A program made the translations under genes and the position numbers. The notes under the pieces are model-generated. The model was not told where the DNA came from. It made no database searches and saw nothing but the letters and a program-made list of their open reading frames with translations. Shown piece after piece: positions 1-64,000 of a stretch of 64,000 nucleotides of DNA (positions within the stretch are counted from its first letter, which is position 1; each line of letters starts with the position of its first letter). This DNA comes from an uncultured Acidovorax sp. (GTDB taxonomy: Bacteria; Pseudomonadota; Gammaproteobacteria; Burkholderiales; Burkholderiaceae_C): positions 35,106-99,105 of the forward strand of contig CAJYHL010000061.1 in the NCBI GenBank assembly GCA_913774625.1. Reading direction: 5' to 3'.

Positions 1-409
1 GCTGGAGGGCGACGGCCTCGTCACGCTGCAGCAGCTGGCGCAATTTCCCATCATCACCTACGAGCAGGGCTATACCGGCCGCGCCCACATCGACGAGGCC
101 TTCGCCCGCGAGGGCCTGTCGCCCGACGTGGTGCTGACAGCCATGGATGCCGACGTCATCAAGACCTATGTGGAACTGGGCATGGGCGTGGGCATCGTGG
201 CCTCCATCGCGGTGGACCCGGATCGCGACCTGCACCTGCGCGCCCTGGATGCGCGGCACCTCTTCGAGGTCAACCTCACCCGGCTGGCGATCCGGCGCGG
301 CAGCTGGCTGCGCGGCTACACCTACCAGTTCATCGAGAGCTTCGTGCCCACGCTGACGCGCGAGGCGGTGGAGCAGGCCATGGCGGGGGCCGGCAGCGAG
401 ACCGTCTGA
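1..409 (+). CDS. cysB: CysB-type LysR regulator, C-terminal part (cut by window edge)
   Basis: Only the C-terminal 135 or so residues are present; the frame is open from base 2, so the start lies outside the window. The segment ITYEQGYTGRAHIDEAF followed by TAMDADVIKTYVELGMGVG is the characteristic effector-domain sequence of CysB/Cbl, the LysR-family activators of sulfate assimilation genes that sense N- or O-acetylserine. The helix-turn-helix part is missing. Its product would be a natural regulator for the sulfur genes at 13.7-23.3 kb, but no CysB site was identified there. Identity as CysB rather than the paralogue Cbl is likely but not certain from this fragment. Confidence 0.9.
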   Translation, partial: LEGDGLVTLQQLAQFPIITYEQGYTGRAHIDEAFAREGLSPDVVLTAMDADVIKTYVELGMGVGIVASIAVDPDRDLHLRALDARHLFEVNLTRLAIRRGSWLRGYTYQFIESFVPTLTREAVEQAMAGAGSETV

Positions 410-448
410 GTCTGCTGCCGGGCCGCCGCCGCGGCCACAATGCCGGCC

Positions 449-919
449 ATGGAACGCTTCACCATTTCGCTGGACGACGAACTCGCGCACGCCTTCGACC
501 ACCTGATCGCCGAACGCGGCTACGGCAACCGCTCCGAGGCCGTGCGCGACGTGCTGCGCGCGCACCTGGCCCGCCTGCAGGAAGGCCGCGACGCCGAAGG
601 CCCCTGCGTGGCCAATCTCTCCTATGTCTACAACCACCACGAGCGCGACCTGTCCGACCGGCTCGCGAGGCTGCAGCACGACCACCATGCGATGACGCTG
701 GCGACCACGCATGTGCATCTGGACCATTACCAGTGCATAGAAACCGTGCTGCTCAAGGGCCCGGCCAGCGAGGTGCGCCGCTTCGCCGACCGGCTGATGG
801 CCGAGCGCGGCGTGCACCACGGCCAGCTCAACGTGGTGATGGTGGGGGCGCTGGCACCGACGCCTGAGCATGCGGCCCATGCCCACGGGCACGACCACGG
901 TCACCGCCACCTAGGCTGA
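449..919 (+). CDS. nikR: Nickel-responsive repressor NikR
   Basis: This is a ribbon-helix-helix metalloregulator of about 156 residues. The N-terminal DNA-binding strand and helices (ERFTISLDDELAHAF, then GNRSEAVRDVLR) and the ACT-like metal domain match NikR. The four high-affinity nickel ligands known in E. coli (H76, H87, H89, C95) are present as H77, H88, H90 and C96 when numbered from this start. The C-terminus carries an extra His-rich tail (about residues 141-154, HAAHAHGHDHGHRH) beyond the usual end of the family. The start at 449 is chosen because ERFTIS aligns with the family N-terminus; an ATG at 440 would add three residues, and neither start has a clear Shine-Dalgarno. It lies 39 bases after cysB and just upstream of a candidate operator and a receptor gene. 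Confidence 0.95.
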   Translation: MERFTISLDDELAHAFDHLIAERGYGNRSEAVRDVLRAHLARLQEGRDAEGPCVANLSYVYNHHERDLSDRLARLQHDHHAMTLATTHVHLDHYQCIETVLLKGPASEVRRFADRLMAERGVHHGQLNVVMVGALAPTPEHAAHAHGHDHGHRHLG

Positions 920-985
920 CAAGGGCTGAAAAGGCAGGCGAGGGCGGGCCTACGCCATGTGGCGTACGGGCTGCCGTGGCAGTCG

Positions 986-1012
986 GTATGAGGTTTGCTT
1001 TTTTCTTCATAC
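986..1012 (+). promoter_or_regulatory. Candidate NikR operator (GTATGA-N15-TCATAC)
   Basis: A perfect 6-base inverted repeat, GTATGA at 986-991 and TCATAC at 1007-1012, sits 15 bases before the receptor start codon. The half-sites equal the E. coli NikR consensus; the spacer is 15 bases, whereas the E. coli site has 16. It lies in the nikR-receptor gap, so NikR probably represses the receptor when nickel is plentiful. Confidence 0.75.
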
Positions 1013-1027
1013 AAAAGGCAAACATTC

Positions 1028-3109
1028 ATGCATTTCTCTCCTGATTCCCTCCATCCCTCGGCCACGGCGCTCCGCAGGCCATCGCTCTCTGCACTGTCGC
1101 GGGCCGTCTTCACCATGTTGGTGCTTCATGCGGCCCAGGCCGCGGCGCAAACCGTCCATGCCCAGGCCGCCGATCCCTCCCTGGCCGCCATGGAGGTCAA
1201 GGGCCAGGCCGCGCGCGGCGCCGACGCGGCCTATTCCACGACTCGCTTCGACACGCAGGACATCCAGGCCCAGCACATCAGCCAGCCCGAGGCGCTGTTC
1301 CGGCAGGTGCCTGGCATGAACGTGCAGGACTACCAGCTCTCCGGCGTGGGCAACGCCATCGTCATGCGCGGCTTCGGTGCCGGCGGCCATGGCGGCGACG
1401 TGGGCGTGGTGCTGGACGGCATACCGCTCAACGAGGCCATGTCGCATGCCGACGGCTATGTGGATTTCAACGTCATCGTGCCGCTGGAGATCGACCGGCT
1501 CACCGTCTACAAGGGGCCGGTGTCGGCGCTCTACGGCAATTTCAACCGCGCCGGCCTGATCGCGGTGCAGACGCGCAAGGGCGGCGAATACAAGGACCTT
1601 GATGTCAGCGCCGCGTCGCACGGCACGCTGGATGCGCAGGGCGCGCTGGGCCTGAAGCTGGGCGAGGGCGAAGCGCTGAACCTGGCGGCCCAGCATGCGC
1701 GCACCGACGGCTTCCGCGCCCAGTCCCAGGCCGAGCGCAGCACTCTGGCCGCCCGCTGGAGCCGCCGCATTACGCCCGCGCTGGAGGTGGCGCTCTCGGG
1801 CCGCCTGCACCAGGCGGACGGCGATTCGCCCAGCTACCTGACGGCCGCCCAGTTCGCCGCCGACCCCTACGGCCGCGACCCGCGCGCCATGGACGACGGC
1901 GCGAAGAAGCACTTCGGCACCCTGCGCGCCGACGTTCAGTACCAGCTTGCGCCCGACCTGAAATGGCTGGGCTTCGCCTACGCCACCCGGCAGGACTTCA
2001 CCCGCTGGTTCAGCCGCCCGGTGAGCGCCGCCGCCTGGCGCCAGCGCGAGGAGTCCTACGACCGCGCCGTCGAAGGCGCCGGCACCAGCCTGAACGGCCG
2101 CAGCGCGCTGGCCGGGGCGCCGCTGAACTGGGTCGCGGGCCTGGAGGCTTTCCGCGAATCGACCGACTACCTCTTCTACGACGGCCTGGCCGACCGCGTC
2201 CGTACCGGCCCGGCGGGCTACGACCGCAATGCGCGGCTGAACAGCGTTTCGGCCTTCGCCGAGCTGGATGCGCCCCTGCACCCGCTGCTGCAGCCCTCGG
2301 CCGGCCTGCGCTGGGACCGCTTCACTGGCGCCTGCCGCCCCAACGGCCCCGAGACGGGCACCGACCCCTGCGGCCCGATGGCGCGCACCGCGCATGCCAG
2401 CCCCAAGCTGGGGTTGCGCTCCCGGGTCCTGCCCGGCCTGCTGCTGCGCGCCAGCTGGTCCGAAGGCTTCGCACTGGCCAGCAACTTCGCCAAGTACGCG
2501 CTGGGCGCGGCACAGCTCGATCCCAACCTGTTCCGCCAGACCGAGCTGGGCGCGCAGATCAAGCCCATGCCCGGCCTGGTGCTGGACGTGGCGGCCTACC
2601 GGCTGCTGTCTTCCGACGAGATCCGCACCGTGGCCCCCGGCATCTACGAGAACTACGGCGCCACCCGCCGCAGGGGCGTGGAGGCCAGCGCGCTCTGGTC
2701 GGTGCATAGGGATGTGGACCTGAGCCTGGCCTGGGGCAGCGCCCAGTCGCGCGTCACGCAGAACGGCAGCGCGGCCCTGGTCGGCCGGCAGGTGGCGGGC
2801 GTGCCGCGCTACACGGCCACGCTGGGCGCCGCCTGGCGGCCGGTGGCGGGCTGGGAGGGCACGGCCACCTGGCGCCGCGTGGGCCGCTACGCGGTCAATG
2901 CCGACAACAGCCTGTTCTATGGTGGCTATGCCACCTGGGACCTGGGCCTGAACTACGCGCCGCCGGCCTCGCGCTACCGCTTCTACGCCACCGTGGCCAA
3001 TCTCTCGGACAAGGCCTATGCCACCTCGGCTGCCGTCATCGCCGGCCAAGCCCTGTACGCGCCCGGCGCGCCGCGCACCCTCAAGGTGGGCGTGCAAGGG
3101 CAGTTCTGA
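1028..3109 (+). CDS. TonB-dependent outer-membrane receptor, probably for a nickel complex
   Basis: The 693-residue protein has a signal peptide (about residues 1-42), an N-terminal plug domain (QVPGMNVQDY, VMRGFGAGG, LDGIPLNEAM, ALYGNFNRAG) and a long beta-barrel ending in phenylalanine, as expected for an outer-membrane receptor energised by TonB-ExbB-ExbD. The ATG at 1028 is used because a longer TTG-initiated frame from 995 would start inside the NikR operator; AAGG at 1014-1017 is a modest ribosome site. Substrate cannot be read from the protein itself. Nickel is inferred from nikR upstream, the NikR-type operator at the promoter and the DUF4198 partner that overlaps its stop codon. Cobalt or another metal chelate remains possible. 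Confidence 0.85.
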   Translation: MHFSPDSLHPSATALRRPSLSALSRAVFTMLVLHAAQAAAQTVHAQAADPSLAAMEVKGQAARGADAAYSTTRFDTQDIQAQHISQPEALFRQVPGMNVQDYQLSGVGNAIVMRGFGAGGHGGDVGVVLDGIPLNEAMSHADGYVDFNVIVPLEIDRLTVYKGPVSALYGNFNRAGLIAVQTRKGGEYKDLDVSAASHGTLDAQGALGLKLGEGEALNLAAQHARTDGFRAQSQAERSTLAARWSRRITPALEVALSGRLHQADGDSPSYLTAAQFAADPYGRDPRAMDDGAKKHFGTLRADVQYQLAPDLKWLGFAYATRQDFTRWFSRPVSAAAWRQREESYDRAVEGAGTSLNGRSALAGAPLNWVAGLEAFRESTDYLFYDGLADRVRTGPAGYDRNARLNSVSAFAELDAPLHPLLQPSAGLRWDRFTGACRPNGPETGTDPCGPMARTAHASPKLGLRSRVLPGLLLRASWSEGFALASNFAKYALGAAQLDPNLFRQTELGAQIKPMPGLVLDVAAYRLLSSDEIRTVAPGIYENYGATRRRGVEASALWSVHRDVDLSLAWGSAQSRVTQNGSAALVGRQVAGVPRYTATLGAAWRPVAGWEGTATWRRVGRYAVNADNSLFYGGYATWDLGLNYAPPASRYRFYATVANLSDKAYATSAAVIAGQALYAPGAPRTLKVGVQGQF

Positions 3110-3852
3110 TGTCGCCTTTCCCTACCCATCGCCAACGCATGAAATCCCCCCGCCTTTCCGCCCGCTGGGGCGCCGCCGTCCTGGCTGCCCTGATGTCCGC
3201 CCCCGCCACCTGGGCCCACAACGTCTGGCTGGAGCCCGACGCCGCCGGCGGCTACCTGGTGCAGTTCGGCGGCCATGCCGGCCAGCGCGAGGCTTTCGAC
3301 GCCGCCAAGCTCAAGAGCGTGCAGGCCTTCGACCGTCGCGGCCGGCCCATCGCGGTGGCCGCCACGCCCGTGGCCGGCGGCGTGCGCGTGCAGCCCGCCA
3401 GCCAGGCGGCCCTGCTGGCCGCGCATTTCGACAACGGCTTTTTCAGCCGGGTGGGCGATGGGCCGATGGTGAACAAGCCCATGAACGAGAACCCGGGCGC
3501 GACCAGCGGTGTGCATGCCATCAAGTACCACAAGAGCATCATCCAGTGGGGCGTGGTCGCCAAGAAGCCGCTGGGCCAGCCCTTCGAGATCGTGCCGCTG
3601 GCGCACGAGACCCCGCACGCCGGCGAGCCGCTGCGCGTGCAGCTGTTGCTGGACGGCCAGCCCGCCGCCGGCATCCGGCTGAGCCTGGGCGAGCAGGGCG
3701 CGCCCGTCACCACGGCAGCTGACGGCACGGCGACGGTGACTCCGGTGGCCGGCCCCAACCAGCTGCTGGCCATCCGCCGCGCGCCGGTCACGGGCGATGC
3801 GCGCACCACGTCTCTGAGCTACGAATACCTGCTGGCCTTTCCGGCCCATTGA
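3109..3852 (+). CDS. DUF4198 periplasmic protein of the nickel unit
   Basis: A 247-residue protein with a cleavable signal peptide ending near ATWA|HNVWLEP. The mature part resembles DUF4198, a family associated with nickel/cobalt uptake loci and formerly named as a nickel uptake region. The mature N-terminal His and conserved AHNVWLEP are typical. The ATG at 3109 overlaps the receptor stop (TGATG), so the two genes are translationally coupled; an internal ATG at 3139 gives a more standard signal peptide and is a real alternative start. It is probably a periplasmic metal-binding helper for the receptor; a direct role is inferred from position only. Confidence 0.7.
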   Translation: MSPFPTHRQRMKSPRLSARWGAAVLAALMSAPATWAHNVWLEPDAAGGYLVQFGGHAGQREAFDAAKLKSVQAFDRRGRPIAVAATPVAGGVRVQPASQAALLAAHFDNGFFSRVGDGPMVNKPMNENPGATSGVHAIKYHKSIIQWGVVAKKPLGQPFEIVPLAHETPHAGEPLRVQLLLDGQPAAGIRLSLGEQGAPVTTAADGTATVTPVAGPNQLLAIRRAPVTGDARTTSLSYEYLLAFPAH

Positions 3853-3884
3853 CCGGATCGCGCAGGCCCTCTGAGCAGCAGGCG

Positions 3885-4679
3885 TCAGCCAGCCAAGCCG
3901 GGCGGCACGCGGTAGTGGTAGCCGTACAGGTCGGCGAAGCCCAGGCCGGCATAGAGCCGGCGCGCCGCCGGATTGCCCTCGCGCACCTGCAGATAGGCCA
4001 GGCCCGCGCCACCGTCCTGCGCCCAGCGCAGCAGCGCCCGCACCAGCCGGGTCGCATGGCCCTGGCGGCGGTGGCGCGGTGCGACGACGATGTCGAACAG
4101 GCCCACGGCCTCCTGCTCGCGCACGGCCAGCCCGAAGCCGATGGGCCGGCCCTGCTTGCGGAGCGTGGCGAAGGCCGCCGGCCGGGCGATGGACTGCACC
4201 ATGGCGTGATGCAGGGCCTGGTGGTGCGCCGGCACGCAGTTGGCAGCCGCGAAGCCATCGAGCCAGGCGGGGGAGGGTTGCGGGGCCAGTTCCAGGTCCG
4301 CATCCCACGGGTTCTGCCCCGCCGGGGCCGGCGCCAGCGGGCACACCATGACGTGGGACGGGTCGAAGCGGACATAGCCCGCCGCCTGCAGCTGCAGGTC
4401 GGCTTCGGGCGGTGCCAGCGGCGTCAAGCGGAACACCGCCGGCAGGCCGTGCCGTGCATAGAAGGCTTCCGCCGTGGCCTGCACTTCATGGAAAGGCGCT
4501 TGCGCCGCTGCGGCATTGGCCGAATTCGCACGCTTGGTGAAGCCGCCTGCCAAGCGCAGAACCCAGCCGCCGTGGTGCAGCTCCTGCAAGGCAGGCCAGG
4601 CGTGGAAGGCCGAGGTTTCGAGGGCGAGGATGCGGGCCGGCAGGTCTTCGCCGGCCGCCGGGACAGGGCGCTGGTTCAT
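3885..4679 (-). CDS. GNAT-family N-acetyltransferase
   Basis: A 264-residue protein whose C-terminal third carries the GNAT acetyl-CoA site: the strand FDIVVAP followed by RHRRQGHATRLVRALL (motif A, Q/R-x-x-G-x-G/A type) and the closing QVREGNPAARRLYAGLGF (motif B). The N-terminal half (HAWPALQELHHGGWVLRLAGG) is of the kind seen in two-domain GNAT proteins. The substrate cannot be told. It is convergent with the DUF4198 gene (32 bases apart) and divergent from the DUF3348 operon. The start at 4679 is chosen because upstream in-frame sequence lies antisense to the DUF3348 gene. Confidence 0.85.
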   Translation of the reverse strand: MNQRPVPAAGEDLPARILALETSAFHAWPALQELHHGGWVLRLAGGFTKRANSANAAAAQAPFHEVQATAEAFYARHGLPAVFRLTPLAPPEADLQLQAAGYVRFDPSHVMVCPLAPAPAGQNPWDADLELAPQPSPAWLDGFAAANCVPAHHQALHHAMVQSIARPAAFATLRKQGRPIGFGLAVREQEAVGLFDIVVAPRHRRQGHATRLVRALLRWAQDGGAGLAYLQVREGNPAARRLYAGLGFADLYGYHYRVPPGLAG

Positions 4680-4809
4680 GGTGGGTACGGGACGGGCTGC
4701 GGCCCATTGGACCATGCCGGCGGGTGGCCCGCCTCCCGTGCCGCAGCGCCGGCCGGGCCGGGCCGATGGCCGTCCGTGTAGACTGCGCGGTTTTTTGCAA
4801 CCGGCATCC

Positions 4810-5553
4810 ATGGCGCAGCGACCCGATCGCACCCCCCTGACCGGTTCCACGCTCGTCCGCCTCCTGGCGGGGCTCATCGACCCGCAACAGCGGGTGCGCG
4901 ATTCGCGGATGTCCTTCGCCGACGCCTTGAACCAATGGACGGGCTGGACCGAATCCCTGGCCCTGTCCCAGGCGCTCGAACGCCCGCTGCCGGCGGGCCC
5001 GGCTGCGCCGTCGGCCGACCGGGCTGCACGGGCCGATCGCCATGCCGCCGAGTCGGCCGAATGCCGGCGCGTGCGGGCGCTGCTGGCCCAGTCCATCGCG
5101 CGCGAGGTGTCGGACGCCGGCCGCGGCCCGCTGGACGAAGGCATGGGCTTCACGCCCTTCCGCCAGTGCCATCAGGCGCGCCAGCAGGCGATGGAAGTCT
5201 CCATCGGCCCCTTGCGCGAACGCGTGCGCGCCGCGCTGGCCGAGCACCAGGGCGAGATGGCCCGGCTGGCCGCGCTGGACGCGGTGATGGCCGAGGTGCT
5301 GGCCGCGCAGGAACGGCGGCTGCTGGCCACCGTGCCCGCGCTGCTGGCCCGGCATTTCGAGCGGCTCTGCGGCAGTGGCGCCGAGGCCGAGGCTTGCGGC
5401 GATGCGCAGAGCCTGGACGCGGACGCCCGGCGCGAGCTGTTCCGGCTCGACCAGCAGGCCGTGCTGCTGGCCGAACTGGAGCTGCGCCTGCAACCCGTGC
5501 TGGGGCTGCTGGCCGCCCTGCAACCCCCATCCTCCCCAGAAGGTGGACCATGA
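4810..5553 (+). CDS. DUF3348 family protein, first gene of stator-like operon
   Basis: A 247-residue soluble, helix-rich protein with no signal peptide or membrane segment. The N-terminus (PLTGSTLVRLLAGL, then SFADALNQWTGWTESLAL) resembles the DUF3348 family, which I know only as a conserved neighbour of DUF802 genes. It overlaps the next gene by 4 bases (ATGA), so the products are probably made together. Function is unknown; as the cytoplasmic first gene of a unit that encodes a MotA/MotB-like pair it may be an assembly or coupling factor, but that is inference from position. Confidence 0.75.
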   Translation: MAQRPDRTPLTGSTLVRLLAGLIDPQQRVRDSRMSFADALNQWTGWTESLALSQALERPLPAGPAAPSADRAARADRHAAESAECRRVRALLAQSIAREVSDAGRGPLDEGMGFTPFRQCHQARQQAMEVSIGPLRERVRAALAEHQGEMARLAALDAVMAEVLAAQERRLLATVPALLARHFERLCGSGAEAEACGDAQSLDADARRELFRLDQQAVLLAELELRLQPVLGLLAALQPPSSPEGGP

Positions 5554-8540
5554 AGAACAACGAACGTGTACATCCCTCCCGCGCTGGCTCCGGCTCCGGC
5601 ATCGGCTTCGCCGCGGCCTTCTGCGCCGGCCTGATCGTCATCGGCTGGGTGGCCGCCGGCTACGGCGTGACCCACCCGCTGGCGCTGGGCATCACGCTGC
5701 TGATCGCGGCCTTCTATGTGCTGGGCGCGCGCGAGCTGCACGGCTACCGCCAGGCCTCGGGCGCGCTGGCCGCGGCCCTGCAGGTGCCGCCCGCCGAGGG
5801 CAGTGGCCCCGAGGCGCTGGACGGCTGGCTGGCCCCGCTGCCCGCCGCCCTGCGCACCGCCGTGCGCCAGCGCATCGACGGCTTGCGCGCCGGCCTGCCC
5901 GCGCCCGTGATGGCGCCGTATCTCACCGGCCTGCTGGTGCTGCTGGGCATGGTGGGCACCTTCCTGGGCATGGTCGTCACCCTGCAGGGCACGGGCGCCG
6001 CGCTGGCGGGCGCCGACGGGCTGGCCGCCATCCGCGATGCGCTGTCGGCACCCGTGCGCGGCCTGGGCCTGGCCTTCGGCACCTCGGTGGCCGGCGTGGC
6101 CGCTTCGGCCATGCTGGGCCTGATGGGCGCGCTGGCGCGGCGCGAGCGCCTGGCCGCAGCCCAGCAGCTGGATACACTGCTGCCCGCCGCGCTGCGCCCT
6201 TTCACGCCCCAGCACCAGCGCGACGCCGCCTGGCGCCTGCAGGAGCAGCAGGCCGGCCTGCTGCCCGCGCTGGTGGACCGCATCGCCGATGCCATGGCCG
6301 CCATGGAGCGCAGCCAGGCCGCGACGGCCGAGCGCCTGCAGGCCGATCAGGCGCGCTTCTACCGCGAGACCGAGGCCGCCTACACGGGTCTCGCCGCTGC
6401 CGTGGAGCGCACGCTGTCGGCCAGCACAGCCGAAAGCGCACGCCTGGCCGGTGCCGCGCTGCAGCCTGCCATCGAAGCCGCGCTGGCCGGCCTGGGCCGC
6501 GAAAGCGCCGCCCTGCAGGCCGCACTGGCAAGCCAGGTGCGCAGCCAGCTGGACGGCATGGCCGGCCAGTTCGGCACTGCCACCGCCGCCATCACCACCC
6601 AATGGACCGAAGCCCTGGCCGAACACCAGCGCACCGCCGAGGCCACCGCCCAGGCGCTGAACCGCACGCTGGACGGCTTCGCCGAGCGCTTCGAGCAGCG
6701 CAGCGCCACCCTGGCCGACAGCCTGGGTGAGCGGCTGGCGCGCCAGTCCGAAGCGCTGGCCGCACGCTGGGACGAAGCCCTGGCCCGCCAGGCCGGCCAC
6801 AGCGCCCAGCTGGCCGAACGCCACGAAGCCGCCCTGGATGCCGCCGCCCGCGAGTGGGCCCGCCATGCCGAGGCCCTGCATGCCACCGTCGAGGGCAGCC
6901 ACGCCCGCCTGCAGGCCGACGCCGCCGCGCAGGACGCCGCCCGCCAGGCTGCCTGGAATGACGCGCTGCAGACCCTGGCCGCATCGCTGCACAAGGAATG
7001 GCAGACGGCCCAGGCCGGCGCCACCGCCCAATGGAATGCCCTGGGCGAAACGCTCTCTGCCACCGCCGAAGGGATCAGCCAGCGCAGTGCCGAACAGGCC
7101 GCGCAGCTGCTGGCGCAGATCGACCAGCGCGCCGCGCAGGACGAAGCCCGGCAGACGGCCTGGACGCAATCGCTGCAGGCCGTGGCCGAAACCCTGCGCG
7201 CCGAATGGCAGGCCGCCCAGGCCCAGTCCACGGGCCAGTGGCAGCAACTGGGCGAGGTGCTGGCCGCCACGGCCGACGGCATCGGCCAGCGCAGTGCCGA
7301 GCAGGCCACGCAGCTGCTGGCGCAGATCGACCGGCGCGCCGCGCAGGACGAAGCCCGCCAGGCGGCCTGGACGCAGTCGCTGCAGGCCGTGGCCGAAACG
7401 CTGCGCGCCGAATGGCAGGCCGCCCAGGCCCAGTCCACGGGCCAGTGGCAGCAGCTGGGCGAGGTGCTGGCCGCCACGGCCGACGGCATCGGCCAGCGCA
7501 GCGCCGAGCAGGCCACGCAGCTGCTGGCGCAGATCGACCGGCGCGCTGCGCAGGACGAGGCCCGGCAGAACGCCTGGACGCAGTCGCTGGAAGCCGTCGC
7601 GCAGACGCTGCGCGCCGAATGGCAGGCCGCGCAGGTCCAGTCCACCGCCCAGTGGCAGCAGCTGGGCCAGGAACTGGCCCGCACGGCCGAGGCCGTGACC
7701 GCCCGCGCGGCCGAGCAGGCAATGCAGTCGCTGGCGCAGATCGACCAGCGCGCCGCGCAGGACGAAGCCCGCCAGGCCGCCTGGGCGAAGTCGCTGGAAG
7801 CGCTGTCCGCCACGCTGCAGAGCGGCTGGGAGCAGGCCGGCGCCCGCACGGGCCAGCGCTGGGACGCGGCCAGCGAGGCCCTGGCCCGCAGCGCCGGCCA
7901 GATCACCGAGGCGCTGGACGCGCATGCCCGGAACACGCTGGGCGAAATCGGCACCCTGGTGCAGGCCGCGTCCGAGGCGCCCCGCGCGGCGGCCGAGGTG
8001 ATCGGCGAGCTGCGCCAGAAGCTCTCGGACAGCATGGCCCGCGACAACGCCATGCTGGAAGAGCGCAGCCGCATCCTGGAGACGCTCTCCACGCTGCTGG
8101 ACGCCGTCAACCACGCATCGGCCCAGCAGCGCGGCGCCATCGACACGCTGGTGGCCGGCACGGCCGAACTCATGGAGCGCGCTGGCGGCCGCTTCGAGGG
8201 CACGGTGCAGGCCCAGGCCGAGCGCATGGACGCGGTGGCCGCGCAGCTGACCGGCAGCGCGGTGGAGGTCGCCAGCCTGGGCGAGGCCTTCGGCGCGGCG
8301 GTGCAGCACTTCGGCCATGCCAACGAGCAACTGGTGGCGCAGCTGCAGCGCATCGAGTCGGCGCTTGCCAAATCGCTGGCGCGCAGCGACGAGCAGCTGG
8401 ACTACTACGTCGCCCAGGCGCGCGAGGTGATCGAGCTGAGCGTGGGCGCCCAGAAACAGGTGGTGGACGGGCTGCAGCAGGTGGCAGCCGCACAGGCCGG
8501 CAAGCCGGCCCCGGCTGCTGCCGAGGCGGCGGGAGCCTGA
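5550..8540 (+). CDS. DUF802 protein: MotA/ExbB-like membrane module with long repeat tail
   Basis: A 996-residue protein. Four membrane segments are visible at about residues 20-40, 43-60, 123-145 and 170-195. The last two (LLVLLGMVGTFLGMVVTL and GLGLAFGTSVAGVAASAMLG) have the G-x-x-G-T-x-x-G and A-F-x-T-S-x-x-G patterns of the MotA/TolQ/ExbB proton-channel core. Residues 200-980 are an Ala/Gln/Glu-rich, probably coiled-coil cytoplasmic tail that contains five 69-residue tandem repeats (about residues 459-803). It overlaps the DUF3348 gene by 4 bases and is followed after 4 bases by a MotB/OmpA-like partner. The architecture resembles ZorA, the stator of Zorya phage defence, but no ZorC, ZorD or ZorE is present. 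The stator role is inferred from motifs and partner. Confidence 0.8.
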   Translation: MKNNERVHPSRAGSGSGIGFAAAFCAGLIVIGWVAAGYGVTHPLALGITLLIAAFYVLGARELHGYRQASGALAAALQVPPAEGSGPEALDGWLAPLPAALRTAVRQRIDGLRAGLPAPVMAPYLTGLLVLLGMVGTFLGMVVTLQGTGAALAGADGLAAIRDALSAPVRGLGLAFGTSVAGVAASAMLGLMGALARRERLAAAQQLDTLLPAALRPFTPQHQRDAAWRLQEQQAGLLPALVDRIADAMAAMERSQAATAERLQADQARFYRETEAAYTGLAAAVERTLSASTAESARLAGAALQPAIEAALAGLGRESAALQAALASQVRSQLDGMAGQFGTATAAITTQWTEALAEHQRTAEATAQALNRTLDGFAERFEQRSATLADSLGERLARQSEALAARWDEALARQAGHSAQLAERHEAALDAAAREWARHAEALHATVEGSHARLQADAAAQDAARQAAWNDALQTLAASLHKEWQTAQAGATAQWNALGETLSATAEGISQRSAEQAAQLLAQIDQRAAQDEARQTAWTQSLQAVAETLRAEWQAAQAQSTGQWQQLGEVLAATADGIGQRSAEQATQLLAQIDRRAAQDEARQAAWTQSLQAVAETLRAEWQAAQAQSTGQWQQLGEVLAATADGIGQRSAEQATQLLAQIDRRAAQDEARQNAWTQSLEAVAQTLRAEWQAAQVQSTAQWQQLGQELARTAEAVTARAAEQAMQSLAQIDQRAAQDEARQAAWAKSLEALSATLQSGWEQAGARTGQRWDAASEALARSAGQITEALDAHARNTLGEIGTLVQAASEAPRAAAEVIGELRQKLSDSMARDNAMLEERSRILETLSTLLDAVNHASAQQRGAIDTLVAGTAELMERAGGRFEGTVQAQAERMDAVAAQLTGSAVEVASLGEAFGAAVQHFGHANEQLVAQLQRIESALAKSLARSDEQLDYYVAQAREVIELSVGAQKQVVDGLQQVAAAQAGKPAPAAAEAAGA
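6924..7958 (+). repeat. Five in-frame 207-bp tandem repeats in the DUF802 gene
   Basis: Repeat units start at 6924, 7131, 7338, 7545 and 7752, exactly 207 bases (69 codons) apart. The units at 7131 and 7338 are almost identical at the DNA level; the first and last are more diverged. Each unit encodes a block beginning AAQDEARQ.AWTQSL and ending QLLAQID.R. The exact periodicity keeps heptad-like helix phase and allows length change by recombination without breaking the frame. Confidence 0.9.
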
Positions 8541-8544
8541 CGCC

Positions 8545-9213
8545 ATGCCGGGCCATGAAGAACTGGAAGGCGCGGGCGGCGCGGGGCTGGATGCCGACGT
8601 GCCCGTGTGGGCGGTCTTCGGCGACCTGATGGCCGGCGCGCTGGGCGCGTTCGCGCTGATCCTGGTGGCCGCGCTGGGCATGCAGATGGACCTGAGCGAA
8701 CGCCTGAAGACCGAGCAGCGCCAGCGCGAGGCGCAGACCCAGCGCCTGCAGACGCTGGAGCAGGCCCTGGCCGGGCCGCTGGCGGGCGGGCGCGTCACGC
8801 TGGTGGACGGGCGCATCGGCATCAGCGGCAGCGTGCTGTTCGCGCTCAATTCCAACGAGCTGCAGCCCGAGGGGCGGCAGTTGCTCAGCAGCCTGTCGGG
8901 CCCGCTCGCCAGCTACCTGCGCCAGCGCGGCGAGATCCTGATGGTGAGCGGCTTCACCGACGACCAGCCGCTCAGGGACGGCAACCGCTTCGCCGACAAC
9001 TGGGAGCTGTCGGCCCAGCGTGCCCTCACGGTGACGCGCACGCTGATCGAAGCCGGCGTGCCCGCATCCAGCGTGTTCGCCGCGGCCTTCGGCGCAGAGC
9101 AGGCGGTGGCTTCCAACGCCGACGCCGCCGGCCGCGCCCGCAACCGCCGCGTGGAGATGGCGCCCATGCCCCGGCCGGCGCGCAGCGATGCGCAGGCGCA
9201 GACCGCGCGCTGA
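8545..9213 (+). CDS. MotB/OmpA-like protein, partner of the DUF802 stator
   Basis: A 222-residue protein with a short cytoplasmic N-terminus, one membrane helix (about residues 23-45), a short coiled coil (50-75) and a C-terminal OmpA-type peptidoglycan-binding domain (about 92-206). The helix begins PVWAVFGDLMAGALGAF; the aspartate D27 sits where MotB and related proteins have their proton-carrying Asp (F-x-D-x-M pattern). The OmpA domain shows GFTDD (136-140), LSAQRA (155-160) and NRRVEM (200-205), the residues that hold diaminopimelate. With the upstream MotA-like protein it would form an ion-driven, wall-anchored stator. It starts 4 bases after the DUF802 stop. Confidence 0.85.
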   Translation: MPGHEELEGAGGAGLDADVPVWAVFGDLMAGALGAFALILVAALGMQMDLSERLKTEQRQREAQTQRLQTLEQALAGPLAGGRVTLVDGRIGISGSVLFALNSNELQPEGRQLLSSLSGPLASYLRQRGEILMVSGFTDDQPLRDGNRFADNWELSAQRALTVTRTLIEAGVPASSVFAAAFGAEQAVASNADAAGRARNRRVEMAPMPRPARSDAQAQTAR

Positions 9214-9228
9214 ACGCAGGCCGCTGCC

Positions 9229-10068
9229 ATGCAAGAGCTTTCCTCCCAGGACTGCGCCGCGCCCGACGATTGGGCCGCGCAGCTGGCCGTCTGGCACGCC
9301 CAGGGCGGCCACCGGCTGGAACCCGTGCGCTTCGCCCTGGTCGAGGCGCTGGCACGGCGCGCCGGCAGCCACCAGGGCGCGGTGCGGCAGCTGCTGGACG
9401 CCCGGCTGCGCACGCTGGCGGCCGATCTGCGCGTGCGGCTGGCCGGGCGCACGGGTGGCTTGGCCGCGGAGCCGGCGGCCGTTGCGCCCGCCGCCACAGC
9501 CGAGCCAGCCGCGCGCGGCCGTCTGGGCCAACTGGCCGACCTGCTGGCAGGCGTGGCCGAGCCTGCGGCAGCGAGGGGCGCAGTGGATACGGCGGCCCCG
9601 GGCAGCCCCGTGGCGCCAGCAGCCCCCGCCCACGCCCGCGGCGGAAGGCACTCATCGTCCCGCCAGCGCATGCCGGCCGCCGCGCCCGAGGTGCCGGCCA
9701 TGGCGGTGCTGGAGGCCGCGCCCCAGGTGCTGCCCAGCGCGGCGCGCTCGGGGCCGGCCGCGCCTGCGGCGCTGGAGCTGGCAGCCGTGCGGCGCTTTCG
9801 CGGCACCTGGTCGCGCCTGTCGGCCGAAGAGCGGCTGCGCCAGACCCTGGCCCAGGTGCCGCCCCAGGCCGGGCCGCTGAACGCGCTGCATCTGCTGCAC
9901 CGCGCCCTGGTGGGCATGCACGGCATTTCACCCGACTACCTGCAGCACTTCGTCGCCCAGGTGGACGCGCTGCTGTGGCTGGAACAGGTGCAGGCCGCCT
10001 CGCTGCCCGTGGCCCGCCCGCGTGCCGCCGGCGCCACGCGCCGCAAGCCGGTGGTGCGCAAGCGGTAG
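9229..10068 (+). CDS. DUF2894 family protein, last gene of stator-like operon
   Basis: A 279-residue soluble protein. The N-terminus (DDWAAQLAVWHAQGGHRLEPVRF) and the C-terminal conserved block (GPLNALHLLHRALVGMHGIS, then YLQHFVAQVDALLWLEQ) match the DUF2894 family as I recall it; the middle (about 80-180) is low-complexity Ala/Pro and probably disordered. The last residues are basic (RKPVVRKR). Function is unknown. It begins 15 bases after the MotB-like gene on the same strand and closes the four-gene unit; co-conservation of these four domains suggests one complex. Confidence 0.75.
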   Translation: MQELSSQDCAAPDDWAAQLAVWHAQGGHRLEPVRFALVEALARRAGSHQGAVRQLLDARLRTLAADLRVRLAGRTGGLAAEPAAVAPAATAEPAARGRLGQLADLLAGVAEPAAARGAVDTAAPGSPVAPAAPAHARGGRHSSSRQRMPAAAPEVPAMAVLEAAPQVLPSAARSGPAAPAALELAAVRRFRGTWSRLSAEERLRQTLAQVPPQAGPLNALHLLHRALVGMHGISPDYLQHFVAQVDALLWLEQVQAASLPVARPRAAGATRRKPVVRKR

Positions 10069-10107
10069 AGGAAGGGAAGGCCCTCGAGCGGCGCCCGCAA
10101 GCCGTGC

Positions 10108-10476
10108 TCAGCGCGGCGTCTGCGGCGGCAGGCCGGTGATCCAGGTCGCCAGCACGGCGGCCTCGCCGGGCGAGACCTGGGGCTGGCGCGGCATGATGAC
10201 GCGGCCCCATTCGCCCACGCTGCCCTGGCGGATGCGGCCGGCCAGCCGTTCGGCGGCGCCCGGGTCCGTGCGATAGCGGTCCGCCACCTGCTGGAAGGCC
10301 GGGCCCACGTAATGGCGCACCACGTCGTGGCAGCGCAGGCAGCCCTTGTCCTTGGCCAGCGCCCGGCCCGCAGGCAGGTCGGCCGACCACGCGCCCGCCT
10401 GGAGCAGCAGGGCCGCAGCGGCCGGCACGAGGCAGCGGGCTCCCGGTGCGAGGCGGGCGGGCGAGGGCAGATGCAT
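10108..10476 (-). CDS. Class I c-type cytochrome (c551/c552-like)
   Basis: A 122-residue secreted protein with a signal peptide (to about residue 31, AWSA|DLP) and a single haem-binding CLRCH motif at C46, C49 and H50. Methionine 95, in GRVIMPRQP, is the likely second axial ligand. Size and the layout K-x-GCLRCH...VGPAF...GRVIMP...LATWITGL are those of small periplasmic electron-carrier cytochromes such as c551/c552. Partner enzymes are not encoded nearby. The ATG at 10476 is chosen because it gives a proper signal peptide; upstream in-frame sequence crosses a terminator hairpin. Confidence 0.88.
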   Translation of the reverse strand: MHLPSPARLAPGARCLVPAAAALLLQAGAWSADLPAGRALAKDKGCLRCHDVVRHYVGPAFQQVADRYRTDPGAAERLAGRIRQGSVGEWGRVIMPRQPQVSPGEAAVLATWITGLPPQTPR

Positions 10477-10546
10477 GGTGGGCGGCGAAAGGGTGCGCAG
10501 ACCCTGATTTTGATCCTCGGCAGCCGGCCCGGCATGGCGGACACGG

Positions 10547-10585
10547 AAAAAAGCCCCCTGCACCCATGTCCTGGGTGCCGGGGGC
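10547..10585 (-). terminator. Intrinsic terminator after the DUF1090 gene
   Basis: Read on the minus strand, a 13-bp stem with one mismatch (GCCCCCGGCACCC against GGGTGCAGGGGGC, 7-base loop) is followed by six T residues. It lies 40 bases beyond the DUF1090 stop and before the cytochrome gene, so it separates the two units. Confidence 0.9.
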
Positions 10586-10624
10586 CTGCATCGCGTGGGC
10601 GCAGCCATGTCGGCTGCGGCAGCG

Positions 10625-11086
10625 TCAGGGCTTGGCCGGGGCGGGCGGCTGGCCGCCGTTCTCCGGCTTCGGCTGCGCCGGCTTGGGCTTCTGCTTCTGT
10701 TCCTTCTTCGCCGCGTCGCGCTTCAGGCGCTCCAGTTCCGCCTGGGCCTTCTTGAGCTCGGCGCGGGCCTTGGCGCCATCGCCCTTGCCGTCCTTTTCGG
10801 CCGCATCCACGGCCTTCTGCGCCTGCGTCACCTTCTTTTCCTGGGTGCTGATGCGGCGTTCGCTCATCACGCGCTCGCCGGGTTCGCTGCAGCTCACGGC
10901 GAGTTCGCCCCGGGCGCGCTCCAGCGACACCGCATGGGCGTCCTTGCCGGCGGACTTGGCTTTCTCCATCTCGCTGGTGAGGCCCGCGCGCTTCTGGGCA
11001 CAGTCGTCGGGGTCGGCCGGCTGGGCCAGGGACAGGGCGGAAGCCGACAGGGCGGCGATGGCGATCAGGGCGGGGGCGAATTTCAT
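10625..11086 (-). CDS. DUF1090 periplasmic protein (YqjC-like)
   Basis: A 153-residue protein with a signal peptide (MKFAPALIAIAALSASALSLA) and a short mature domain with two cysteines (C-x22-30 spacing, DDCAQKRAGL and LAVSCSEPG), followed by a long Lys/Ala/Glu-rich helix and a Pro-rich tail (KPKPAQPKPENGG). This is the DUF1090 layout, of which E. coli YqjC is a member; function of the family is not established. It stands alone, divergent from the histidine kinase gene, with its own terminator. Confidence 0.8.
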   Translation of the reverse strand: MKFAPALIAIAALSASALSLAQPADPDDCAQKRAGLTSEMEKAKSAGKDAHAVSLERARGELAVSCSEPGERVMSERRISTQEKKVTQAQKAVDAAEKDGKGDGAKARAELKKAQAELERLKRDAAKKEQKQKPKPAQPKPENGGQPPAPAKP

Positions 11087-11333
11087 GGAAGGCCTCGTGC
11101 AGGAAGATGCGGGCGAGCTTGTCACGCAGCCTGCGGGCCGCCCGTCGGACGACGGCGCATCGGCGCGCAAGGCGCTGCCATGCGGGCGCGGGCCGCCGCC
11201 TGCCTGCGCGGGCGAAGGGACTTCGCTGCGCGCATCGGGCTTCCACATTAGACTTTCGGGCTGCCGGCGGGCTTCGATGCGCGCCGCTCCCGTCCTGCCC
11301 GGCTTCCGCCCTCCGTCCCTCCCTTCCGCATCC

Positions 11334-13445
11334 ATGTCCGTTTCCAGCGCATCGCCCACCGACTTTCCCAAGGCCCCCGGCCGGGTGAGCGCGAAGCTGC
11401 GGGCGCACGGCTGGAGCGGCCATCCGCTGGGCCCGGTGGCGCAATGGCCGCTGGCGCTGAGGCTGGCGGTGGAGTCGATGCTGGCCACGCACATCCCGAC
11501 CTGCCTGATGTGGGGCGAGGAGCATTTCTTTTTCTACAACGATGCCTACGGCATCATCCTGGGCGAGAAGCCCGAGGCGCTGGGCCTGCCGGCGCGGCAG
11601 GTGTGGTCCGAGGTCTGGGCCGACATCGAGCCGCTGGTGCAGCGCACCTATGGCGGCGAAGCCATCTTCATCGAGGACTATCCGCTCGACATCCACCGCC
11701 ACGGCGTGCCCGAGCGGGCCTATTTCACCTTCTGCTACAGCCCGCTGCGCGACGAGCACGGCGAGATACGCGGCCTGGTGGACACGGTGATGGAGACCAC
11801 CGGCAAGGTGCTGGCCGAAACCCGCCTGCGCGAGCAGAACGCGTCGCTGGAGAACCTGGTGGCGGCCCGCACCGCCGACCGCAACCGGCTCTGGCAGAAC
11901 TCCGACGCGCTGCTGTTCGTGGCACGCTTCGACGGCGTGATCGTCACCGTCAACCCAGGCTGGACCGCGGCCCTGGGCTGGCCCGAGGAGGAGACCGTGG
12001 GGCGCCATGTCCTCTCCTTCGCCCACCCCGACGAGACCGGCACCGTGCTGGGCGAGCTGCAGCGCCTGCGCGATGGCGCGGAGCGCAGCGAATCCACGCT
12101 GCAATTTCGCCACCGCGACGGCTCCGAGCGCTGCATCGTCTGGACCGCCGTGCCCGCCGACGGCTTCCTGCAGTGCGTGGGCCGCGACATCACCCAGGAG
12201 CGTGCCCAGGCCCAGGCCCTGCACGACGCGGAAGAGCGCCTGCGCCAGAGCCAGAAGATGGAGGCCGTGGGCCAGCTCACGGGCGGCATCGCGCACGACC
12301 TGAACAACATGCTGCAGGGCATCGTCCTGCCGCTGCAGCTCATCCGCCAGCGCGTGGCCCAGCAGCGCTACGGCGACGTGAGCCGCTATGTGGACGCGGG
12401 GCTGGCCTCGGCCCGCCGCGCCGGCTCGCTCACGCAGCGGCTGCTGGCCTTCTCGCGCCGCCAGCCGCTGGACTCGCGCCCGGTAGACCTGGGCGAATCG
12501 CTGCGGGGCCTGGAAACGGTGCTGCGCACCACCTGCGGCGAGAACATCGCCCTGGCCATGGAACTGCAGGAAGACTGCTGGCGCGCGCTGACCGATGCCC
12601 ACCAGTTCGAGAGCGCCATCCTGAACCTGGCCATCAACGCCCGGGACGCCATGCCCCAGGGCGGGGAACTGCGCATCAGCGTGCGCAACTGCTCGCTGGG
12701 CGAGCAGCAGGCCCGCCAGCATCAGGGGCTGGAGCCCGGCGACTACGTGTGCGTGACGGTGGCCGACACCGGCACCGGCATGCCGCGCGACGTGATCGAG
12801 CGCGCCTTCGACCCCTTCTTCACCACCAAGCCCATAGGCCAGGGCACGGGCCTGGGCCTGTCGATGATCTACGGCTACATGCGCCAGACGGGCGGCCTGG
12901 CCGTGATCGACAGCACCGAAGGCGAGGGCACGCGCGTGCATCTCTACTTCGTGCGCACCGAGGCGGACAAGGCCGAGGAGCGGCACGAGGTGCTGGACAG
13001 CCAGCCCGCCGACAAGCGCCCCGATTCCGTGCTGGTGGTCGAAGACGACGACACGGTGCGCCTGCTGGCGGTGGAGCTGCTGCGCGACATGGGTTTCCAG
13101 GTCATGCAGGCGGCCAGCGGCACCGAGGCCATGGCCCTGCTGTCGGGCGCGCTGCATTTCGACCTGCTGCTGTCCGACGTGGGCCTGCCGGGCCCGAACG
13201 GCCGCCAGGTGGCCGACTTCTCCCGCGAGAAGCTGCCCGGCATCCGCGTGATCCTGATGACCGGCTATGCCGAGCAGGCCGCCATGAACCCGAACTTCCT
13301 GGGCCCGCAGATGGAGTTGCTGGTCAAGCCCTTCGACGCGCAGGCGCTGGTGTCCAAGGTGCGCGCCGTCATGGGCATGGAGCCGGCCCCCGCTGCCGAC
13401 GAGCGCAGCGAAGCCGGGAGCGGCCAGGCGTATTCGGGCTTCTGA
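11334..13445 (+). CDS. Hybrid sensor histidine kinase with two PAS domains and receiver
   Basis: A 703-residue cytoplasmic protein without membrane segments. In order: an N-terminal PAS-like domain (about 40-155), a second PAS domain (about 185-290), a phospho-acceptor helix with [15 protein letters not shown] (H321), an ATPase domain with N-box [10 protein letters not shown] (431-440), DTGTGM and GQGTGLGLS, and a C-terminal receiver domain with phospho-acceptor D615 ([10 protein letters not shown]) and the KPF lysine. Such soluble hybrid kinases sense cytoplasmic or small-molecule cues; the ligand is unknown and no cognate regulator is adjacent. The start at 11334 is preferred over an ATG at 11277 because the conserved sequence begins shortly after it; this is not certain. 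Confidence 0.85.
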
Positions 13446-13669
13446 AACCTTCGGGAGGTGGCGGGGCAAAGCCTCTGCGCATCTGCGGGGTTTCGGCCTG
13501 CAGCCCTTTGTGCAGAAACGCATGCAGCTATGATTAGCGTAGCAGCGTGTTGGGCGTAAGAGGCCGCCGGCACGGCGAAATAACCGCAGCCCATAACCAC
13601 CCAACGATTCGGTCGTTGCCCTGGAACCCGGCCAGCCCGTACATTTCACCCCCTTCACGCATCCGTACT

Positions 13670-13718
13670 GCGCCGCTGCCGGCAGGCCCTGGCTTGCCGG
13701 GCGGCGCTTTGTTTTTCC
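13670..13718 (+). terminator. Terminator-like hairpin in the metN leader
   Basis: A GC-rich stem of 7 + 6 bp (GCGCCGC with GCGGCGC, CCGGCA with TGCCGG, a two-base bulge and a 10-base loop) is followed by TTTGTTTTTCC. It ends only 14 bases before the metN start codon, inside a 287-base gene-free leader (13446-13732) that contains no other recognisable gene. Its place suggests control by premature termination, or the end of a short leader RNA. Confidence 0.6.
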
Positions 13719-13732
13719 TTTCGCGGGCATTC

Positions 13733-14800
13733 ATGATCGACTTACGGGGTATCACCCAGATTTACCAGGGCCCACAAGGCCCGGTGGAGGCGCTGCGCGG
13801 CATCGACCTGCACATCGAGCCGGGCGAGGTCTTCGGCATCATCGGCAAGAGCGGAGCGGGCAAGAGCTCGCTGGTGCGCGTCATCAACCTGCTCAACCGG
13901 CCCACCACGGGCCAGGTCATCGTGGCCGGGCACGACCTGGCGCAGATGGACGAGGCCCGGCTGCGCGAGGCGCGGCGGGGCATCGGCATGGTGTTCCAGC
14001 ACTTCAACCTGCTGTCGTCGCGCACGGTGTTCGGCAACGCCGCGCTGCCGCTGGAGCTGGCCGGCATGGACCGCGCCGCCATCCGAGAGCGCGTGAACCC
14101 GCTGCTGGAGCTGGTGGGCCTGTCGCATCTGGCGGACCGCTACCCCGCGCAGATCAGCGGCGGGCAGAAGCAGCGCGTGGGCATCGCCCGGGCGCTGGCC
14201 AGCCGGCCGCAGGTGCTGCTGTCGGACGAGGCCACCTCGGCGCTGGACCCGGAGACCACGCGCTCCATCCTCGCGCTGCTGCGGCAGGTCAACCGCGAGC
14301 TGGGCCTGACGGTGGTGCTCATCACCCACCAGATGCAGGTCATCAAGCAGGTGGCCGACCGCGTGGCCGTGATCGACGCCGGCCGCATCGTGGAGCAGGG
14401 CCCGGTGCTGGAGGTGTTCACCCGCCCGCAGCAGGCCATCACCAAAAGCCTGATCGACGAGATCGTGCCGCAGGAGCTGCCCGCCAGCGTGCTGGACCAT
14501 GTACGCCACCTAGCCTCGCAGCTGCCCGCGCACGAGACGGGCGAGCTGCTGCGCCTTTCGTATTCGGGCGAGCGCGCCTACCAGCCCATCCTGTCGCGCC
14601 TGATCCGCGAGCACGGGCTGGATCTCTCCATCCTGCACGGGCAGATCGACGAGATCCAGAGCCAGACCTTCGGCTCGCTGGCGGTCTATGTGAGCGGCGA
14701 GGGCGCACGCCTGGCGGCGGCGGTGGCGCAGCTGCGCGCCGAGGGCGTGCTGGTCGATGAAGTGAAGGTGGTGTCCGCCGGCGCGGGCATGGAGGGCTGA
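13733..14800 (+). CDS. metN: Methionine ABC transporter ATP-binding protein MetN
   Basis: A 355-residue ABC ATPase with Walker A (GKSGAGKSS, residues 38-46), signature [15 protein letters not shown], and Walker [12 protein letters not shown]. The distinctive C-terminal extension (about residues 265-350, with [16 protein letters not shown]) is the NIL domain, which in MetN binds methionine and inhibits transport from the cytoplasmic side. The length and NIL domain separate it from general polar amino-acid ATPases. MetI follows after 5 bases; the binding protein gene metQ follows after an intervening chemoreceptor gene. The start at 13733 aligns with the family N-terminus [11 protein letters not shown]. 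Confidence 0.95.
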
Positions 14801-14805
14801 GGGCG

Positions 14806-15471
14806 ATGTTCGAGAACTTTTCCGAAATGATGGTCGAGCTGTTCGTCACCTCGCTGTGGGAGACGCTCATCATGGTGGGCATCTCCGGCCTTGCGGGCGC
14901 GCTCATCGGCATCCCGCTGGGCGTCTTCCTGCGGCTGACCGACCGGGGCGGCGTGCTGGAGAACGGCGCCGTCAACAAGACCGTGGGCTGGATCGTGAAC
15001 GCCGTGCGCTCGACGCCGTTCATCATCCTGCTGGTGGCGATCATCCCGCTCACGCGCTTCATCACCGGCTCGTCCATCGGCACGGCCGCCGCCGTGGTGC
15101 CGCTCACCATCGCCGCCGCGCCCTTCGTCGCGCGGCTGGTGGAAGCCTCGCTGCGCGAGGTGGACAACGGCCTGATCGAGGCCGCCCAGGCCATGGGGGC
15201 GACCACCTGGCAGATCGTCTGGAAGGTGCTGCTGCCCGAGGCGCTGCCCGGCATCGTGGCGGGCCTGACCATCACCTTCGTCAGCCTCACGGGCTATTCG
15301 GCCATGGCCGGCGCCATCGGCGGCGGCGGCCTGGGCGACCTGGGCATCCGCTATGGCTACCAGCGCTTCCTGCCGGACATCATGCTGGCCGTGGTGGTGG
15401 TGCTGATCTTCTTCGTGCAGGCCGTGCAGAGCCTGGGCGACTGGGCGGTGCGGCGCCTGAGCCATCGCTGA
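14806..15471 (+). CDS. metI: Methionine ABC transporter permease MetI
   Basis: A 221-residue inner-membrane permease with about five transmembrane segments, starting MFENFSEMMVELF as MetI proteins do. The cytoplasmic coupling loop is visible as EAAQAMGATTWQIVWKVLLP (EAA motif). The C-terminal part (GLTITFVSLTGYSAMAGAIG) is highly typical of MetI. It starts 5 bases after metN and would form the MetN2-MetI2 importer of L- and D-methionine. Confidence 0.95.
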   Translation: MFENFSEMMVELFVTSLWETLIMVGISGLAGALIGIPLGVFLRLTDRGGVLENGAVNKTVGWIVNAVRSTPFIILLVAIIPLTRFITGSSIGTAAAVVPLTIAAAPFVARLVEASLREVDNGLIEAAQAMGATTWQIVWKVLLPEALPGIVAGLTITFVSLTGYSAMAGAIGGGGLGDLGIRYGYQRFLPDIMLAVVVVLIFFVQAVQSLGDWAVRRLSHR

Positions 15472-15570
15472 CTCTCTGCGGTCCATCGCCGCGATAGAAA
15501 TTTCCATGCGTCCGGGCCCCTAGCGCGCAAGTACCATTCCTGCAACATCTTTTTACATGGGACGAGTGGA

Positions 15571-17193
15571 ATGGGTTTTTCTCGCATGACCGTGGCCCGG
15601 CGCCTCATGGCCGCTTTCGGCCTGGTGGTGGCCTTGCTGGTGGTGGTGGTCGCCATAGCGCTGTTCAAGGTGCTGGCCATCGACCGGGCGCTCACCTCCA
15701 ACGAGGCGGAGCACGGACCCATCCAGCGCTACGCCATCAATTTCCGAGGCTCCGCGCACGACCGCTCCATCGCCGTGCGCGACGTGGTGCTGGCCGCCAC
15801 GCCCGAGGAGCGCGAACGCGAGGTGGGCTTGATCGCATCGCTGGCGGCGTTCTACGCGCAGTCCGCGGAGCCGATCGAGAAGATGCTGGCCCAGCCCGGG
15901 ACCGAGCCGCAGCTCAAGACGCTCTACGGCGACATCCGCGAACGCGAGGCCCAGGCCGTCGCCACCACGCAGCGCATCGTCGCGCTCGCCGGCAAGGACG
16001 ATGCCGCGGCACGCAGCGCCCTGTGGAGCGAGGCCAAGCCGCAGTACGTGCAGTGGCTGGCCGCCATCAACCGGCTGATCGATTTCGAGGAGGCGCGCAT
16101 CCGCGCGGCGAATGCGCAGGCGCTGTCCGAGGCCAGGAGCTTCCTGGCCGTCATGCTCACGGCGCTGGTGTTGGCCGTGGGCCTGAGCGCGCTGGTGGCC
16201 TGGGCCGTGTCGCGCAGCCTGCTGGGCCAGCTGGGGGCCGAGCCGCTCGCGCTGGCCGATGTGGCTGGCCGCGTGGCCTCGGGCGACCTGAGCCCCGTGA
16301 CGGGCGCCGATACGGCGCAACCCGGCAGCGTGCTGGCCTCGCTGGGTGGCATGCGGCACAACCTGGCCGCGGTGGTGGCGCAGGTCAGCGCCGCATCGCA
16401 GCAGGTCAGCCACGGGTCCATGGAGATCGCCCAGGGCAACGCCGGCCTGCTGCAGCGCACGGAAGAGCAGGCCCAGCACCTGCAGCACACCACCGCATCG
16501 ATGGAGCGCATGACCGTCTCGGTCAACGGCAACGCCCAGTCCGCCAGCCAAGCCACGCAGCTGGCGCAGTCGGCCAGCGCCGCTGCCGGCAAGGGCGGCA
16601 CGGTGGTGGGCGAAGTGGTGGCCACCATGGACGCGATCACCGCCAGTTCCGGCCAGATCGCCGACATCGTCGGCGTGATCGACTCCATCGCCTTCCAGAC
16701 CAATATCCTGGCGCTGAACGCCGCCGTGGAAGCGGCCCGCGCCGGCGAGCAGGGCAAGGGCTTCGCCGTCGTCGCCAGCGAGGTGCGCAGCCTGGCGCAG
16801 CGCAGCGCCCAGGCCGCCCGGGAGATCAAATCGCTCATCGACCAGAGCGTGGCCCGCGTGGGCGAGGGCGCCCGTCAGGTGGCGCAGGCCGGCTCGGCCA
16901 TGGCCGATATCGTCGAGCAGGTCGGGCGCGTGACCCAGCTCATCGCCCAGATCGACGGCGCCACCCGCGAACAGACCCACGGCATCGCCTCGGTGGGCGA
17001 GGCCGTCACCCAGCTGGATGAAGCGACCCAGCAGAATGCCGCCATGGTGGAGCAGAGCGCCGCGGCCGCCCAGGCGCTGCAGCAGCAAGCGGCGCATCTG
17101 GCTCAGGTGGTCAGCGTATTCAAGCTGGGGGCCGGTGGCGTCGGCGACAGCAGCGGTGGCGCTCACCGCCTGCCTGCGCCTGCGAGGTCGTGA
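15571..17193 (+). CDS. Methyl-accepting chemotaxis protein
   Basis: A 540-residue chemoreceptor: membrane helix 1 (about 9-32), periplasmic four-helix-type sensor (about 33-188), membrane helix 2 (about 190-212), HAMP region and a cytoplasmic signalling domain with the hairpin tip [20 protein letters not shown] and [20 protein letters not shown]. There is no C-terminal NWETF-type pentapeptide. It lies on the same strand between metI (99 bases upstream) and metQ (112 bases downstream), which is unusual. The ligand is unknown; the position suggests, but does not prove, a link with methionine or its binding protein. Confidence 0.93.
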
Positions 17194-17305
17194 ACCCATT
17201 CTGAGATCGTGAACACGTTCTGAGCACATGTCCATTCCGTCTTTGGCGGGCGCGCGGGGCGCGCTTACGATCGGCGGCTTTCCCTCCTTCCCAAGGTATT
17301 TCGAC

Positions 17306-18103
17306 GTGAACAAGCGTTCCCTTCTCCGCTCCTGCCTCGCCCTGTCCGCCGCCGCTGTCTTCATGCAGGGCGCACTGGCGCAGGACAAGCCCATCAAGGT
17401 CGGCGTCACCGCCGGTCCCCACGCCCAGATCATGGAGCACGTCAAGAAGATCGCCGAAAAGGACGGCCTGAAGATCCAGATCGTCGAATTCAGCGACTAC
17501 GTGCAGCCCAATGCCGCCCTGGCCGCCGGCGACCTGGACGCCAACAGCTACCAGCACAAGCCCTATCTGGACGCCCAGGTGAAGGACCGGGGCTACAAGC
17601 TGGTATCGGTGGGCTATACGGTCAACTACCCCATCGGCCTGTATTCCAAGAAGGTCAAGAAGCTCGAAGACCTGAAGGAAGGCGCGCGCTTCGGCATCCC
17701 GAACGATCCCACCAACGGCGGCCGCGTGCTGCTGGTGCTGCAGGACAAGGGCCTGATCAAGCTCAAGGACGGCGCGGGCCTGAAGGCCACGCCGCTGGAC
17801 GTGGTGAGCAACCCCAAGAAGCTGCGCTTCGTCGAGCTGGACGCCGCTCAGCTGGCACGTTCGCTGGATGACCTGGACGCCGCCGCCGTCAACACCAACT
17901 TCGCGCTGTCGGCCGGCCTGAACCCGGCCACGGACGCCATCGCGCGGGAAAGCGCCAAGAGCCCCTACGTCAACATCATCGCCGTGCGCGAGGCCGACAA
18001 GGACAAGCCCTGGGTCGCCAAGCTGCTCAAGGCCTACCAGTCCGACGACACGCGCCGCTTCATCCAGAGCGAATTCAAGGGGGCGGTGCTCGTGGGCTGG
18101 TGA
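17306..18103 (+). CDS. metQ: Methionine-binding periplasmic protein MetQ
   Basis: A 265-residue NlpA/MetQ-family binding protein. The mature sequence shows the family blocks IKVGVTAGPHAQIMEHVKKI, YVQPNAALAAGDLDANSYQH and FGIPNDPTNGGRVLLVLQ. GTG at 17306 is taken as the start: AAGG at 17293 gives a ribosome site and the result is a standard signal peptide ending GALA|QDKP. E. coli MetQ is a lipoprotein, but no good lipobox is seen here, so it is probably soluble in the periplasm. It delivers methionine to MetNI, from which it is separated by the chemoreceptor gene. Confidence 0.93.
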   Translation: MNKRSLLRSCLALSAAAVFMQGALAQDKPIKVGVTAGPHAQIMEHVKKIAEKDGLKIQIVEFSDYVQPNAALAAGDLDANSYQHKPYLDAQVKDRGYKLVSVGYTVNYPIGLYSKKVKKLEDLKEGARFGIPNDPTNGGRVLLVLQDKGLIKLKDGAGLKATPLDVVSNPKKLRFVELDAAQLARSLDDLDAAAVNTNFALSAGLNPATDAIARESAKSPYVNIIAVREADKDKPWVAKLLKAYQSDDTRRFIQSEFKGAVLVGW

Positions 18104-18154
18104 TCCGCGTTCCATAGAGCCGAAGGCGCTGCAAGCTCTGCGGCGCCTCCACCG

Positions 18155-18195
18155 GGCCATGTCGCTTCCTGCGGGGAGGGCATGGCCTTTTTCTT
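18155..18195 (+). terminator. Intrinsic terminator after metQ
   Basis: GGCCATG (18155-18161) pairs with CATGGCC (18181-18187), with a smaller inner pairing in the loop, followed by TTTTTCTT. It lies 52 bases after the metQ stop and separates the methionine importer from the nanocompartment genes. Confidence 0.75.
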
Positions 18196-18385
18196 GGACG
18201 TCCGCTGCTGGCGGGTGCGTCTCATAGATGTTTGGGTGCTTAAGAACTGAAAATTGATTCGTTTGAGTTTTATGGGGCGCTCACTACAGTGAACTTCAGA
18301 CCTCCTGCACCACGCGACAGTGGCGCAGGGCGTCGGATTCCAAAAAAGCCGACAGGCCATCCATCGTTTTCAGGAAAGCCCCTCC
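18196..18385 (+). promoter_or_regulatory. Probable promoter region of the rhodanese-encapsulin cluster
   Basis: This gene-free 190 bases includes an AT-rich stretch (about 18225-18275) unusual for this genome and an inverted repeat TCACT-AC-AGTGA at 18281-18292. The stretch follows the metQ terminator and precedes the rhodanese gene, so transcription of the cluster probably starts here. No clear consensus -35/-10 pair or known regulator site was identified; the inverted repeat is a candidate operator only. Confidence 0.45.
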
Positions 18386-18865
18386 ATGACGTCCTCCGTA
18401 CTGCACGACATCGAACTGCCCGAAGCCCTGCAGGCCGCCCGCGAAGCGGCCAGCGCCGAAGGCCTTGCCTATCCCGGCGGCGTGACGCCACGCCAGGCCT
18501 GGGACCTGGTCTCGGCCGGCCAGGCGCTGCTGGTGGACGTGCGCTCGGGCGAGGAGCGCAAGTTCGTCGGCCATGTGCCCGGCAGCGTGCATGTGCCCTG
18601 GGCTACCGGCACGGCGCTCACCCGCAACCCCCGCTTCGTGCGCGAGCTCGAAGCCGCCATCCAGAAGGCCGGCGGCGAGCTGCCGGTGCTGCTGCTGTGC
18701 CGCAGCGGAAAGCGCTCGGTGCTGGCCGCCGAAGCGACGGCCAAGGCCGGCCTGGAGAACGTCTTCAACGTGCTCGAAGGCTTCGAGGGCGAGATCGACG
18801 GCGCCCAGCAGCGCGGCCATGCCGATGGCTGGCGCTTTCACGACCTGCCCTGGGTCCAGGACTGA
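18386..18865 (+). CDS. Single-domain rhodanese (sulfurtransferase) of the encapsulin cluster
   Basis: A 159-residue rhodanese-like protein. The active-site loop is CRSGKRS (C105-S111) after the strand PVLLLC, and the CH2A-type block LLVDVRSGEERKFVGHVPGS is intact. The catalytic cysteine carries persulfide sulfur in this family. AGGAAAG at 18371 is a good ribosome site for the ATG at 18386. Rhodaneses are reported partners of family 2A encapsulin loci together with a cysteine desulfurase and serine acetyltransferase, which is exactly the set found downstream here, so it probably moves sulfane sulfur into or out of the compartment. Confidence 0.9.
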   Translation: MTSSVLHDIELPEALQAAREAASAEGLAYPGGVTPRQAWDLVSAGQALLVDVRSGEERKFVGHVPGSVHVPWATGTALTRNPRFVRELEAAIQKAGGELPVLLLCRSGKRSVLAAEATAKAGLENVFNVLEGFEGEIDGAQQRGHADGWRFHDLPWVQD

Positions 18866-18971
18866 CGGGGCGAAGGCGCGGCGCCCGCTTCGCCGAGTTC
18901 CGCTCTGTCACATATCGCGCCTACGGTAGCGGCGCGAAGAGGATTCCATAACAACACCCCAGGGAGGCCGC

Positions 18972-19916
18972 GTGGCCCGTTTCGATATCGATGGCATCGT
19001 GCAGGCGCTGCACGCGGTGCGCCGCGACTGGCGCGAATCGCAGAACCGCTCGCAGGAGCCCGGCGGGCGCGAATTCCCCTCGCGCGATGCGCTGGCCCAG
19101 GTGCTGGAGCAGCTCAAGGGCGCGCTCTTTCCCATGCGCCTGGGGCCGCACGACCTGCGTCAGGAAAGCGAAGACCTGTACGTGGGCCACACGCTGGACC
19201 TTGCGCTGCACACCCTGCAGGCGCAGGCCCGGCTGGAGCTGCGCTACGGCGCCCGCCAGCAGGGCGCCATCGACGAGGAATGCATCGCCCGGCACTCGCA
19301 GCAGGCTATCCAGGAGTTCGCCACCTCGCTGCCCGCCATCCGCCGCCTGCTGGACAGCGACGTGCTGGCCGCCTACCAGGGCGACCCGGCCGCGCGCAGC
19401 GTGGACGAGGTGCTGCTGTGCTACCCCGGCGTGCTGGCCATGATCCACCACCGCATCGCACACCGGCTCTACGGGCTGGGCCTGCCGCTGCTGGCGCGCA
19501 TCGTGGCCGAGCTGGCGCACGGCCAGACCGGCATCGACATCCATCCGGGCGCGCGCATCGGCGCGGGCTTCTTCATCGACCACGGCACGGGCGTGGTGAT
19601 CGGCGAGACGGCGGTGATCGGCGAGCGCGTGCGCGTCTACCAGGCCGTCACGCTGGGCGCCAAGCGATTTCCTACCGACGCCGAAGGCCACCTGCAGAAA
19701 GGCCTGCCGCGGCATCCGGTGGTGGAGGACGACGTGGTCATCTATGCCGGCGCCACGGTGCTGGGGCGCGTCACCCTGGGCCGGGGTGCGGTGATCGGCG
19801 GCAACGTATGGATCACGCACGACGTGCCGCCAGGCGGCCATGTGTCGCAGGCGGTGTCGCGCGACAGCCGTGACTCCGGCTCTGCGGGCGATCTGGGCAA
19901 CGAGGCCGCTCGATGA
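18972..19916 (+). CDS. epsC: Serine O-acetyltransferase (EpsC type) of the encapsulin cluster
   Basis: A 314-residue serine acetyltransferase: an N-terminal helical domain (to about 180) and a left-handed beta-helix of hexapeptide repeats (GIDIHPGARIGAGFFIDHG, TGVVIGETAVIGERVRVYQ) ending near residue 290. It makes O-acetylserine, the carbon acceptor for cysteine synthesis. The sequence follows the longer EpsC-type pattern rather than enterobacterial CysE. GTG at 18972 is preceded by AGGGAGG, a strong ribosome site. The gene sits between the rhodanese and the regulator-encapsulin-desulfurase genes and overlaps the regulator by 4 bases. In this context it would supply cysteine for the compartment's desulfurase. 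Confidence 0.92.
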   Translation: MARFDIDGIVQALHAVRRDWRESQNRSQEPGGREFPSRDALAQVLEQLKGALFPMRLGPHDLRQESEDLYVGHTLDLALHTLQAQARLELRYGARQQGAIDEECIARHSQQAIQEFATSLPAIRRLLDSDVLAAYQGDPAARSVDEVLLCYPGVLAMIHHRIAHRLYGLGLPLLARIVAELAHGQTGIDIHPGARIGAGFFIDHGTGVVIGETAVIGERVRVYQAVTLGAKRFPTDAEGHLQKGLPRHPVVEDDVVIYAGATVLGRVTLGRGAVIGGNVWITHDVPPGGHVSQAVSRDSRDSGSAGDLGNEAAR

Positions 19917-20182
19917 CCACGCTGGTGCGGAATTTCGGCGTGGCCGTGCGCCAGTTGCGCGAGGCCAAGGGTTGGTCGCAGGAGCGGCTGGCCGAGCAGT
20001 CGGACCTCAACCGCTCGTACGTGGGCGAGATCGAGCGCGGCCGTGCCATTGCCTCGCTGCTCACCGTCGAAAAGCTGGCTGTGGCGTTGGGCGTGAAGCC
20101 TTCCGCATTGGTCACCCTCGGCGAAGCGATCTGCCAGGCCAACCTGATGCGCGGCGTCCAGTTGGCGGCTATAGCCTGTTGA
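19913..20182 (+). CDS. Small XRE-family regulator inside the encapsulin cluster
   Basis: An 89-residue protein that is almost only a helix-turn-helix domain: VRQLREAKGWSQERLAEQSD, NRSYVGEIERG and LLTVEKLAVALGVKPSALV (about residues 11-68). There is no ligand domain. It overlaps the serine acetyltransferase stop by 4 bases (ATGA), so it is co-translated with it, and lies 117 bases before the encapsulin gene. It may regulate the shell gene or its own operon; no target site is proven. Confidence 0.85.
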   Translation: MTTLVRNFGVAVRQLREAKGWSQERLAEQSDLNRSYVGEIERGRAIASLLTVEKLAVALGVKPSALVTLGEAICQANLMRGVQLAAIAC

Positions 20183-20299
20183 ACGGCTGCTGGGAGCACC
20201 AGACACTGCGTCCCGTCGCTCGAGGTTTCTCGTCGTCCGTTTCCTGTTTTCGCAATCCGTTCCACCATTGCTTTTTGCATACACCAAGGGAGTTTCACC
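20183..20299 (+). promoter_or_regulatory. Leader before the encapsulin gene
   Basis: A 117-base gap between the XRE gene and the shell gene, T-rich towards its 3' end (about 20225-20280), with a good ribosome site GGGAG at 20288-20292. The gap is large for an operon, so a separate promoter that gives extra shell expression is likely. No exact -35/-10 pair could be assigned. Confidence 0.4.
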
Positions 20300-21232
20300 A
20301 TGACTGCAACCGTAGGCGGCATCACCGCACTGGGCGACAACGCCGCCCGGCAACTAGCCAATGCCACCAAGACCGCGCCTCAGCTGGAAACCATCAGCCC
20401 GCGCTGGCTGACCCATCTGCTGCAGTGGGTGCCGGTCGAAGCGGGCATCTACCGCGTCAACAAGGTCAAGAACCCCGAAGCGATCAAGGTGACCTGCACC
20501 GCCAAGGAAACCGAGAACCAGCTGCCGCGCACCTTCGTCGATTACGAGGAGAAGCCGCGCGAATACTTCCTGAACGCCGTCAGCACCGTGCTGGACGTGC
20601 ACACCCGCGTCTCCGATCTCTACAGCAGCCCGCACGACCAGATCAAGGAGCAGCTGCGCCTGACCATCGAGACCATCAAGGAGAACCAGGAAAGCGAGCT
20701 CATCAACAACCCCGACTACGGCCTGCTGGCCCAGGTGACCGACGCGCAGCGCATCTTCCCGCTGACCGGCGCGCCCACGCCCGACGACCTGGACGAGCTG
20801 CTGACCAAGGTCTGGAAGGAGCCGGCCTTCTTCCTGGCGCACCCGCTGGCCATCGCCGCCTTCGGCCGCGAAGCGACGCGCCGTGGCACGCCCCCGCCCA
20901 CGGTGAGCCTGTTCGGCTCGCAGTTCATCACCTGGCGCGGCATTCCGCTGATCCCGTCCGACAAGGTGCCGGTGGCCGACGGCAAGAGCAAGATCCTGCT
21001 GCTGCGCGTGGGCGACAAGCGCCAGGGCGTGGTGGGCCTATTCCAGCCCGGCCTCTCGGGTGAGCAGGGCCCAGGCCTGTCGGTGCGCTTCATGGGCATC
21101 AACAACCATGCCATCGCCTCGTACCTGATCTCGCAGTACTGCTCGCTGGCCGTGCTCACCTCCGATGCGCTGGCCGTGCTGGACGACGTCGAGGTGAACA
21201 AGTACCACGACTATCCGGACACCTACAAATAA
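20300..21232 (+). CDS. srpI: Family 2A encapsulin shell protein (SrpI/MMPI-like)
   Basis: A 310-residue protein resembling SrpI of cyanobacteria and the mycobacterial major membrane protein I, which are HK97-fold family 2A encapsulins that assemble into about 25-nm shells. Recognisable blocks are SPRWLTHLLQWVPVEAGIYRVN near the start (residues about 33-56), DYEEKPREYFLNAVSTVLDVH, and the C-terminal GINNHAIASYLISQYCSLAV. There is no inserted cyclic-nucleotide domain, which excludes family 2B. It is followed after 15 bases by a cysteine desulfurase with a long disordered N-terminus, the established cargo type, and preceded by rhodanese and serine acetyltransferase genes. Published family members store elemental sulfur; that this one does so is inferred. 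Confidence 0.93.
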   Translation: MTATVGGITALGDNAARQLANATKTAPQLETISPRWLTHLLQWVPVEAGIYRVNKVKNPEAIKVTCTAKETENQLPRTFVDYEEKPREYFLNAVSTVLDVHTRVSDLYSSPHDQIKEQLRLTIETIKENQESELINNPDYGLLAQVTDAQRIFPLTGAPTPDDLDELLTKVWKEPAFFLAHPLAIAAFGREATRRGTPPPTVSLFGSQFITWRGIPLIPSDKVPVADGKSKILLLRVGDKRQGVVGLFQPGLSGEQGPGLSVRFMGINNHAIASYLISQYCSLAVLTSDALAVLDDVEVNKYHDYPDTYK

Positions 21233-21247
21233 AGAAAAGCGACGGCT

Positions 21248-23275
21248 ATGACCCGAACTTTTCATCCCCCCGGCGCTGATGCGCCCGGGGCTCCCATCGA
21301 CCCGGCGGTGATCGCGCGCATGGCCAATGCCCTGTTCCAGGCGCTGCCCGGCGAGGCGGGCGGCCCGGTGGGCGGCTTTCCGGTCACCCCGCCGGCAGCG
21401 CCCGCATCGCTGCAGGCGCCCGGCTACCTGCCGCCCGGCGTTCAGGCGCCGGCCAACATCGCGCCGCCGGGCTCGCCGCTGGCGAGTCCTGCCGGCTTCG
21501 GCCCCGGCGTGCCCGGCACGCCCATCCCGCAAGGGCAGATTCCCGGCAGCAACCTGCTGCCGGCATCGCCCACGCCGGTGCTGTCGCTGGGCCACCGCGC
21601 CCCTGCGCTGCTGCCCCATGCCGTGGCCGGCAACGGCGTGCCCGACACGGTGCTGAGCACGCTGCCGGCCTACGAGCCGCGCCTGGGCAGCGGCGTGCAG
21701 GGCGTGCCCGAGGCAGCCGGCGCCGTATCGGCACCGCCGGTGGCGTCGCCCGCGCCGGCATCGCCCTACTACTTCGTCGGCGAGCGGCTGCAGCCGCCGG
21801 CGGCCGGCGGCGCTCCGTACGCTGCGGCGGCCGATCCGCTGGACGTGTTGGCGCGCCAGCCCTTCGCGCCGCCGCAGGTGCCCAGCCTGGGCGCTCCGGC
21901 CGGCGTGCCCACGGGGGCCGCTGCCGCAGCGCCTGCGGCCGACCCGCGCTTTTACTTCGTCGATGCGGTGGTGCTGCCCAGCGGCTACGTCACCCCGGCC
22001 AAGCCGGCGCCGCACGGCAGCGTGCCGCTGGCAGGGCAGGGACGGCACCCGCCCTTCGACGTGCATGCCGTGCGGCGCGACTTCCCCATCCTTTCGGAGC
22101 GGGTGAACGGCCGGCAGCTGGTGTGGTTCGACAACGCCGCCACCACCCACAAGCCGAAAGCGGTGATCGACCGCATCAGCCACTTCTACGAGCACGAGAA
22201 CTCCAACATCCACCGGGCCGCGCATGAACTCGCCGCACGCGCGACGGACGCCTACGAAGGCGCCCGCCAGCGCGTGAAGGGCTTCATCAACGCGCCCGAC
22301 GTGAACGAGGTGATCTTCGTGCGCGGCACCACCGAGGCCATCAACCTGGTGGCCAAGAGCTGGGGCGGCCAGCATGTGGGCGAGGGCGACGAGATCATCG
22401 TGAGCCACCTGGAGCACCACGCCAACATCGTGCCCTGGCAGCAGCTGGCGGCGGCCAAGGGCGCGAAGCTGCGCGTGATTCCGGTGGACGATTCGGGCCA
22501 GGTGCTGCTGGATGAATACCAGAAGCTGCTGAACGACCGCACCAAGATCGTCGCCGTCACCCAGGTCTCCAACGCGCTGGGCACCGTGGTGCCCGTGAAG
22601 GAGATCGTGGCGCTGGCCAAGCGCGCGGGCGCCAAGGCGCTGGTCGATGGCGCGCAGTCGGTGTCGCACATGCGGGTGGACGTGCAGGACCTGGGGGCCG
22701 ACTTCTTCGTGTTCTCGGGCCACAAGGTGTTCGGGCCGACCGGCATCGGCGTGGTCTGGGGCAGGCGCGAGGTACTCGAAGACATGCCGCCCTGGCAGGG
22801 CGGCGGCAACATGATCGCCGACGTGACCTTCGAGAAGACCGTGTTCCAGCCCATCCCGAACAAGTTCGAGGCCGGCACCGGCAACATCGCGGACGCGGTG
22901 GGCCTGGGCGCGGCGATCGACTACGTGAACCGGGTGGGCATCGAGAACATCGCCCGCTACGAGCACGAGCTGCTGGCCTACGGCATGCAGCAGCTGCGCA
23001 CCATCCCGGGCGTGCGGCTGATCGGCACGGCCGATGACAAGGCCAGCGTGATGTCCTTCGTGCTGGCCGGCTACTCGACCGAAGAGGTGGGCAAGGCGCT
23101 CAACGAAGAAGGCATCGCCGTGCGCACGGGCCACCACTGCGCGCAGCCCATCCTGCGCCGCTTCGGCGTGGAGACCACGGTGCGGCCGTCGCTGGCGTTC
23201 TACAACACCTTCGACGAGATCGACCGGCTGGTGGACGTGGTGCGTGCGCTGGCCGCGCGCCGGCCGGCGGGCTGA
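21248..23275 (+). CDS. Cysteine desulfurase (SufS-like) with disordered encapsulin-targeting extension
   Basis: A 675-residue protein in two parts. Residues 1-268 are a Pro/Ala/Gly-rich, low-complexity, presumably disordered region; residues 269-675 are a group II (SufS-like) desulfurase with PLP-lysine K493 in FSGHKVFGPTG and the persulfide-forming C631 in RTGHHCAQP. The enzyme releases sulfur from cysteine. In studied family 2A encapsulins the equivalent extension loads the desulfurase into the shell. Here it carries two similar aromatic segments, PYYFVGERLQPP (173-184) and RFYFVDAVVLPSG (234-246), candidate shell-binding motifs. The gene is last in the cluster and ends 20 bases before a strong terminator. 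Confidence 0.95.
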   Translation: MTRTFHPPGADAPGAPIDPAVIARMANALFQALPGEAGGPVGGFPVTPPAAPASLQAPGYLPPGVQAPANIAPPGSPLASPAGFGPGVPGTPIPQGQIPGSNLLPASPTPVLSLGHRAPALLPHAVAGNGVPDTVLSTLPAYEPRLGSGVQGVPEAAGAVSAPPVASPAPASPYYFVGERLQPPAAGGAPYAAAADPLDVLARQPFAPPQVPSLGAPAGVPTGAAAAAPAADPRFYFVDAVVLPSGYVTPAKPAPHGSVPLAGQGRHPPFDVHAVRRDFPILSERVNGRQLVWFDNAATTHKPKAVIDRISHFYEHENSNIHRAAHELAARATDAYEGARQRVKGFINAPDVNEVIFVRGTTEAINLVAKSWGGQHVGEGDEIIVSHLEHHANIVPWQQLAAAKGAKLRVIPVDDSGQVLLDEYQKLLNDRTKIVAVTQVSNALGTVVPVKEIVALAKRAGAKALVDGAQSVSHMRVDVQDLGADFFVFSGHKVFGPTGIGVVWGRREVLEDMPPWQGGGNMIADVTFEKTVFQPIPNKFEAGTGNIADAVGLGAAIDYVNRVGIENIARYEHELLAYGMQQLRTIPGVRLIGTADDKASVMSFVLAGYSTEEVGKALNEEGIAVRTGHHCAQPILRRFGVETTVRPSLAFYNTFDEIDRLVDVVRALAARRPAG

Positions 23276-23294
23276 CCGGCTCGGCATCAAAGAA

Positions 23295-23332
23295 AAAGGC
23301 GCGGGACCTCACGGCCCCGCGCCTTTCTTTTT
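23295..23332. terminator. Bidirectional terminator between desulfurase and fabI
   Basis: An 11-bp perfect stem (AAAGGCGCGGG with CCCGCGCCTTT, 10-base loop) is flanked by T runs on both strands. It ends the encapsulin cluster on the plus strand and fabI on the minus strand. Confidence 0.93.
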
Positions 23333-23366
23333 GCTTCGCTGGCATTGCTTGCCAGCCATCGCTGGA

Positions 23367-24164
23367 TCAGGCCAAGTTGGCGCTGTCGCGGCTGATGCCG
23401 CCGGTCTGGCTGAAGCCGCCGTCCACGTACATGATCTCGGCCGTCACGCCGCTGGCCAGGTCCGACAGCAGGAAGGCCGCGGCATTGCCCACGTCCTCGA
23501 TGGTCACGTTGCGGCGCAGCGGCGAGGCGTCGGCCACGGTGCCCAGCAGCTTGCCGAAGTCCTTGATGCCGCTGGCGGCCAGGGTCTTGATGGGGCCGGC
23601 GCTGATGCCGTTGGCACGCATGCCCTTGGGGCCCAGCGATTCGGCCAGGTAGCGCACGCTGGCTTCCAGGCTGGCCTTGGCCAGGCCCATGGTGTTGTAG
23701 TTGGGCACGGCCCGCAGGGCGCCCAGGTAGCTCAGGGTGAGCACGGCGGCCTTGTCGTTCAGGTAGGGCAGGGCGGCCTTGGCCATGGCGGGAAAGCTGT
23801 AGGCGCTGATGTCGTGCGCGATGCGGAAGGATTCGCGCGATAGGCCTTCGAGGAAGTCGCCGGCGATGGCTTCACGCGGCGCGAAGCCGATGCTGTGCAC
23901 GAAGCCGTCGAACTTGGGCCAGGTGGCGGACAGGTCGGCGAACATGCGCTCGATCTGCTCGTCGCTCGCCACGTCGCAGTCGAAGACCAGCTTGGAGTCG
24001 AACTCGGCCGCGAAGTCGGTGATGCGGTCCTTGAAGCGCTCGCCCACGTAGCTGAAGGCCAGTTCGGCGCCTTGCGCATGGCAAGCCTTGGCGATGCCGT
24101 AGGCGATGGAGCGGTTGGACAGCACGCCCGTGATGAGCAGCTTCTTGCCGGTCAGAAAACCCAT
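23367..24164 (-). CDS. fabI: Enoyl-[acyl-carrier-protein] reductase (NADH) FabI
   Basis: A 265-residue short-chain dehydrogenase-type enzyme that does the last reduction of each fatty-acid elongation cycle. The start [20 protein letters not shown] and the dinucleotide site are those of FabI. The catalytic set Y146, Y156 and K163 ([20 protein letters not shown]) is complete; Y-x6-K is the FabI spacing. The C-terminus includes the usual GRNVT-like segment and MYVDGG. It is divergent from yejA, sharing a 114-base promoter gap, and ends at the bidirectional terminator. Confidence 0.96.
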
Positions 24165-24278
24165 TGTTCTTCTCCTGGGGGATTGGTGTTGAGATGGCGG
24201 GCGGGTGGCCCTGGTGCCGCAGGCAGCGGCTTGCCCCCGAAGGACGGAAGGGCCGCCAGCGTGGTGCAGAATTGTCGC

Positions 24279-26090
24279 ATGCGGTTCTTGGCCATCTGTC
24301 TGCTCTGGGGAAGCTCTCTGTGTGCCGTTCCGGCCTGGGCCGCGCATGGCTACGCGCTGTGGGACGACCTCAAGTACCCCGCCGGCTTCGCGCACTTCGG
24401 CTACGTGAACCCCGACGCGCCCAAGGGCGGGGAGCTGCGCATGGTCAGCAACCTGCGCTATTCCACCTTCGACAAGTACAATCCCTTCACGATGAAGGGC
24501 TCGCCGCCGGCCTATCTGTCGAACCTGCTGTTCGACACGCTCCTGGCCGGCTCCATGGACGAGACCGCCTCCGGCTACGGCCTGCTGGCCGAAGACGTCG
24601 AAGTGCCGCCCGACCACCTGAGCGCCACCTTCCGCCTGCGGCCCGAGGCGCGCTTCCACGACGGCAGCCCGGTCGAGGCCGCCGACGTGAAGTACACCTA
24701 CGAGACGCTGACCGGCCCCTACGCATCGCCCAGCTACGCGACCCTGCTGCAGGACGTGGCCGGCGTCGATGTGCTGGACCGGCGCACGGTGCGCTTCCGC
24801 TTCAAGCAGTCCAACCGCGAACTGCCGCTCACGGTGGGCAGCCTGCCCATCTTCAGCCGTGCCTGGGGGCGCGACGCGAGCGGCAAGACCAAGCGCTTCG
24901 ACGAGATCGTGACCGACACGCCCATCGGCAGCGGCCCCTACCGCATCGGGCCGGTGGCCTTCGGGCGCGACATCACCTACGTGCGCGACCCGAACTACTG
25001 GGGCCGCGGCCTGAACGTGAACCGGGGCGAATACAACTTCGACCGCATCACGGTCAAGATCTACAAGGACAACACCGCCCGGCTGGAGGCGCTCAAGGCC
25101 GGCGAGTTCGACTTCATGAGCGTCTATTCGGCGGGCGACTGGGCGCGCCGCATCGACGGCAAGCTGTTCAAGCAGGGCGTGCTGGTCAAGAAGAAATTCA
25201 ATCACCAGTTGCCGGCCGGCTTCCAGAGCTATGTGCTCAACACCCGACGGCCCTTGCTGAAGGACGTACGCGTGCGTGAGGCGCTGGGCCTGGCGCTGGA
25301 CTACGAATGGATGAACCGCCAGATGTTCTACGGCGGCTATCCGCGCGTGACCGACCTCTTCGGCAACACCGACTGCCGGGCCACCGGCACGCCCGGGCCC
25401 GAGGAACTCAAGCTGCTCGAACCCTGGCGCGGCAAGGTGCCCGATGCCGTGTTCGGCCCCATGTACCAGCCGCCCACGACCGAAGGCGAGGGCCATTCGC
25501 TGCGGGATAACCTGCGCCGCGCCCGCCAGCTGCTGGCCGATGCCGGCTGGACCTACCGTGACGGCGCGCTGCGCAACGCCCAGGGCCAGCCCATGGTGCT
25601 CGAGTACCTGGACAGCAAGGAAGTCGGCGCGCGCACTGTCACGCCCTGGATGCGCAACCTCGAAAAGCTGGGCATCACGCTGCGCTTTTCATCGGTGGAC
25701 TTCGCGCTCTATCTGCAGCGCATGGACAAGTACGACTTCGACATCGTTTCGCTGAACTATCCCGGCACCTACAACCCCGGCCAGGATATGCAGGAACTCT
25801 TCGGCAGCCAGCGCGCCGACGTGGAGGGCGCCAGCAACCATGCGGGCGTGAAGAGCCCGGCCGTCGATGCGCTGGTGAAGGCGCTGACCCGTGCCGATTC
25901 CAAGGCCGAGCTGCTGCCCGCCTGCCGCGCGCTGGACCGGGTCATCATGCACAGCCACTACCTCATTCCGCAGTGGTTCCTCTCGTCGCACCGCGTCGTC
26001 TACAACCAGCAGCGGCTGGCCTACCACGCGCCCATGCCGCCTTACGCCAAGGCCGAGGAATGGGCCATGTCCACCTGGTGGAGCCGGTGA
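24279..26090 (+). CDS. yejA: Extracellular solute-binding protein of the Yej peptide importer
   Basis: A 603-residue periplasmic binding protein of the oligopeptide type (SBP family 5). The signal peptide ends [10 protein letters not shown]. The mature part begins with the YejA-like block [20 protein letters not shown] and [11 protein letters not shown], and closes with [10 protein letters not shown] and [12 protein letters not shown]. In enterobacteria YejABEF takes up microcin C and peptides. The four yej genes follow in the standard order on this strand, but the gaps after yejA and yejE each hold a repeated palindromic element. Substrate here is not known; peptides are most likely. Confidence 0.92.
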
Positions 26091-26096
26091 GGGATC

Positions 26097-26254
26097 ACCC
26101 CCCTGAGGCGCTGCGCGCCTCCGTGCCACCGGCAGAGCCGATCGCTCTTCGCGCTCGTCCAAGCCTGCATAGGCAGGCTTGGAGCCGCGGCGCTCAGCCC
26201 CCGCTCTCGCCGTGCTGCGCACGGCGGGCAGGGGGACGACGCCGGTGGCCTGGC
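26097..26254 (+). repeat. Intergenic repeat element, diverged copy (yejA-yejB)
   Basis: This 299-base gap between yejA and yejB begins with ACCCCCCTGAGGCGCTGCG and holds a CCCCC...GGGGGAC(G)ACGCC hairpin core, matching in order the better-preserved copies at 28524 and 46379. A perfect 10-bp hairpin (26159-26182, CCAAGCCTGC/GCAGGCTTGG) lies within it. No gene is seen in 26091-26389. Confidence 0.6.
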
Positions 26255-26389
26255 AAAGCCAGTTCCACGGCGTCCGCTGGCATGGCCTGCTCCGCAGCCA
26301 CCGGATGGGTAGCGTCGCGCCAGTTCCGTGGGGCTGGGCGGCTCGCAGCGCTGTGGGGCGCGAAAGCCTGAAATCTTCTGACTGACTGC

Positions 26390-27424
26390 ATGCTCGTCTA
26401 TATCGCCAAACGCCTGCTGCTCATGCTGCCCACCCTGTTGGGCGTGCTCCTGCTTACCTTCGTGGTGATCCAGTTCGTGCCGGGCGGCCCGGTGGAGCAG
26501 TACCTGGCCGAGGCGCGCACTGCGGCAGGCAAGGGCGGGGGGCTCGAATCGGGCGGCATGAGCTACCGCGGCGACCAGGGCGTGGACCCGAAGCGGCTGG
26601 CGCAGATCAAGGCCCTCTACGGATTCGACAAGCCGGCGCCCGAGCGCTTCTGGCAGATGCTGGGCCAGTTCGCCCGCTTCGATCTGGGCCGCAGCTTCTT
26701 CCAGAACAAGAGCGTGTGGGAGCTGGTCAAGGAAAAGCTGCCCGTCTCCATCAGCCTCGGCCTCTGGACCTTCTTCATCAGCTATCTGGTAGCCGTGCCG
26801 CTGGGCGTGGCCAAGGCGGTGCGCGCCGGCTCGCGCTTCGATTTGGTGACCACGCTGATCATCCTGGTGGGCTATGCCATTCCGGGCTTCGTGCTGGGCG
26901 TGGCGTTGCTGGTCATCTTCGGCGGCCAGCTGCAGTGGTTCCCGCTGCGCGGGCTGACCTCGTCCAACTGGGACCAGCTGGGCTGGGGCGCGCGCATCGC
27001 GGATTACCTCTGGCACATCACGCTGCCCGTGACGGCCATGGTGGCGGGCAGCTTCGCGGTGACGGCCATGCTGACCAAGAACGCCTTCCTGGAGGAGATC
27101 CGCAAGCAGTACGTGCTGACGGCGCGGGCCAAGGGGCTTTCCGAGCGGCAGGTACTCTGGAAGCACGTCTTCCGCAATGCGCTGATTCCCATCGTCACAG
27201 GCTTTCCGGCGGCCTTCATCGGCGCCTTCTTCACGGGCTCGCTGCTGATCGAGACGCTGTTCTCGCTCGACGGCCTGGGCCTCTTGAGCTATGAGAGCGT
27301 GATCCGCCGCGACTACCCCGTGGTGCTGGGCACGCTCTACCTCTTCACGTTGATCGGGCTCTTCACCAAGCTCGTGAGCGACCTGTGCTACGTGTGGGTG
27401 GACCCGCGCGTGAAGTTCGACTGA
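26390..27424 (+). CDS. yejB: Peptide ABC transporter permease YejB
   Basis: A 344-residue inner-membrane permease of the DppB/OppB type, with six predicted membrane segments: helix 1 at MLVYIAKRLLLMLPTLLGVL, then a large periplasmic loop (about 35-110) with FDLGRSFFQNKSVWELV, as usual for this subfamily. The coupling loop YVLTARAKGLSERQVLWKHV and the block NALIPIVTGFPAAFIGAFF are well conserved. It ends 7 bases before yejE, with which it forms the channel. Confidence 0.94.
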   Translation: MLVYIAKRLLLMLPTLLGVLLLTFVVIQFVPGGPVEQYLAEARTAAGKGGGLESGGMSYRGDQGVDPKRLAQIKALYGFDKPAPERFWQMLGQFARFDLGRSFFQNKSVWELVKEKLPVSISLGLWTFFISYLVAVPLGVAKAVRAGSRFDLVTTLIILVGYAIPGFVLGVALLVIFGGQLQWFPLRGLTSSNWDQLGWGARIADYLWHITLPVTAMVAGSFAVTAMLTKNAFLEEIRKQYVLTARAKGLSERQVLWKHVFRNALIPIVTGFPAAFIGAFFTGSLLIETLFSLDGLGLLSYESVIRRDYPVVLGTLYLFTLIGLFTKLVSDLCYVWVDPRVKFD

Positions 27425-27431
27425 TCCGCCC

Positions 27432-28523
27432 ATGAACGCGTCGATGCCGCCGCCGTCCTCCGTCCCCGCCGCGCCCGCTGCCGCTCCCCTTGCAGCGCCC
27501 GCACCCTCGCTGTCGCCCTCGCGCCGGGCCTGGCTGCGCTTCAAGCGCAACCGGCTGGGCTTCTGGAGCCTCGTCGTCTTCTGCGTGCTGGTCGCCATCA
27601 GCCTGGGGGCGGAGCTGGTCAGCAACGACCGGCCGCTCATCGTGCGCTACGAAGGGCAGACCTATTTCCCGATCTTCAAGACCTACCCCGAAACCACCTT
27701 CGGCGGCGACTTCGACACGCCCACCGACTACCTGGACCCCTACATCCAGGAGCGGCTGCGCGCGGGCAGCAACTGGGCGCTCTACACCCTCAACCCCTAC
27801 GGCCCGGGCACCATCAACTACTTCGCTAAGTCGCCCAACCCGTCGGCGCCGACGGCCGACAACTGGCTGGGCACGGACGACCGGGGCCGCGACATGGTGG
27901 CGCAGCTGCTCTACGGCTTCCGCGTCAGCGTGCTGTTCGGCCTGGCGCTCACCGTCACCGGCACCGTGCTGGGGCTGCTCACGGGCGCCATCCAGGGCTT
28001 CTTCGGCGGCCGGACCGACCTGGCCTTCCAGCGCTTCATCGAGATCTGGAGCTCCATGCCCGAGCTCTACCTGCTCATCATCTTCAGCGCGCTGTTCTCG
28101 CCCAGCCTCTCGCTGCTGCTCATCCTGCTGAGCCTCTTCGGCTGGATGGGCCTGTCGGACTACGTGCGCGCCGAATTCCTGCGCAACCGCCAGCTCGACT
28201 ACGTGAAGGCCGCGCGCGCCCTGGGCGTGCCCAACCGGCAGATCATCTGGCGCCACATTCTGCCCAACAGCCTGACGCCGGTGGTCACCTTCCTGCCCTT
28301 CCGCATGAGCGCGGCCATCCTCTCGCTCACCTCGCTGGATTTCCTGGGCTTAGGGGTTCCGGCCGGCACGCCCAGCCTGGGCGAGCTGCTGAGCCAGGGC
28401 AAGAACAACATCGACGCCTGGTGGATCTCGCTGAGCACCTTCGGCGTACTGGTCGGCACGCTGCTGCTGCTCACCTTCATGGGCGATGCGCTGCGCGATG
28501 CCCTCGACCCAAGGAAACAGTGA
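27432..28523 (+). CDS. yejE: Peptide ABC transporter permease YejE
   Basis: A 363-residue DppC-type permease. After an Ala/Pro-rich cytoplasmic tail (about 1-30) come helix 1 (LGFWSLVVFCVLVAISLGAE) and a characteristic large periplasmic segment (about 55-140: YEGQTYFPIFKTYPETTFGG) that marks YejE among such permeases. The channel domain shows LGTDDRGRDMVAQLLYG and the coupling loop DYVKAARALGVPNRQIIWRH. It follows yejB by 7 bases; the next gene, yejF, is 163 bases away behind a repeat element. Confidence 0.94.
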   Translation: MNASMPPPSSVPAAPAAAPLAAPAPSLSPSRRAWLRFKRNRLGFWSLVVFCVLVAISLGAELVSNDRPLIVRYEGQTYFPIFKTYPETTFGGDFDTPTDYLDPYIQERLRAGSNWALYTLNPYGPGTINYFAKSPNPSAPTADNWLGTDDRGRDMVAQLLYGFRVSVLFGLALTVTGTVLGLLTGAIQGFFGGRTDLAFQRFIEIWSSMPELYLLIIFSALFSPSLSLLLILLSLFGWMGLSDYVRAEFLRNRQLDYVKAARALGVPNRQIIWRHILPNSLTPVVTFLPFRMSAAILSLTSLDFLGLGVPAGTPSLGELLSQGKNNIDAWWISLSTFGVLVGTLLLLTFMGDALRDALDPRKQ

Positions 28524-28627
28524 TCACCCCCCTGAGTCGCTACGCGCCTTCCCCCCTCTCTCGGCTTCGCCGGGAGGGGGGACACCGCCAGCGCGGCGGG
28601 ACGGCCCTTGCGCGGCGGTCGCTGGCC
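28524..28627 (+). repeat. Intergenic repeat element (yejE-yejF copy)
   Basis: It starts immediately after the yejE stop: CCCCCCTGAGTCGCTACGCG, then a C-rich/G-rich hairpin around CTCTCGGCTTCGCCGGGAG, then GACACCGCCAGCGCGGCGGG and TTGCGCGGCGGTCGCTGGCC. The last 60 bases are nearly identical to those of the copy at 46379-46487, although the genes are unrelated. The rest of the gap (28628-28686) has no recognisable feature. Confidence 0.88.
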
Positions 28628-28686
28628 GATGCCGCGCCACGCCGCCACGCCTTGGCCCAAGCTTGGCCGCATAAAACCGTTCAACC

Positions 28687-30324
28687 ATGAGCATCGTCGT
28701 ACCTTCCTCTTCGTCCTTCGATGCACCCTTGCTGCGCGTGCAGGACCTGCGCGTGCGCTTCGGCGCGAAGGAGGTCGTGCATGGCGTGAGCTTTCACATC
28801 GGCGCGGGCGAGAAGCTGGCGCTGGTGGGCGAATCGGGCTCGGGCAAGACCATCACCGCGCTGTCGCTGCTGCGGCTGGCGGGCGAGGCCGAGGTCGGCG
28901 GCCAGGCCCTGATGGGCGGGCGCGACCTGCTGGCGCTCACGGAGCGCGAACTGCGCGGCGTGCGCGGCGGCGACATCGCCATGGTGTTCCAGGAGCCCAT
29001 GACGGCGCTCAACCCCTTGATGGCCGTGGGCGACCAGGTCGCCGAGGTGCTGGAGCTGAAGCAGGCGCTGACCCGCGCACAGGCAGCGCAGTCAGCTATT
29101 GAGTTGATAGCGAGCACCGGCATCCCGGAGCCCGCCCGCCGGGCCCGCGCCTTTCCGCACCAGCTCTCGGGCGGCCAGCGCCAGCGCGCCATGATCGCCA
29201 TGGCTCTCGCCAGCCGGCCGCGCCTGCTGCTGGCCGACGAGCCCACCACCGCGCTGGACGTGACGCTGCGCGGGCAGATCCTCGATCTGCTTTCCGACCT
29301 GCAGCGGCAGACCGGCATGGCCGTGCTGATGATCACGCACGACCTGAACCTGGTGCGCCGCTTCGCCGACCGCGTGGCCGTGATGGAGCACGGCCGGCTG
29401 GTGGAAGAGGGCGCCGTGGCCGGGGTGTTCGATGCGCCGCGACATGCCTACACCCAGCGCCTGATCGGCAGCGTGCCGGTGCGCGATGTCGAAGAAGCCC
29501 CCCCACCCGCCGGTGCCGTGCCCGCCGCCGAGGCCCAGGGCCTGCGCGTGGCCTACGCCACGCCGCTGCCGGGCCTGCGGGGCTGGTTTCGGCGCGGCGA
29601 GTTCGTGGCGGTCGAGGGGGCCGACTTCTGCCTCGCCCCCGGCCGCACCTTGGGCGTGGTGGGCGAATCCGGCTCTGGCAAGTCCACGCTGGCGCAGGCG
29701 CTGCTCGGCCTCTTGCCTCACCAGGGGCGCCTGGCCATCGCCGGGCAGGGCTGGCAGTTGCCCGCGCAGCGCAATACGCCGGCCAACCAGGCGCTGCGCC
29801 GGCGCGTGCAGGTGGTGTTCCAGGACCCGTTCTCTTCGCTGTCGCCGCGCCTCACGGTGGAGGAGATCGTGGGCGAGGGCCTGCACGTCCACGAGCCCGG
29901 CCTGGCGTTGCCCGAGCGCCACGCCCGCGTGCAGCAGGCGCTGGCCGATGTGGGCCTGTCCGAGATGCAGTTCCCCGGCCTGCTGGCGCGCTATCCGCAC
30001 GAATTCTCGGGCGGCCAGCGCCAGCGGCTGGCCATCGCCCGCGCCCTCATCGTGCAGCCGCAGCTGCTGGTGCTGGACGAGCCCACCAGCGCGCTCGACG
30101 TCACCATCCAGCAGCAGGTGCTGGCGCTGCTGCAGCGGCTGCAGAAGGAGCGCGGCCTCTCCTACCTGCTCATCACGCACGATGTGGCCGTCATCCGGGC
30201 CATGGCCCACGAGGTGCTGGTGATGAAGGATGGCAAGGTGGTGGAAACCGGCCTGGTGGCGCAGGTGCTGGATGCGCCGCAGCATCCCTACACGCGCAAG
30301 CTGGTGACGGCCGCTGGACTTTGA
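28687..30324 (+). CDS. yejF: Peptide ABC transporter ATPase YejF (two ABC domains)
   Basis: A 545-residue protein with two fused ATP-binding domains. Walker A motifs are GESGSGKT (first domain) and GESGSGKS (second); both have the LSGGQRQR or FSGGQRQR signature and Walker B LLLADEPTTALD / LLVLDEPTSALD. Double-ABC architecture is standard for YejF. It energises YejBE for peptide import. An AT-rich patch at 29093-29111, encoding SAIELIAS between the Q-loop region and the signature of domain 1, resembles a family repeat and may be a small in-frame insertion. Confidence 0.95.
   Translation: MSIVVPSSSSFDAPLLRVQDLRVRFGAKEVVHGVSFHIGAGEKLALVGESGSGKTITALSLLRLAGEAEVGGQALMGGRDLLALTERELRGVRGGDIAMVFQEPMTALNPLMAVGDQVAEVLELKQALTRAQAAQSAIELIASTGIPEPARRARAFPHQLSGGQRQRAMIAMALASRPRLLLADEPTTALDVTLRGQILDLLSDLQRQTGMAVLMITHDLNLVRRFADRVAVMEHGRLVEEGAVAGVFDAPRHAYTQRLIGSVPVRDVEEAPPPAGAVPAAEAQGLRVAYATPLPGLRGWFRRGEFVAVEGADFCLAPGRTLGVVGESGSGKSTLAQALLGLLPHQGRLAIAGQGWQLPAQRNTPANQALRRRVQVVFQDPFSSLSPRLTVEEIVGEGLHVHEPGLALPERHARVQQALADVGLSEMQFPGLLARYPHEFSGGQRQRLAIARALIVQPQLLVLDEPTSALDVTIQQQVLALLQRLQKERGLSYLLITHDVAVIRAMAHEVLVMKDGKVVETGLVAQVLDAPQHPYTRKLVTAAGL
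29093..29111 (+). repeat. 19-bp repeat-like patch inside yejF
   Basis: CAGCTATTGAGTTGATAGC agrees at 16 of 19 positions with CAGCTATTGTTTTTATAGC at 48146-48164, which is part of an intergenic hairpin element. It is AT-rich in a GC-rich gene and stays in frame. Confidence 0.5.
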
Positions 30325-30396
30325 GTGATCGATCGAGTCGGCACCTTTGAACTTGCACCGGCCGTTCGGGCCGAGCCTGCCTAAGCCTTGCGGGGC

Positions 30397-30424
30397 GCTT
30401 CGATCTGCATGAACAGATCGAAGC
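30397..30424 (+). other. Perfect 11-bp hairpin after yejF
   Basis: GCTTCGATCTG (30397-30407) and CAGATCGAAGC (30414-30424) are perfect inverted repeats with a 6-base loop, 73 bases after the yejF stop. The T tract is poor on either strand, so it may end or stabilise the yej transcript without being a classical terminator. Confidence 0.55.
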
Positions 30425-30477
30425 ACTTTGACGCCGGCTCGATAAGCCAAGTCAGTGAGTGGGTGGCGCGGCGGCGC

Positions 30478-30855
30478 TCAGGCGAAGGTATCGACGTTGG
30501 CGCCCAGGCCGTTCACGGCGCTGCCGCGCTGCTTGTCGGCCTGGCCGTTCTTCGCGGCCGGGGGCGGGGTGGAGGCATCCGCATTGTCCCTTTGGCTCTC
30601 TATCTGCTCCTGCTGCTTTTGCCGCTGGATGGCGGCGATCTGCGCCTGCACGGCCTGGATCTGCGCCTGCAAAAGGCGGGTCTTCTGCTCGCGCGCCTTG
30701 GCGTTCAGGCTGGTGTCGCTGCTGGTTTCCTTCAACTGGTCCGTCAGGTCGCGCAGCTGCTTTTGCAGCGCGGCGGTGTCGTCCGAGCCGCCGGAGGCAG
30801 CAGGCTTGGACGCCGGGGTGACGGCAGCGGCAGAGGAATTGCGGGATATTTGCAT
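30478..30855 (-). CDS. FlxA-like small coiled-coil protein
   Basis: A 125-residue protein with an Ala/Ser-rich N-terminus (ISRNSSAAAVTPASKPAASG), a central coiled coil (about 38-95: LQKQLRDLTDQLKETSSD, LLQAQIQAVQAQIAAIQRQK) and a polar tail. This layout matches the FlxA-like family, whose founding member is a flagellar-regulated gene of unknown function. No signal peptide. It is convergent with yejF and divergent from the dehalogenase gene; no flagellar gene is nearby. The start at 30855 fits the family N-terminus MQIS. Confidence 0.7.
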   Translation of the reverse strand: MQISRNSSAAAVTPASKPAASGGSDDTAALQKQLRDLTDQLKETSSDTSLNAKAREQKTRLLQAQIQAVQAQIAAIQRQKQQEQIESQRDNADASTPPPAAKNGQADKQRGSAVNGLGANVDTFA

Positions 30856-30965
30856 GCCAGCATTATCGGCAGCCTGGGGCACGAATGAAGCCAGCCGCGC
30901 CACCCGGAGCCGAGTGGCAATATCCGTGTGACGTCCCGCCTGCATCGCATCATCCAAGGAGACCC

Positions 30966-31892
30966 ATGTCCGCCCCTCACGACGCCCTGTTTCCCGGCTT
31001 CGCCCTTCACGACATTCCTGTCGCCCCCGGCCTGCGCATCCACGCTGCCGTGGGCGGCAGCGGCCCGGCGCTGCTGGTGCTGCACGGCCACCCGCAGACC
31101 CATGCCATCTGGCACAAGGTGGCGCCCACGCTGGCGCGTCACTTCACGCTGGTGCTGGCCGACCTGCGCGGCTACGGAGATTCGTCCAAGCCGGAGGGCG
31201 AGGCGGAACATGCCAACTACAGCAAGCGCACCATGGCCGCCGACATGCTGGCCGTGATGCGGCATCTGGGCCACGAGCGCTTCGCCGTGCTGGCGCACGA
31301 CCGGGGGGCGCGCGTGGCGCACCGCCTGGCGGCCGACCATCCCCGGGTCGTGCGCCGCCTGGCGCTGCTGGACATCGCGCCCACCCTGGCCATGTACGAG
31401 CAGACCGACGAAGCCTTCGCACGCGCCTACTGGCACTGGTTCTTCCTGATCCAGCGCCGTCCGCTGCCCGAGCGGCTGCTCGAAGCCGACCCCGCCGCCT
31501 ATCTGCGCGACGTGATGGGCGGGCGCAGCGCGGGGCTGGCGCCCTTCGACCCCCGGGCCATGGCCGAATACGTGCGCTGCCTCTCGCAGCCCGGCGCGGC
31601 CCACAGCCTGTGCGAGGACTACCGCGCCGCCGCCGGCATTGATCTGGAACATGACCGCGCCGACCGCGATGCGGGCCGCCGCCTGGGCATGCCGCTGATG
31701 GTGCTGTGGGGGCGGGACGGCGTGATCCAGCGCTGCTTCGACGCCCTGGCCGAATGGCGCCGCGTGGCGGACGATGTGCGGGGCGAGGCGCTGCCCTGCG
31801 GCCATTACGTGCCCGAGGAGGCCCCCGACGCCTTGCTGGCGGCGGTGCTGCCTTTCCTGCTGGAGGGTGCAGAAGGCGCGCCGGCAGCATGA
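30966..31892 (+). CDS. Haloacetate (fluoroacetate) dehalogenase homologue
   Basis: A 308-residue alpha/beta hydrolase. The nucleophile elbow is HDRGARVAHR with D112 rather than serine, as in haloacetate dehalogenases. The other residues known from fluoroacetate dehalogenase are present: R113 and R116 for the carboxylate, acid D136, halide pocket H157, W158 and Y219, and catalytic H280 (CGHYVPEEAP). The DLRGYGDSSKP block is also typical. The predicted reaction is hydrolysis of haloacetate to glycolate and halide (EC 3.8.1.3); whether it acts on C-F or only C-Cl bonds cannot be told. AAGGAG precedes the ATG. No transporter or regulator is adjacent. Confidence 0.85.
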   Translation: MSAPHDALFPGFALHDIPVAPGLRIHAAVGGSGPALLVLHGHPQTHAIWHKVAPTLARHFTLVLADLRGYGDSSKPEGEAEHANYSKRTMAADMLAVMRHLGHERFAVLAHDRGARVAHRLAADHPRVVRRLALLDIAPTLAMYEQTDEAFARAYWHWFFLIQRRPLPERLLEADPAAYLRDVMGGRSAGLAPFDPRAMAEYVRCLSQPGAAHSLCEDYRAAAGIDLEHDRADRDAGRRLGMPLMVLWGRDGVIQRCFDALAEWRRVADDVRGEALPCGHYVPEEAPDALLAAVLPFLLEGAEGAPAA

Positions 31893-31931
31893 AAAAAGCG
31901 CGCTGCCCTTGATCCACAAGGGCAGCGCGCT
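31892..31931 (-). terminator. Strong terminator of phoX
   Basis: A 15-bp perfect stem (AGCGCGCTGCCCTTG with CAAGGGCAGCGCGCT, 5-base loop) is followed on the minus strand by TTTTTT, which touches the dehalogenase stop codon. It lies 63 bases beyond the phoX stop. Confidence 0.93.
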
Positions 31932-31994
31932 CTGCTTTCCATAGCGCTTGGCCGGCCAACCGCCCGGCCGGCCGGCCGGTCAGCCTGGTCTTCT

Positions 31995-34076
31995 TCAGAC
32001 GCCGATGGCGCCGCCATCCTTGCGCTGGATGACCACGGTGGAGGAGCGCGGGCGTACCTTGCCCGTGGGCGCGGCGGTGGCGTCCTCGGTGTCGTAGGCG
32101 GGCCAGTTCACCGGGTGCTGCACGTTCAGGAACACGGACTTGTAGTCGGGCGTGAACGCGAAGCCGGTGATCTCGGCCTCGTTGGGGCCCACGAAGAAGC
32201 GGCGCAGTTCGCCCTGGTTGCCGCCGTTGATGACCGGGCCGCTGGCCGGCGTGGCGCCCATGGCGGGCGGGATCACCGCCAGCATCTGGTCGTTGACGGA
32301 CTTGGCCACGGCGTTGTTGCGGCCGCCATCGATGCCGTTGTCGGTCTGCACCCACAGGATGCCGCGGCTGTCGAAGCACAGGCCGTCGGGGCTGGCCAGC
32401 TGGTTGAGCGACGTCAGGCCCGAGCGGTTGGTGTCGGCATCGGCGCCGGCTTCGGAGCCATAGACGAAGATCTCCCACTGGAAGACGTTGCTGTCCGGCT
32501 GGTCACGCCAACGCACGATGTGGCCGTTGACGTTGTTCAGGCGCGGGTTGGCCGGGTTGGTGCCGCGCGCGGCGTTGCGCGAGGTGTTGTTGGTGAGCGT
32601 GACGTACACCTCGCCGTTGGTGGGGTGGGCGGCGGTCCACTCGGGGCGGTCCATGGGCGTGGCGCCCACGAAGTCGGCGGCGCCGCGCGTGTTCAGCAGG
32701 ATCTGGTCGATGCTGCCGAACTCTTCCTTCAGCGTGCGGCCGGCGGCGTTCTTCGTGCCCTCGGCCAGCGCCAGCCATTCGCCCTTGCCGCTGGCGTCGA
32801 AGCGCGCCACGTACAGTGTGCCTTGGTCCAGGTACTTGGCGCCCACGGCCAGGCGGTCGGTGCGGTCGGCGTCCTTGGGGTCCCACACGGCGGTGGAGAC
32901 GAACTTGTAGAGGTACTCGAAACGAGAGTCGTCGCCGCTGTAGAACGACAGCGGCTTGCCGGCCACGGGCGTGGCGTAGGCCGAGCCTTCGTGGGCGAAG
33001 CGGCCCATGGCCGTGCGCTTGGTGGCGATGCTGCTGGGGTCGTAGGGGTCGATCTCCACCAGGTAGCCGAAGCCGTTGGCCTCGTTGCGCCAGTCCTGCG
33101 TGGCGTCGGCGCCCCTGGGCGTGACGTTGAAGCGGGCGAACTCGCCCAGTTGCTCGCTGGCGTCGCCGGCGGCCGTCTCCCACAGGTAGCGGCCCTTGGC
33201 GGCCTGGATGCCCACGCGCTTCTGGTCGCGCGTCTGCGTGCCTGTGTTGACGAAGCAGGCGGCCCAGTTCTCTTCGGCCGTGATGTAGGTGCCCCAGGGC
33301 GTGAAGCCGTTGCCGCAGTTGTTGTTGGTGCCGCGCGTCTGCGTGCCGTTGGGCGAGAAGGGCGTGCGCACCGAGGCCGTGCCGCCCACCGGGCCTGCCA
33401 GCGCCATCGGCGTGGCGGCGGTGAAGCGGCGGTTGTAGCGGGAGTTCTTCACGATGGACCAGCGGCCGGACTGCAGGCGGATGTGCAGGATGGACACGCC
33501 GTGGGCGTTGATCTCCTTGCGCACCTCTTCGGCCGGGCGCTTGCCGTTCACCTGCGTGGGGCCGGCCGGGTGCAGCGCGTTCTCGTCGATGTATTCGTGG
33601 TTGACGGCGAGCAGCCCTTCGGTGGACGAGCCCTGCAGCGGAAAGTAGTGCATGCCGTCGTGGTGCATGCCGGTGGAGTGCAGCAGGTCGTTGGAGGTGT
33701 TGTTGCCGTCGCGGCTCCAGGGCTGGGCGATGTCGTCGAAGGGCGTGCCCCAGGCGCCGAGCACCTGGGCGACGTAGCCGGCCGGCACCACGCAGCCGTC
33801 GGTCATCGAGGCGGGCAGCGACTGGAAGCCCAGCGCCAGCTTGGGCGCCTCGGGCGCGGTGCCGGCACCGCCACCGCCCGTGCCGGGCTGTGCGGCAGGG
33901 CTGCTGTCGCTGCCGCCGCCGCAGGCGCTCAGGGCGCCGCCGGCCATGGCGGCGAGAGCCGCGCCCAGGCTGCCGCGGGCCAGCGTGCGGCGCGAGAGGG
34001 ACTTTTCCAGGATGGCGCTGAAGGGCTCGTTGGCGCTGGCGTTGCGGACGGCGGAATCGGAGGTGGACTTGCTCAT
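31995..34076 (-). CDS. phoX: PhoX-family alkaline phosphatase, Tat-exported
   Basis: A 693-residue PhoX-type protein (calcium/iron-dependent phosphatases, unrelated to PhoA). The signal contains SLSRRTLARG (R29-R30, twin-arginine) and then LSACGGGS, a lipobox-like sequence at C52, so it may be a Tat-exported lipoprotein. Mature blocks DDIAQPWSRDGNN, LLAVNHEYIDENALHP, YITAEENWAACFVNTG and ASPDGLCFDSRGILWVQTDN are those of DUF839/PhoX. The start at 34076 is preceded by AGAAGG. It would release phosphate from organic esters. A perfect palindrome in its upstream gap is a candidate operator; no full Pho box was found. Confidence 0.92.
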   Translation of the reverse strand: MSKSTSDSAVRNASANEPFSAILEKSLSRRTLARGSLGAALAAMAGGALSACGGGSDSSPAAQPGTGGGGAGTAPEAPKLALGFQSLPASMTDGCVVPAGYVAQVLGAWGTPFDDIAQPWSRDGNNTSNDLLHSTGMHHDGMHYFPLQGSSTEGLLAVNHEYIDENALHPAGPTQVNGKRPAEEVRKEINAHGVSILHIRLQSGRWSIVKNSRYNRRFTAATPMALAGPVGGTASVRTPFSPNGTQTRGTNNNCGNGFTPWGTYITAEENWAACFVNTGTQTRDQKRVGIQAAKGRYLWETAAGDASEQLGEFARFNVTPRGADATQDWRNEANGFGYLVEIDPYDPSSIATKRTAMGRFAHEGSAYATPVAGKPLSFYSGDDSRFEYLYKFVSTAVWDPKDADRTDRLAVGAKYLDQGTLYVARFDASGKGEWLALAEGTKNAAGRTLKEEFGSIDQILLNTRGAADFVGATPMDRPEWTAAHPTNGEVYVTLTNNTSRNAARGTNPANPRLNNVNGHIVRWRDQPDSNVFQWEIFVYGSEAGADADTNRSGLTSLNQLASPDGLCFDSRGILWVQTDNGIDGGRNNAVAKSVNDQMLAVIPPAMGATPASGPVINGGNQGELRRFFVGPNEAEITGFAFTPDYKSVFLNVQHPVNWPAYDTEDATAAPTGKVRPRSSTVVIQRKDGGAIGV

Positions 34077-34191
34077 GGGGCCTTCTAGGGTGATTGCGAA
34101 GCGGAAAAAGAGGCCGCTCGAGGCCCGGCAGGAACTGCCCGGCACGGCGCGGCGAAGGGTTGCGAACGCCGCGCAGTCTAGAAATCGGGCG

Positions 34192-34209
34192 ATGACAAAA
34201 AGGTGTCAT
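34192..34209 (-). promoter_or_regulatory. Palindrome upstream of phoX
   Basis: ATGACA-N6-TGTCAT is a perfect inverted repeat 116 bases before the phoX start, in the 212-base gap to the LysR gene. TGTCAT equals the core of a PhoB half-site, but PhoB sites are direct repeats with 11-base spacing, so this is not a normal Pho box. Confidence 0.35.
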
Positions 34210-34288
34210 ATGCCCCTGATCCACGTGCCGCTTTTACGCCCGGAAAAAGGCCTGGCGGATGTGCTCTCCGGGTGCTGGGTTCAGGCGC

Positions 34289-35215
34289 TCAGACGCCAGG
34301 TCGGTGCTGCATCACCAGCGCATGGAGCGCCTGCGCCGCGGGCGAAAGGCCCCGGTCGCGGCGGCGCACGAGGTAGATCTGCCGCGTGAGGCCCGGCAGT
34401 TCCAGCGGCCGCGTGACCAGGCCCGGCTGATCGAAATGGAAGAGGGCGAGGGTGGGCACCACGCTGATGCCCAGCCCTGCGCGCACCATGCCCATCACGG
34501 TGGCCAGTTGCTCGACTTCCATCAGCGTGCGCATGGGTTGCGGATGGAAGGCGGCTTCCAGGTACTGCCGCACGCTGCTGTGGCGCGCCAGATGCACGAA
34601 GGGCCAGGCCGCGAGATCGGCCGGCGTGAGCGCGGCGCCCCGGCGGCGCGGGCGTCCGGGCCGCGGTTGCACCCCCTGGTGCGCCAGGGGGTGGTCGGCG
34701 CGGCAGACCAGATGGAAGCCGTCGGTGCAGAAGGGCTCGGCGCGCAGCTCCGGCGTGTCGGCGCGGATGGCGGCCAGGGCGAAGTCGGCCGCGCCGGAGG
34801 CCACGCGCTCGATGCAGGGCTCTGACAGCACGTCGGCGATGTCCAGCTCGATGCCGGGGTGCATGACGCTGTAGCGGGCCAGCACGCCGGGCAGCCAGCC
34901 CGCCGCGAGCGAGGGCAGCAGGGCGATCGCCACCCGCCCGCGCTGCAGCGTCACAGCGTCGCGCACGCCGGCCAGGGCGGCGTCCACCTCGGTGCGGATG
35001 CGGCGCGCCGCGGCGAGGAAGTTCTCGCCCTCGGGCGTCAGCGCCACATGCCGGGTGCTGCGGTCGCAGAGGCGCAGGCCCAGCGCGTCTTCGAGCGAGC
35101 GCACGAGCGCGCTGAACGCGGGCTGCGACAGATGGCACTGCGCGGCCGCACGGGTGAAGTTGCGCTGGGAGGCCAGCGCCAGGAAGGCGTCGATCTGGCG
35201 GGTGGAAAGATGCAT
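34289..35215 (-). CDS. LysR-family transcriptional regulator
   Basis: A 308-residue LysR regulator: winged helix-turn-helix in residues 1-60 (RQIDAFLALASQRNFTRAAA, SQPAFSALVRSLEDALGLRL) and an effector-binding domain (about 90-300). It is divergent from the AtuA-AtuA_C-Bug genes with a 176-base gap, the standard arrangement for LysR control of a neighbouring catabolic unit. The gap holds an AT-rich stretch with the palindrome ATGAATTCAT (35287-35296), a possible LysR-binding region. The effector is unknown. Confidence 0.92.
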   Translation of the reverse strand: MHLSTRQIDAFLALASQRNFTRAAAQCHLSQPAFSALVRSLEDALGLRLCDRSTRHVALTPEGENFLAAARRIRTEVDAALAGVRDAVTLQRGRVAIALLPSLAAGWLPGVLARYSVMHPGIELDIADVLSEPCIERVASGAADFALAAIRADTPELRAEPFCTDGFHLVCRADHPLAHQGVQPRPGRPRRRGAALTPADLAAWPFVHLARHSSVRQYLEAAFHPQPMRTLMEVEQLATVMGMVRAGLGISVVPTLALFHFDQPGLVTRPLELPGLTRQIYLVRRRDRGLSPAAQALHALVMQHRPGV

Positions 35216-35391
35216 GGGGCCGGTCCGTCATGGCGCGCTTTGCGGCCTGAAAGGCCGGTCAGGTACGCACATTGATCTGCATTGCAAATGAATTCATACC
35301 GATTATCGATTTCCCCAAAGAGCCGCCGCTGCCTACAGTGCTGTCGGACGCGGGCATGCGCCCGTTTACACCCCTTCACGACGGAACGCCC
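35216..35391 (+). promoter_or_regulatory. Divergent promoter region, LysR gene and AtuA cluster
   Basis: The gap between the two divergent genes is AT-rich at 35270-35315, against the genome trend, with ATTGCAAATGAATTCATACC at its centre. LysR proteins normally bind such a site (T-N11-A type) to control both directions. Confidence 0.5.
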
Positions 35392-36768
35392 ATGGCAGAA
35401 CCTTCCCCCTTGCTGATCGGCTGCGCAGCCGGCTTTTCGGGCGACCGCACCGATGCCGCTGCGCCGGTGGTGCAGGCCCTCATCGACAGCGGCGAGCCTG
35501 CGGTGCTGATCTTCGAGACCCTGGCCGAACGCACGCTGGCGCTGGCGCAACTGGCCCGCCGCACCGACCCGGACGGCGGCTACGAGCCGCTGCTGGACGA
35601 GCTGCTGCGCCCGGTGCTGGCGCAGTGCCTGACGCACGGCGTTCGCATCGTCAGCAACTTCGGCGCGGCCAACCCGCTCGGCGCGGCGCGGTACATCCGC
35701 GAGCTGGCGCGGGAGCTCTCTACGCGGGAGCCGCGCATCGCCGTGGTCCAGGGCGACGATCTGAGCGGCCCGGCGCACCGCGATCTGCTGCGCGAGGCCC
35801 TGGGCGAGAGCCTGCCGGCCGAGCCCATCGTGAGCGCGAATGCCTATATCGGCGCGCAGTCCATCTCCGATGCGCTGCGGGCCGGCGCCGACGTAGTGGT
35901 CTGCGGCCGGGTGGCCGACCCTTCGCTGGCGCTGGGGCCGGCGCTGGCGCACTTCGGCTGGGCCGCCGACGACTGGGACCGCCTGGCCCGGGCCACCATG
36001 GCCGGCCATCTGCTGGAATGCGGAGCGCAGGTCACGGGCGGCTATTTCGCCGACCCCGGCTACAAGGACGTGCCGGACCTGTCGCGCCTGGGCTACCCCA
36101 TCGCGCGCATCGATGCCGACGGCCATTGCACCCTCTTCAAGCCGGCCGGCACGGGCGGCTGCATCGATGAGCGCACGGTCAAGGAGCAACTGCTCTACGA
36201 ACTGCACGACCCCGCCGCCTACCTCACGCCCGACGTGGTGGCCGACATCACGCAGGCCCGCGTGGCGCAGGCCGGGCCGGACGTGGTGAGCCTGCGCGGC
36301 GTGCGCGGCCATGCGCGGCCGGAGCGCCTGAAGGTCAACGTCTGCTTCGAGGCCGGCTGGTTCGCCGAGGGCGAGATTTCCTATGCCGGCCCCCGTGCCG
36401 CAGCCCGTGCCCAGCTGGCAGGCGAGGTGCTGCGAAGCCGGCTGGACGGCGTGGCGCCGCTGCGCATCGACCTGATCGGCGTGCACAGCGTGTTCGCAGG
36501 GGATGCCGCCCCCTTGCCCGAGGGCGGGGACGATGAGGCCCGCGACGTGCGCCTGCGGGTGGCCTGGCAGCACCGCGACCATGCCACGGCCCGGCGCCTG
36601 GTGCGCGAGGTGACGGCGCTCTACTGCTGCGGCCCGGCGGGCGGCGGCGGCGTGCGCACCGCCATGCGTCCGCGCCTGGGCACGGTCTCCTGCCTGGTGC
36701 CGCGCGACGCGGTGCCCACCACCTTTCAGATGCTCGATGCCATCGATGCCCGGAGTTCCGCCGCATGA
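35392..36768 (+). CDS. AtuA-family protein (acyclic terpene utilisation-like, DUF1446)
   Basis: A 458-residue protein of the AtuA/DUF1446 family, named from acyclic terpene (citronellol/geraniol) catabolism in Pseudomonas, where its biochemical role is still unclear. Typical blocks are IGCAAGFSGDRTDAAAPVV, NFGAANPLGAARYIREL, VVCGRVADPSLALGPALAHF and ECGAQVTGGYFADPGYKDV. It overlaps by 4 bases (ATGA) the next gene, which encodes the AtuA C-terminal-type domain; in many bacteria the two are fused or paired. The LysR gene upstream and a Bug-type binding protein downstream suggest uptake and use of an organic acid. It need not be terpene-related. Confidence 0.85.
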   Translation: MAEPSPLLIGCAAGFSGDRTDAAAPVVQALIDSGEPAVLIFETLAERTLALAQLARRTDPDGGYEPLLDELLRPVLAQCLTHGVRIVSNFGAANPLGAARYIRELARELSTREPRIAVVQGDDLSGPAHRDLLREALGESLPAEPIVSANAYIGAQSISDALRAGADVVVCGRVADPSLALGPALAHFGWAADDWDRLARATMAGHLLECGAQVTGGYFADPGYKDVPDLSRLGYPIARIDADGHCTLFKPAGTGGCIDERTVKEQLLYELHDPAAYLTPDVVADITQARVAQAGPDVVSLRGVRGHARPERLKVNVCFEAGWFAEGEISYAGPRAAARAQLAGEVLRSRLDGVAPLRIDLIGVHSVFAGDAAPLPEGGDDEARDVRLRVAWQHRDHATARRLVREVTALYCCGPAGGGGVRTAMRPRLGTVSCLVPRDAVPTTFQMLDAIDARSSAA

Positions 36769-37208
36769 CCGCACCCGACCCGCTTTCCCTGCCGCCCTCC
36801 CTCGCGGCCGATGTCCCTGCCGCCGCTGCCGGCACCGCGCCCGCGCAGGAACCGATGCAGGTGCCGCTCTACCGCCTGGCGCACAGCCGCACGGGCGACA
36901 AGGGCAACCGCTCCAACATCAGCGTGATCGCCTGGCATCCGTCGCTCTGGGACATCCTGGTGGATCAGGTCACCGAGGCCGCTGTCGCCGCGCGTTTCGC
37001 GCCGCGCCGGCCCAGCCGCGTGACGCGCCATCTGCTGCCGCAGCTGCAGGCGATGAACTTCGTCATCGACGACGTGCTGGACGGCGGCGTGAACGATGCG
37101 CTCAACCTCGACAGCCACGGCAAGACGCTGTCGTACCTGCTGCTGGAGATGCCGGTGGCGGTGCCCGCCGCCCTGGCGGCGCACCTGGCCGGCCCGCTGC
37201 GGCCCTGA
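36765..37208 (+). CDS. AtuA C-terminal (ferredoxin-fold-like) domain protein
   Basis: A 147-residue protein. After a disordered Ala/Pro N-terminus (about 1-30) comes the conserved domain: VPLYRLAHSRTGDKGNRSNI (32-51) and VLDGGVNDALNLDSHGKTLS, as found at the C-terminus of long AtuA proteins. It starts inside the stop of the AtuA gene (ATGA), so the pair is probably made in equal amounts and forms one complex. Its separate function is unknown. Confidence 0.82.
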   Translation: MTAPDPLSLPPSLAADVPAAAAGTAPAQEPMQVPLYRLAHSRTGDKGNRSNISVIAWHPSLWDILVDQVTEAAVAARFAPRRPSRVTRHLLPQLQAMNFVIDDVLDGGVNDALNLDSHGKTLSYLLLEMPVAVPAALAAHLAGPLRP

Positions 37209-37280
37209 CCCCGGCGGCGCGCCCGCCTTCCTTCCTTCCTTTTCCTTTCGATTCCTCCATAACTACCAGGAGACAAAGAC

Positions 37281-38276
37281 ATGAAACCATCGACCCCCTT
37301 AGCTCGCGGCCGCCGAAGCCTGCTGCTGGCGGGCACCGCCGCGCTGGCCCTGCTGGGCCCGTGCGGTGCGGCCTTCGCCCAGGCCTACCCGGCCAAGCCC
37401 ATCACCTTCGTCGTCCCGTTCGCGGCCGGCAGCGCAACGGACCAGCTGGCGCGCGCCGTGGGCCAGTCGGTCACCAGCGACACGAAGCAGCCGGTGGTGG
37501 TGGACAACCGCGGCGGCGCCAGCGGCATGATCGCCGCGCAGTTCGTGGCCAAGGCCCCGGCCGACGGCTACACCGTGCTCATCACCACCAACACCACGCA
37601 TGCGGCCAACGAGCACCTCTACAAGAAGCTGCCCTACGACCCCGTCAAGGACTTCGCGCCGGTCACGGGCCTGGGCAAGGGCGGGCAGGTGATGGTGGTG
37701 AACGCCAGCGCGCCTTACAAGAGCGTGGGCGAGCTGCTGGCGGCGGCGCGCAAGTCGCCGGGCAAGCTGAGCTTCGGCAGCGGCAGCTCGTCGAGCCGCA
37801 TGGCGGGCGAGCTGCTCAAGCAACTGGCGGGCGTGGACATCCTGCACGTGCCCTACAAGAGCAACCCGCTCGCCATCACCGACCTGCTGGGCGGCCAGAT
37901 CGACATGATGATCACCGATACCTCCACCGGCGTGCCGCAGATCAAGTCGGGCAAGCTGCGGGCGCTGGGCTATTCCACGCAGAAGCGCAGCACGCAGCTG
38001 CCCGACGTGCCCACCATCGACGAAGCGGGCGTGAAGGGCTACGACATGGGCTACTGGTTCGCGGCCTATGTGCCCGCCGGCACGCCCGCGCCGGTGGTGG
38101 CCCGGCTCAACGAATTGCTGGTCCACGCGACCCGGAGCGCCGCCGCCAAGTCGTTCTACGACATCGCCGGCTCCGAGCCCTGGACCACCACGCCGCAGGA
38201 GCTGTCGCAGTTCCAGGCGGCGGAGACCCAGAAGTGGGGCCGCGTCATCAAGGCCGCCGGGATCGAGCCCGAGTAA
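37281..38276 (+). CDS. Bug-type (TctC) tripartite tricarboxylate binding protein
   Basis: A 331-residue periplasmic binding protein of the Bug/TctC family, greatly expanded in Comamonadaceae and Burkholderiales. The signal peptide ends AAFAQ|AYPAKP and includes RGRRSLLLAG, a possible twin-arginine motif. The mature part begins YPAKPITFVVPFAAGSATDQ and has the ligand-loop block GGASGMIAAQFVAKAPADGY. AGGAGA precedes the ATG. No TctA/TctB membrane genes are present, which is common for orphan Bug genes. It probably binds an organic acid used by the AtuA pair, and is followed by a terminator. Confidence 0.93.
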   Translation: MKPSTPLARGRRSLLLAGTAALALLGPCGAAFAQAYPAKPITFVVPFAAGSATDQLARAVGQSVTSDTKQPVVVDNRGGASGMIAAQFVAKAPADGYTVLITTNTTHAANEHLYKKLPYDPVKDFAPVTGLGKGGQVMVVNASAPYKSVGELLAAARKSPGKLSFGSGSSSSRMAGELLKQLAGVDILHVPYKSNPLAITDLLGGQIDMMITDTSTGVPQIKSGKLRALGYSTQKRSTQLPDVPTIDEAGVKGYDMGYWFAAYVPAGTPAPVVARLNELLVHATRSAAAKSFYDIAGSEPWTTTPQELSQFQAAETQKWGRVIKAAGIEPE

Positions 38277-38288
38277 GCCAGTCCCTCC

Positions 38289-38314
38289 AAGGCAGCCTGC
38301 GGGCTGCCTTTTTT
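38289..38314 (+). terminator. Intrinsic terminator after the Bug gene
   Basis: AAGGCAGCC (38289-38297) pairs with GGCTGCCTT (38302-38310), a 9-bp stem with a small loop followed by T residues, 12 bases after the stop codon. Confidence 0.92.
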
Positions 38315-38410
38315 CATGGCCGCTCCTCGCTGCCGCATCGCCCGCCATGGCGCTTTCTGGGGTCGTCGATTCGCGCCCGAGGGCTGTGGCCCGGGGGGCT
38401 GGGCCGGCTT

Positions 38411-40714
38411 CTAGTGCTCCTCGGGCGGGGTAGGGCCGGCCGTCTCCGCCTCGCCGTCCGAGGACGGCACGGGCTCCGCGGGCGCATCCGGTCCGCGGGA
38501 GAGGTAGAAACGGTTGCGGCCGGCGCGCTTGGCGGCATACATGGCGGCGTCGGCGGCGCGTGCCAGGGCTTCGAAGTCCTTGCCGTCCTGCGGGTAGAGC
38601 GCGATGCCTCCGCTCAGGCCGATCCTGCGGCGCTCGCCCGGCAGGTCCATGGGCTCCGTCAGCGAATCGATCAATTTGCGCGCGACGACGCAGGCCTGTT
38701 CCCAATGGTCCAGCGCGGGCAGCAGCACGACGAACTCGTCGCCGCCCTGGCGGCAGACGGTGTCGGACTGCCGCACGGCCCCCGTGAAGCGCTTGGCGAC
38801 CTGCTTGAGCAGCAGATCGCCCGCGTCGTGGCCCAGCGTGTCGTTCACCTGCTTGAAGCCATCCAGATCGATATAGATCAGCGCGACGGAATGCCTGTTG
38901 CGCTTGGCACGGGCGATGGCCTGCTGCGCCCGGTCCTGCAGCAGCAGGCGATTGGGCAGGTCGGTCAGGGCGTCGTACTGCGCCAGATGCGCCATGCGGC
39001 GCGACAGCGCCATGGCCTCGGTCACGTCGCGCAGCACCATCACCGCGCCGGTGACCCGGCCTTCGAGGTCCGTGATGGGGCTGGCCGACTGCTCGACCTC
39101 GATCTCCTGCCCGTCGCGCCTGCGCAGCACCACGCCGCGCTGCACCAGCTGCGGCTTGCCTTCGACCAGGGCACGCTGCACGGGGCTGGGGTCTTCCGGG
39201 TGGCCCGAGGGCATCTGCAGCGGTGCCAGGTGGTTCACGTGCTGGCCCGATGCGTCGAACGCCTGCCAGCCGGTCAGCACCTCGGCCACCGGGTTGAGAT
39301 AGGTGACGTGGCCTTCGGCATCGGTGCAGATGACCGCGTCGCCGATGGCCTGCAGCGTGAGGCGCACCAGCTCCTTTTCTTCGAAGAGCATGTCTTCCAT
39401 GCGCTTGCGCTCGGTCAGGTCGTCGATCTGGACGAAGAAGCCCTGCACCGTGTCGTCCTGCAGGTCGGGGATGTACGAGACGACGCCGTAGCGCGTCTCG
39501 CCGGACGGCATCCGCAGGATGCGTTCGAACACCTGCCGATGGCCCTGCAGCGCCTGCTTGACGTAGGGCTCGACCTGGGCGAAGAGCCGCGGGCCGGCCA
39601 CGTCGTCCATGCGGCGCGCGCGCAGCTGCTCGGCGCTCAGGCCGGACCAGGAGAGATAGGCCTGGTTGGCGTAGCGGTTGTGCAGGCTCTTGTCCCAGTA
39701 GGCGACCATGGACGGCAGGTTGTGCAGGATGGTGCTCAGGTCGTGCTCGGCCTGCCTGAGCTGCCCGCCTATGGCCTGGCGCCGGCGCAGTTCGCGCACG
39801 AAGAGCCACGCCAGCCCCAGGCTGGCCAGCACCAGCAGGGCGGCGAACCCTCCCCAGACCATGGCGCTGCGCCGCCATTGGGCGAGGATGGTGTCCACCG
39901 GCTGGGCCATGCCCACCACCAGCGGATAGCCCTGCACGCGGCGGAAGACGTGCATGCGATCTATGCCGTCTTCCAGGTCGATGCCGGTATAGGTGCCGTG
40001 GTCCGAGGCGGCCGCACGGCGCAACTGGGCGTAGCTCATGTTGAAGCTGCCCACTGCGGCGTCGTTGCTGGGCGCATTGGCTAGCACCATGCCGTCTTCT
40101 CGCCAGAGGTTCGCGCGGCTGGCCGGACCCAGGTTCACCGAGGCGAACAGCTCGTCGAAATACTGCACCCGGATGGAGCCCACCACCACGCCGGCGAAAC
40201 TGCCGTCATCGTGGAAATAGGCACGGCTGAGCGGCAGCATCAAGGCGCCGTTGGCCAGCCGGCTGTGGAGCGGCGCACCGATGAACAGCCCCTGGATCGC
40301 CCCCTGGCGGTGGACCTGGAAATAGTCGCGGTCCGCCAGGTTGACCTTGCGGGGCACTTCGGAGGCCGAATCCAGCACGATGTTGCCCGCCTCGTCCAGC
40401 ACCAGGGTGGAGCCCATGCCCGCCATGCGCAGCGAGCGGTCGAACAGCAGGGCCCGGCGCGTCGAGCGGGGCAGGGCCCGGATGTCCGGGCGCTTCATGC
40501 CGTCCACGATGCCCTCCAGCGACTGGTTGTAGCCGTCGATGGTCCGGCTGATGTTCTGCTCGATGGTGTGGACCAGGTTGGCGTTGGTCTGGCGGGCATG
40601 ATCCCACTGCTCGTCGCGCAGCGTGAGCAGCGCACGCGCGAAGAGCGCCGCGATGGCCAGGGACAGGACCAGGGCCAGGAGGACGTAGCGGCGGGGCGAG
40701 AGTTGGCGTATCAC
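38411..40714 (-). CDS. Membrane-bound diguanylate cyclase with Cache and PAS domains
   Basis: A protein of about 767 residues: membrane helix 1 (about 10-30), a periplasmic double-Cache-like sensor (about 35-290, with DRDYFQVHRQGAIQGLFIG), helix 2 (about 298-320), two PAS domains (about 335-580) and a GGDEF domain. The catalytic motif is intact (RQGGDEF) and is preceded by RQSD, the inhibitory RxxD I-site at normal spacing; there is no EAL domain. It should make cyclic di-GMP in response to an extracellular signal, with product inhibition. GTG at 40714 is taken as the start since it places helix 1 close to the N-terminus; upstream in-frame sequence lacks coding character. The C-terminal tail is acidic. 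Confidence 0.88.
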   Translation of the reverse strand: MIRQLSPRRYVLLALVLSLAIAALFARALLTLRDEQWDHARQTNANLVHTIEQNISRTIDGYNQSLEGIVDGMKRPDIRALPRSTRRALLFDRSLRMAGMGSTLVLDEAGNIVLDSASEVPRKVNLADRDYFQVHRQGAIQGLFIGAPLHSRLANGALMLPLSRAYFHDDGSFAGVVVGSIRVQYFDELFASVNLGPASRANLWREDGMVLANAPSNDAAVGSFNMSYAQLRRAAASDHGTYTGIDLEDGIDRMHVFRRVQGYPLVVGMAQPVDTILAQWRRSAMVWGGFAALLVLASLGLAWLFVRELRRRQAIGGQLRQAEHDLSTILHNLPSMVAYWDKSLHNRYANQAYLSWSGLSAEQLRARRMDDVAGPRLFAQVEPYVKQALQGHRQVFERILRMPSGETRYGVVSYIPDLQDDTVQGFFVQIDDLTERKRMEDMLFEEKELVRLTLQAIGDAVICTDAEGHVTYLNPVAEVLTGWQAFDASGQHVNHLAPLQMPSGHPEDPSPVQRALVEGKPQLVQRGVVLRRRDGQEIEVEQSASPITDLEGRVTGAVMVLRDVTEAMALSRRMAHLAQYDALTDLPNRLLLQDRAQQAIARAKRNRHSVALIYIDLDGFKQVNDTLGHDAGDLLLKQVAKRFTGAVRQSDTVCRQGGDEFVVLLPALDHWEQACVVARKLIDSLTEPMDLPGERRRIGLSGGIALYPQDGKDFEALARAADAAMYAAKRAGRNRFYLSRGPDAPAEPVPSSDGEAETAGPTPPEEH

Positions 40715-40854
40715 AAGGGATCGGCGGATGCGGCGCCGGCAATGTCTGCTGCGGGCTGTAGGCGGGCCGGTGTGCGCAGGCCGGGTGCCTGGGGGCCGCC
40801 GCCTGCGGTGTCCTGCAGGGGAGGGGACGGCGCCGGACTCCCGGGGTGGATGGC

Positions 40855-41922
40855 TTACCGGCCGGAATACCCTCCGCCTGCGCGCTGGGGCGCGAACAGA
40901 TCCCAGGTGGCGATGAACAGGGCGGCGACGGCCGGGCCGATGACGAAGCCTGTCAGCCCGAACAGCGACATGCCGCCCAGCGTGGAGATCAGCACCACGT
41001 AGTCGGGCATCTTGGTGTCCTTGCCCACGAGCACGGGGCGCAGCATGTTGTCCACCAGGCCGATCACCAGCACGCAGAAGCCCGTCAGCACGCTGCCCTG
41101 CACGAAGGCTCCGGTGGCGAAGAAGTAGATGGCCACCGGGCCCCAGATCAGGCCCGCGCCCACGGCGGGCAGCAGCGAGAGGAAGGCCATCAGAACGCCC
41201 CACAGCACGGGACCCTGGATGCCGAGGATCCAGAAGATCAGCCCGCCGAGCGCGCCCTGCACGGCCGCCACGACGATATTGCCCTTGACCGTGGCGCGGA
41301 TGACGGTGGTGAACTTGCTGGTCAGCTGGCGCTTGTGGCCCTCGTCGAGCGGAATGGCGTCGCCGATGCGCTTGCCCAGAGCCGCGCCGTCGCGCAGCAG
41401 GAAAAAGAGCAGGTACATCATGATGCCGAAGCTCACCACGAACTGCAGCGTGTTCTGGCCCACGTCGAAGGCCCGCGTGGCGAGCGCCTGGCCGGCCTGC
41501 ACGCCCACCGAGGACACACGCTTTTGCAGCTCGGCCATGGAAGTCAGGTTGAAGCGTTCCAGCAAGGCGGTGGCCCAGCCGGGCAGGGCGTCCAGCACCT
41601 GCTGGGCGTAGGAGCCCAGGTTGATCTGGCCGGATTTCAGCTTTTCATAGACGAGGCCCGCTTCCTGCACCAGCGAGATGCTGAGCAGCGTCATCGGCAG
41701 GATCACCACCACCAGGCTCATCAGCAGCGTGAGCAGCGCTGCCGTGTTCGGCCGGCCGGGCATGCGGCGCAGCAGCCGGCGGTAGAGCGGCGTGAACAGG
41801 ATGGCCAGCACCATGCCCCAGAAGACCGCTCCGTAGAAAGGCCACAGGATGGCGAAGAAGGCGACCGTGACGGCTGCCAGCAGGAGCAGCAGCGTGCGGT
41901 TCTGGAGGGTGGAAGGGGTCAT
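40855..41922 (-). CDS. AI-2E family (PerM/TqsA-like) permease
   Basis: A 355-residue membrane protein with about eight helices and the family's cytoplasmic/periplasmic middle domain (about 120-200). The C-terminal blocks GALGGLIFWILGIQGPVLWG, LLPAVGAGLIWGPVAIYFF and GGMSLFGLTGFVIGPAVAALF are typical. Members export autoinducer-2 or exchange ions; the substrate cannot be inferred here. The ATG at 41922 is chosen because helix 1 (LLLLLAAVTVAFFAILWPFY) follows directly. It precedes the diguanylate cyclase on the same strand (140-base gap) and is divergent from sucA. Confidence 0.88.
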   Translation of the reverse strand: MTPSTLQNRTLLLLLAAVTVAFFAILWPFYGAVFWGMVLAILFTPLYRRLLRRMPGRPNTAALLTLLMSLVVVILPMTLLSISLVQEAGLVYEKLKSGQINLGSYAQQVLDALPGWATALLERFNLTSMAELQKRVSSVGVQAGQALATRAFDVGQNTLQFVVSFGIMMYLLFFLLRDGAALGKRIGDAIPLDEGHKRQLTSKFTTVIRATVKGNIVVAAVQGALGGLIFWILGIQGPVLWGVLMAFLSLLPAVGAGLIWGPVAIYFFATGAFVQGSVLTGFCVLVIGLVDNMLRPVLVGKDTKMPDYVVLISTLGGMSLFGLTGFVIGPAVAALFIATWDLFAPQRAGGGYSGR

Positions 41923-42127
41923 GGAGGCGGCGTCGATGAAACTCCGCCAAATGTAAGCGAGGCGGATGCCAAGCTTGCCACCCGTTGCGCATGGTTGACG
42001 AATCTCCCCAGGTCCTCCCAGGCGGTTCGGTGGCACAATACCCGCTGCTACCCCCGGCCCTTCCCAGCCACAGTCGCATCCGCCAATCGGTTCAGCCGTG
42101 TCGCGGAAGGTTTACCAACCAGCTAAA

Positions 42128-42144
42128 GCTTTCCAGAGGAAAGC
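42128..42144 (+). promoter_or_regulatory. Hairpin next to the sucA ribosome site
   Basis: GCTTTCC-AGA-GGAAAGC forms a perfect 7-bp hairpin directly before the ribosome site AGAGGT (42145-42150), 9 bases from the sucA ATG. It may modulate translation initiation or protect the 5' end. Confidence 0.45.
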
Positions 42145-42159
42145 AGAGGTCAGCGGAAC

Positions 42160-45039
42160 ATGAGCGATACGACGTCCGTCTATCAAGCCTACCAAGGCAA
42201 CACCTACCTCTTCGGCGGCAATGCGCCCTATGTCGAAGAGATGTACGAAAACTACCTGGCCAACCCCGGTAGCGTCCCCGACACCTGGCGCGAATACTTC
42301 GATGCCCTGCAGCATGTGCCTGCCGCCGACGGCAGCAATGCCCGCGACGTCCCCCATCTGCCCGTCATCAACGCCTTCGCCGAGCGCGCCAAGCAGGGCG
42401 GCACCAAGGTCGTGGTCGCCACCGGCGCAGATTCGGAACTGGGCCGCAAGCGCACCGCCGTCCAGCAGCTGATCGCCGCCTACCGCAACGTGGGCCAGCG
42501 CTGGGCCGATCTCGACCCGCTCAAGCGCACCGAGCGTCCCGCCATCCCCGAACTGGAACCGTCGTTCTACGAATTCACCGACGCCGACCAGGAGACCGTG
42601 TTCAACATCAGCAACACGTTCTTCGGCAAGGAGTCGATGCCTCTGCGCGAGCTGATCAACGCGCTGCGCGAGACCTACTGCGGCACCATCGGCGTCGAGT
42701 ACATGTACGCCTCCGACCAGAACCAGAAGCGCTGGTGGCAGGAAAAGCTGGAAACCATCCGCAGCAAGCCCAATTTCGGCGCCGAGAAGAAAAAGCAGAT
42801 CCTCGACCGCCTGACGGCCGCCGAAGGCCTGGAGCGCTTCCTCCACACCAAGTACGTCGGCCAGAAGCGCTTCTCGCTCGAAGGCGGCGAAAGCTTCATC
42901 GCCGCCATGGATGAGCTCATCCAGCAGGCCGGCGCCAAGGGCGTGCAGGAAATCGTCATCGGCATGGCCCACCGCGGCCGCCTGAACGTGCTGGTGAACA
43001 CCCTGGGCAAGATGCCCAAGGACCTGTTCGCCGAGTTCGACCACACGGCTCCCGAAGACCTGCCCTCCGGCGACGTGAAGTACCACCAGGGCTTCAGCTC
43101 CGACGTGACCACCGCCGGCGGCCCCGTCCACCTGTCGCTGGCCTTCAACCCCTCCCACCTGGAAATCGTGAACCCCGTGGTCGAAGGCTCCGTGCGCGCC
43201 CGCATGGACCGCCGCGGCGACCCGCACGGTAAGCAGGTGCTGCCCGTGCTGGTGCACGGCGATGCGGCCTTCGCCGGCCAGGGCGTGAACCAGGAAACCC
43301 TGGCGCTGGCCCAGACCCGCGGCTACTCCACCGGCGGCACGGTCCACATCATCATCAACAACCAGATCGGCTTCACCACCTCCGATCCGCGCGACGCACG
43401 CTCCACGCTGTACTGCACCGACATCGTCAAGATGGTCGAGTCGCCCGTGCTGCACGTGAACGGCGACGATCCCGAAGCCGTCGTGCTGGCTACCCAGCTG
43501 GCGCTGGAATTCCGCATGGAGTTCCAGAAGGACGTGGTGGTGGACATCATCTGCTTCCGCAAGCTGGGCCACAACGAGCAGGACACTCCCGCGCTGACCC
43601 AGCCGCTGATGTACAAGAAGATCGGCGCCCACCCCGGCACCCGCAAGCTCTACGCCGACAAGCTGGCCACGCAGGGCCTGGGCGAATCGCTGGGCGACGA
43701 CATGGTCAAGGCCTATCGCGCCGCCATGGAAGCGGGCAAGCACACGGTCGATCCGGTGCTGACCAACTTCAAGAGCAAGTACGCCGTGGACTGGAGCCCC
43801 TTCCTGGGCAAGAAGTGGACCGATGCCGGCGACACCGCCATTCCGCTCGCCGAGTGGAAGCGCCTGTCCGAGAAGATCACCACCATCCCCGAAGGCGTCA
43901 CGCCGCACCAGCTGGTCAAGAAGGTCTATGACGACCGTGCCGCCATGGGCCGTGGCGACGTCCCGGTGGACTGGGGCATGGGCGAGCACATGGCCTTCGC
44001 CTCGCTGGTGGCCAGCGGCTTCCCGGTGCGCCTGTCGGGCGAGGACTGCGGCCGTGGCACCTTCACGCACCGCCATGCCGTGATCCACGACCAGAAGCGC
44101 GAGAAGTGGGACACCGGCACCTACGTGCCGCTGCAGAACGTGAGCGAGAACCAGGCTCCGTTCGTCGTGATCGACTCCATCCTGTCCGAAGAGGCGGTGC
44201 TGGGCTTCGAATACGGCTACGCCTCGAACGACCCCAACACCCTGGTGATCTGGGAAGCCCAGTTCGGCGACTTCGCCAATGGCGCTCAGGTCGTGATCGA
44301 CCAGTTCATCGCCTCCGGCGAAGTCAAGTGGGGCCGCGTCAACGGCATCACGCTGATGCTGCCGCACGGCTACGAAGGCCAGGGCCCCGAGCACAGCTCG
44401 GCGCGCCTGGAGCGCTTCATGCAGCTGGCGGCCGATACCAACATGCAGATCGTGCAGCCCACCACGGCCAGCCAGATCTTCCACGTGCTGCGCCGCCAGA
44501 TGGTCCGCCACCTGCGCAAGCCGCTGATCATCATGACGCCCAAGTCGCTGCTGCGTAACAAGGACGCCACCTCGCCGCTGTCCGAGTTCACCAAAGGCAG
44601 CTTCCAGACGGTGATCCCGGAGCAGAACGAGGCCGTCAGCAAGAAGGCCGACAAGGTCAAGCGGGTGATCGCCTGCTCGGGCAAGGTCTATTACGACCTG
44701 GTCAAGAAGCGCGAGGAGAAGCAGGCCGACGACGTGGTCATCCTGCGCGTCGAGCAGCTCTATCCCTTCCCGCACAAGGCCTTCGCCGCCGAGCTGAAGA
44801 AGTATCCGAACGCGACGGACCTGGTCTGGTGCCAGGACGAGCCGCAGAACCAGGGTGCCTGGTTCTTCGTGCAGCACTACATCCACGAGAACATGCTCGA
44901 AGGCCAGAAGCTCGGCTACGCCGGCCGCGCGGCATCGGCATCGCCGGCCGTGGGCTACTCGCACCTGCACCAGGAGCAACAGAAGGCGCTGGTCGAGGCC
45001 GCGTTCGCCAAGCTCAAGGGCTTCGTGCTGACCAAGTAA
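42160..45039 (+). CDS. sucA: 2-oxoglutarate dehydrogenase E1 component SucA
   Basis: A 959-residue thiamine-diphosphate enzyme that decarboxylates 2-oxoglutarate in the TCA cycle. The N-terminal motif for core binding is present (NAPYVEEMYENYLANPGSVP), followed by MAHRGRLNVLVNTLGKMP, the HGDAAFAGQGVNQETLALA segment around the cofactor, GYSTGGTVHIIINNQIGFTT, and the C-terminal WCQDEPQNQGAWFF. The length is normal. It is first of the three complex genes; sucB starts 54 bases later. Confidence 0.98.
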   Translation: MSDTTSVYQAYQGNTYLFGGNAPYVEEMYENYLANPGSVPDTWREYFDALQHVPAADGSNARDVPHLPVINAFAERAKQGGTKVVVATGADSELGRKRTAVQQLIAAYRNVGQRWADLDPLKRTERPAIPELEPSFYEFTDADQETVFNISNTFFGKESMPLRELINALRETYCGTIGVEYMYASDQNQKRWWQEKLETIRSKPNFGAEKKKQILDRLTAAEGLERFLHTKYVGQKRFSLEGGESFIAAMDELIQQAGAKGVQEIVIGMAHRGRLNVLVNTLGKMPKDLFAEFDHTAPEDLPSGDVKYHQGFSSDVTTAGGPVHLSLAFNPSHLEIVNPVVEGSVRARMDRRGDPHGKQVLPVLVHGDAAFAGQGVNQETLALAQTRGYSTGGTVHIIINNQIGFTTSDPRDARSTLYCTDIVKMVESPVLHVNGDDPEAVVLATQLALEFRMEFQKDVVVDIICFRKLGHNEQDTPALTQPLMYKKIGAHPGTRKLYADKLATQGLGESLGDDMVKAYRAAMEAGKHTVDPVLTNFKSKYAVDWSPFLGKKWTDAGDTAIPLAEWKRLSEKITTIPEGVTPHQLVKKVYDDRAAMGRGDVPVDWGMGEHMAFASLVASGFPVRLSGEDCGRGTFTHRHAVIHDQKREKWDTGTYVPLQNVSENQAPFVVIDSILSEEAVLGFEYGYASNDPNTLVIWEAQFGDFANGAQVVIDQFIASGEVKWGRVNGITLMLPHGYEGQGPEHSSARLERFMQLAADTNMQIVQPTTASQIFHVLRRQMVRHLRKPLIIMTPKSLLRNKDATSPLSEFTKGSFQTVIPEQNEAVSKKADKVKRVIACSGKVYYDLVKKREEKQADDVVILRVEQLYPFPHKAFAAELKKYPNATDLVWCQDEPQNQGAWFFVQHYIHENMLEGQKLGYAGRAASASPAVGYSHLHQEQQKALVEAAFAKLKGFVLTK

Positions 45040-45093
45040 GCCGATTCGGCAGCCCCACCGTTCTCACAAGACACTGCAAACGAAAGAATTCAA

Positions 45094-46371
45094 ATGGCTA
45101 TCGTAGAAGTCAAGGTTCCCCAACTGTCCGAATCCGTGGCCGAAGCCACGATGCTCACCTGGAAGAAGAAGGCCGGCGAAGCCGTCGCCGCCGACGAGAT
45201 CCTGATCGAGATCGAGACCGACAAGGTCGTGCTGGAAGTGCCCGCGCCTTCCGCCGGCGTGCTGGCCGAGATCGTGGTGGGTGATGGCGGCACCGTCGTG
45301 TCCGACCAGCTCATCGCCAAGATCGACACCGAAGGCAAGGCCGGCGCTGCCGCGCCTGCGCAGTCCGCTCCCACGGCTGCCGCCCAGGCACCCGCCGTGG
45401 CCGCTGCTGCAGCCACGGCCGCTCCGGCTGCCGGTGGCTCCAAGGGCGACGTGGCCATGCCTGCTGCCGCCAAGCTGCTGGCCGACAACAACCTGTCCGT
45501 CTCGGCCGTTGCCGGCACCGGCAAGGACGGCCGCGTGACCAAGGGCGACGTGCTGGCCGCAGTGGCCGGCGGCGCCAAGCCCTCGGCCGCTCCCAGCACC
45601 ATCCCCACCGGCGTGCCCACCAAGGCGCTGCCCCAGGTCGCAGCTCCCGCCCGCAAGGAAGAGCTGGGCGAGCGTCCCGAGCAGCGCGTGCCCATGAGCC
45701 GCCTGCGCGCCCGCGTGGCCGAGCGCCTGCTGCAGTCGCAGTCCACCAACGCCATCCTGACCACGTTCAACGAAGTGAACATGGCCCCGGTGATGGACCT
45801 GCGCAAGAAGTTCCAGGACGCCTTCACCAAGGAACACGGCACCAAGCTCGGCTTCATGTCCTTCTTCGTCAAGGCGGCCGTGCATGCCCTGAAGAAGTAC
45901 CCGGTGCTGAACGCCTCGGTGGACGGCAACGACATCGTCTACCACGGCTACTTCGACATCGGCATCGCCGTGGGCTCGCCCCGCGGCCTGGTGGTGCCCA
46001 TCCTGCGCAATGCCGACCAGATGAGCTTCGCCGACATCGAGAAGAAGATCGCCGAGTTCGGCAAGAAGGCTGCCGAAGGCAAGCTGGGCATCGAAGAGAT
46101 GACCGGCGGCACCTTCTCCATCTCCAACGGCGGCACCTTCGGCTCGATGATGTCCACCCCCATCATCAACCCGCCGCAGTCGGCCATCCTGGGCGTTCAC
46201 GCCACCAAGGACCGCGCCGTGGTCGAGAACGGCCAGGTCGTGGTGCGCCCGATGAACTATCTGGCCATGTCCTATGACCACCGCATCATCGACGGCCGCG
46301 AAGCCGTGCTGGGCCTGGTCGCCATGAAGGACGCGCTGGAAGATCCTTCGCGCCTGCTGTTCGATATCTGA
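45094..46371 (+). CDS. sucB: Dihydrolipoyl succinyltransferase E2 component SucB
   Basis: A 425-residue E2 core protein: one N-terminal lipoyl domain (residues 1-80, lipoylated lysine K44 in [11 protein letters not shown]), an Ala/Pro linker, the E3-binding domain (about 120-155, [20 protein letters not shown]), a second linker and the catalytic domain ending in [18 protein letters not shown] with the active-site His and Asp. It transfers the succinyl group to CoA. sucB follows sucA by 54 bases; lpdA follows after a 253-base gap that contains a repeat element. Confidence 0.98.
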
Positions 46372-46378
46372 TGCAGCA

Positions 46379-46487
46379 ACCCCCTGAGGCGCTTTGCGCC
46401 ATCCCCCTTCTCTCGAATGGCTGCGCCATTCGGGAAGGGGGACACCGCCAGCGCTGCGGGGCGGCCCTTGCGCGGCGGTCGCTGGCC
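46379..46487 (+). repeat. Intergenic repeat element (sucB-lpdA copy)
   Basis: It starts 8 bases after the sucB stop with ACCCCCTGAGGCGCTTTGCG, contains a long hairpin (CCCCCTTCTCTCGAATGGC... with ...GCCATTCGGGAAGGGGG) and ends with GACACCGCCAGCGCTGCGGG and TTGCGCGGCGGTCGCTGGCC. It is the best copy in the window. The remaining gap (46488-46624) has no gene; its end holds the lpdA ribosome site (AGAGAG). Confidence 0.9.
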
Positions 46488-46624
46488 CGGGCTGCGCTCG
46501 GTTCAAGGGCCGGTGGCGGCGTCTGACGCCAAGAGCACCCGACCTCCTGACTGACCCACATGTGTGGCTGGCCCAGCAGCCAGCGCGCAGTGGGTCTTTC
46601 TTCAACTGACATAGAGAGATTTCC

Positions 46625-48052
<1,428 letters not shown>

Positions 48053-48063
48053 GGCCGGTCAGT

Positions 48064-48097
48064 GCGGCAGGCCCCGGGCCTGCCGCTCCGGTCTTTT
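48064..48097 (+). terminator. Intrinsic terminator after lpdA
   Basis: GCGGCAGGCC and GGCCTGCCGC form a perfect 10-bp stem with a three-base loop, followed by TCCGGTCTTTT, 11 bases after the lpdA stop. Confidence 0.85.
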
Positions 48098-48115
48098 CGT
48101 GATTTGAGCCAAATC

Positions 48116-48164
48116 AGCTGCGGGTGCTTGAAATACAAGCGCTCGCAGCTATTGTTTTTATAGC
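48116..48164 (+). repeat. Comamonadaceae-type hairpin repeat before zapE
   Basis: AGCTGCGGGTGCTTG pairs with CAAGCGCTCGCAGCT (15 bp, two mismatches, AAATA loop) and is followed by ATTGTTTTTATAGC. This AGCTGC...AAGCGC...GCAGCTATT...ATAGC arrangement is, as I recall, a frequent intergenic element in Acidovorax and relatives. It could also act as a second terminator for lpdA. Confidence 0.7.
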
Positions 48165-48176
48165 ATCGGGGCGCGC

Positions 48177-49274
48177 ATGAAAGTCAGGCAGGCATACGAA
48201 GCGGAGCTGGCCGCCAAGGGTTATCGCAGCGATCCGGCGCAGCTGCGTGCGGTGGAGGCCCTGCAGCGCTGTGCCGATGAATGGACGGACTACAAGGAGC
48301 GCCGCTCCAACGCGCTCAAGAAGCTCATCCACCGCCCGCCGATACCACGCGGTGTCTACATGTACGGCGGAGTGGGGCGCGGCAAGAGCTTCCTGATGGA
48401 CTGCTTCTTCAACGCCGTGCCTATCCGCCGCAAGGTGCGGCTGCACTTCCACGAATTCATGCGGGAAGTCCACCGCGAACTGGTCGATCTGCAGGGCACG
48501 GTGAATCCGCTCGACGTGCTGGGTGCGCGCATCTCCAAGCGCTTCAAGCTGATCTGCTTCGACGAGTTCCACGTGGCCGACATCACCGACGCGATGATCC
48601 TGCACCGCCTGCTGCAGTCGCTGTTCGACAACGGCGTGGGCATGGTCACCACCTCCAACTTCAAGCCCGACGACCTCTATCCGGACGGCCTGCACCGCGA
48701 CCGCATCCTGCCGGCCATCGCCCTGCTCAACGAGCGCATGGAAGTGGTCAACGTGGACAACGGCACGGACTACCGCCGCCGCACGCTGGAGCTGGTACAG
48801 CTCTACCACACGCCGCTGGGCCCCCAGGCCGACGCCGCCATGTTCGAGGCCTTCGACCAGCTGGCCGAGGTGGCCGACGAAGATCCGGTGCTGCACATCG
48901 AGGCGCGCGAGATCCGCGCCCGCCGCAAGGCCGGCGGCGTGGTGTGGTTCGACTTCCGGGAACTGTGCGGCGGGCCGCGTTCTCAGAACGACTATCTGGA
49001 AATCGCCACGCAGTTCCACACCGTGCTGCTGTCCGACGTGCCCTACATGCCCGTGTCCATGGCCTCGCCGGCGCGGCGCTTCACCTGGCTGATCGACGTG
49101 CTCTACGACCGGCGGGTGAAGCTGATTTTGTCGGCTGCGGTGCCGCCGGAACAGCTCTATACCGAAGGACCGCTGGCGCACGAGTTCCCGCGCACCGTCT
49201 CGCGGCTCAACGAGATGCAATCCAAGGAATTCCTCGCGCTGGAGCGGCGCCTGGTCGATACCGGACTCACCTGA
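48177..49274 (+). CDS. zapE: Cell-division AAA ATPase ZapE (AFG1-like)
   Basis: A 365-residue AFG1/ZapE-type ATPase. Walker A is GGVGRGKSFLMD (64-75) and Walker B is KLICFDEFHVADITDAM; the block HFHEFMREVHRELVDL between them is a family hallmark. ZapE binds FtsZ and helps constriction under low-oxygen or heat stress in E. coli. It follows lpdA after a terminator and hairpin repeat, and its stop overlaps the next ATG by one base. Confidence 0.95.
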   Translation: MKVRQAYEAELAAKGYRSDPAQLRAVEALQRCADEWTDYKERRSNALKKLIHRPPIPRGVYMYGGVGRGKSFLMDCFFNAVPIRRKVRLHFHEFMREVHRELVDLQGTVNPLDVLGARISKRFKLICFDEFHVADITDAMILHRLLQSLFDNGVGMVTTSNFKPDDLYPDGLHRDRILPAIALLNERMEVVNVDNGTDYRRRTLELVQLYHTPLGPQADAAMFEAFDQLAEVADEDPVLHIEAREIRARRKAGGVVWFDFRELCGGPRSQNDYLEIATQFHTVLLSDVPYMPVSMASPARRFTWLIDVLYDRRVKLILSAAVPPEQLYTEGPLAHEFPRTVSRLNEMQSKEFLALERRLVDTGLT

Positions 49275-50020
49275 TGAAGACACCGACCCTGAACCCGATG
49301 GCCGCCGCGCGGACGTCGGCCCTTTCCGCGGTGCTGGCGCTGGGACTGGCATGCACGGCCGTGCATGCGCAGCAGGCCACCTCCCCGGATTCCCCGGCCA
49401 CGGCCGAGGCGGCCGCCAAGACCCCCGCCCAGGAAACGCAGGACGCACGCGACCGCGAGCGCGCCGAACTCAAGCGGCAGCGAGAGGCGCTGGAGATCCG
49501 CCGGGTGCAGGAGGAAAAGCAGTGCTACCAGCACTTCGTCGTGGAGAGCTGCCTGCAGCGCGCGCGTGCCGAGGCGCGCGAGGCGGAGCGTCCGCTGCGC
49601 GCGCGGGAGATAGAACTCAACGACGACGAGCGCCGCGAAAAGGCCGCTGCCCGCCGCCAGTCCATCGAGGAAAAGCAGCAGAGCCAGCGCGCCCGCGAGG
49701 CGGCGGCAGCCGCGGCCCCCGATGCGGCGCCACGCTCGGCGCCTCAGGCGGCGGACCGGGATGCCAGGACGCAGGAAGCCCGGCAACGGGCCGAGCAGCA
49801 GCGCGCCCACCAGGCCAGCCATGCCGCGGACATGGCCCGGCGCCGGACAGAGGAGGCGGCCCGCATGGCCCAGTCCCGCGCCGAGTACGAAGCCAAGCTG
49901 AAGGCCGCCCAGGAGCGGCGTGCGAAGAACGAGAAATCGCGGGCCGACGCAGAGGCTTCGGGCCGCAAGCCGGCTGCGCCTCTTCCGCCGCCCGAACGTC
50001 CTGCCTCGGCCGCGCCGTGA
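49274..50020 (+). CDS. Secreted coiled-coil protein of unknown function
   Basis: A 248-residue protein with a signal peptide (to about residue 34, AVHA|QQATS) and a mature part made almost wholly of charged helix (Arg/Glu/Ala/Gln-rich, for example RERAELKRQREALEIRRVQ and MARRRTEEAARMAQSRAEY), with one pair of cysteines near residues 86-98 (KQCYQHFVVESCLQR) that may form a disulfide, and a Pro-rich tail. It starts in the zapE stop (TGATG) and so is co-translated. I do not recognise a named family. Confidence 0.75.
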   Translation: MKTPTLNPMAAARTSALSAVLALGLACTAVHAQQATSPDSPATAEAAAKTPAQETQDARDRERAELKRQREALEIRRVQEEKQCYQHFVVESCLQRARAEAREAERPLRAREIELNDDERREKAAARRQSIEEKQQSQRAREAAAAAAPDAAPRSAPQAADRDARTQEARQRAEQQRAHQASHAADMARRRTEEAARMAQSRAEYEAKLKAAQERRAKNEKSRADAEASGRKPAAPLPPPERPASAAP

Positions 50021-50049
50021 AGGGAGCAGCTTGCGCCAGCGCTTCGGCC

Positions 50050-50844
50050 TCAACCGTTCACGAAGGTCGGCGCTGCTGCTGCGGGCTGCTCCGGCAGCCC
50101 GATCTTCACAACGATCAGCGACAGGTTGTCGCCCGAGCCTTTCGCACGGGTGCGCGCTTTCTGGATCAGGAATTCGGACGCTTCGCGCGGGCTCAGCGTG
50201 GCCAGGGTTTCGGCCAGCTCGGCGGGCGAGAAGTAATGCCAGAGCCCGTCGGTGCAGGCCAGCAGCACGTCGCCGGGCTGCAGCTGGCTGATGCAATGGG
50301 TGGCGATCGGCGGATCGCGTTCCATGCCCAGGCAGCCGACCAGCACATTGGAGCGGGGGTGGATGCTGGCCTCGGCCTCGGAGATCTCCCCCCGGTCCAC
50401 CAGCACCTGCACGTAGGAGTGATCGCGCGTGCGCAGCAGCATCCGGCCGTGCCTGAAGTGGTAGATGCGCGAATCGCCGCAATGCGCCCAGTGGCAGTCG
50501 CCGCGCGGGTTGATCAGGAAGGCCGCGAAGGTGCTGTGCGGCTCCTGTTCGGCAGCCACCGCGGTGAGCCGGATCACCAGATGGGCTTCGCGCGCCAGGT
50601 TGTCCAGCAGTGCCGGCGCATCGTCGGTTTCGGGCGAATAGCGGTCGAACAGCTGCTGGGCGGTCAGCATGACCTGGTCAGCCGCCTTGCGGCCGCCGCT
50701 GCGTCCGCCCATGCCGTCGGCCACCACGCCCAGAACGCAGCCGTGAAAGCGCGGGTGGGCGATCAGGGCGACCTGGTCTTGCTGGTACTCCCGGTCGCCT
50801 TTGTGCGTTCCCGTGGATGCGGCGAGGCGGTAGGCGGTGGTCAT
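50050..50844 (-). CDS. PP2C-type serine/threonine phosphatase
   Basis: A 264-residue stand-alone PPM/PP2C phosphatase. The metal-binding residues are visible in GDREYQQDQ (N-terminal), VVADGMGGRSGG (D43-G51), WAHCGDSRIYHF, LLACTDGLW and the final SGDNLSLIVVKI. No kinase domain or membrane segment. Such proteins often pair with an Hpk-type Ser/Thr kinase, which is not in this window. It is divergent from the helicase gene and convergent with the coiled-coil gene. The ATG at 50844 fits the family start. Confidence 0.93.
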   Translation of the reverse strand: MTTAYRLAASTGTHKGDREYQQDQVALIAHPRFHGCVLGVVADGMGGRSGGRKAADQVMLTAQQLFDRYSPETDDAPALLDNLAREAHLVIRLTAVAAEQEPHSTFAAFLINPRGDCHWAHCGDSRIYHFRHGRMLLRTRDHSYVQVLVDRGEISEAEASIHPRSNVLVGCLGMERDPPIATHCISQLQPGDVLLACTDGLWHYFSPAELAETLATLSPREASEFLIQKARTRAKGSGDNLSLIVVKIGLPEQPAAAAPTFVNG

Positions 50845-50975
50845 GGAGGCGGGCAGTTGCGGGCGCGGAGCCGGTTCGGAGAAGCGGGCATTATCCGCGC
50901 GGGGCATCAGCACGAATGTGAAGATACGTCTTTTCCGCAAGGCACCTCGCTGCCCGGTGCGGCAAGGAGCCTGGC

Positions 50976-53129
50976 TTGCCGCTGAGCCCGCTCGCCGCCC
51001 TGGTCGATGCAGCCTTCGCACCCGAGGGCATGCTGGCGCGGGCGCTGCCGCACTTCCATCCGCGTGCAGGGCAGACCGACATGGCACAGGCCGTGGCCCA
51101 GACCATCGACACGGGCGGCGCGCTGGTGGCGGAGGCCGGCACCGGCGTGGGCAAGACCTTCGCCTACCTGGTGCCGGCGCTGCTGAGCGGCGAGAGGGTG
51201 CTGATCTCCACCGCCACCAAGTCGCTGCAGGACCAGCTTTTCGCACGCGACCTGCCGCGCCTGCTGGAGGTGCTGGCGCTGCCCCTGAAGACCGCCTTGC
51301 TCAAGGGCCGATCCAGCTATCTCTGCCTGCACCGGCTGGAGCAGGCCAGGCAGGACGGCCTGGCCGGCGAGCGCGCCCTGCAGCGGATGTTGGCGCGGGT
51401 CGAGGTCTGGTCGCAGGCCACCCGCTCCGGCGATCTGGCCGAGCTGCCCGGCCTCGACGAAAAATCCGCGGCGATTCCCCTGGTCACCTCGACGCGGGAC
51501 AACTGCCTGGGCTCGGCCTGCCCCCGTTTCCGCGATTGCCATGTCAACCGCGCGCGGCGCGAGGCGCTGGCGGCGGATGTGGTCGTCATCAACCACCATC
51601 TCTTCTTCGCCGATCTGGCGGTGCGCGAATCCGGCATGGCGGAGCTGCTGCCCTCGGTGCGCGTGGTGGTCTTCGACGAAGCGCACCAGCTCAATGCCAC
51701 CGGCGTGCAGTTCCTGGGGCTGCAGTTCGGTACCGGGCAGCTGCATGATCTGGCGCGCGATCTGCTCCAGGCCGGGCTGCAGCATGCGCGCGGATGGGTG
51801 GACTGGCCCGGCCTGGCCCAGGCCTTGCGCCAGGCGGCCGACCAGCTGCGGGCGACGGTGCGCAGCGGCAGTGCCGAGGTCCCGGCGGCTGCGGCGGGCG
51901 GGGGCGCGTCTTCCATACGCCTGCCCTGGTCCGGCGCAGCGCCGGAAGGCGCCGACCCGCGTGCCTGGAGCGCGGCGCTGCAGGCGCTCGAATGGGCCTT
52001 GCGCAAGGTGTTGGAAGGCCTGGATGCGGTGGCCGAGCGTGCTCCCGATTTCGCGCGTTTGCATGAACGGACCGTGCAGGCCATGGAGCGCCTGGCCCAT
52101 CTGGCGCAGGCCTGTCCCCCGGATGCCACCCGCTGGGCCGATGCGGGCCTGCATCTGCGCCTGGTGGAATCTCCGCTCGACATCGCGCCGCGGCTGCGCC
52201 CGCTGTGGTCGGCGCCCGAGATCGAGCCAGGTGCATGGGACGATGCTGCTCCCGATGAGTCGAGCGGGGAGGCCGCCGCCGCGCTGGGCAGCGGTGCGGC
52301 GCGGGGACGGGCCTGGGTGTTCACATCGGCGACCCTGGGCACGGACGATGCGCTCAGCTGGTTCACCGAGCCCTGCGGCCTGCAGGGCGCGCGCATCCTG
52401 CGCGTGGAAAGCCCCTTCGACTATGCGGCGCAGGCGGCGCTCTTCGTGCCTCCGCATCTGCCCGCGCCTTCCGATCCCCGGCACACCGCGAGCCTGGCCC
52501 GCTGGGTGGGCGATGCCGTGGAGCGGCTGGGCGGGCGTACCCTGGTGCTCACCACCACGCTCAAGGCCTTGCGCAGCATCGGCGCGGCCTTGCAGCAGCG
52601 CTTCGCCGGCCATCCGGCCATCGAGGTGCTGGTGCAGGGCCAGGGCACCAAGCGCGAATTGATGGAGCGGTTCCGCAACGAATCACCCGGGCAGCACAGC
52701 GCCTGGGAGGAGGAAGAGGGCGGAGCGCCCGGGCAGGGCCGCGTGCTGGTCGCCTCCGCCTCGTTCTGGGAAGGCTTCGATGTGCCGGGCGATGCGCTGC
52801 AGCTGGTGGTGATCGACAAGCTGCCATTTCCTCCGCCAGGAGATCCGCTGGTGGAGGCGCGGGGCCGGCAGCTGGAGCAGGAGGGCCGCAGCGCCTTCCG
52901 CGATTTCGCCCTGCCCGAAGCGGCGGTGGCGCTCAAGCAGGGCGCAGGCCGACTGATACGCAGCGAAACCGATACCGGCGTGCTGGTGGTTGCCGACACC
53001 CGCCTGACGGGCATGGGCTACGGCAAGCGCCTGCTGCGCGCCCTGCCGCCCATGCGGCGGATCGAAACCCAGGACGCCTTCGATCAGGCCCTGGACGCGC
53101 TGGTCACCAGAACTTCCACCACGGGTTGA
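50976..53129 (+). CDS. DinG/YoaA-type iron-sulfur DNA helicase
   Basis: A 717-residue superfamily 2 (XPD/DinG) ATP-dependent 5'-3' helicase. Walker A is EAGTGVGKT (53-61), the box II motif is DEAH (234-237), and four cysteines C117, C177, C182 and C188 make the [4Fe-4S] cluster of the family. The C-terminal helicase motif is LIRSETDTGVLVVAD. Length and cluster favour YoaA or DinG; the two cannot be separated with certainty here. TTG at 50976, 7 bases after AAGGAG, is the likely start. It overlaps the bamD tail by 26 bases, the two genes being convergent. Confidence 0.9.
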   Translation: MPLSPLAALVDAAFAPEGMLARALPHFHPRAGQTDMAQAVAQTIDTGGALVAEAGTGVGKTFAYLVPALLSGERVLISTATKSLQDQLFARDLPRLLEVLALPLKTALLKGRSSYLCLHRLEQARQDGLAGERALQRMLARVEVWSQATRSGDLAELPGLDEKSAAIPLVTSTRDNCLGSACPRFRDCHVNRARREALAADVVVINHHLFFADLAVRESGMAELLPSVRVVVFDEAHQLNATGVQFLGLQFGTGQLHDLARDLLQAGLQHARGWVDWPGLAQALRQAADQLRATVRSGSAEVPAAAAGGGASSIRLPWSGAAPEGADPRAWSAALQALEWALRKVLEGLDAVAERAPDFARLHERTVQAMERLAHLAQACPPDATRWADAGLHLRLVESPLDIAPRLRPLWSAPEIEPGAWDDAAPDESSGEAAAALGSGAARGRAWVFTSATLGTDDALSWFTEPCGLQGARILRVESPFDYAAQAALFVPPHLPAPSDPRHTASLARWVGDAVERLGGRTLVLTTTLKALRSIGAALQQRFAGHPAIEVLVQGQGTKRELMERFRNESPGQHSAWEEEEGGAPGQGRVLVASASFWEGFDVPGDALQLVVIDKLPFPPPGDPLVEARGRQLEQEGRSAFRDFALPEAAVALKQGAGRLIRSETDTGVLVVADTRLTGMGYGKRLLRALPPMRRIETQDAFDQALDALVTRTSTTG

Positions 53130-53901
53130 CCTTGCCCTTGAGGCCCTGGGTCAGCAACTGGCTGTTGGGATAGGAGGCCTGCATCACGCGCGTGGCGTCG
53201 TCGCGCAGCTGGGTCATGCCCAGCGCGTCGTAGGACTTGATGAGGATGTAGAGCGCTTCCTCCAGCGCGGGCACGTCCTTGTATTCGGCCAGGGCGTTCT
53301 GGGCGCGGCCGATGGCGGCCACGTAGGCGCCGCGTTCGTAGTAGTAGCGGGCCACATGGACTTCGTACTGGGCCAGCGAATTCACGATGTAGGTCATGCG
53401 CTGGCGTGCATCCGGCGTATAGCGCGAATCGGGAAAGCGCGTGACCAGCTCACGGAACGATTCGAACGAATCCTTGGCGGCCTTCTGGTCGCGCTCGGAG
53501 AGGTCCTGCCGCGACAGCCAGGAGAACAGGCCGAGGTTGTCGTTGAAGTTGACCAGGCCCTTCAGGTAGAGCGCGTAGTCGTAGGCGGGGCTGGCCGGAT
53601 GCAGCTTGAGGAAGCGGTCCAGCGTGGCGATGGCCTGTGCCTTTTCACCGCCCTTGTACTGCGCGTAGGCCTTGTCCAGCTGGGCCTGCTGCGCCAGCGG
53701 CGTGCCGGCGGCACGGCCTTCGAGCTTTTCCAGCAGCGGTACGGCCTTGTCATAGGCGCCGCCGTTGAGTTCGTCACGCGCTTCCGAATAGATCTTGTCG
53801 GTGCTCCAGCCGGCGGTCTTGTCGTCCGTCGTGGTGGAGCAGCCCGCCAGCAGGCCGGCGGCCAGCAGTGCGGACACGAAGGGAACGGACATACGCGGCA
53901 T
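53104..53901 (-). CDS. bamD: Outer-membrane assembly lipoprotein BamD
   Basis: A lipoprotein of about 265 residues with signal peptide MPRMSVPFVSALLAAGLLAG and lipobox cysteine 21. The mature part has TPR-like repeats and the BamD blocks YSEARDELNGGAYDKAVPLL, AYAQYKGGEKAQAIATLDRF, RFPDSRYTPDARQRMTYIV and AQYEVHVARYYYERGAYVAA. It is the essential partner of BamA in beta-barrel insertion. An ATG at 53940 would add 13 residues; 53901 gives the more standard signal peptide. The C-terminal codons overlap the end of the helicase gene on the other strand. Confidence 0.94.
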   Translation of the reverse strand: MPRMSVPFVSALLAAGLLAGCSTTTDDKTAGWSTDKIYSEARDELNGGAYDKAVPLLEKLEGRAAGTPLAQQAQLDKAYAQYKGGEKAQAIATLDRFLKLHPASPAYDYALYLKGLVNFNDNLGLFSWLSRQDLSERDQKAAKDSFESFRELVTRFPDSRYTPDARQRMTYIVNSLAQYEVHVARYYYERGAYVAAIGRAQNALAEYKDVPALEEALYILIKSYDALGMTQLRDDATRVMQASYPNSQLLTQGLKGKVNPWWKFW

Positions 53902-54237
53902 GGATGCGGCTTTCTGACTGGAAAAAGGAGTCGTCGTCATGGGCTGGCTGAGCGCCTGGGGGGCGATGGCCGGGCAAGCTGGCTGGCCCCGGCGCGCATC
54001 GTTCCAGCGGAAACGGGCCATTGTACCGATGCAGCAGGCGGCGGGCAGGTAGCGGACAGGCAGGTGCCGGACAGGTCCTGGCCGCATGGGCAGAGCTTGC
54101 CGTCCAGGCCTGCCGGCGGCGACAGTATCCCAGCGACGTGGCCCTGGCCGGGGCCTGACAGGCATGGATGCCGGGCAGGACTCAGCGAGCCTGCCGGCGA
54201 GGTAGAGATGCCGTGACCATGGCCTTCAAACGGATTC
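53902..54237. other. Gene-free stretch with a 15-bp tandem duplication
   Basis: The 336 bases between bamD and the next gene carry no convincing coding sequence. Two adjacent 15-base copies, GGCAGGTAGCGGACA (54044-54058) and GGCAGGTGCCGGACA (54059-54073), differ at two positions. The bamD promoter must lie here. In related bacteria rluD usually lies next to bamD on the other strand; it is absent. Confidence 0.5.
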
Positions 54238-54876
54238 TCAGACCGCCAGCCGTGCCTCCGAGGCGACGAGACGGTCGAGTTCGGCGCAGACGTCGGCCAT
54301 GCGGCCGGAAATCACCAGCCGGGCGGGGTCGTCACGGTGGACGCGGCGCAGCACGCGCAGAAGAGGCCGCCCCAGCGAGGCGGGCTGGCGCGGATCGGTG
54401 CTCGCAGGCGGGCAGTGCAGACCACCCTGGGCTTCTTCTGCATGGAATCGGTCCGCATTGGCCGCATGCTTGGGGTAAGCGGGTGCGCAGCTCGGGATGG
54501 CTGCCGTCCTCTGCCCCGATGGGCCCTCCTGGCGGGAGATCCGGGACGGAATGATCGGCATCGTCATTCGAGTCGATCGTCTTGCCTTGCCGGAGCGGCG
54601 GAAGGCCAGCGCAGAAGATGCGGAACTGGCTTCGCCTTGCTGCGGTGCAGGGCAGTGCTCGACACCTGCGGCGAAAGCCTGGCCGCCGGGGCTTACTGCC
54701 TGAGGCTGGGAGGCGGCCAAAGGCGGGACGGGAAGGTATGCCGGGGCGAACGACGTGGCGGGGGCTGAGGGCGGCGAGGGCGGCGCGCTCTTGGCTCGAC
54801 CAGGGCTGGCCAGGAACTGGGTCAGCGCCTTGACGGGCTGGGACAGCGAAGAGAAGGCAATCAGGGCAATTCCCAT
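54238..54876 (-). CDS. Hypothetical protein downstream of lexA
   Basis: A possible 212-residue protein that I do not recognise. Support: GGAG is placed 7 bases before the ATG at 54876, and the C-terminal 45 residues (RVLRRVHRDDPARLVISGRMADVCAELDRL...) have typical high-GC codon use and a conserved-looking motif. The middle (about residues 95-155) has weaker codon bias, and an overlapping frame on the same strand there looks at least as coding-like, so a frameshift or a fast-evolving linker is possible. It follows lexA on the same strand after 274 bases, so it might belong to the SOS response, but no SOS box precedes it. Confidence 0.55.
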   Translation of the reverse strand: MGIALIAFSSLSQPVKALTQFLASPGRAKSAPPSPPSAPATSFAPAYLPVPPLAASQPQAVSPGGQAFAAGVEHCPAPQQGEASSASSALAFRRSGKARRSTRMTMPIIPSRISRQEGPSGQRTAAIPSCAPAYPKHAANADRFHAEEAQGGLHCPPASTDPRQPASLGRPLLRVLRRVHRDDPARLVISGRMADVCAELDRLVASEARLAV

Positions 54877-55150
54877 GTGAAAACTCCATCGTGGCTCATG
54901 CCTTGCAGGGTGCTGTTGCGATCTGCGATGGCGGCAGGGAGGTTTCGGCTCGCCCGGCAGGCGGCCTTCGGCCCCGTCGCATGCTTCGATCTGCCAGCCC
55001 CATGCTTTGGCACGAAGGGTTGAACACAGGCAGGATTGCCATTGGGCGACTCGCCGCAGGGTTGGCCTGTAGGGTCTGCGGGCGCGGTGGTGTACGCGCA
55101 GCTCCCTTGCCCAGGCCAGACGCCCGCCACCTGCGGCGCGCCGTGCGCCA

Positions 55151-55825
55151 TCACATCAGCATGGTGTTTCGGATGAGTCCGACCGCGAGGCCTTCGATTT
55201 CGAAGGGCTCACCGGGCTGGACGGTGATGACGGGGTAGTCAGGATTCTCTGGCAGCAGTTCGATGCCGCTGCCGGTGCGGCGCAGCCGCTTGACGGTGAC
55301 TTCGTCGCCCAGTCGGGCCACGATGATCTGTCCGTTGCGGGCTTCGCGCGTGGCCTGCACGGCCAGCAGGTCGCCATCCATGATGCCGGCGTCGCGCATG
55401 GACATGCCGCGGACCTTGAGCAGGTAGTCGGGCTTGTGCTGGAACAGGCTGCCTTCCACGCTGTAGGTCTGGTCCACATGTTCCTGGGCGAGAATCGGCG
55501 AGCCCGCAGCCACGCGGCCCACCAGGGGCAGCACGAGTTGCGAGAGCCCGGGAATGGGCAGGTGGAACTGCGTGCCGCGCGCTGCGTTGATGGAGCGCAC
55601 GGTGTCGCCGCGCAGGCGAATGCCGCGCGAGGTGCCGCTGACCAGTTCGATCACGCCCTTGCGGGCCAGGGCCTGCAGATGTTCTTCGGCCGCGTTGGCC
55701 GACTTGAAGCCGAGCTGTGCTGCGATTTCCGCCCGGGTGGGCGGTGCGCCGGTGCGGGCGATGGCGGTCTGGATGAGATCCAGGATCTGCTGCTGGCGAG
55801 CGGTGAGCTTGGGACTGTCGAGCAT
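55151..55825 (-). CDS. lexA: SOS repressor LexA
   Basis: A 224-residue LexA. The N-terminal winged helix ([39 protein letters not shown]) is followed by the self-cleavage domain: the scissile A107-G108 bond in VGRVAAGSP, the nucleophile S142 in [10 protein letters not shown] and the general base K179 in EVTVKRL. RecA-stimulated cleavage relieves repression of DNA-repair genes. Two SOS boxes lie just upstream, so lexA controls itself. Confidence 0.97.
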
Positions 55826-55872
55826 GGCGAGGTTCCAGTGCGAAGCGGTAAAGGAAAAGACCGGCGGCGGAA

Positions 55873-55888
55873 CTGTTTTTTAATCCAG
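55873..55888 (-). promoter_or_regulatory. SOS box 1 (LexA operator)
   Basis: Read on the minus strand it is CTGG-N8-ACAG within TACTGGATTAAAAAACAGTT; consensus CTGT-N8-ACAG with one change. It is 48 bases from the lexA start. Confidence 0.88.
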
Positions 55889-55891
55889 TAA

Positions 55892-55907
55892 CTGTATTTT
55901 TGACCAG
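55892..55907 (-). promoter_or_regulatory. SOS box 2 (LexA operator)
   Basis: Read on the minus strand it is CTGG-N8-ACAG within ACTGGTCAAAAATACAGT, 19 bases from SOS box 1 (centre to centre). It ends 12 bases before the asparaginase start on the opposite strand. Confidence 0.88.
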
Positions 55908-55918
55908 TTTTTTGAAGG

Positions 55919-56887
55919 ATGCAAGTGGGCGCACGAAAAATGGTGGTGCTGGGCACCGGGGGCACGATCGCGGGCACGGCGAACGATGCGGCAGACAACA
56001 TCGGCTACACCGCCGCCCAGGTGGGCGTGCAGCAGCTGCTGGATGCGGTGCCTGGGCTGGCCCAGGCCGCAGGCGGCGTCCTGGTGGCCGAGCAGGTCGC
56101 GCAGGTGGACAGCAAGGACATGGATGGCGGCATCTGGCTGCGGCTGGCCGAGCGCTGCCGGGTCCATCTGGCCGACCCCGAGGTGCAGGGCATCGTCATC
56201 ACCCACGGCACGGACACGCTGGAGGAAACCGCCTGGTTCCTGCGCCTGGTTCTGGATGCCGCCAAGCCCGTGGTGCTGACCTGCGCGATGCGGCCCGCCA
56301 CCTCGCTCGCGCCTGATGGCCCGCAGAACCTGCTGGACGCCGTGGCGGTGGCGGCCACGCCGGGCGCACGGGGCGTGGTGGCCGTGGCAGCCGGCGTGCT
56401 GCATGGCGCCGAGCAGGTGCGCAAGGTGCATCCCTACCGCGTGGACGCCTTCGATTCGGGCGAGGCCGGACCCTTGGGCTGGGTGGAAGAGGGCCGGGTG
56501 CGCCTGGCGCGCGAATGGCCGGACGTGCAGGCGCCATACGCCCAGGCGGCAGCGCGTGGCCTGGAGCAGGATCAGCCCTGGCCGCGCGTGGAGCTGGTGG
56601 CCAGCCATGCCGGCGCCACGGGCCGTCTGGTGGATCTGCTGGTGGCCGACGGCGTTGATGGGCTGGTGGTCGCTGCCACGGGCAATGGCACGCTGCATCG
56701 CGATCTGGAAGCCGCGTTGCTGCGGGCGCAGGCAGCGGGTGTGCAGGTGTGTGTCAGCTCGCGCTGCGCGCTGGGCCGGGTGCTGCCCCGCCCTGGCGAT
56801 GCGCTGGTGGCCGACGGGCTCGGCCTGGGCGCGGTGAAGGTGCGGGTTTCGTTGCTGCTGGAGCTGCTGGCCGCCCGCCAGGCCTGA
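55919..56887 (+). CDS. L-asparaginase, cytoplasmic type
   Basis: A 322-residue asparaginase that hydrolyses asparagine to aspartate and ammonia. The first catalytic motif is VLGTGGTIAGT (nucleophile T16), Y30 lies in the flexible lid region, and the second motif is ITHGTDTLEET (T98-D99). There is no signal peptide, so it is cytoplasmic. The gene is divergent from lexA and its start is 12 bases from a LexA operator, so LexA binding could affect its promoter. A bidirectional terminator follows. Confidence 0.93.
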   Translation: MQVGARKMVVLGTGGTIAGTANDAADNIGYTAAQVGVQQLLDAVPGLAQAAGGVLVAEQVAQVDSKDMDGGIWLRLAERCRVHLADPEVQGIVITHGTDTLEETAWFLRLVLDAAKPVVLTCAMRPATSLAPDGPQNLLDAVAVAATPGARGVVAVAAGVLHGAEQVRKVHPYRVDAFDSGEAGPLGWVEEGRVRLAREWPDVQAPYAQAAARGLEQDQPWPRVELVASHAGATGRLVDLLVADGVDGLVVAATGNGTLHRDLEAALLRAQAAGVQVCVSSRCALGRVLPRPGDALVADGLGLGAVKVRVSLLLELLAARQA

Positions 56888-56925
56888 TGGAGCGCCCGGG
56901 ATCCATCTGCTTCAGGCCATGAAAA

Positions 56926-56945
56926 ACGCCCCGCATGCGGGGCGT
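56926..56945. terminator. Bidirectional terminator, asparaginase and adk
   Basis: ACGCCCCGCATGCGGGGCGT is a perfect palindrome flanked by A residues upstream and a T-rich stretch downstream. It ends the asparaginase transcript (+) and the adk transcript (-). Confidence 0.92.
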
Positions 56946-56994
56946 CTTCTTTCGCTGGCCTGCCGCCTTTGTCCAAGGCGGCCAGGGCCGGCTG

Positions 56995-57765
<771 letters not shown>

Positions 57766-57826
57766 TCATCGACACGACGCCGGACTCTGTTAGTCGCGCA
57801 ATTTCCGGGGCGGCCACGGGCTGCCT

Positions 57827-58651
57827 TCAGGCCGTCCGCAGCAGTGCCCGAACCCGCTCCAGGTCGGCCGGCGTGTCCACGCCCGGGCCCGGCACTGCAT
57901 GGGTGATGTGCACGGCGATGCGGTGGCCGTGCCAGAGCGCGCGCAGCTGCTCCAGTGCCTCCAGCCTTTCGGTGGGCGCGGGCGGCAGCTGCGGGAACTG
58001 GCGCAGGAAGCCCGCGTGGTAGCTGTAGATGCCGATGTGCCGCAGCGGCGCATGGCCGGCCGCAGTCGCTTCGGCGGTCTTCCACCAGGCCGTGCCGGCC
58101 GCGTGGTCGCGGGCGTGGGGAATCGGCGCGCGGCTGAAATAGTGCGCCAGCCCGCGTCCGTCCAGCACCACCTTGACCACGTTGGGGTTCAGGTAGTCCT
58201 CCAGCGTGTCGATGGCGTGCGCGGCCGTGCCCATGCTGGCGTCGCCGCGCGCGGGCAGCAGGGCGGCCACGGCGTCGATCAGGGCCGGGTCGATGAGGGG
58301 CTCGTCGCCCTGCACGTTGACCACTATGTCGTCGCCGGCCAGGCACAGCTGTTCGCAGGCTTCGGCCAGTCGGTCGCTACCGCTGGGATGGTCGGCGCGG
58401 GTGCGTACGGCCTGCACGCCGTGCCGTTCGCAGGCATCCACGATGCGGAGGTCGTCGGCGGCCACCACGACGCGGCTGGCGCCGCTTTGCGCGGCGCGCT
58501 GCGCCACGCGCACCACCATGGGCAGGCCGGCGATGTCGGCCAGGGGCTTGTCAGGCAGGCGCGTGGAGGCCAGGCGCGCAGGGATGAGCACGGTGAACGC
58601 GGATGCGGCAGCCGGCATGGCGGACGCAGTGCCGTGGGCTGCGGCGCTCAT
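57827..58651 (-). CDS. kdsB: 3-deoxy-manno-octulosonate cytidylyltransferase KdsB
   Basis: A 274-residue enzyme that activates Kdo with CTP for lipopolysaccharide inner-core synthesis. The nucleotide site [34 protein letters not shown] and the metal site [15 protein letters not shown] are conserved, as is [18 protein letters not shown]. The start overlaps the Trm112 stop by 4 bases (ATGA). About 18 N-terminal residues precede the usual start of the family; the overlap favours the long form. Confidence 0.96.
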
Positions 58652-58833
58652 GCGGCTTCGATTTCTTCGTCGGTCAGCGTGCGGGCTTCGTTCTCTAGCA
58701 GCACCGGAATGCCGTCGCGCACCGGGTAGGCCAGGCGGGCACTGCGCGACACCAGTTCCTGGCGTTCCCGATCGAAGGAAAGAGGCCCTTTGGTGACGGG
58801 GCAGACCAGCAGTTCGAGCAGTTTGGAGTCCAT
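58648..58833 (-). CDS. Trm112-family small protein
   Basis: A 61-residue protein of the Trm112/YcaR family: [20 protein letters not shown], then [18 protein letters not shown]. Only one of the usual zinc-type cysteines (C11) is left, as in many bacterial members. It lies between lpxK and kdsB, the standard place in Proteobacteria, and overlaps kdsB by 4 bases. Its precise function in bacteria is unknown. Confidence 0.93.
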
Positions 58834-58903
58834 GGCAATGGGCCCTTGGAGGGCGTTGGATGTGGGTGGTCGGAAGAGCCGGGGCGGGCGGGCCGCGCAG
58901 GCT

Positions 58904-59914
58904 TCAGCCGGAAGCCGCCGATGATAGCGACGCAGCCTGGGCCCGGGCCAGCCGGTCGTCCAGCAGGGCGAAGAAGTCGGCAGGCAGCTGCAGGGCCAGC
59001 GGGACGGCGAGGGCCTCCGGGTGGGCTGCCCACAGCTTGACCGCGTCCTTTTCGGTGCAGATCAGCGGCAGATCCTGATCCGGTGCCTGCCGCCAGCCAT
59101 TGAAATCATGGTGATCCGGCAAGGCTTCCGTACGGGCCAGTTCCAGGCCCTGCGCGCGCAGCATGCTGAAGAAGTCGTGCGGGCGGGCGATGGCCGCGAC
59201 GGCATGCAGCGGCTGGCCGCGCAGCGTGGCCAGCGGAACGCGGCTGCCGTCGGCACGCAGGGCGTGGTCCGCCAGCCCGCGCCGCAGCGCGAAGGCGGGC
59301 GCTGCCGTGCCGGCCGGGCAGGGGCCGGCGTGCAGCACGGCATCCACCGCCCGGGGCCAGGGCTCGCGCAGCGGGCCGGCGGGCAGCAGCCAGCCGTTGC
59401 CTATGCCCTCGTCGTTGAACACGCACAATTCGATGTCGCGCGCCAGGGCCAGATGCTGCAGCCCGTCGTCGCAGACGATGACGTCGGTGGCGGGGACGGC
59501 CTGCATCAGCGCCTGGACCGCATCGGCGCGCCGGGCCGCGACGAAGACCGGCGCCCCCGTGCTGCGGGCCAGCAGCGCGGGCTCGTCGCCCACTTCGGCG
59601 GCGCTGCTGTGCGGCAGCGCGGGACGGCAGTCGCGGGTGCTGCGGCCATAGCCGCGCGAGACGATGCCCGGCTGCCAGCCCCTGGACCGCAGATGGCGCA
59701 CCACGGCCTGCGTGACCGGGGTCTTGCCCGCGCCGCCCGCGATCACGTTGCCCACGACCACGACCGGCACCGCAGGCCGGTGGCTGGGCAGCAGGCCTGC
59801 GGCATAGAGCGATCTGCGCAGCGCGGTCAGCCCGCCGTACAGCCAGGCGAGCGGCAGCAGGCAGCGCGCCAGGAGGCCTCTTTTCGACCAGACCTCGTGC
59901 AGCGATGCGGCCAT
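58904..59914 (-). CDS. lpxK: Tetraacyldisaccharide 4'-kinase LpxK
   Basis: A 336-residue inner-membrane-associated kinase that adds the 4'-phosphate of lipid A. The membrane anchor (about 14-35) is followed by Walker [14 protein letters not shown] (about 55-67), [29 protein letters not shown] and the DDGLQH motif. It starts 25 bases after exbD in the same operon and is followed 70 bases later by the Trm112 gene. Confidence 0.96.
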
Positions 59915-59939
59915 GCGGCGGGCAGGGCGCGAGGCCGCG

Positions 59940-60365
59940 CTAGCGCGCGGAGCCGCCCGAGGACTGGGTGGCGAAGGTGATCTGCGAGAGGCCCACGCGC
60001 CGCGCGGCCTCCATCACGGTCACCACGGACTGGTGGGGCGCGGAGGCGTCGGCGCTGATGATGACGATGCTGTCCTTGCCGGCCGTGGCGGCCGCCTGCA
60101 GGGCGCGGGCCACGCCTTCAACGGCCTTGCCCTCCACGCCGGCCTTGTTGACGGCGTAGCGGCCGTCGGCGGATACCGAGACGATGATTTCCCTGGGCCG
60201 GTCGCGCTGCTGCTCGGCATCGGCCACGGGCAGGGTCAGCTGCAGTTCGGTGAACTTGCTGTAGGTGGTGGACAGCATCAGGAAGATGAGGATCACCAGC
60301 AGCACGTCGATGAACGGGATCAGGTTGATCTCGGGCGCATCCTGGGTGCGGGGGCGGAAGTTCAT
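59940..60365 (-). CDS. exbD: Biopolymer transport protein ExbD
   Basis: A 141-residue single-span protein. The membrane helix carries the proton-accepting D20 ([19 protein letters not shown]) and the C-terminal periplasmic domain is of the ExbD/TolR fold. With ExbB it uses the proton gradient to drive TonB (or a similar envelope partner), though no tonB is next to it. It lies 16 bases after exbB and before lpxK. Confidence 0.95.
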
Positions 60366-60381
60366 GGCGGGCAGCCTGGCC

Positions 60382-61017
60382 TTACTTGCGCAGCCGGTCG
60401 ATGTGGCGCACGAAGCGCTCGGCCGACAGCTCCAGCGTCAGCAGGTAGGCGTCGACGCGGCTGCGGAAATAGCGCCAGAAGATCAGCGTGGGAATGGCCA
60501 CGATCAGACCGAAGGCGGTGTTGTAGAGCGCGATCGAGATGCCGTGCGCCAGCTGCGCCGGGTTGCCGCCGCCCATGGCCTGGCCACCGGCCCCGGCTTG
60601 CGAGCCGAAGATGTCGATCATGCCGATGACGGTGCCCAGCAGGCCCAGCAGCGGCGCGGCCGAGGCGATGGTCGCCAGCGCGTTCAGGTACTTCTCCAGC
60701 CGGTGCGCCACGGCGCGGCCCGTGCCCTCCATGGCGGCGCGCAGGTCGGCCTCGGTGCTCTGCGGATGGCTGTTGAGGGTGCGCAGCCCGCTGGCCAGCA
60801 CCTCGCCCAGAGCGGAGTTCTGTGCCAGCTGGTTCACCACGTCGGGTGTGGGCAGGCCGCGCGACGATACGGCGATGGCTTCGTCCAGCAATTGAGGGGG
60901 AGCGACCCGGGCGGTGCGCAGCGCCGTGAAGCGCTCCAGCACCAGCGCCAGGGCGAGCACGGAGCAGGCTATCAAGGGCCAGATGGGCCAGCCTGCGGCT
61001 TGTATGATCGACAGCAA
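60382..61017 (-). CDS. exbB: MotA/TolQ/ExbB proton channel protein ExbB
   Basis: A 211-residue membrane protein with three helices (about 10-28, 105-130, 155-178); LLGLLGTVIGMIDIF and the later LYNTAFGLIVAIPTLIF are the ExbB channel motifs. TTG at 61017, preceded by GGAGAG, is the start. It begins the minus-strand operon exbB-exbD-lpxK-Trm112-kdsB. It is a classical short stator protein, unlike the long-tailed one at 5550-8540. Confidence 0.94.
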   Translation of the reverse strand: MLSIIQAAGWPIWPLIACSVLALALVLERFTALRTARVAPPQLLDEAIAVSSRGLPTPDVVNQLAQNSALGEVLASGLRTLNSHPQSTEADLRAAMEGTGRAVAHRLEKYLNALATIASAAPLLGLLGTVIGMIDIFGSQAGAGGQAMGGGNPAQLAHGISIALYNTAFGLIVAIPTLIFWRYFRSRVDAYLLTLELSAERFVRHIDRLRK

Positions 61018-61381
61018 ATTCTCTCTCCGCGCAGATGAAATCCGGCCGGCGATTATGGCCCAGCCGCTGCGGGCCCGGCGTGCCCGCCATGGCGTTTCCG
61101 GTGCTCGGGCCCCGCTTCCCCTGCCGTGCTGCGGTCACCCACAAAAACTGTGGATAACTTTGTGGGAAACCGCCCCGCGATGCCGCGCCAAGCGGCGCCA
61201 GTCCACGGGTTTGACACTTTGATGAAAAAACGCGCAGTGAAAAACAATTGCAAATCAACGACTTGGATCAACCCTCTGGCGCGGCCTCCGATGTGGTATG
61301 GCGCGCGCCAGATAGCTGCCGCCGGCCGCATTCTGTGGACTAGTGAAAGTGCCCGACGGGCCGCCAAGCCGCGCCAGGCCT
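61018..61381. promoter_or_regulatory. Divergent control region with a DnaA box (exbB-xseA)
   Basis: This 364-base gap has no gene. It contains TGTGGATAA (61149-61157), a perfect DnaA box, centred in an inverted repeat CCCACAAA-N13-TTTGTGGG (61138-61166). Further on there is TTTGACA (about 61210) that could be a -35 element for xseA, but without a good -10. The exbB promoter must also lie here. Confidence 0.5.
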
Positions 61382-62713
61382 ATGTTTGAGCGGCCCGAGG
61401 CAGGCGTGGCGCCGCGTATCTGGGAGGTCGGCGCGCTGTGCCGCGCCATTGCTGATGCGCTGGAGGCCCGCTTCAACCCGGTGGCCGTGCGCGGCGAGAT
61501 CACCGGCTTCTCGCGCGCGGCCAGCGGGCATTGCTACTTCACGCTCAAGGACGCCCAGGGCCAGGTGCGCTGCGCCATGTTCCGCCGCGCCGCCGGGCTG
61601 CTGGATTTCTCCCCGCGCGATGGGGAGCTGGTGGAGTTGCGCGGCCGGCTGGGCGTCTATGAGGCCCGGGGCGACCTGCAGCTCATCGTCGAAAGCATGC
61701 AGCGCGCGGGGCAGGGCGCGCTGTTCGAGCAGTTCCTGCGCCTGAAGGCCCAGCTCGAGGCCGAGGGCCTGTTCGATGCGGGCCGCAAGCGCGTGCTGCC
61801 GCTGATGCCGCGCGGCATCGGCCTGGTCACCTCGCCCGGCGCCGCGGCGCTGCACGATGTGGTGACGGCGCTGCGCCGGCGCGTGCCGCACATCCCGGTG
61901 GTGTTGGCGCCGGCGCTGGTACAGGGCGCGCAGGCGCCGGCCTCGATCTGCGCGGCGCTATCGAAACTGTATCGGCATGCCGAGGAGGCACGAGGGCTGC
62001 AGCGTGATGACGGCGGGGAAAAGCCCACGCCCATCGACGTGATCCTGCTCGTGCGCGGCGGCGGCTCCATCGAAGACCTCTGGGCCTTCAACGACGAGCA
62101 GCTGGCGCGCACCATCGTGCAGAGCCCGGTGCCGCTGGTGAGCGGCGTGGGGCACGAGACCGATTTCACCATCGCCGACTTCTGCGCCGACCTGCGCGCG
62201 CCCACGCCCACGGCGGCGGCCGAGCTGGTGTCGCAGCCGCGCGCCGTCTGGCTGGGGGCGCTGGATCTGCTGGCCGGGCGGCTGCAGGACGCCGTGCAGC
62301 GGCAGATGGACCTGCGCCACCAGCGCCTGGACATGGCGGGCCAGCGGCTGGGCCGGCCCTCGGGCCTGGTGGGGCGCCAGCAGCTGCAGCTGGCGCGCCA
62401 GGCCCAGCGCATGCGGCATGCGGTGCTGCTGAAGCTGCAGCGCATGGCCCAGGAACGCCAGGCGCTGCAGGCCCGCCTGCCGGTGGCCGTGGAGCGCTGG
62501 CTGGCGGCCCAGTCCGACCGGCTGGACCGGGCCGCGCTGCGCCTGCAGCTGCTAGACCCGCGGCTGGTGCTGCAGCGCGGCTATGCGCTGCTGACCGATG
62601 CCGAGGGCCGGGCGGTGACCCGGCCGGCCCAGGTACGGCCCGGCGATGCGCTGGTGGGCCAACTGGCCGAAGGGGCCATCGATCTCACGGTTTCCCAGCG
62701 GCGGCTGCTGTAG
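61382..62713 (+). CDS. xseA: Exodeoxyribonuclease VII large subunit
   Basis: A protein of about 443 residues: an N-terminal OB-fold domain (about 10-105: [40 protein letters not shown]), the catalytic domain ([63 protein letters not shown] in part) and a long coiled-coil C-terminus. It degrades single-stranded DNA with XseB, which is not in the window. The ATG at 61382 is preferred; a GTG at 61343 would add 13 residues. Confidence 0.95.
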
Positions 62714-62847
62714 GGCGTCTACCTGGCAGCCATCCAGGTCGATCGCCCGGCCTACAGCGGAGGGCGCGTTTTCCTTCCTACAATCGCCGTTCGCCGCACA
62801 AGGGGCGGAACCAGGGCCGGCCGCGATGCCGCCCTCAGCTCCCCCCC

Positions 62848-62872
62848 CAGTTCAACAGTTCAAACAGTTCAA
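62848..62872 (+). repeat. Three direct CAGTTCAA repeats before sodB
   Basis: CAGTTCAA occurs at 62848, 62856 and 62865 (one extra A between the second and third copy), 22 bases before the sodB start. The rest of the 180-base gap after xseA has no gene; it should contain the sodB promoter and leader. Confidence 0.7.
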
Positions 62873-62893
62873 TCAACCCACGAAGGACTCACC

Positions 62894-63475
62894 ATGGAAC
62901 ATACCCTGCCGCCGCTGCCCTACGCCATCGACGCCCTGGCTCCCCACTACAGCCAGGAAACGCTGGAATACCACCATGGCAAGCACCACAACGCCTACGT
63001 GGTGAACCTGAACAACCTGCAAAAGGGCACGGAATTCGAGAACATGGCTCTCGAAGAGATCGTGAAGAAGTCCAGCGGCGGCATCTACAACAACGCGGCC
63101 CAGATCTGGAACCACACCTTCTTCTGGAACTGCATGACCCCCAACGGCGGCGGCGAACCCAGCGGCGCCCTGGCCGATGCCATCAACGCCAAGTGGGGCA
63201 GCTACGCCGCCTTCAAGGAAGCCTTCGTCAAGAGCGCCGTGGGCAACTTCGGTTCCGGCTGGACCTGGCTGGTCAAGAAGGCCGACGGCAGCGTGGACAT
63301 CGTGAACATGGGCGCCGCCGGCACGCCCCTGACCACCGGCGACAAGGCCCTGCTGACCGTGGACGTGTGGGAACACGCCTACTACATCGACTACCGCAAC
63401 CTGCGCCCCAAGTTCGTCGAGACCTTCCTCGACAAGCTGGTCAACTGGAGGTTCGCCGAAGCCAACTTCGCCTGA
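62894..63475 (+). CDS. sodB: Iron superoxide dismutase SodB
   Basis: A 193-residue Fe-type superoxide dismutase, cytoplasmic. Metal ligands are H27, H74, D157 and H161 ([13 protein letters not shown]). The outer-sphere glutamine is Q70 in [13 protein letters not shown], the iron-enzyme position; manganese enzymes have it elsewhere. AAGGA precedes the ATG. It stands alone and is followed by a strong terminator. Confidence 0.97.
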
Positions 63476-63505
63476 TCGGCAGGGCGGGCCTGAGCGGCCA
63501 AAGCC

Positions 63506-63543
63506 AAAAGGCCTGGAAGCATCGCGCTTCCAGGCCTTTTTTG
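63506..63543. terminator. Terminator after sodB, probably bidirectional
   Basis: AAAAGGCCTGGAAGC and GCTTCCAGGCCTTTT form a perfect 15-bp stem with a 5-base loop, followed by T residues on the plus strand and TTTT on the minus strand. Confidence 0.95.
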
Positions 63544-63676
63544 CTTCTGGGCAGGGGCTCGGGCTGGGGGCAGCGCGAAAGCGCTCGCCATAACGCCGCA
63601 GGGGGCCCCAGTGCCCCCTGCGTTGCATGCATTCATGCTGCCTGACCCATCACCTCAATGGGGCAGGCAGCGGGCT

Positions 63677-64000
63677 TCAGCGGCCGTAGCCGCCGCCACC
63701 GCCGCGGTTGCCGCCACGGCCGCCGCCGCGATTGCCACCACCTCCGCCGTAGCCACCGCCATTGCCGCCGCGGAAGCCGCCACCGCCGCGGCGTCCGCCG
63801 CCGGCCATGCTGTCCACGCTGGTGCGCATCGGATCGGGCTGGCCGCCGCCACCGCCGCCGTGGCGCGATGCGCCCAGGTTGACGCCGGCCTGGGTGACCA
63901 GGTGGGCGTTCTCGCGGCGGGGTTGGCTGTCGTCGAAGCGCGGTGCGCCGCCACCATTGCCGCCGCCGCCGCCGCTGCGTTGTGCGCTGCGGCCGGGCTG
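63677..64000 (-). CDS. rhlE: C-terminal tail of a DEAD-box RNA helicase (RhlE-like), cut by window edge
   Basis: The minus strand reads open from the window edge for 107 residues to TGA at 63677-63679. The product is a Gly/Arg/Asn-rich RGG-type tail: RFDDSQPRRENAHLVTQAG, VNLGASRHGGGGGGQPDPM, RTSVDSMAGGGRRGGGGF, then GGNRGGG repeats ending YGR. This is the tail that I associate with RhlE-type DEAD-box helicases of Comamonadaceae; the helicase core is outside the window. The segment has no start codon because the gene begins beyond 64000. A Gly-rich RNA-binding protein of another type cannot be excluded. Confidence 0.75.
   Translation of the reverse strand, partial: QPGRSAQRSGGGGGNGGGAPRFDDSQPRRENAHLVTQAGVNLGASRHGGGGGGQPDPMRTSVDSMAGGGRRGGGGFRGGNGGGYGGGGGNRGGGRGGNRGGGGGYGR

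Follow-up and report, generated by a model that had tools for sequence, protein, structure and literature searches.

Positions 21248–23275 of the window (the whole stretch of 64,000 nucleotides analysed here) encode CyD, the cysteine desulfurase cargo of a family 2A encapsulin. A short aromatic (YF) motif occurs twice in its long disordered N-terminal extension, and this pairing is genuine and conserved within a system already known. The extension also contains a predicted helix, likelier than the YF cores to be the primary docking element, and a 94-residue Pro/Gly block, absent from an earlier note on this DNA, which is the largest constrained part of the extension. The locus comprises the following features.

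18320..20182, + strand: upstream genes for a rhodanese, an EpsC-type serine acetyltransferase and an XRE regulator (Pfam and NCBIfam matches)
20300..21232, + strand: family 2A encapsulin shell protein, 310 aa (NF041162, 529.8 bits versus a cut-off of 380; solved relatives 8t6r and 6x8m, the latter being SrpI)
21248..23275, + strand: encapsulin-associated cysteine desulfurase (CyD), 675 aa (NF041166, 931.6 bits versus a cut-off of 800, residues 13–668; Aminotran_5, residues 292–661)
21248..22051, + strand: disordered N-terminal extension, residues 1–268 (53% P, A and G; AlphaFold2 pLDDT mostly 34–47)
22052..23272, + strand: SufS-like catalytic domain, residues 269–675 (TIGR01979, 566.2 bits versus a cut-off of 475.1; pLDDT mostly 80–98)

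The assignment to family 2A rests on the curated score, the adjoining shell gene, an extension with motifs of the LARLANEFFS and AASPYYFLDG types (IARMANALFQ at residues 22–31 and ASPYYFVGE at residues 171–179, respectively) and the SufS-like domain, which also scores 500 bits against PF00266. The 310-residue shell lacks the inserted cNMP-binding-like domain of family 2B and is matched in Pfam by PF19307 only. CyD is the sole protein of its genome above the NF041166 cut-off, and a whole-genome comparison found no protein similar to its extension elsewhere in that genome. The shell stop codon precedes the CyD start by 15 bases; the two genes share a reading frame, the gap consisting of one TAA and five codons (window 20300–23275), and this shared frame, also found in 45 related loci, probably reflects inherited spacing. 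The rhodanese, serine acetyltransferase and XRE gene types also adjoin the pair in a Variovorax plasmid relative (L120). Just upstream of the encapsulin genes are metN, metI and metQ, encoding a methionine transporter; the last two of these flank a gene for a chemotaxis receptor (13547–18103).

Within the extension, five elements could be delimited.

21299..21352, + strand: helix motif of the published LARLANEFFS type, residues 18–35 (DPAVIARMANALFQALPG); hmm match in 94 of 103 extensions; predicted helix 19–30; pN/pS 0.31
21434..21715, + strand: conserved gap-free Pro/Gly block, residues 63–156; no gaps in the close set; pN/pS 0.23 (63–110) and 0.30 (111–156)
21761..21799, + strand: YF motif copy 1, residues 172–184 (SPYYFVGERLQPP), core 174–177; Y175 83% and F176 87% identical; pN/pS 0.51
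21836..21871, + strand: weak third element, residues 197–208 (PLDVLARQPFAP); low-confidence short helix 197–202; pN/pS 0.61
21941..22006, + strand: YF motif copy 2 with an extended conserved tail, residues 232–253 (DPRFYFVDAVVLPSGYVTPAKP); Y236 and F237 94% identical over 69 sequences; pN/pS 0.21

The earlier note had described the extension as rich in Pro, Ala and Gly, which is borne out by its composition (20.9% P, 19.8% A and 12.3% G), and had singled out two aromatic segments, which the translation of 21248–23275 (+) places exactly where they had been located, at S172–P184 and P233–S245 (PRFYFVDAVVLPS), with cores Y174–V177 and F235–V238 indeed 61 residues apart. The helical segment near the N-terminus, given there as residues 17–34, is present one residue further on, at 18–35. 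Its description as the only other ordered-looking part did not hold, given the gap-free conserved Pro/Gly block and the weak short helix predicted at 197–202.

With more than half of the extension made up of three residue types, the motifs might be chance similarities in low-complexity sequence, but this reading has a negligible probability. When residues 1–268 were shuffled 200,000 times, one match to [YFW][YFW]F[VLI] arose in 0.36% of the shuffles and two in none, and the motifs are conserved across phyla and under purifying selection; a chance origin was rejected on the grounds of shuffling and conservation. The earlier note had held that absence of conservation among homologues would refute a docking role of the segments; both are kept far above chance. 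Among 103 distinct homologous extensions, drawn from genome contigs, whole genomes and plasmids, the relaxed core YF[LVIATM] was seen 174 times against 5.6 expected by shuffling, and 99 of them have at least one such core. Two or more cores occur in 74 of the 103, one in 25 and none in four, a two-copy fraction that is no family-wide rate because the sample leans to the Burkholderiales (82 of 103 by enzyme identity), with Actinobacteria and Bacteroidota nearly absent. The Burkholderiales-like set has two cores in 68 cases, one in 13 and none in one, while the 21 more distant extensions have two in six, one in 12 and none in three; two-copy proteins include those of Acinetobacter baumannii, Methylosinus, Burkholderia and Paraburkholderia, outside the relatives of the window.

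The two copies lie 29–127 residues apart (median 64), and the commonest distance from the last copy to the catalytic domain is 33 residues (46 of 99 extensions). In two-copy proteins, copy 1 follows the consensus A-S-P-[FY]-Y-F-L-x-[DE] and copy 2 the consensus P-[QK]-[FY]-Y-F-V-D-A-V-x-L-P-S-G-Y; judged from these sequences, the copies are not interchangeable. The term 'duplicated' used in the earlier note is therefore apt for the core and not for a duplication event, since the copies keep different flanks across species. A recent duplication of the DNA was considered and found to be unsupported for the same reason. By the relaxed pattern, Delftia, Diaphorobacter and Variovorax PBL-E5 lack copy 1, and Herbaspirillum SJZ106 as well as several Duganella-type species lack copy 2; some 'single' proteins keep a degenerate copy 1, such as FYFGG in L049 and FYWQG in L027. 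The enzyme-domain tree, which came from a quick search with no bootstrap, requires 18 or more changes in copy number, at least eight of them forced by well supported branches. Natural loss of either copy is hence common, which indicates that the two are not both required. The plasmid-borne desulfurase of Aliarcobacter cibarius (L117:4911-6419) has an extension of ∼95 residues with neither a helix profile match nor a YF core, and the shell pair is kept; cargo loading may differ in this organism.

The Pro/Gly block profile matches 82 of the 103 extensions, namely those of the Burkholderiales (L124 weakly), with no match in the cyanobacterial, alphaproteobacterial or Acinetobacter sequences among them. 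In place of residues 197–208, Acinetobacter, Burkholderia and relatives have an FGLPxxxxLxxLL-like sequence between the YF copies, and several Comamonadaceae have LDxLAxxPFA there; either form was found by pattern in 17 of the 103 extensions, and such an inter-copy element is put forward as a lead, not as a finding. Its counterpart in the window is weakly constrained in near relatives, as judged by the pN/pS of 0.61. The pN/pS values were computed over all pairs of close relatives only, so that the pairs are non-independent; by this measure copy 2 is constrained like the Pro/Gly block and copy 1 less so, the linkers are freer (0.61–0.81, with many gaps) and the catalytic domain stands at 0.125 (residues 269–400). 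Several other aromatic residues of the extension, F5, F44, Y60 and Y191 among them, show no conservation.

In the AlphaFold2 model of CyD alone, most of the extension has a pLDDT below 50, with the helix at residues 19–30 reaching 54–63, a weak helix at 197–202 and an isolated strand pair at 242 and 248; residues 230–250 remain at ∼40–43 beside a well predicted enzyme. A shell–CyD fusion was also modelled, in which the single TAA was read through as Q in the same frame and rows from plasmid records were left out of the alignment; confidence did not rise at either YF copy (∼27–43) in this model, whose shell half was itself badly predicted (pLDDT ∼24–41, residues 1–130). The N-terminal arm of the shell (ARQLANATK, 20341–20373) resembles the cargo helix (LARLANEFF type, 21299–21352), the aligner having matched both unprompted; this likeness may be due to chance.

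Motifs of both the LARLANEFFS and AASPYYFLDG types have already been reported in this extension (Nichols et al., 2021; PMC8049743); a search of its text, figure supplements aside, turned up no reference to a second YF copy. As described in its text, the extension of the Synechococcus elongatus enzyme is both essential and sufficient for loading, none being observed without it, and fragment 1–225 is the best at loading fused GFP, fragment 1–100 works less well and fragment 155–183 fails (PMC8049743). The S. elongatus CyD (L112:5132-7012) has helix motifs at 25 and 88 and its sole YF core (FYFID) at 178, so that the loading fragment 1–100 contains helices only and the failing fragment 155–183 the YF motif only. 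Set against these published fragments, the YF motif is not a sufficient docking signal, and the helix, which the earlier note had put second, would be the better primary docking candidate. The proposal made there that the aromatic segments dock to the shell thus retains the support of their conservation and of the role of the extension in loading in S. elongatus, and loses the idea that a YF motif suffices; the helix is a plausible shell-docking element and the YF cores are candidates. The same text places cargo density, too weak in the cryo-EM map to be modelled, at the threefold axis near Phe262 and Tyr273 of SrpI (PMC8049743). These residues correspond to Phe264 and Tyr275 of the window shell, and the equivalent positions hold Phe in 98 and Tyr in 99 of 103 shells.

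The reading favoured here, which we consider probable, is that the extension is a loading tether with the helix as the main shell binder and the YF cores in a secondary role. The extension would be a disordered arm with several short conserved elements that tethers CyD for loading; the amphipathic helix near its start would most likely be the main binder of the inner face of the shell, and the two YF cores might add avidity or position the enzyme close to the threefold axis, being partly redundant, as the evolutionary loss of either copy suggests. The Pro/Gly block may determine reach and spacing, or may have its own binding partner. The present analysis provides the presence, position, conservation and copy-number turnover of the motifs; the YF–shell contact and the division of labour between elements are inferred. 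The agreement between the motif positions in S. elongatus and the fragments reported to load in the text of PMC8049743 counts for the tether, as do the freer linkers between a constrained helix, block and copy 2. Family membership, gene order, the published cargo density beside almost invariant shell residues, the excess of YF cores over expectation and their copy-number turnover speak for it as well. On the other hand, loading was measured on a cyanobacterial protein that lacks the Pro/Gly block and has two helices with a single YF motif, which counts against it.

Copy 2 is more conserved than copy 1 and sits at a more fixed distance from the catalytic domain, which would also be compatible with a function on the enzyme. 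Copy 2 and its tail (FYFVDAVVLPSGYVTPAKP) might dock on the desulfurase, either on their own subunit or on the partner subunit of the dimer, leaving only copy 1 and the helix to face the shell. Consistent with this are the strongest constraint in the extension, a spacing of ∼33–36 residues to the catalytic domain in the majority of homologues, a long extended conservation unlike that of copy 1 and the isolated strand pair in the AlphaFold2 model. We nevertheless regard such docking as unlikely, since model confidence is low over residues 230–250, copy 2 has been lost in Herbaspirillum L009 and several Duganella-type species, and removal of the whole extension left catalysis by the S. elongatus enzyme unchanged, according to the text of PMC8049743. 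Somewhat less likely still, the YF cores could mediate contacts between extensions or cargo molecules, as aromatic stickers concentrating the enzyme in the shell, instead of binding the shell itself. Aromatic cores of variable number and spacing in a disordered chain rich in Pro, Gly and Ala would suit such a role, as would the failure of the isolated YF fragment to load, but the conservation of position-specific flanks around the aromatic core points to specific partners, and several other aromatic residues of the extension are not conserved. Beyond the tether itself, it is conceivable, if rather less than an even prospect, that a modular, multivalent arm loads family 2A desulfurases in general, with lineages differing in their number of helices and YF cores, and that the Burkholderiales added a constrained disordered block of 94 residues with a separate partner.

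How family 2 encapsulins recognize their cargo is unsettled in the reports consulted, one of which states that no specific targeting peptide had been identified for the desulfurase systems (PMC8346489). The motif type has been known since 2021, the usual presence of two copies and the adjoining long conserved stretch being the under-described detail. Natural variants with either YF copy alone, with two helices and one YF core, or with and without the Pro/Gly block could be used to assign roles to the elements, and the motif pattern suggests short candidate tags for loading foreign proteins.

The system in the window resembles SrpI/CyD of S. elongatus PCC 7942, as described in the text of PMC8049743, in the pairing of shell and desulfurase and in a disordered extension with helix and YF motifs, and the serine acetyltransferase and rhodanese genes adjoin the shell/CyD pair in both; it differs in having one helix motif, two YF cores and the Pro/Gly block, where the cyanobacterial protein has two helix motifs, one YF core and no block. 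The family 2A desulfurase of A. baumannii (L113) likewise combines a helix (ARLANEFF) with two YF cores (SPYYFLND and SAFYFLD), but has no match to the Pro/Gly block and carries FQLPHGDQLKSLL between the copies. The desulfurase cargos of family 2B-like encapsulins (L089–L092) share a disordered-looking extension and a YF core (YYFLADR or YYFLTG) ∼40 residues before the enzyme, although they have one core only and the match of their shells to the 2A profile is split in two, as expected for an inserted domain. In the targeting peptides of family 1 encapsulins, too, short cargo motifs direct loading (PMC8346489), but there a single short C-terminal tag takes the place of the long arm with several motifs found in the window.
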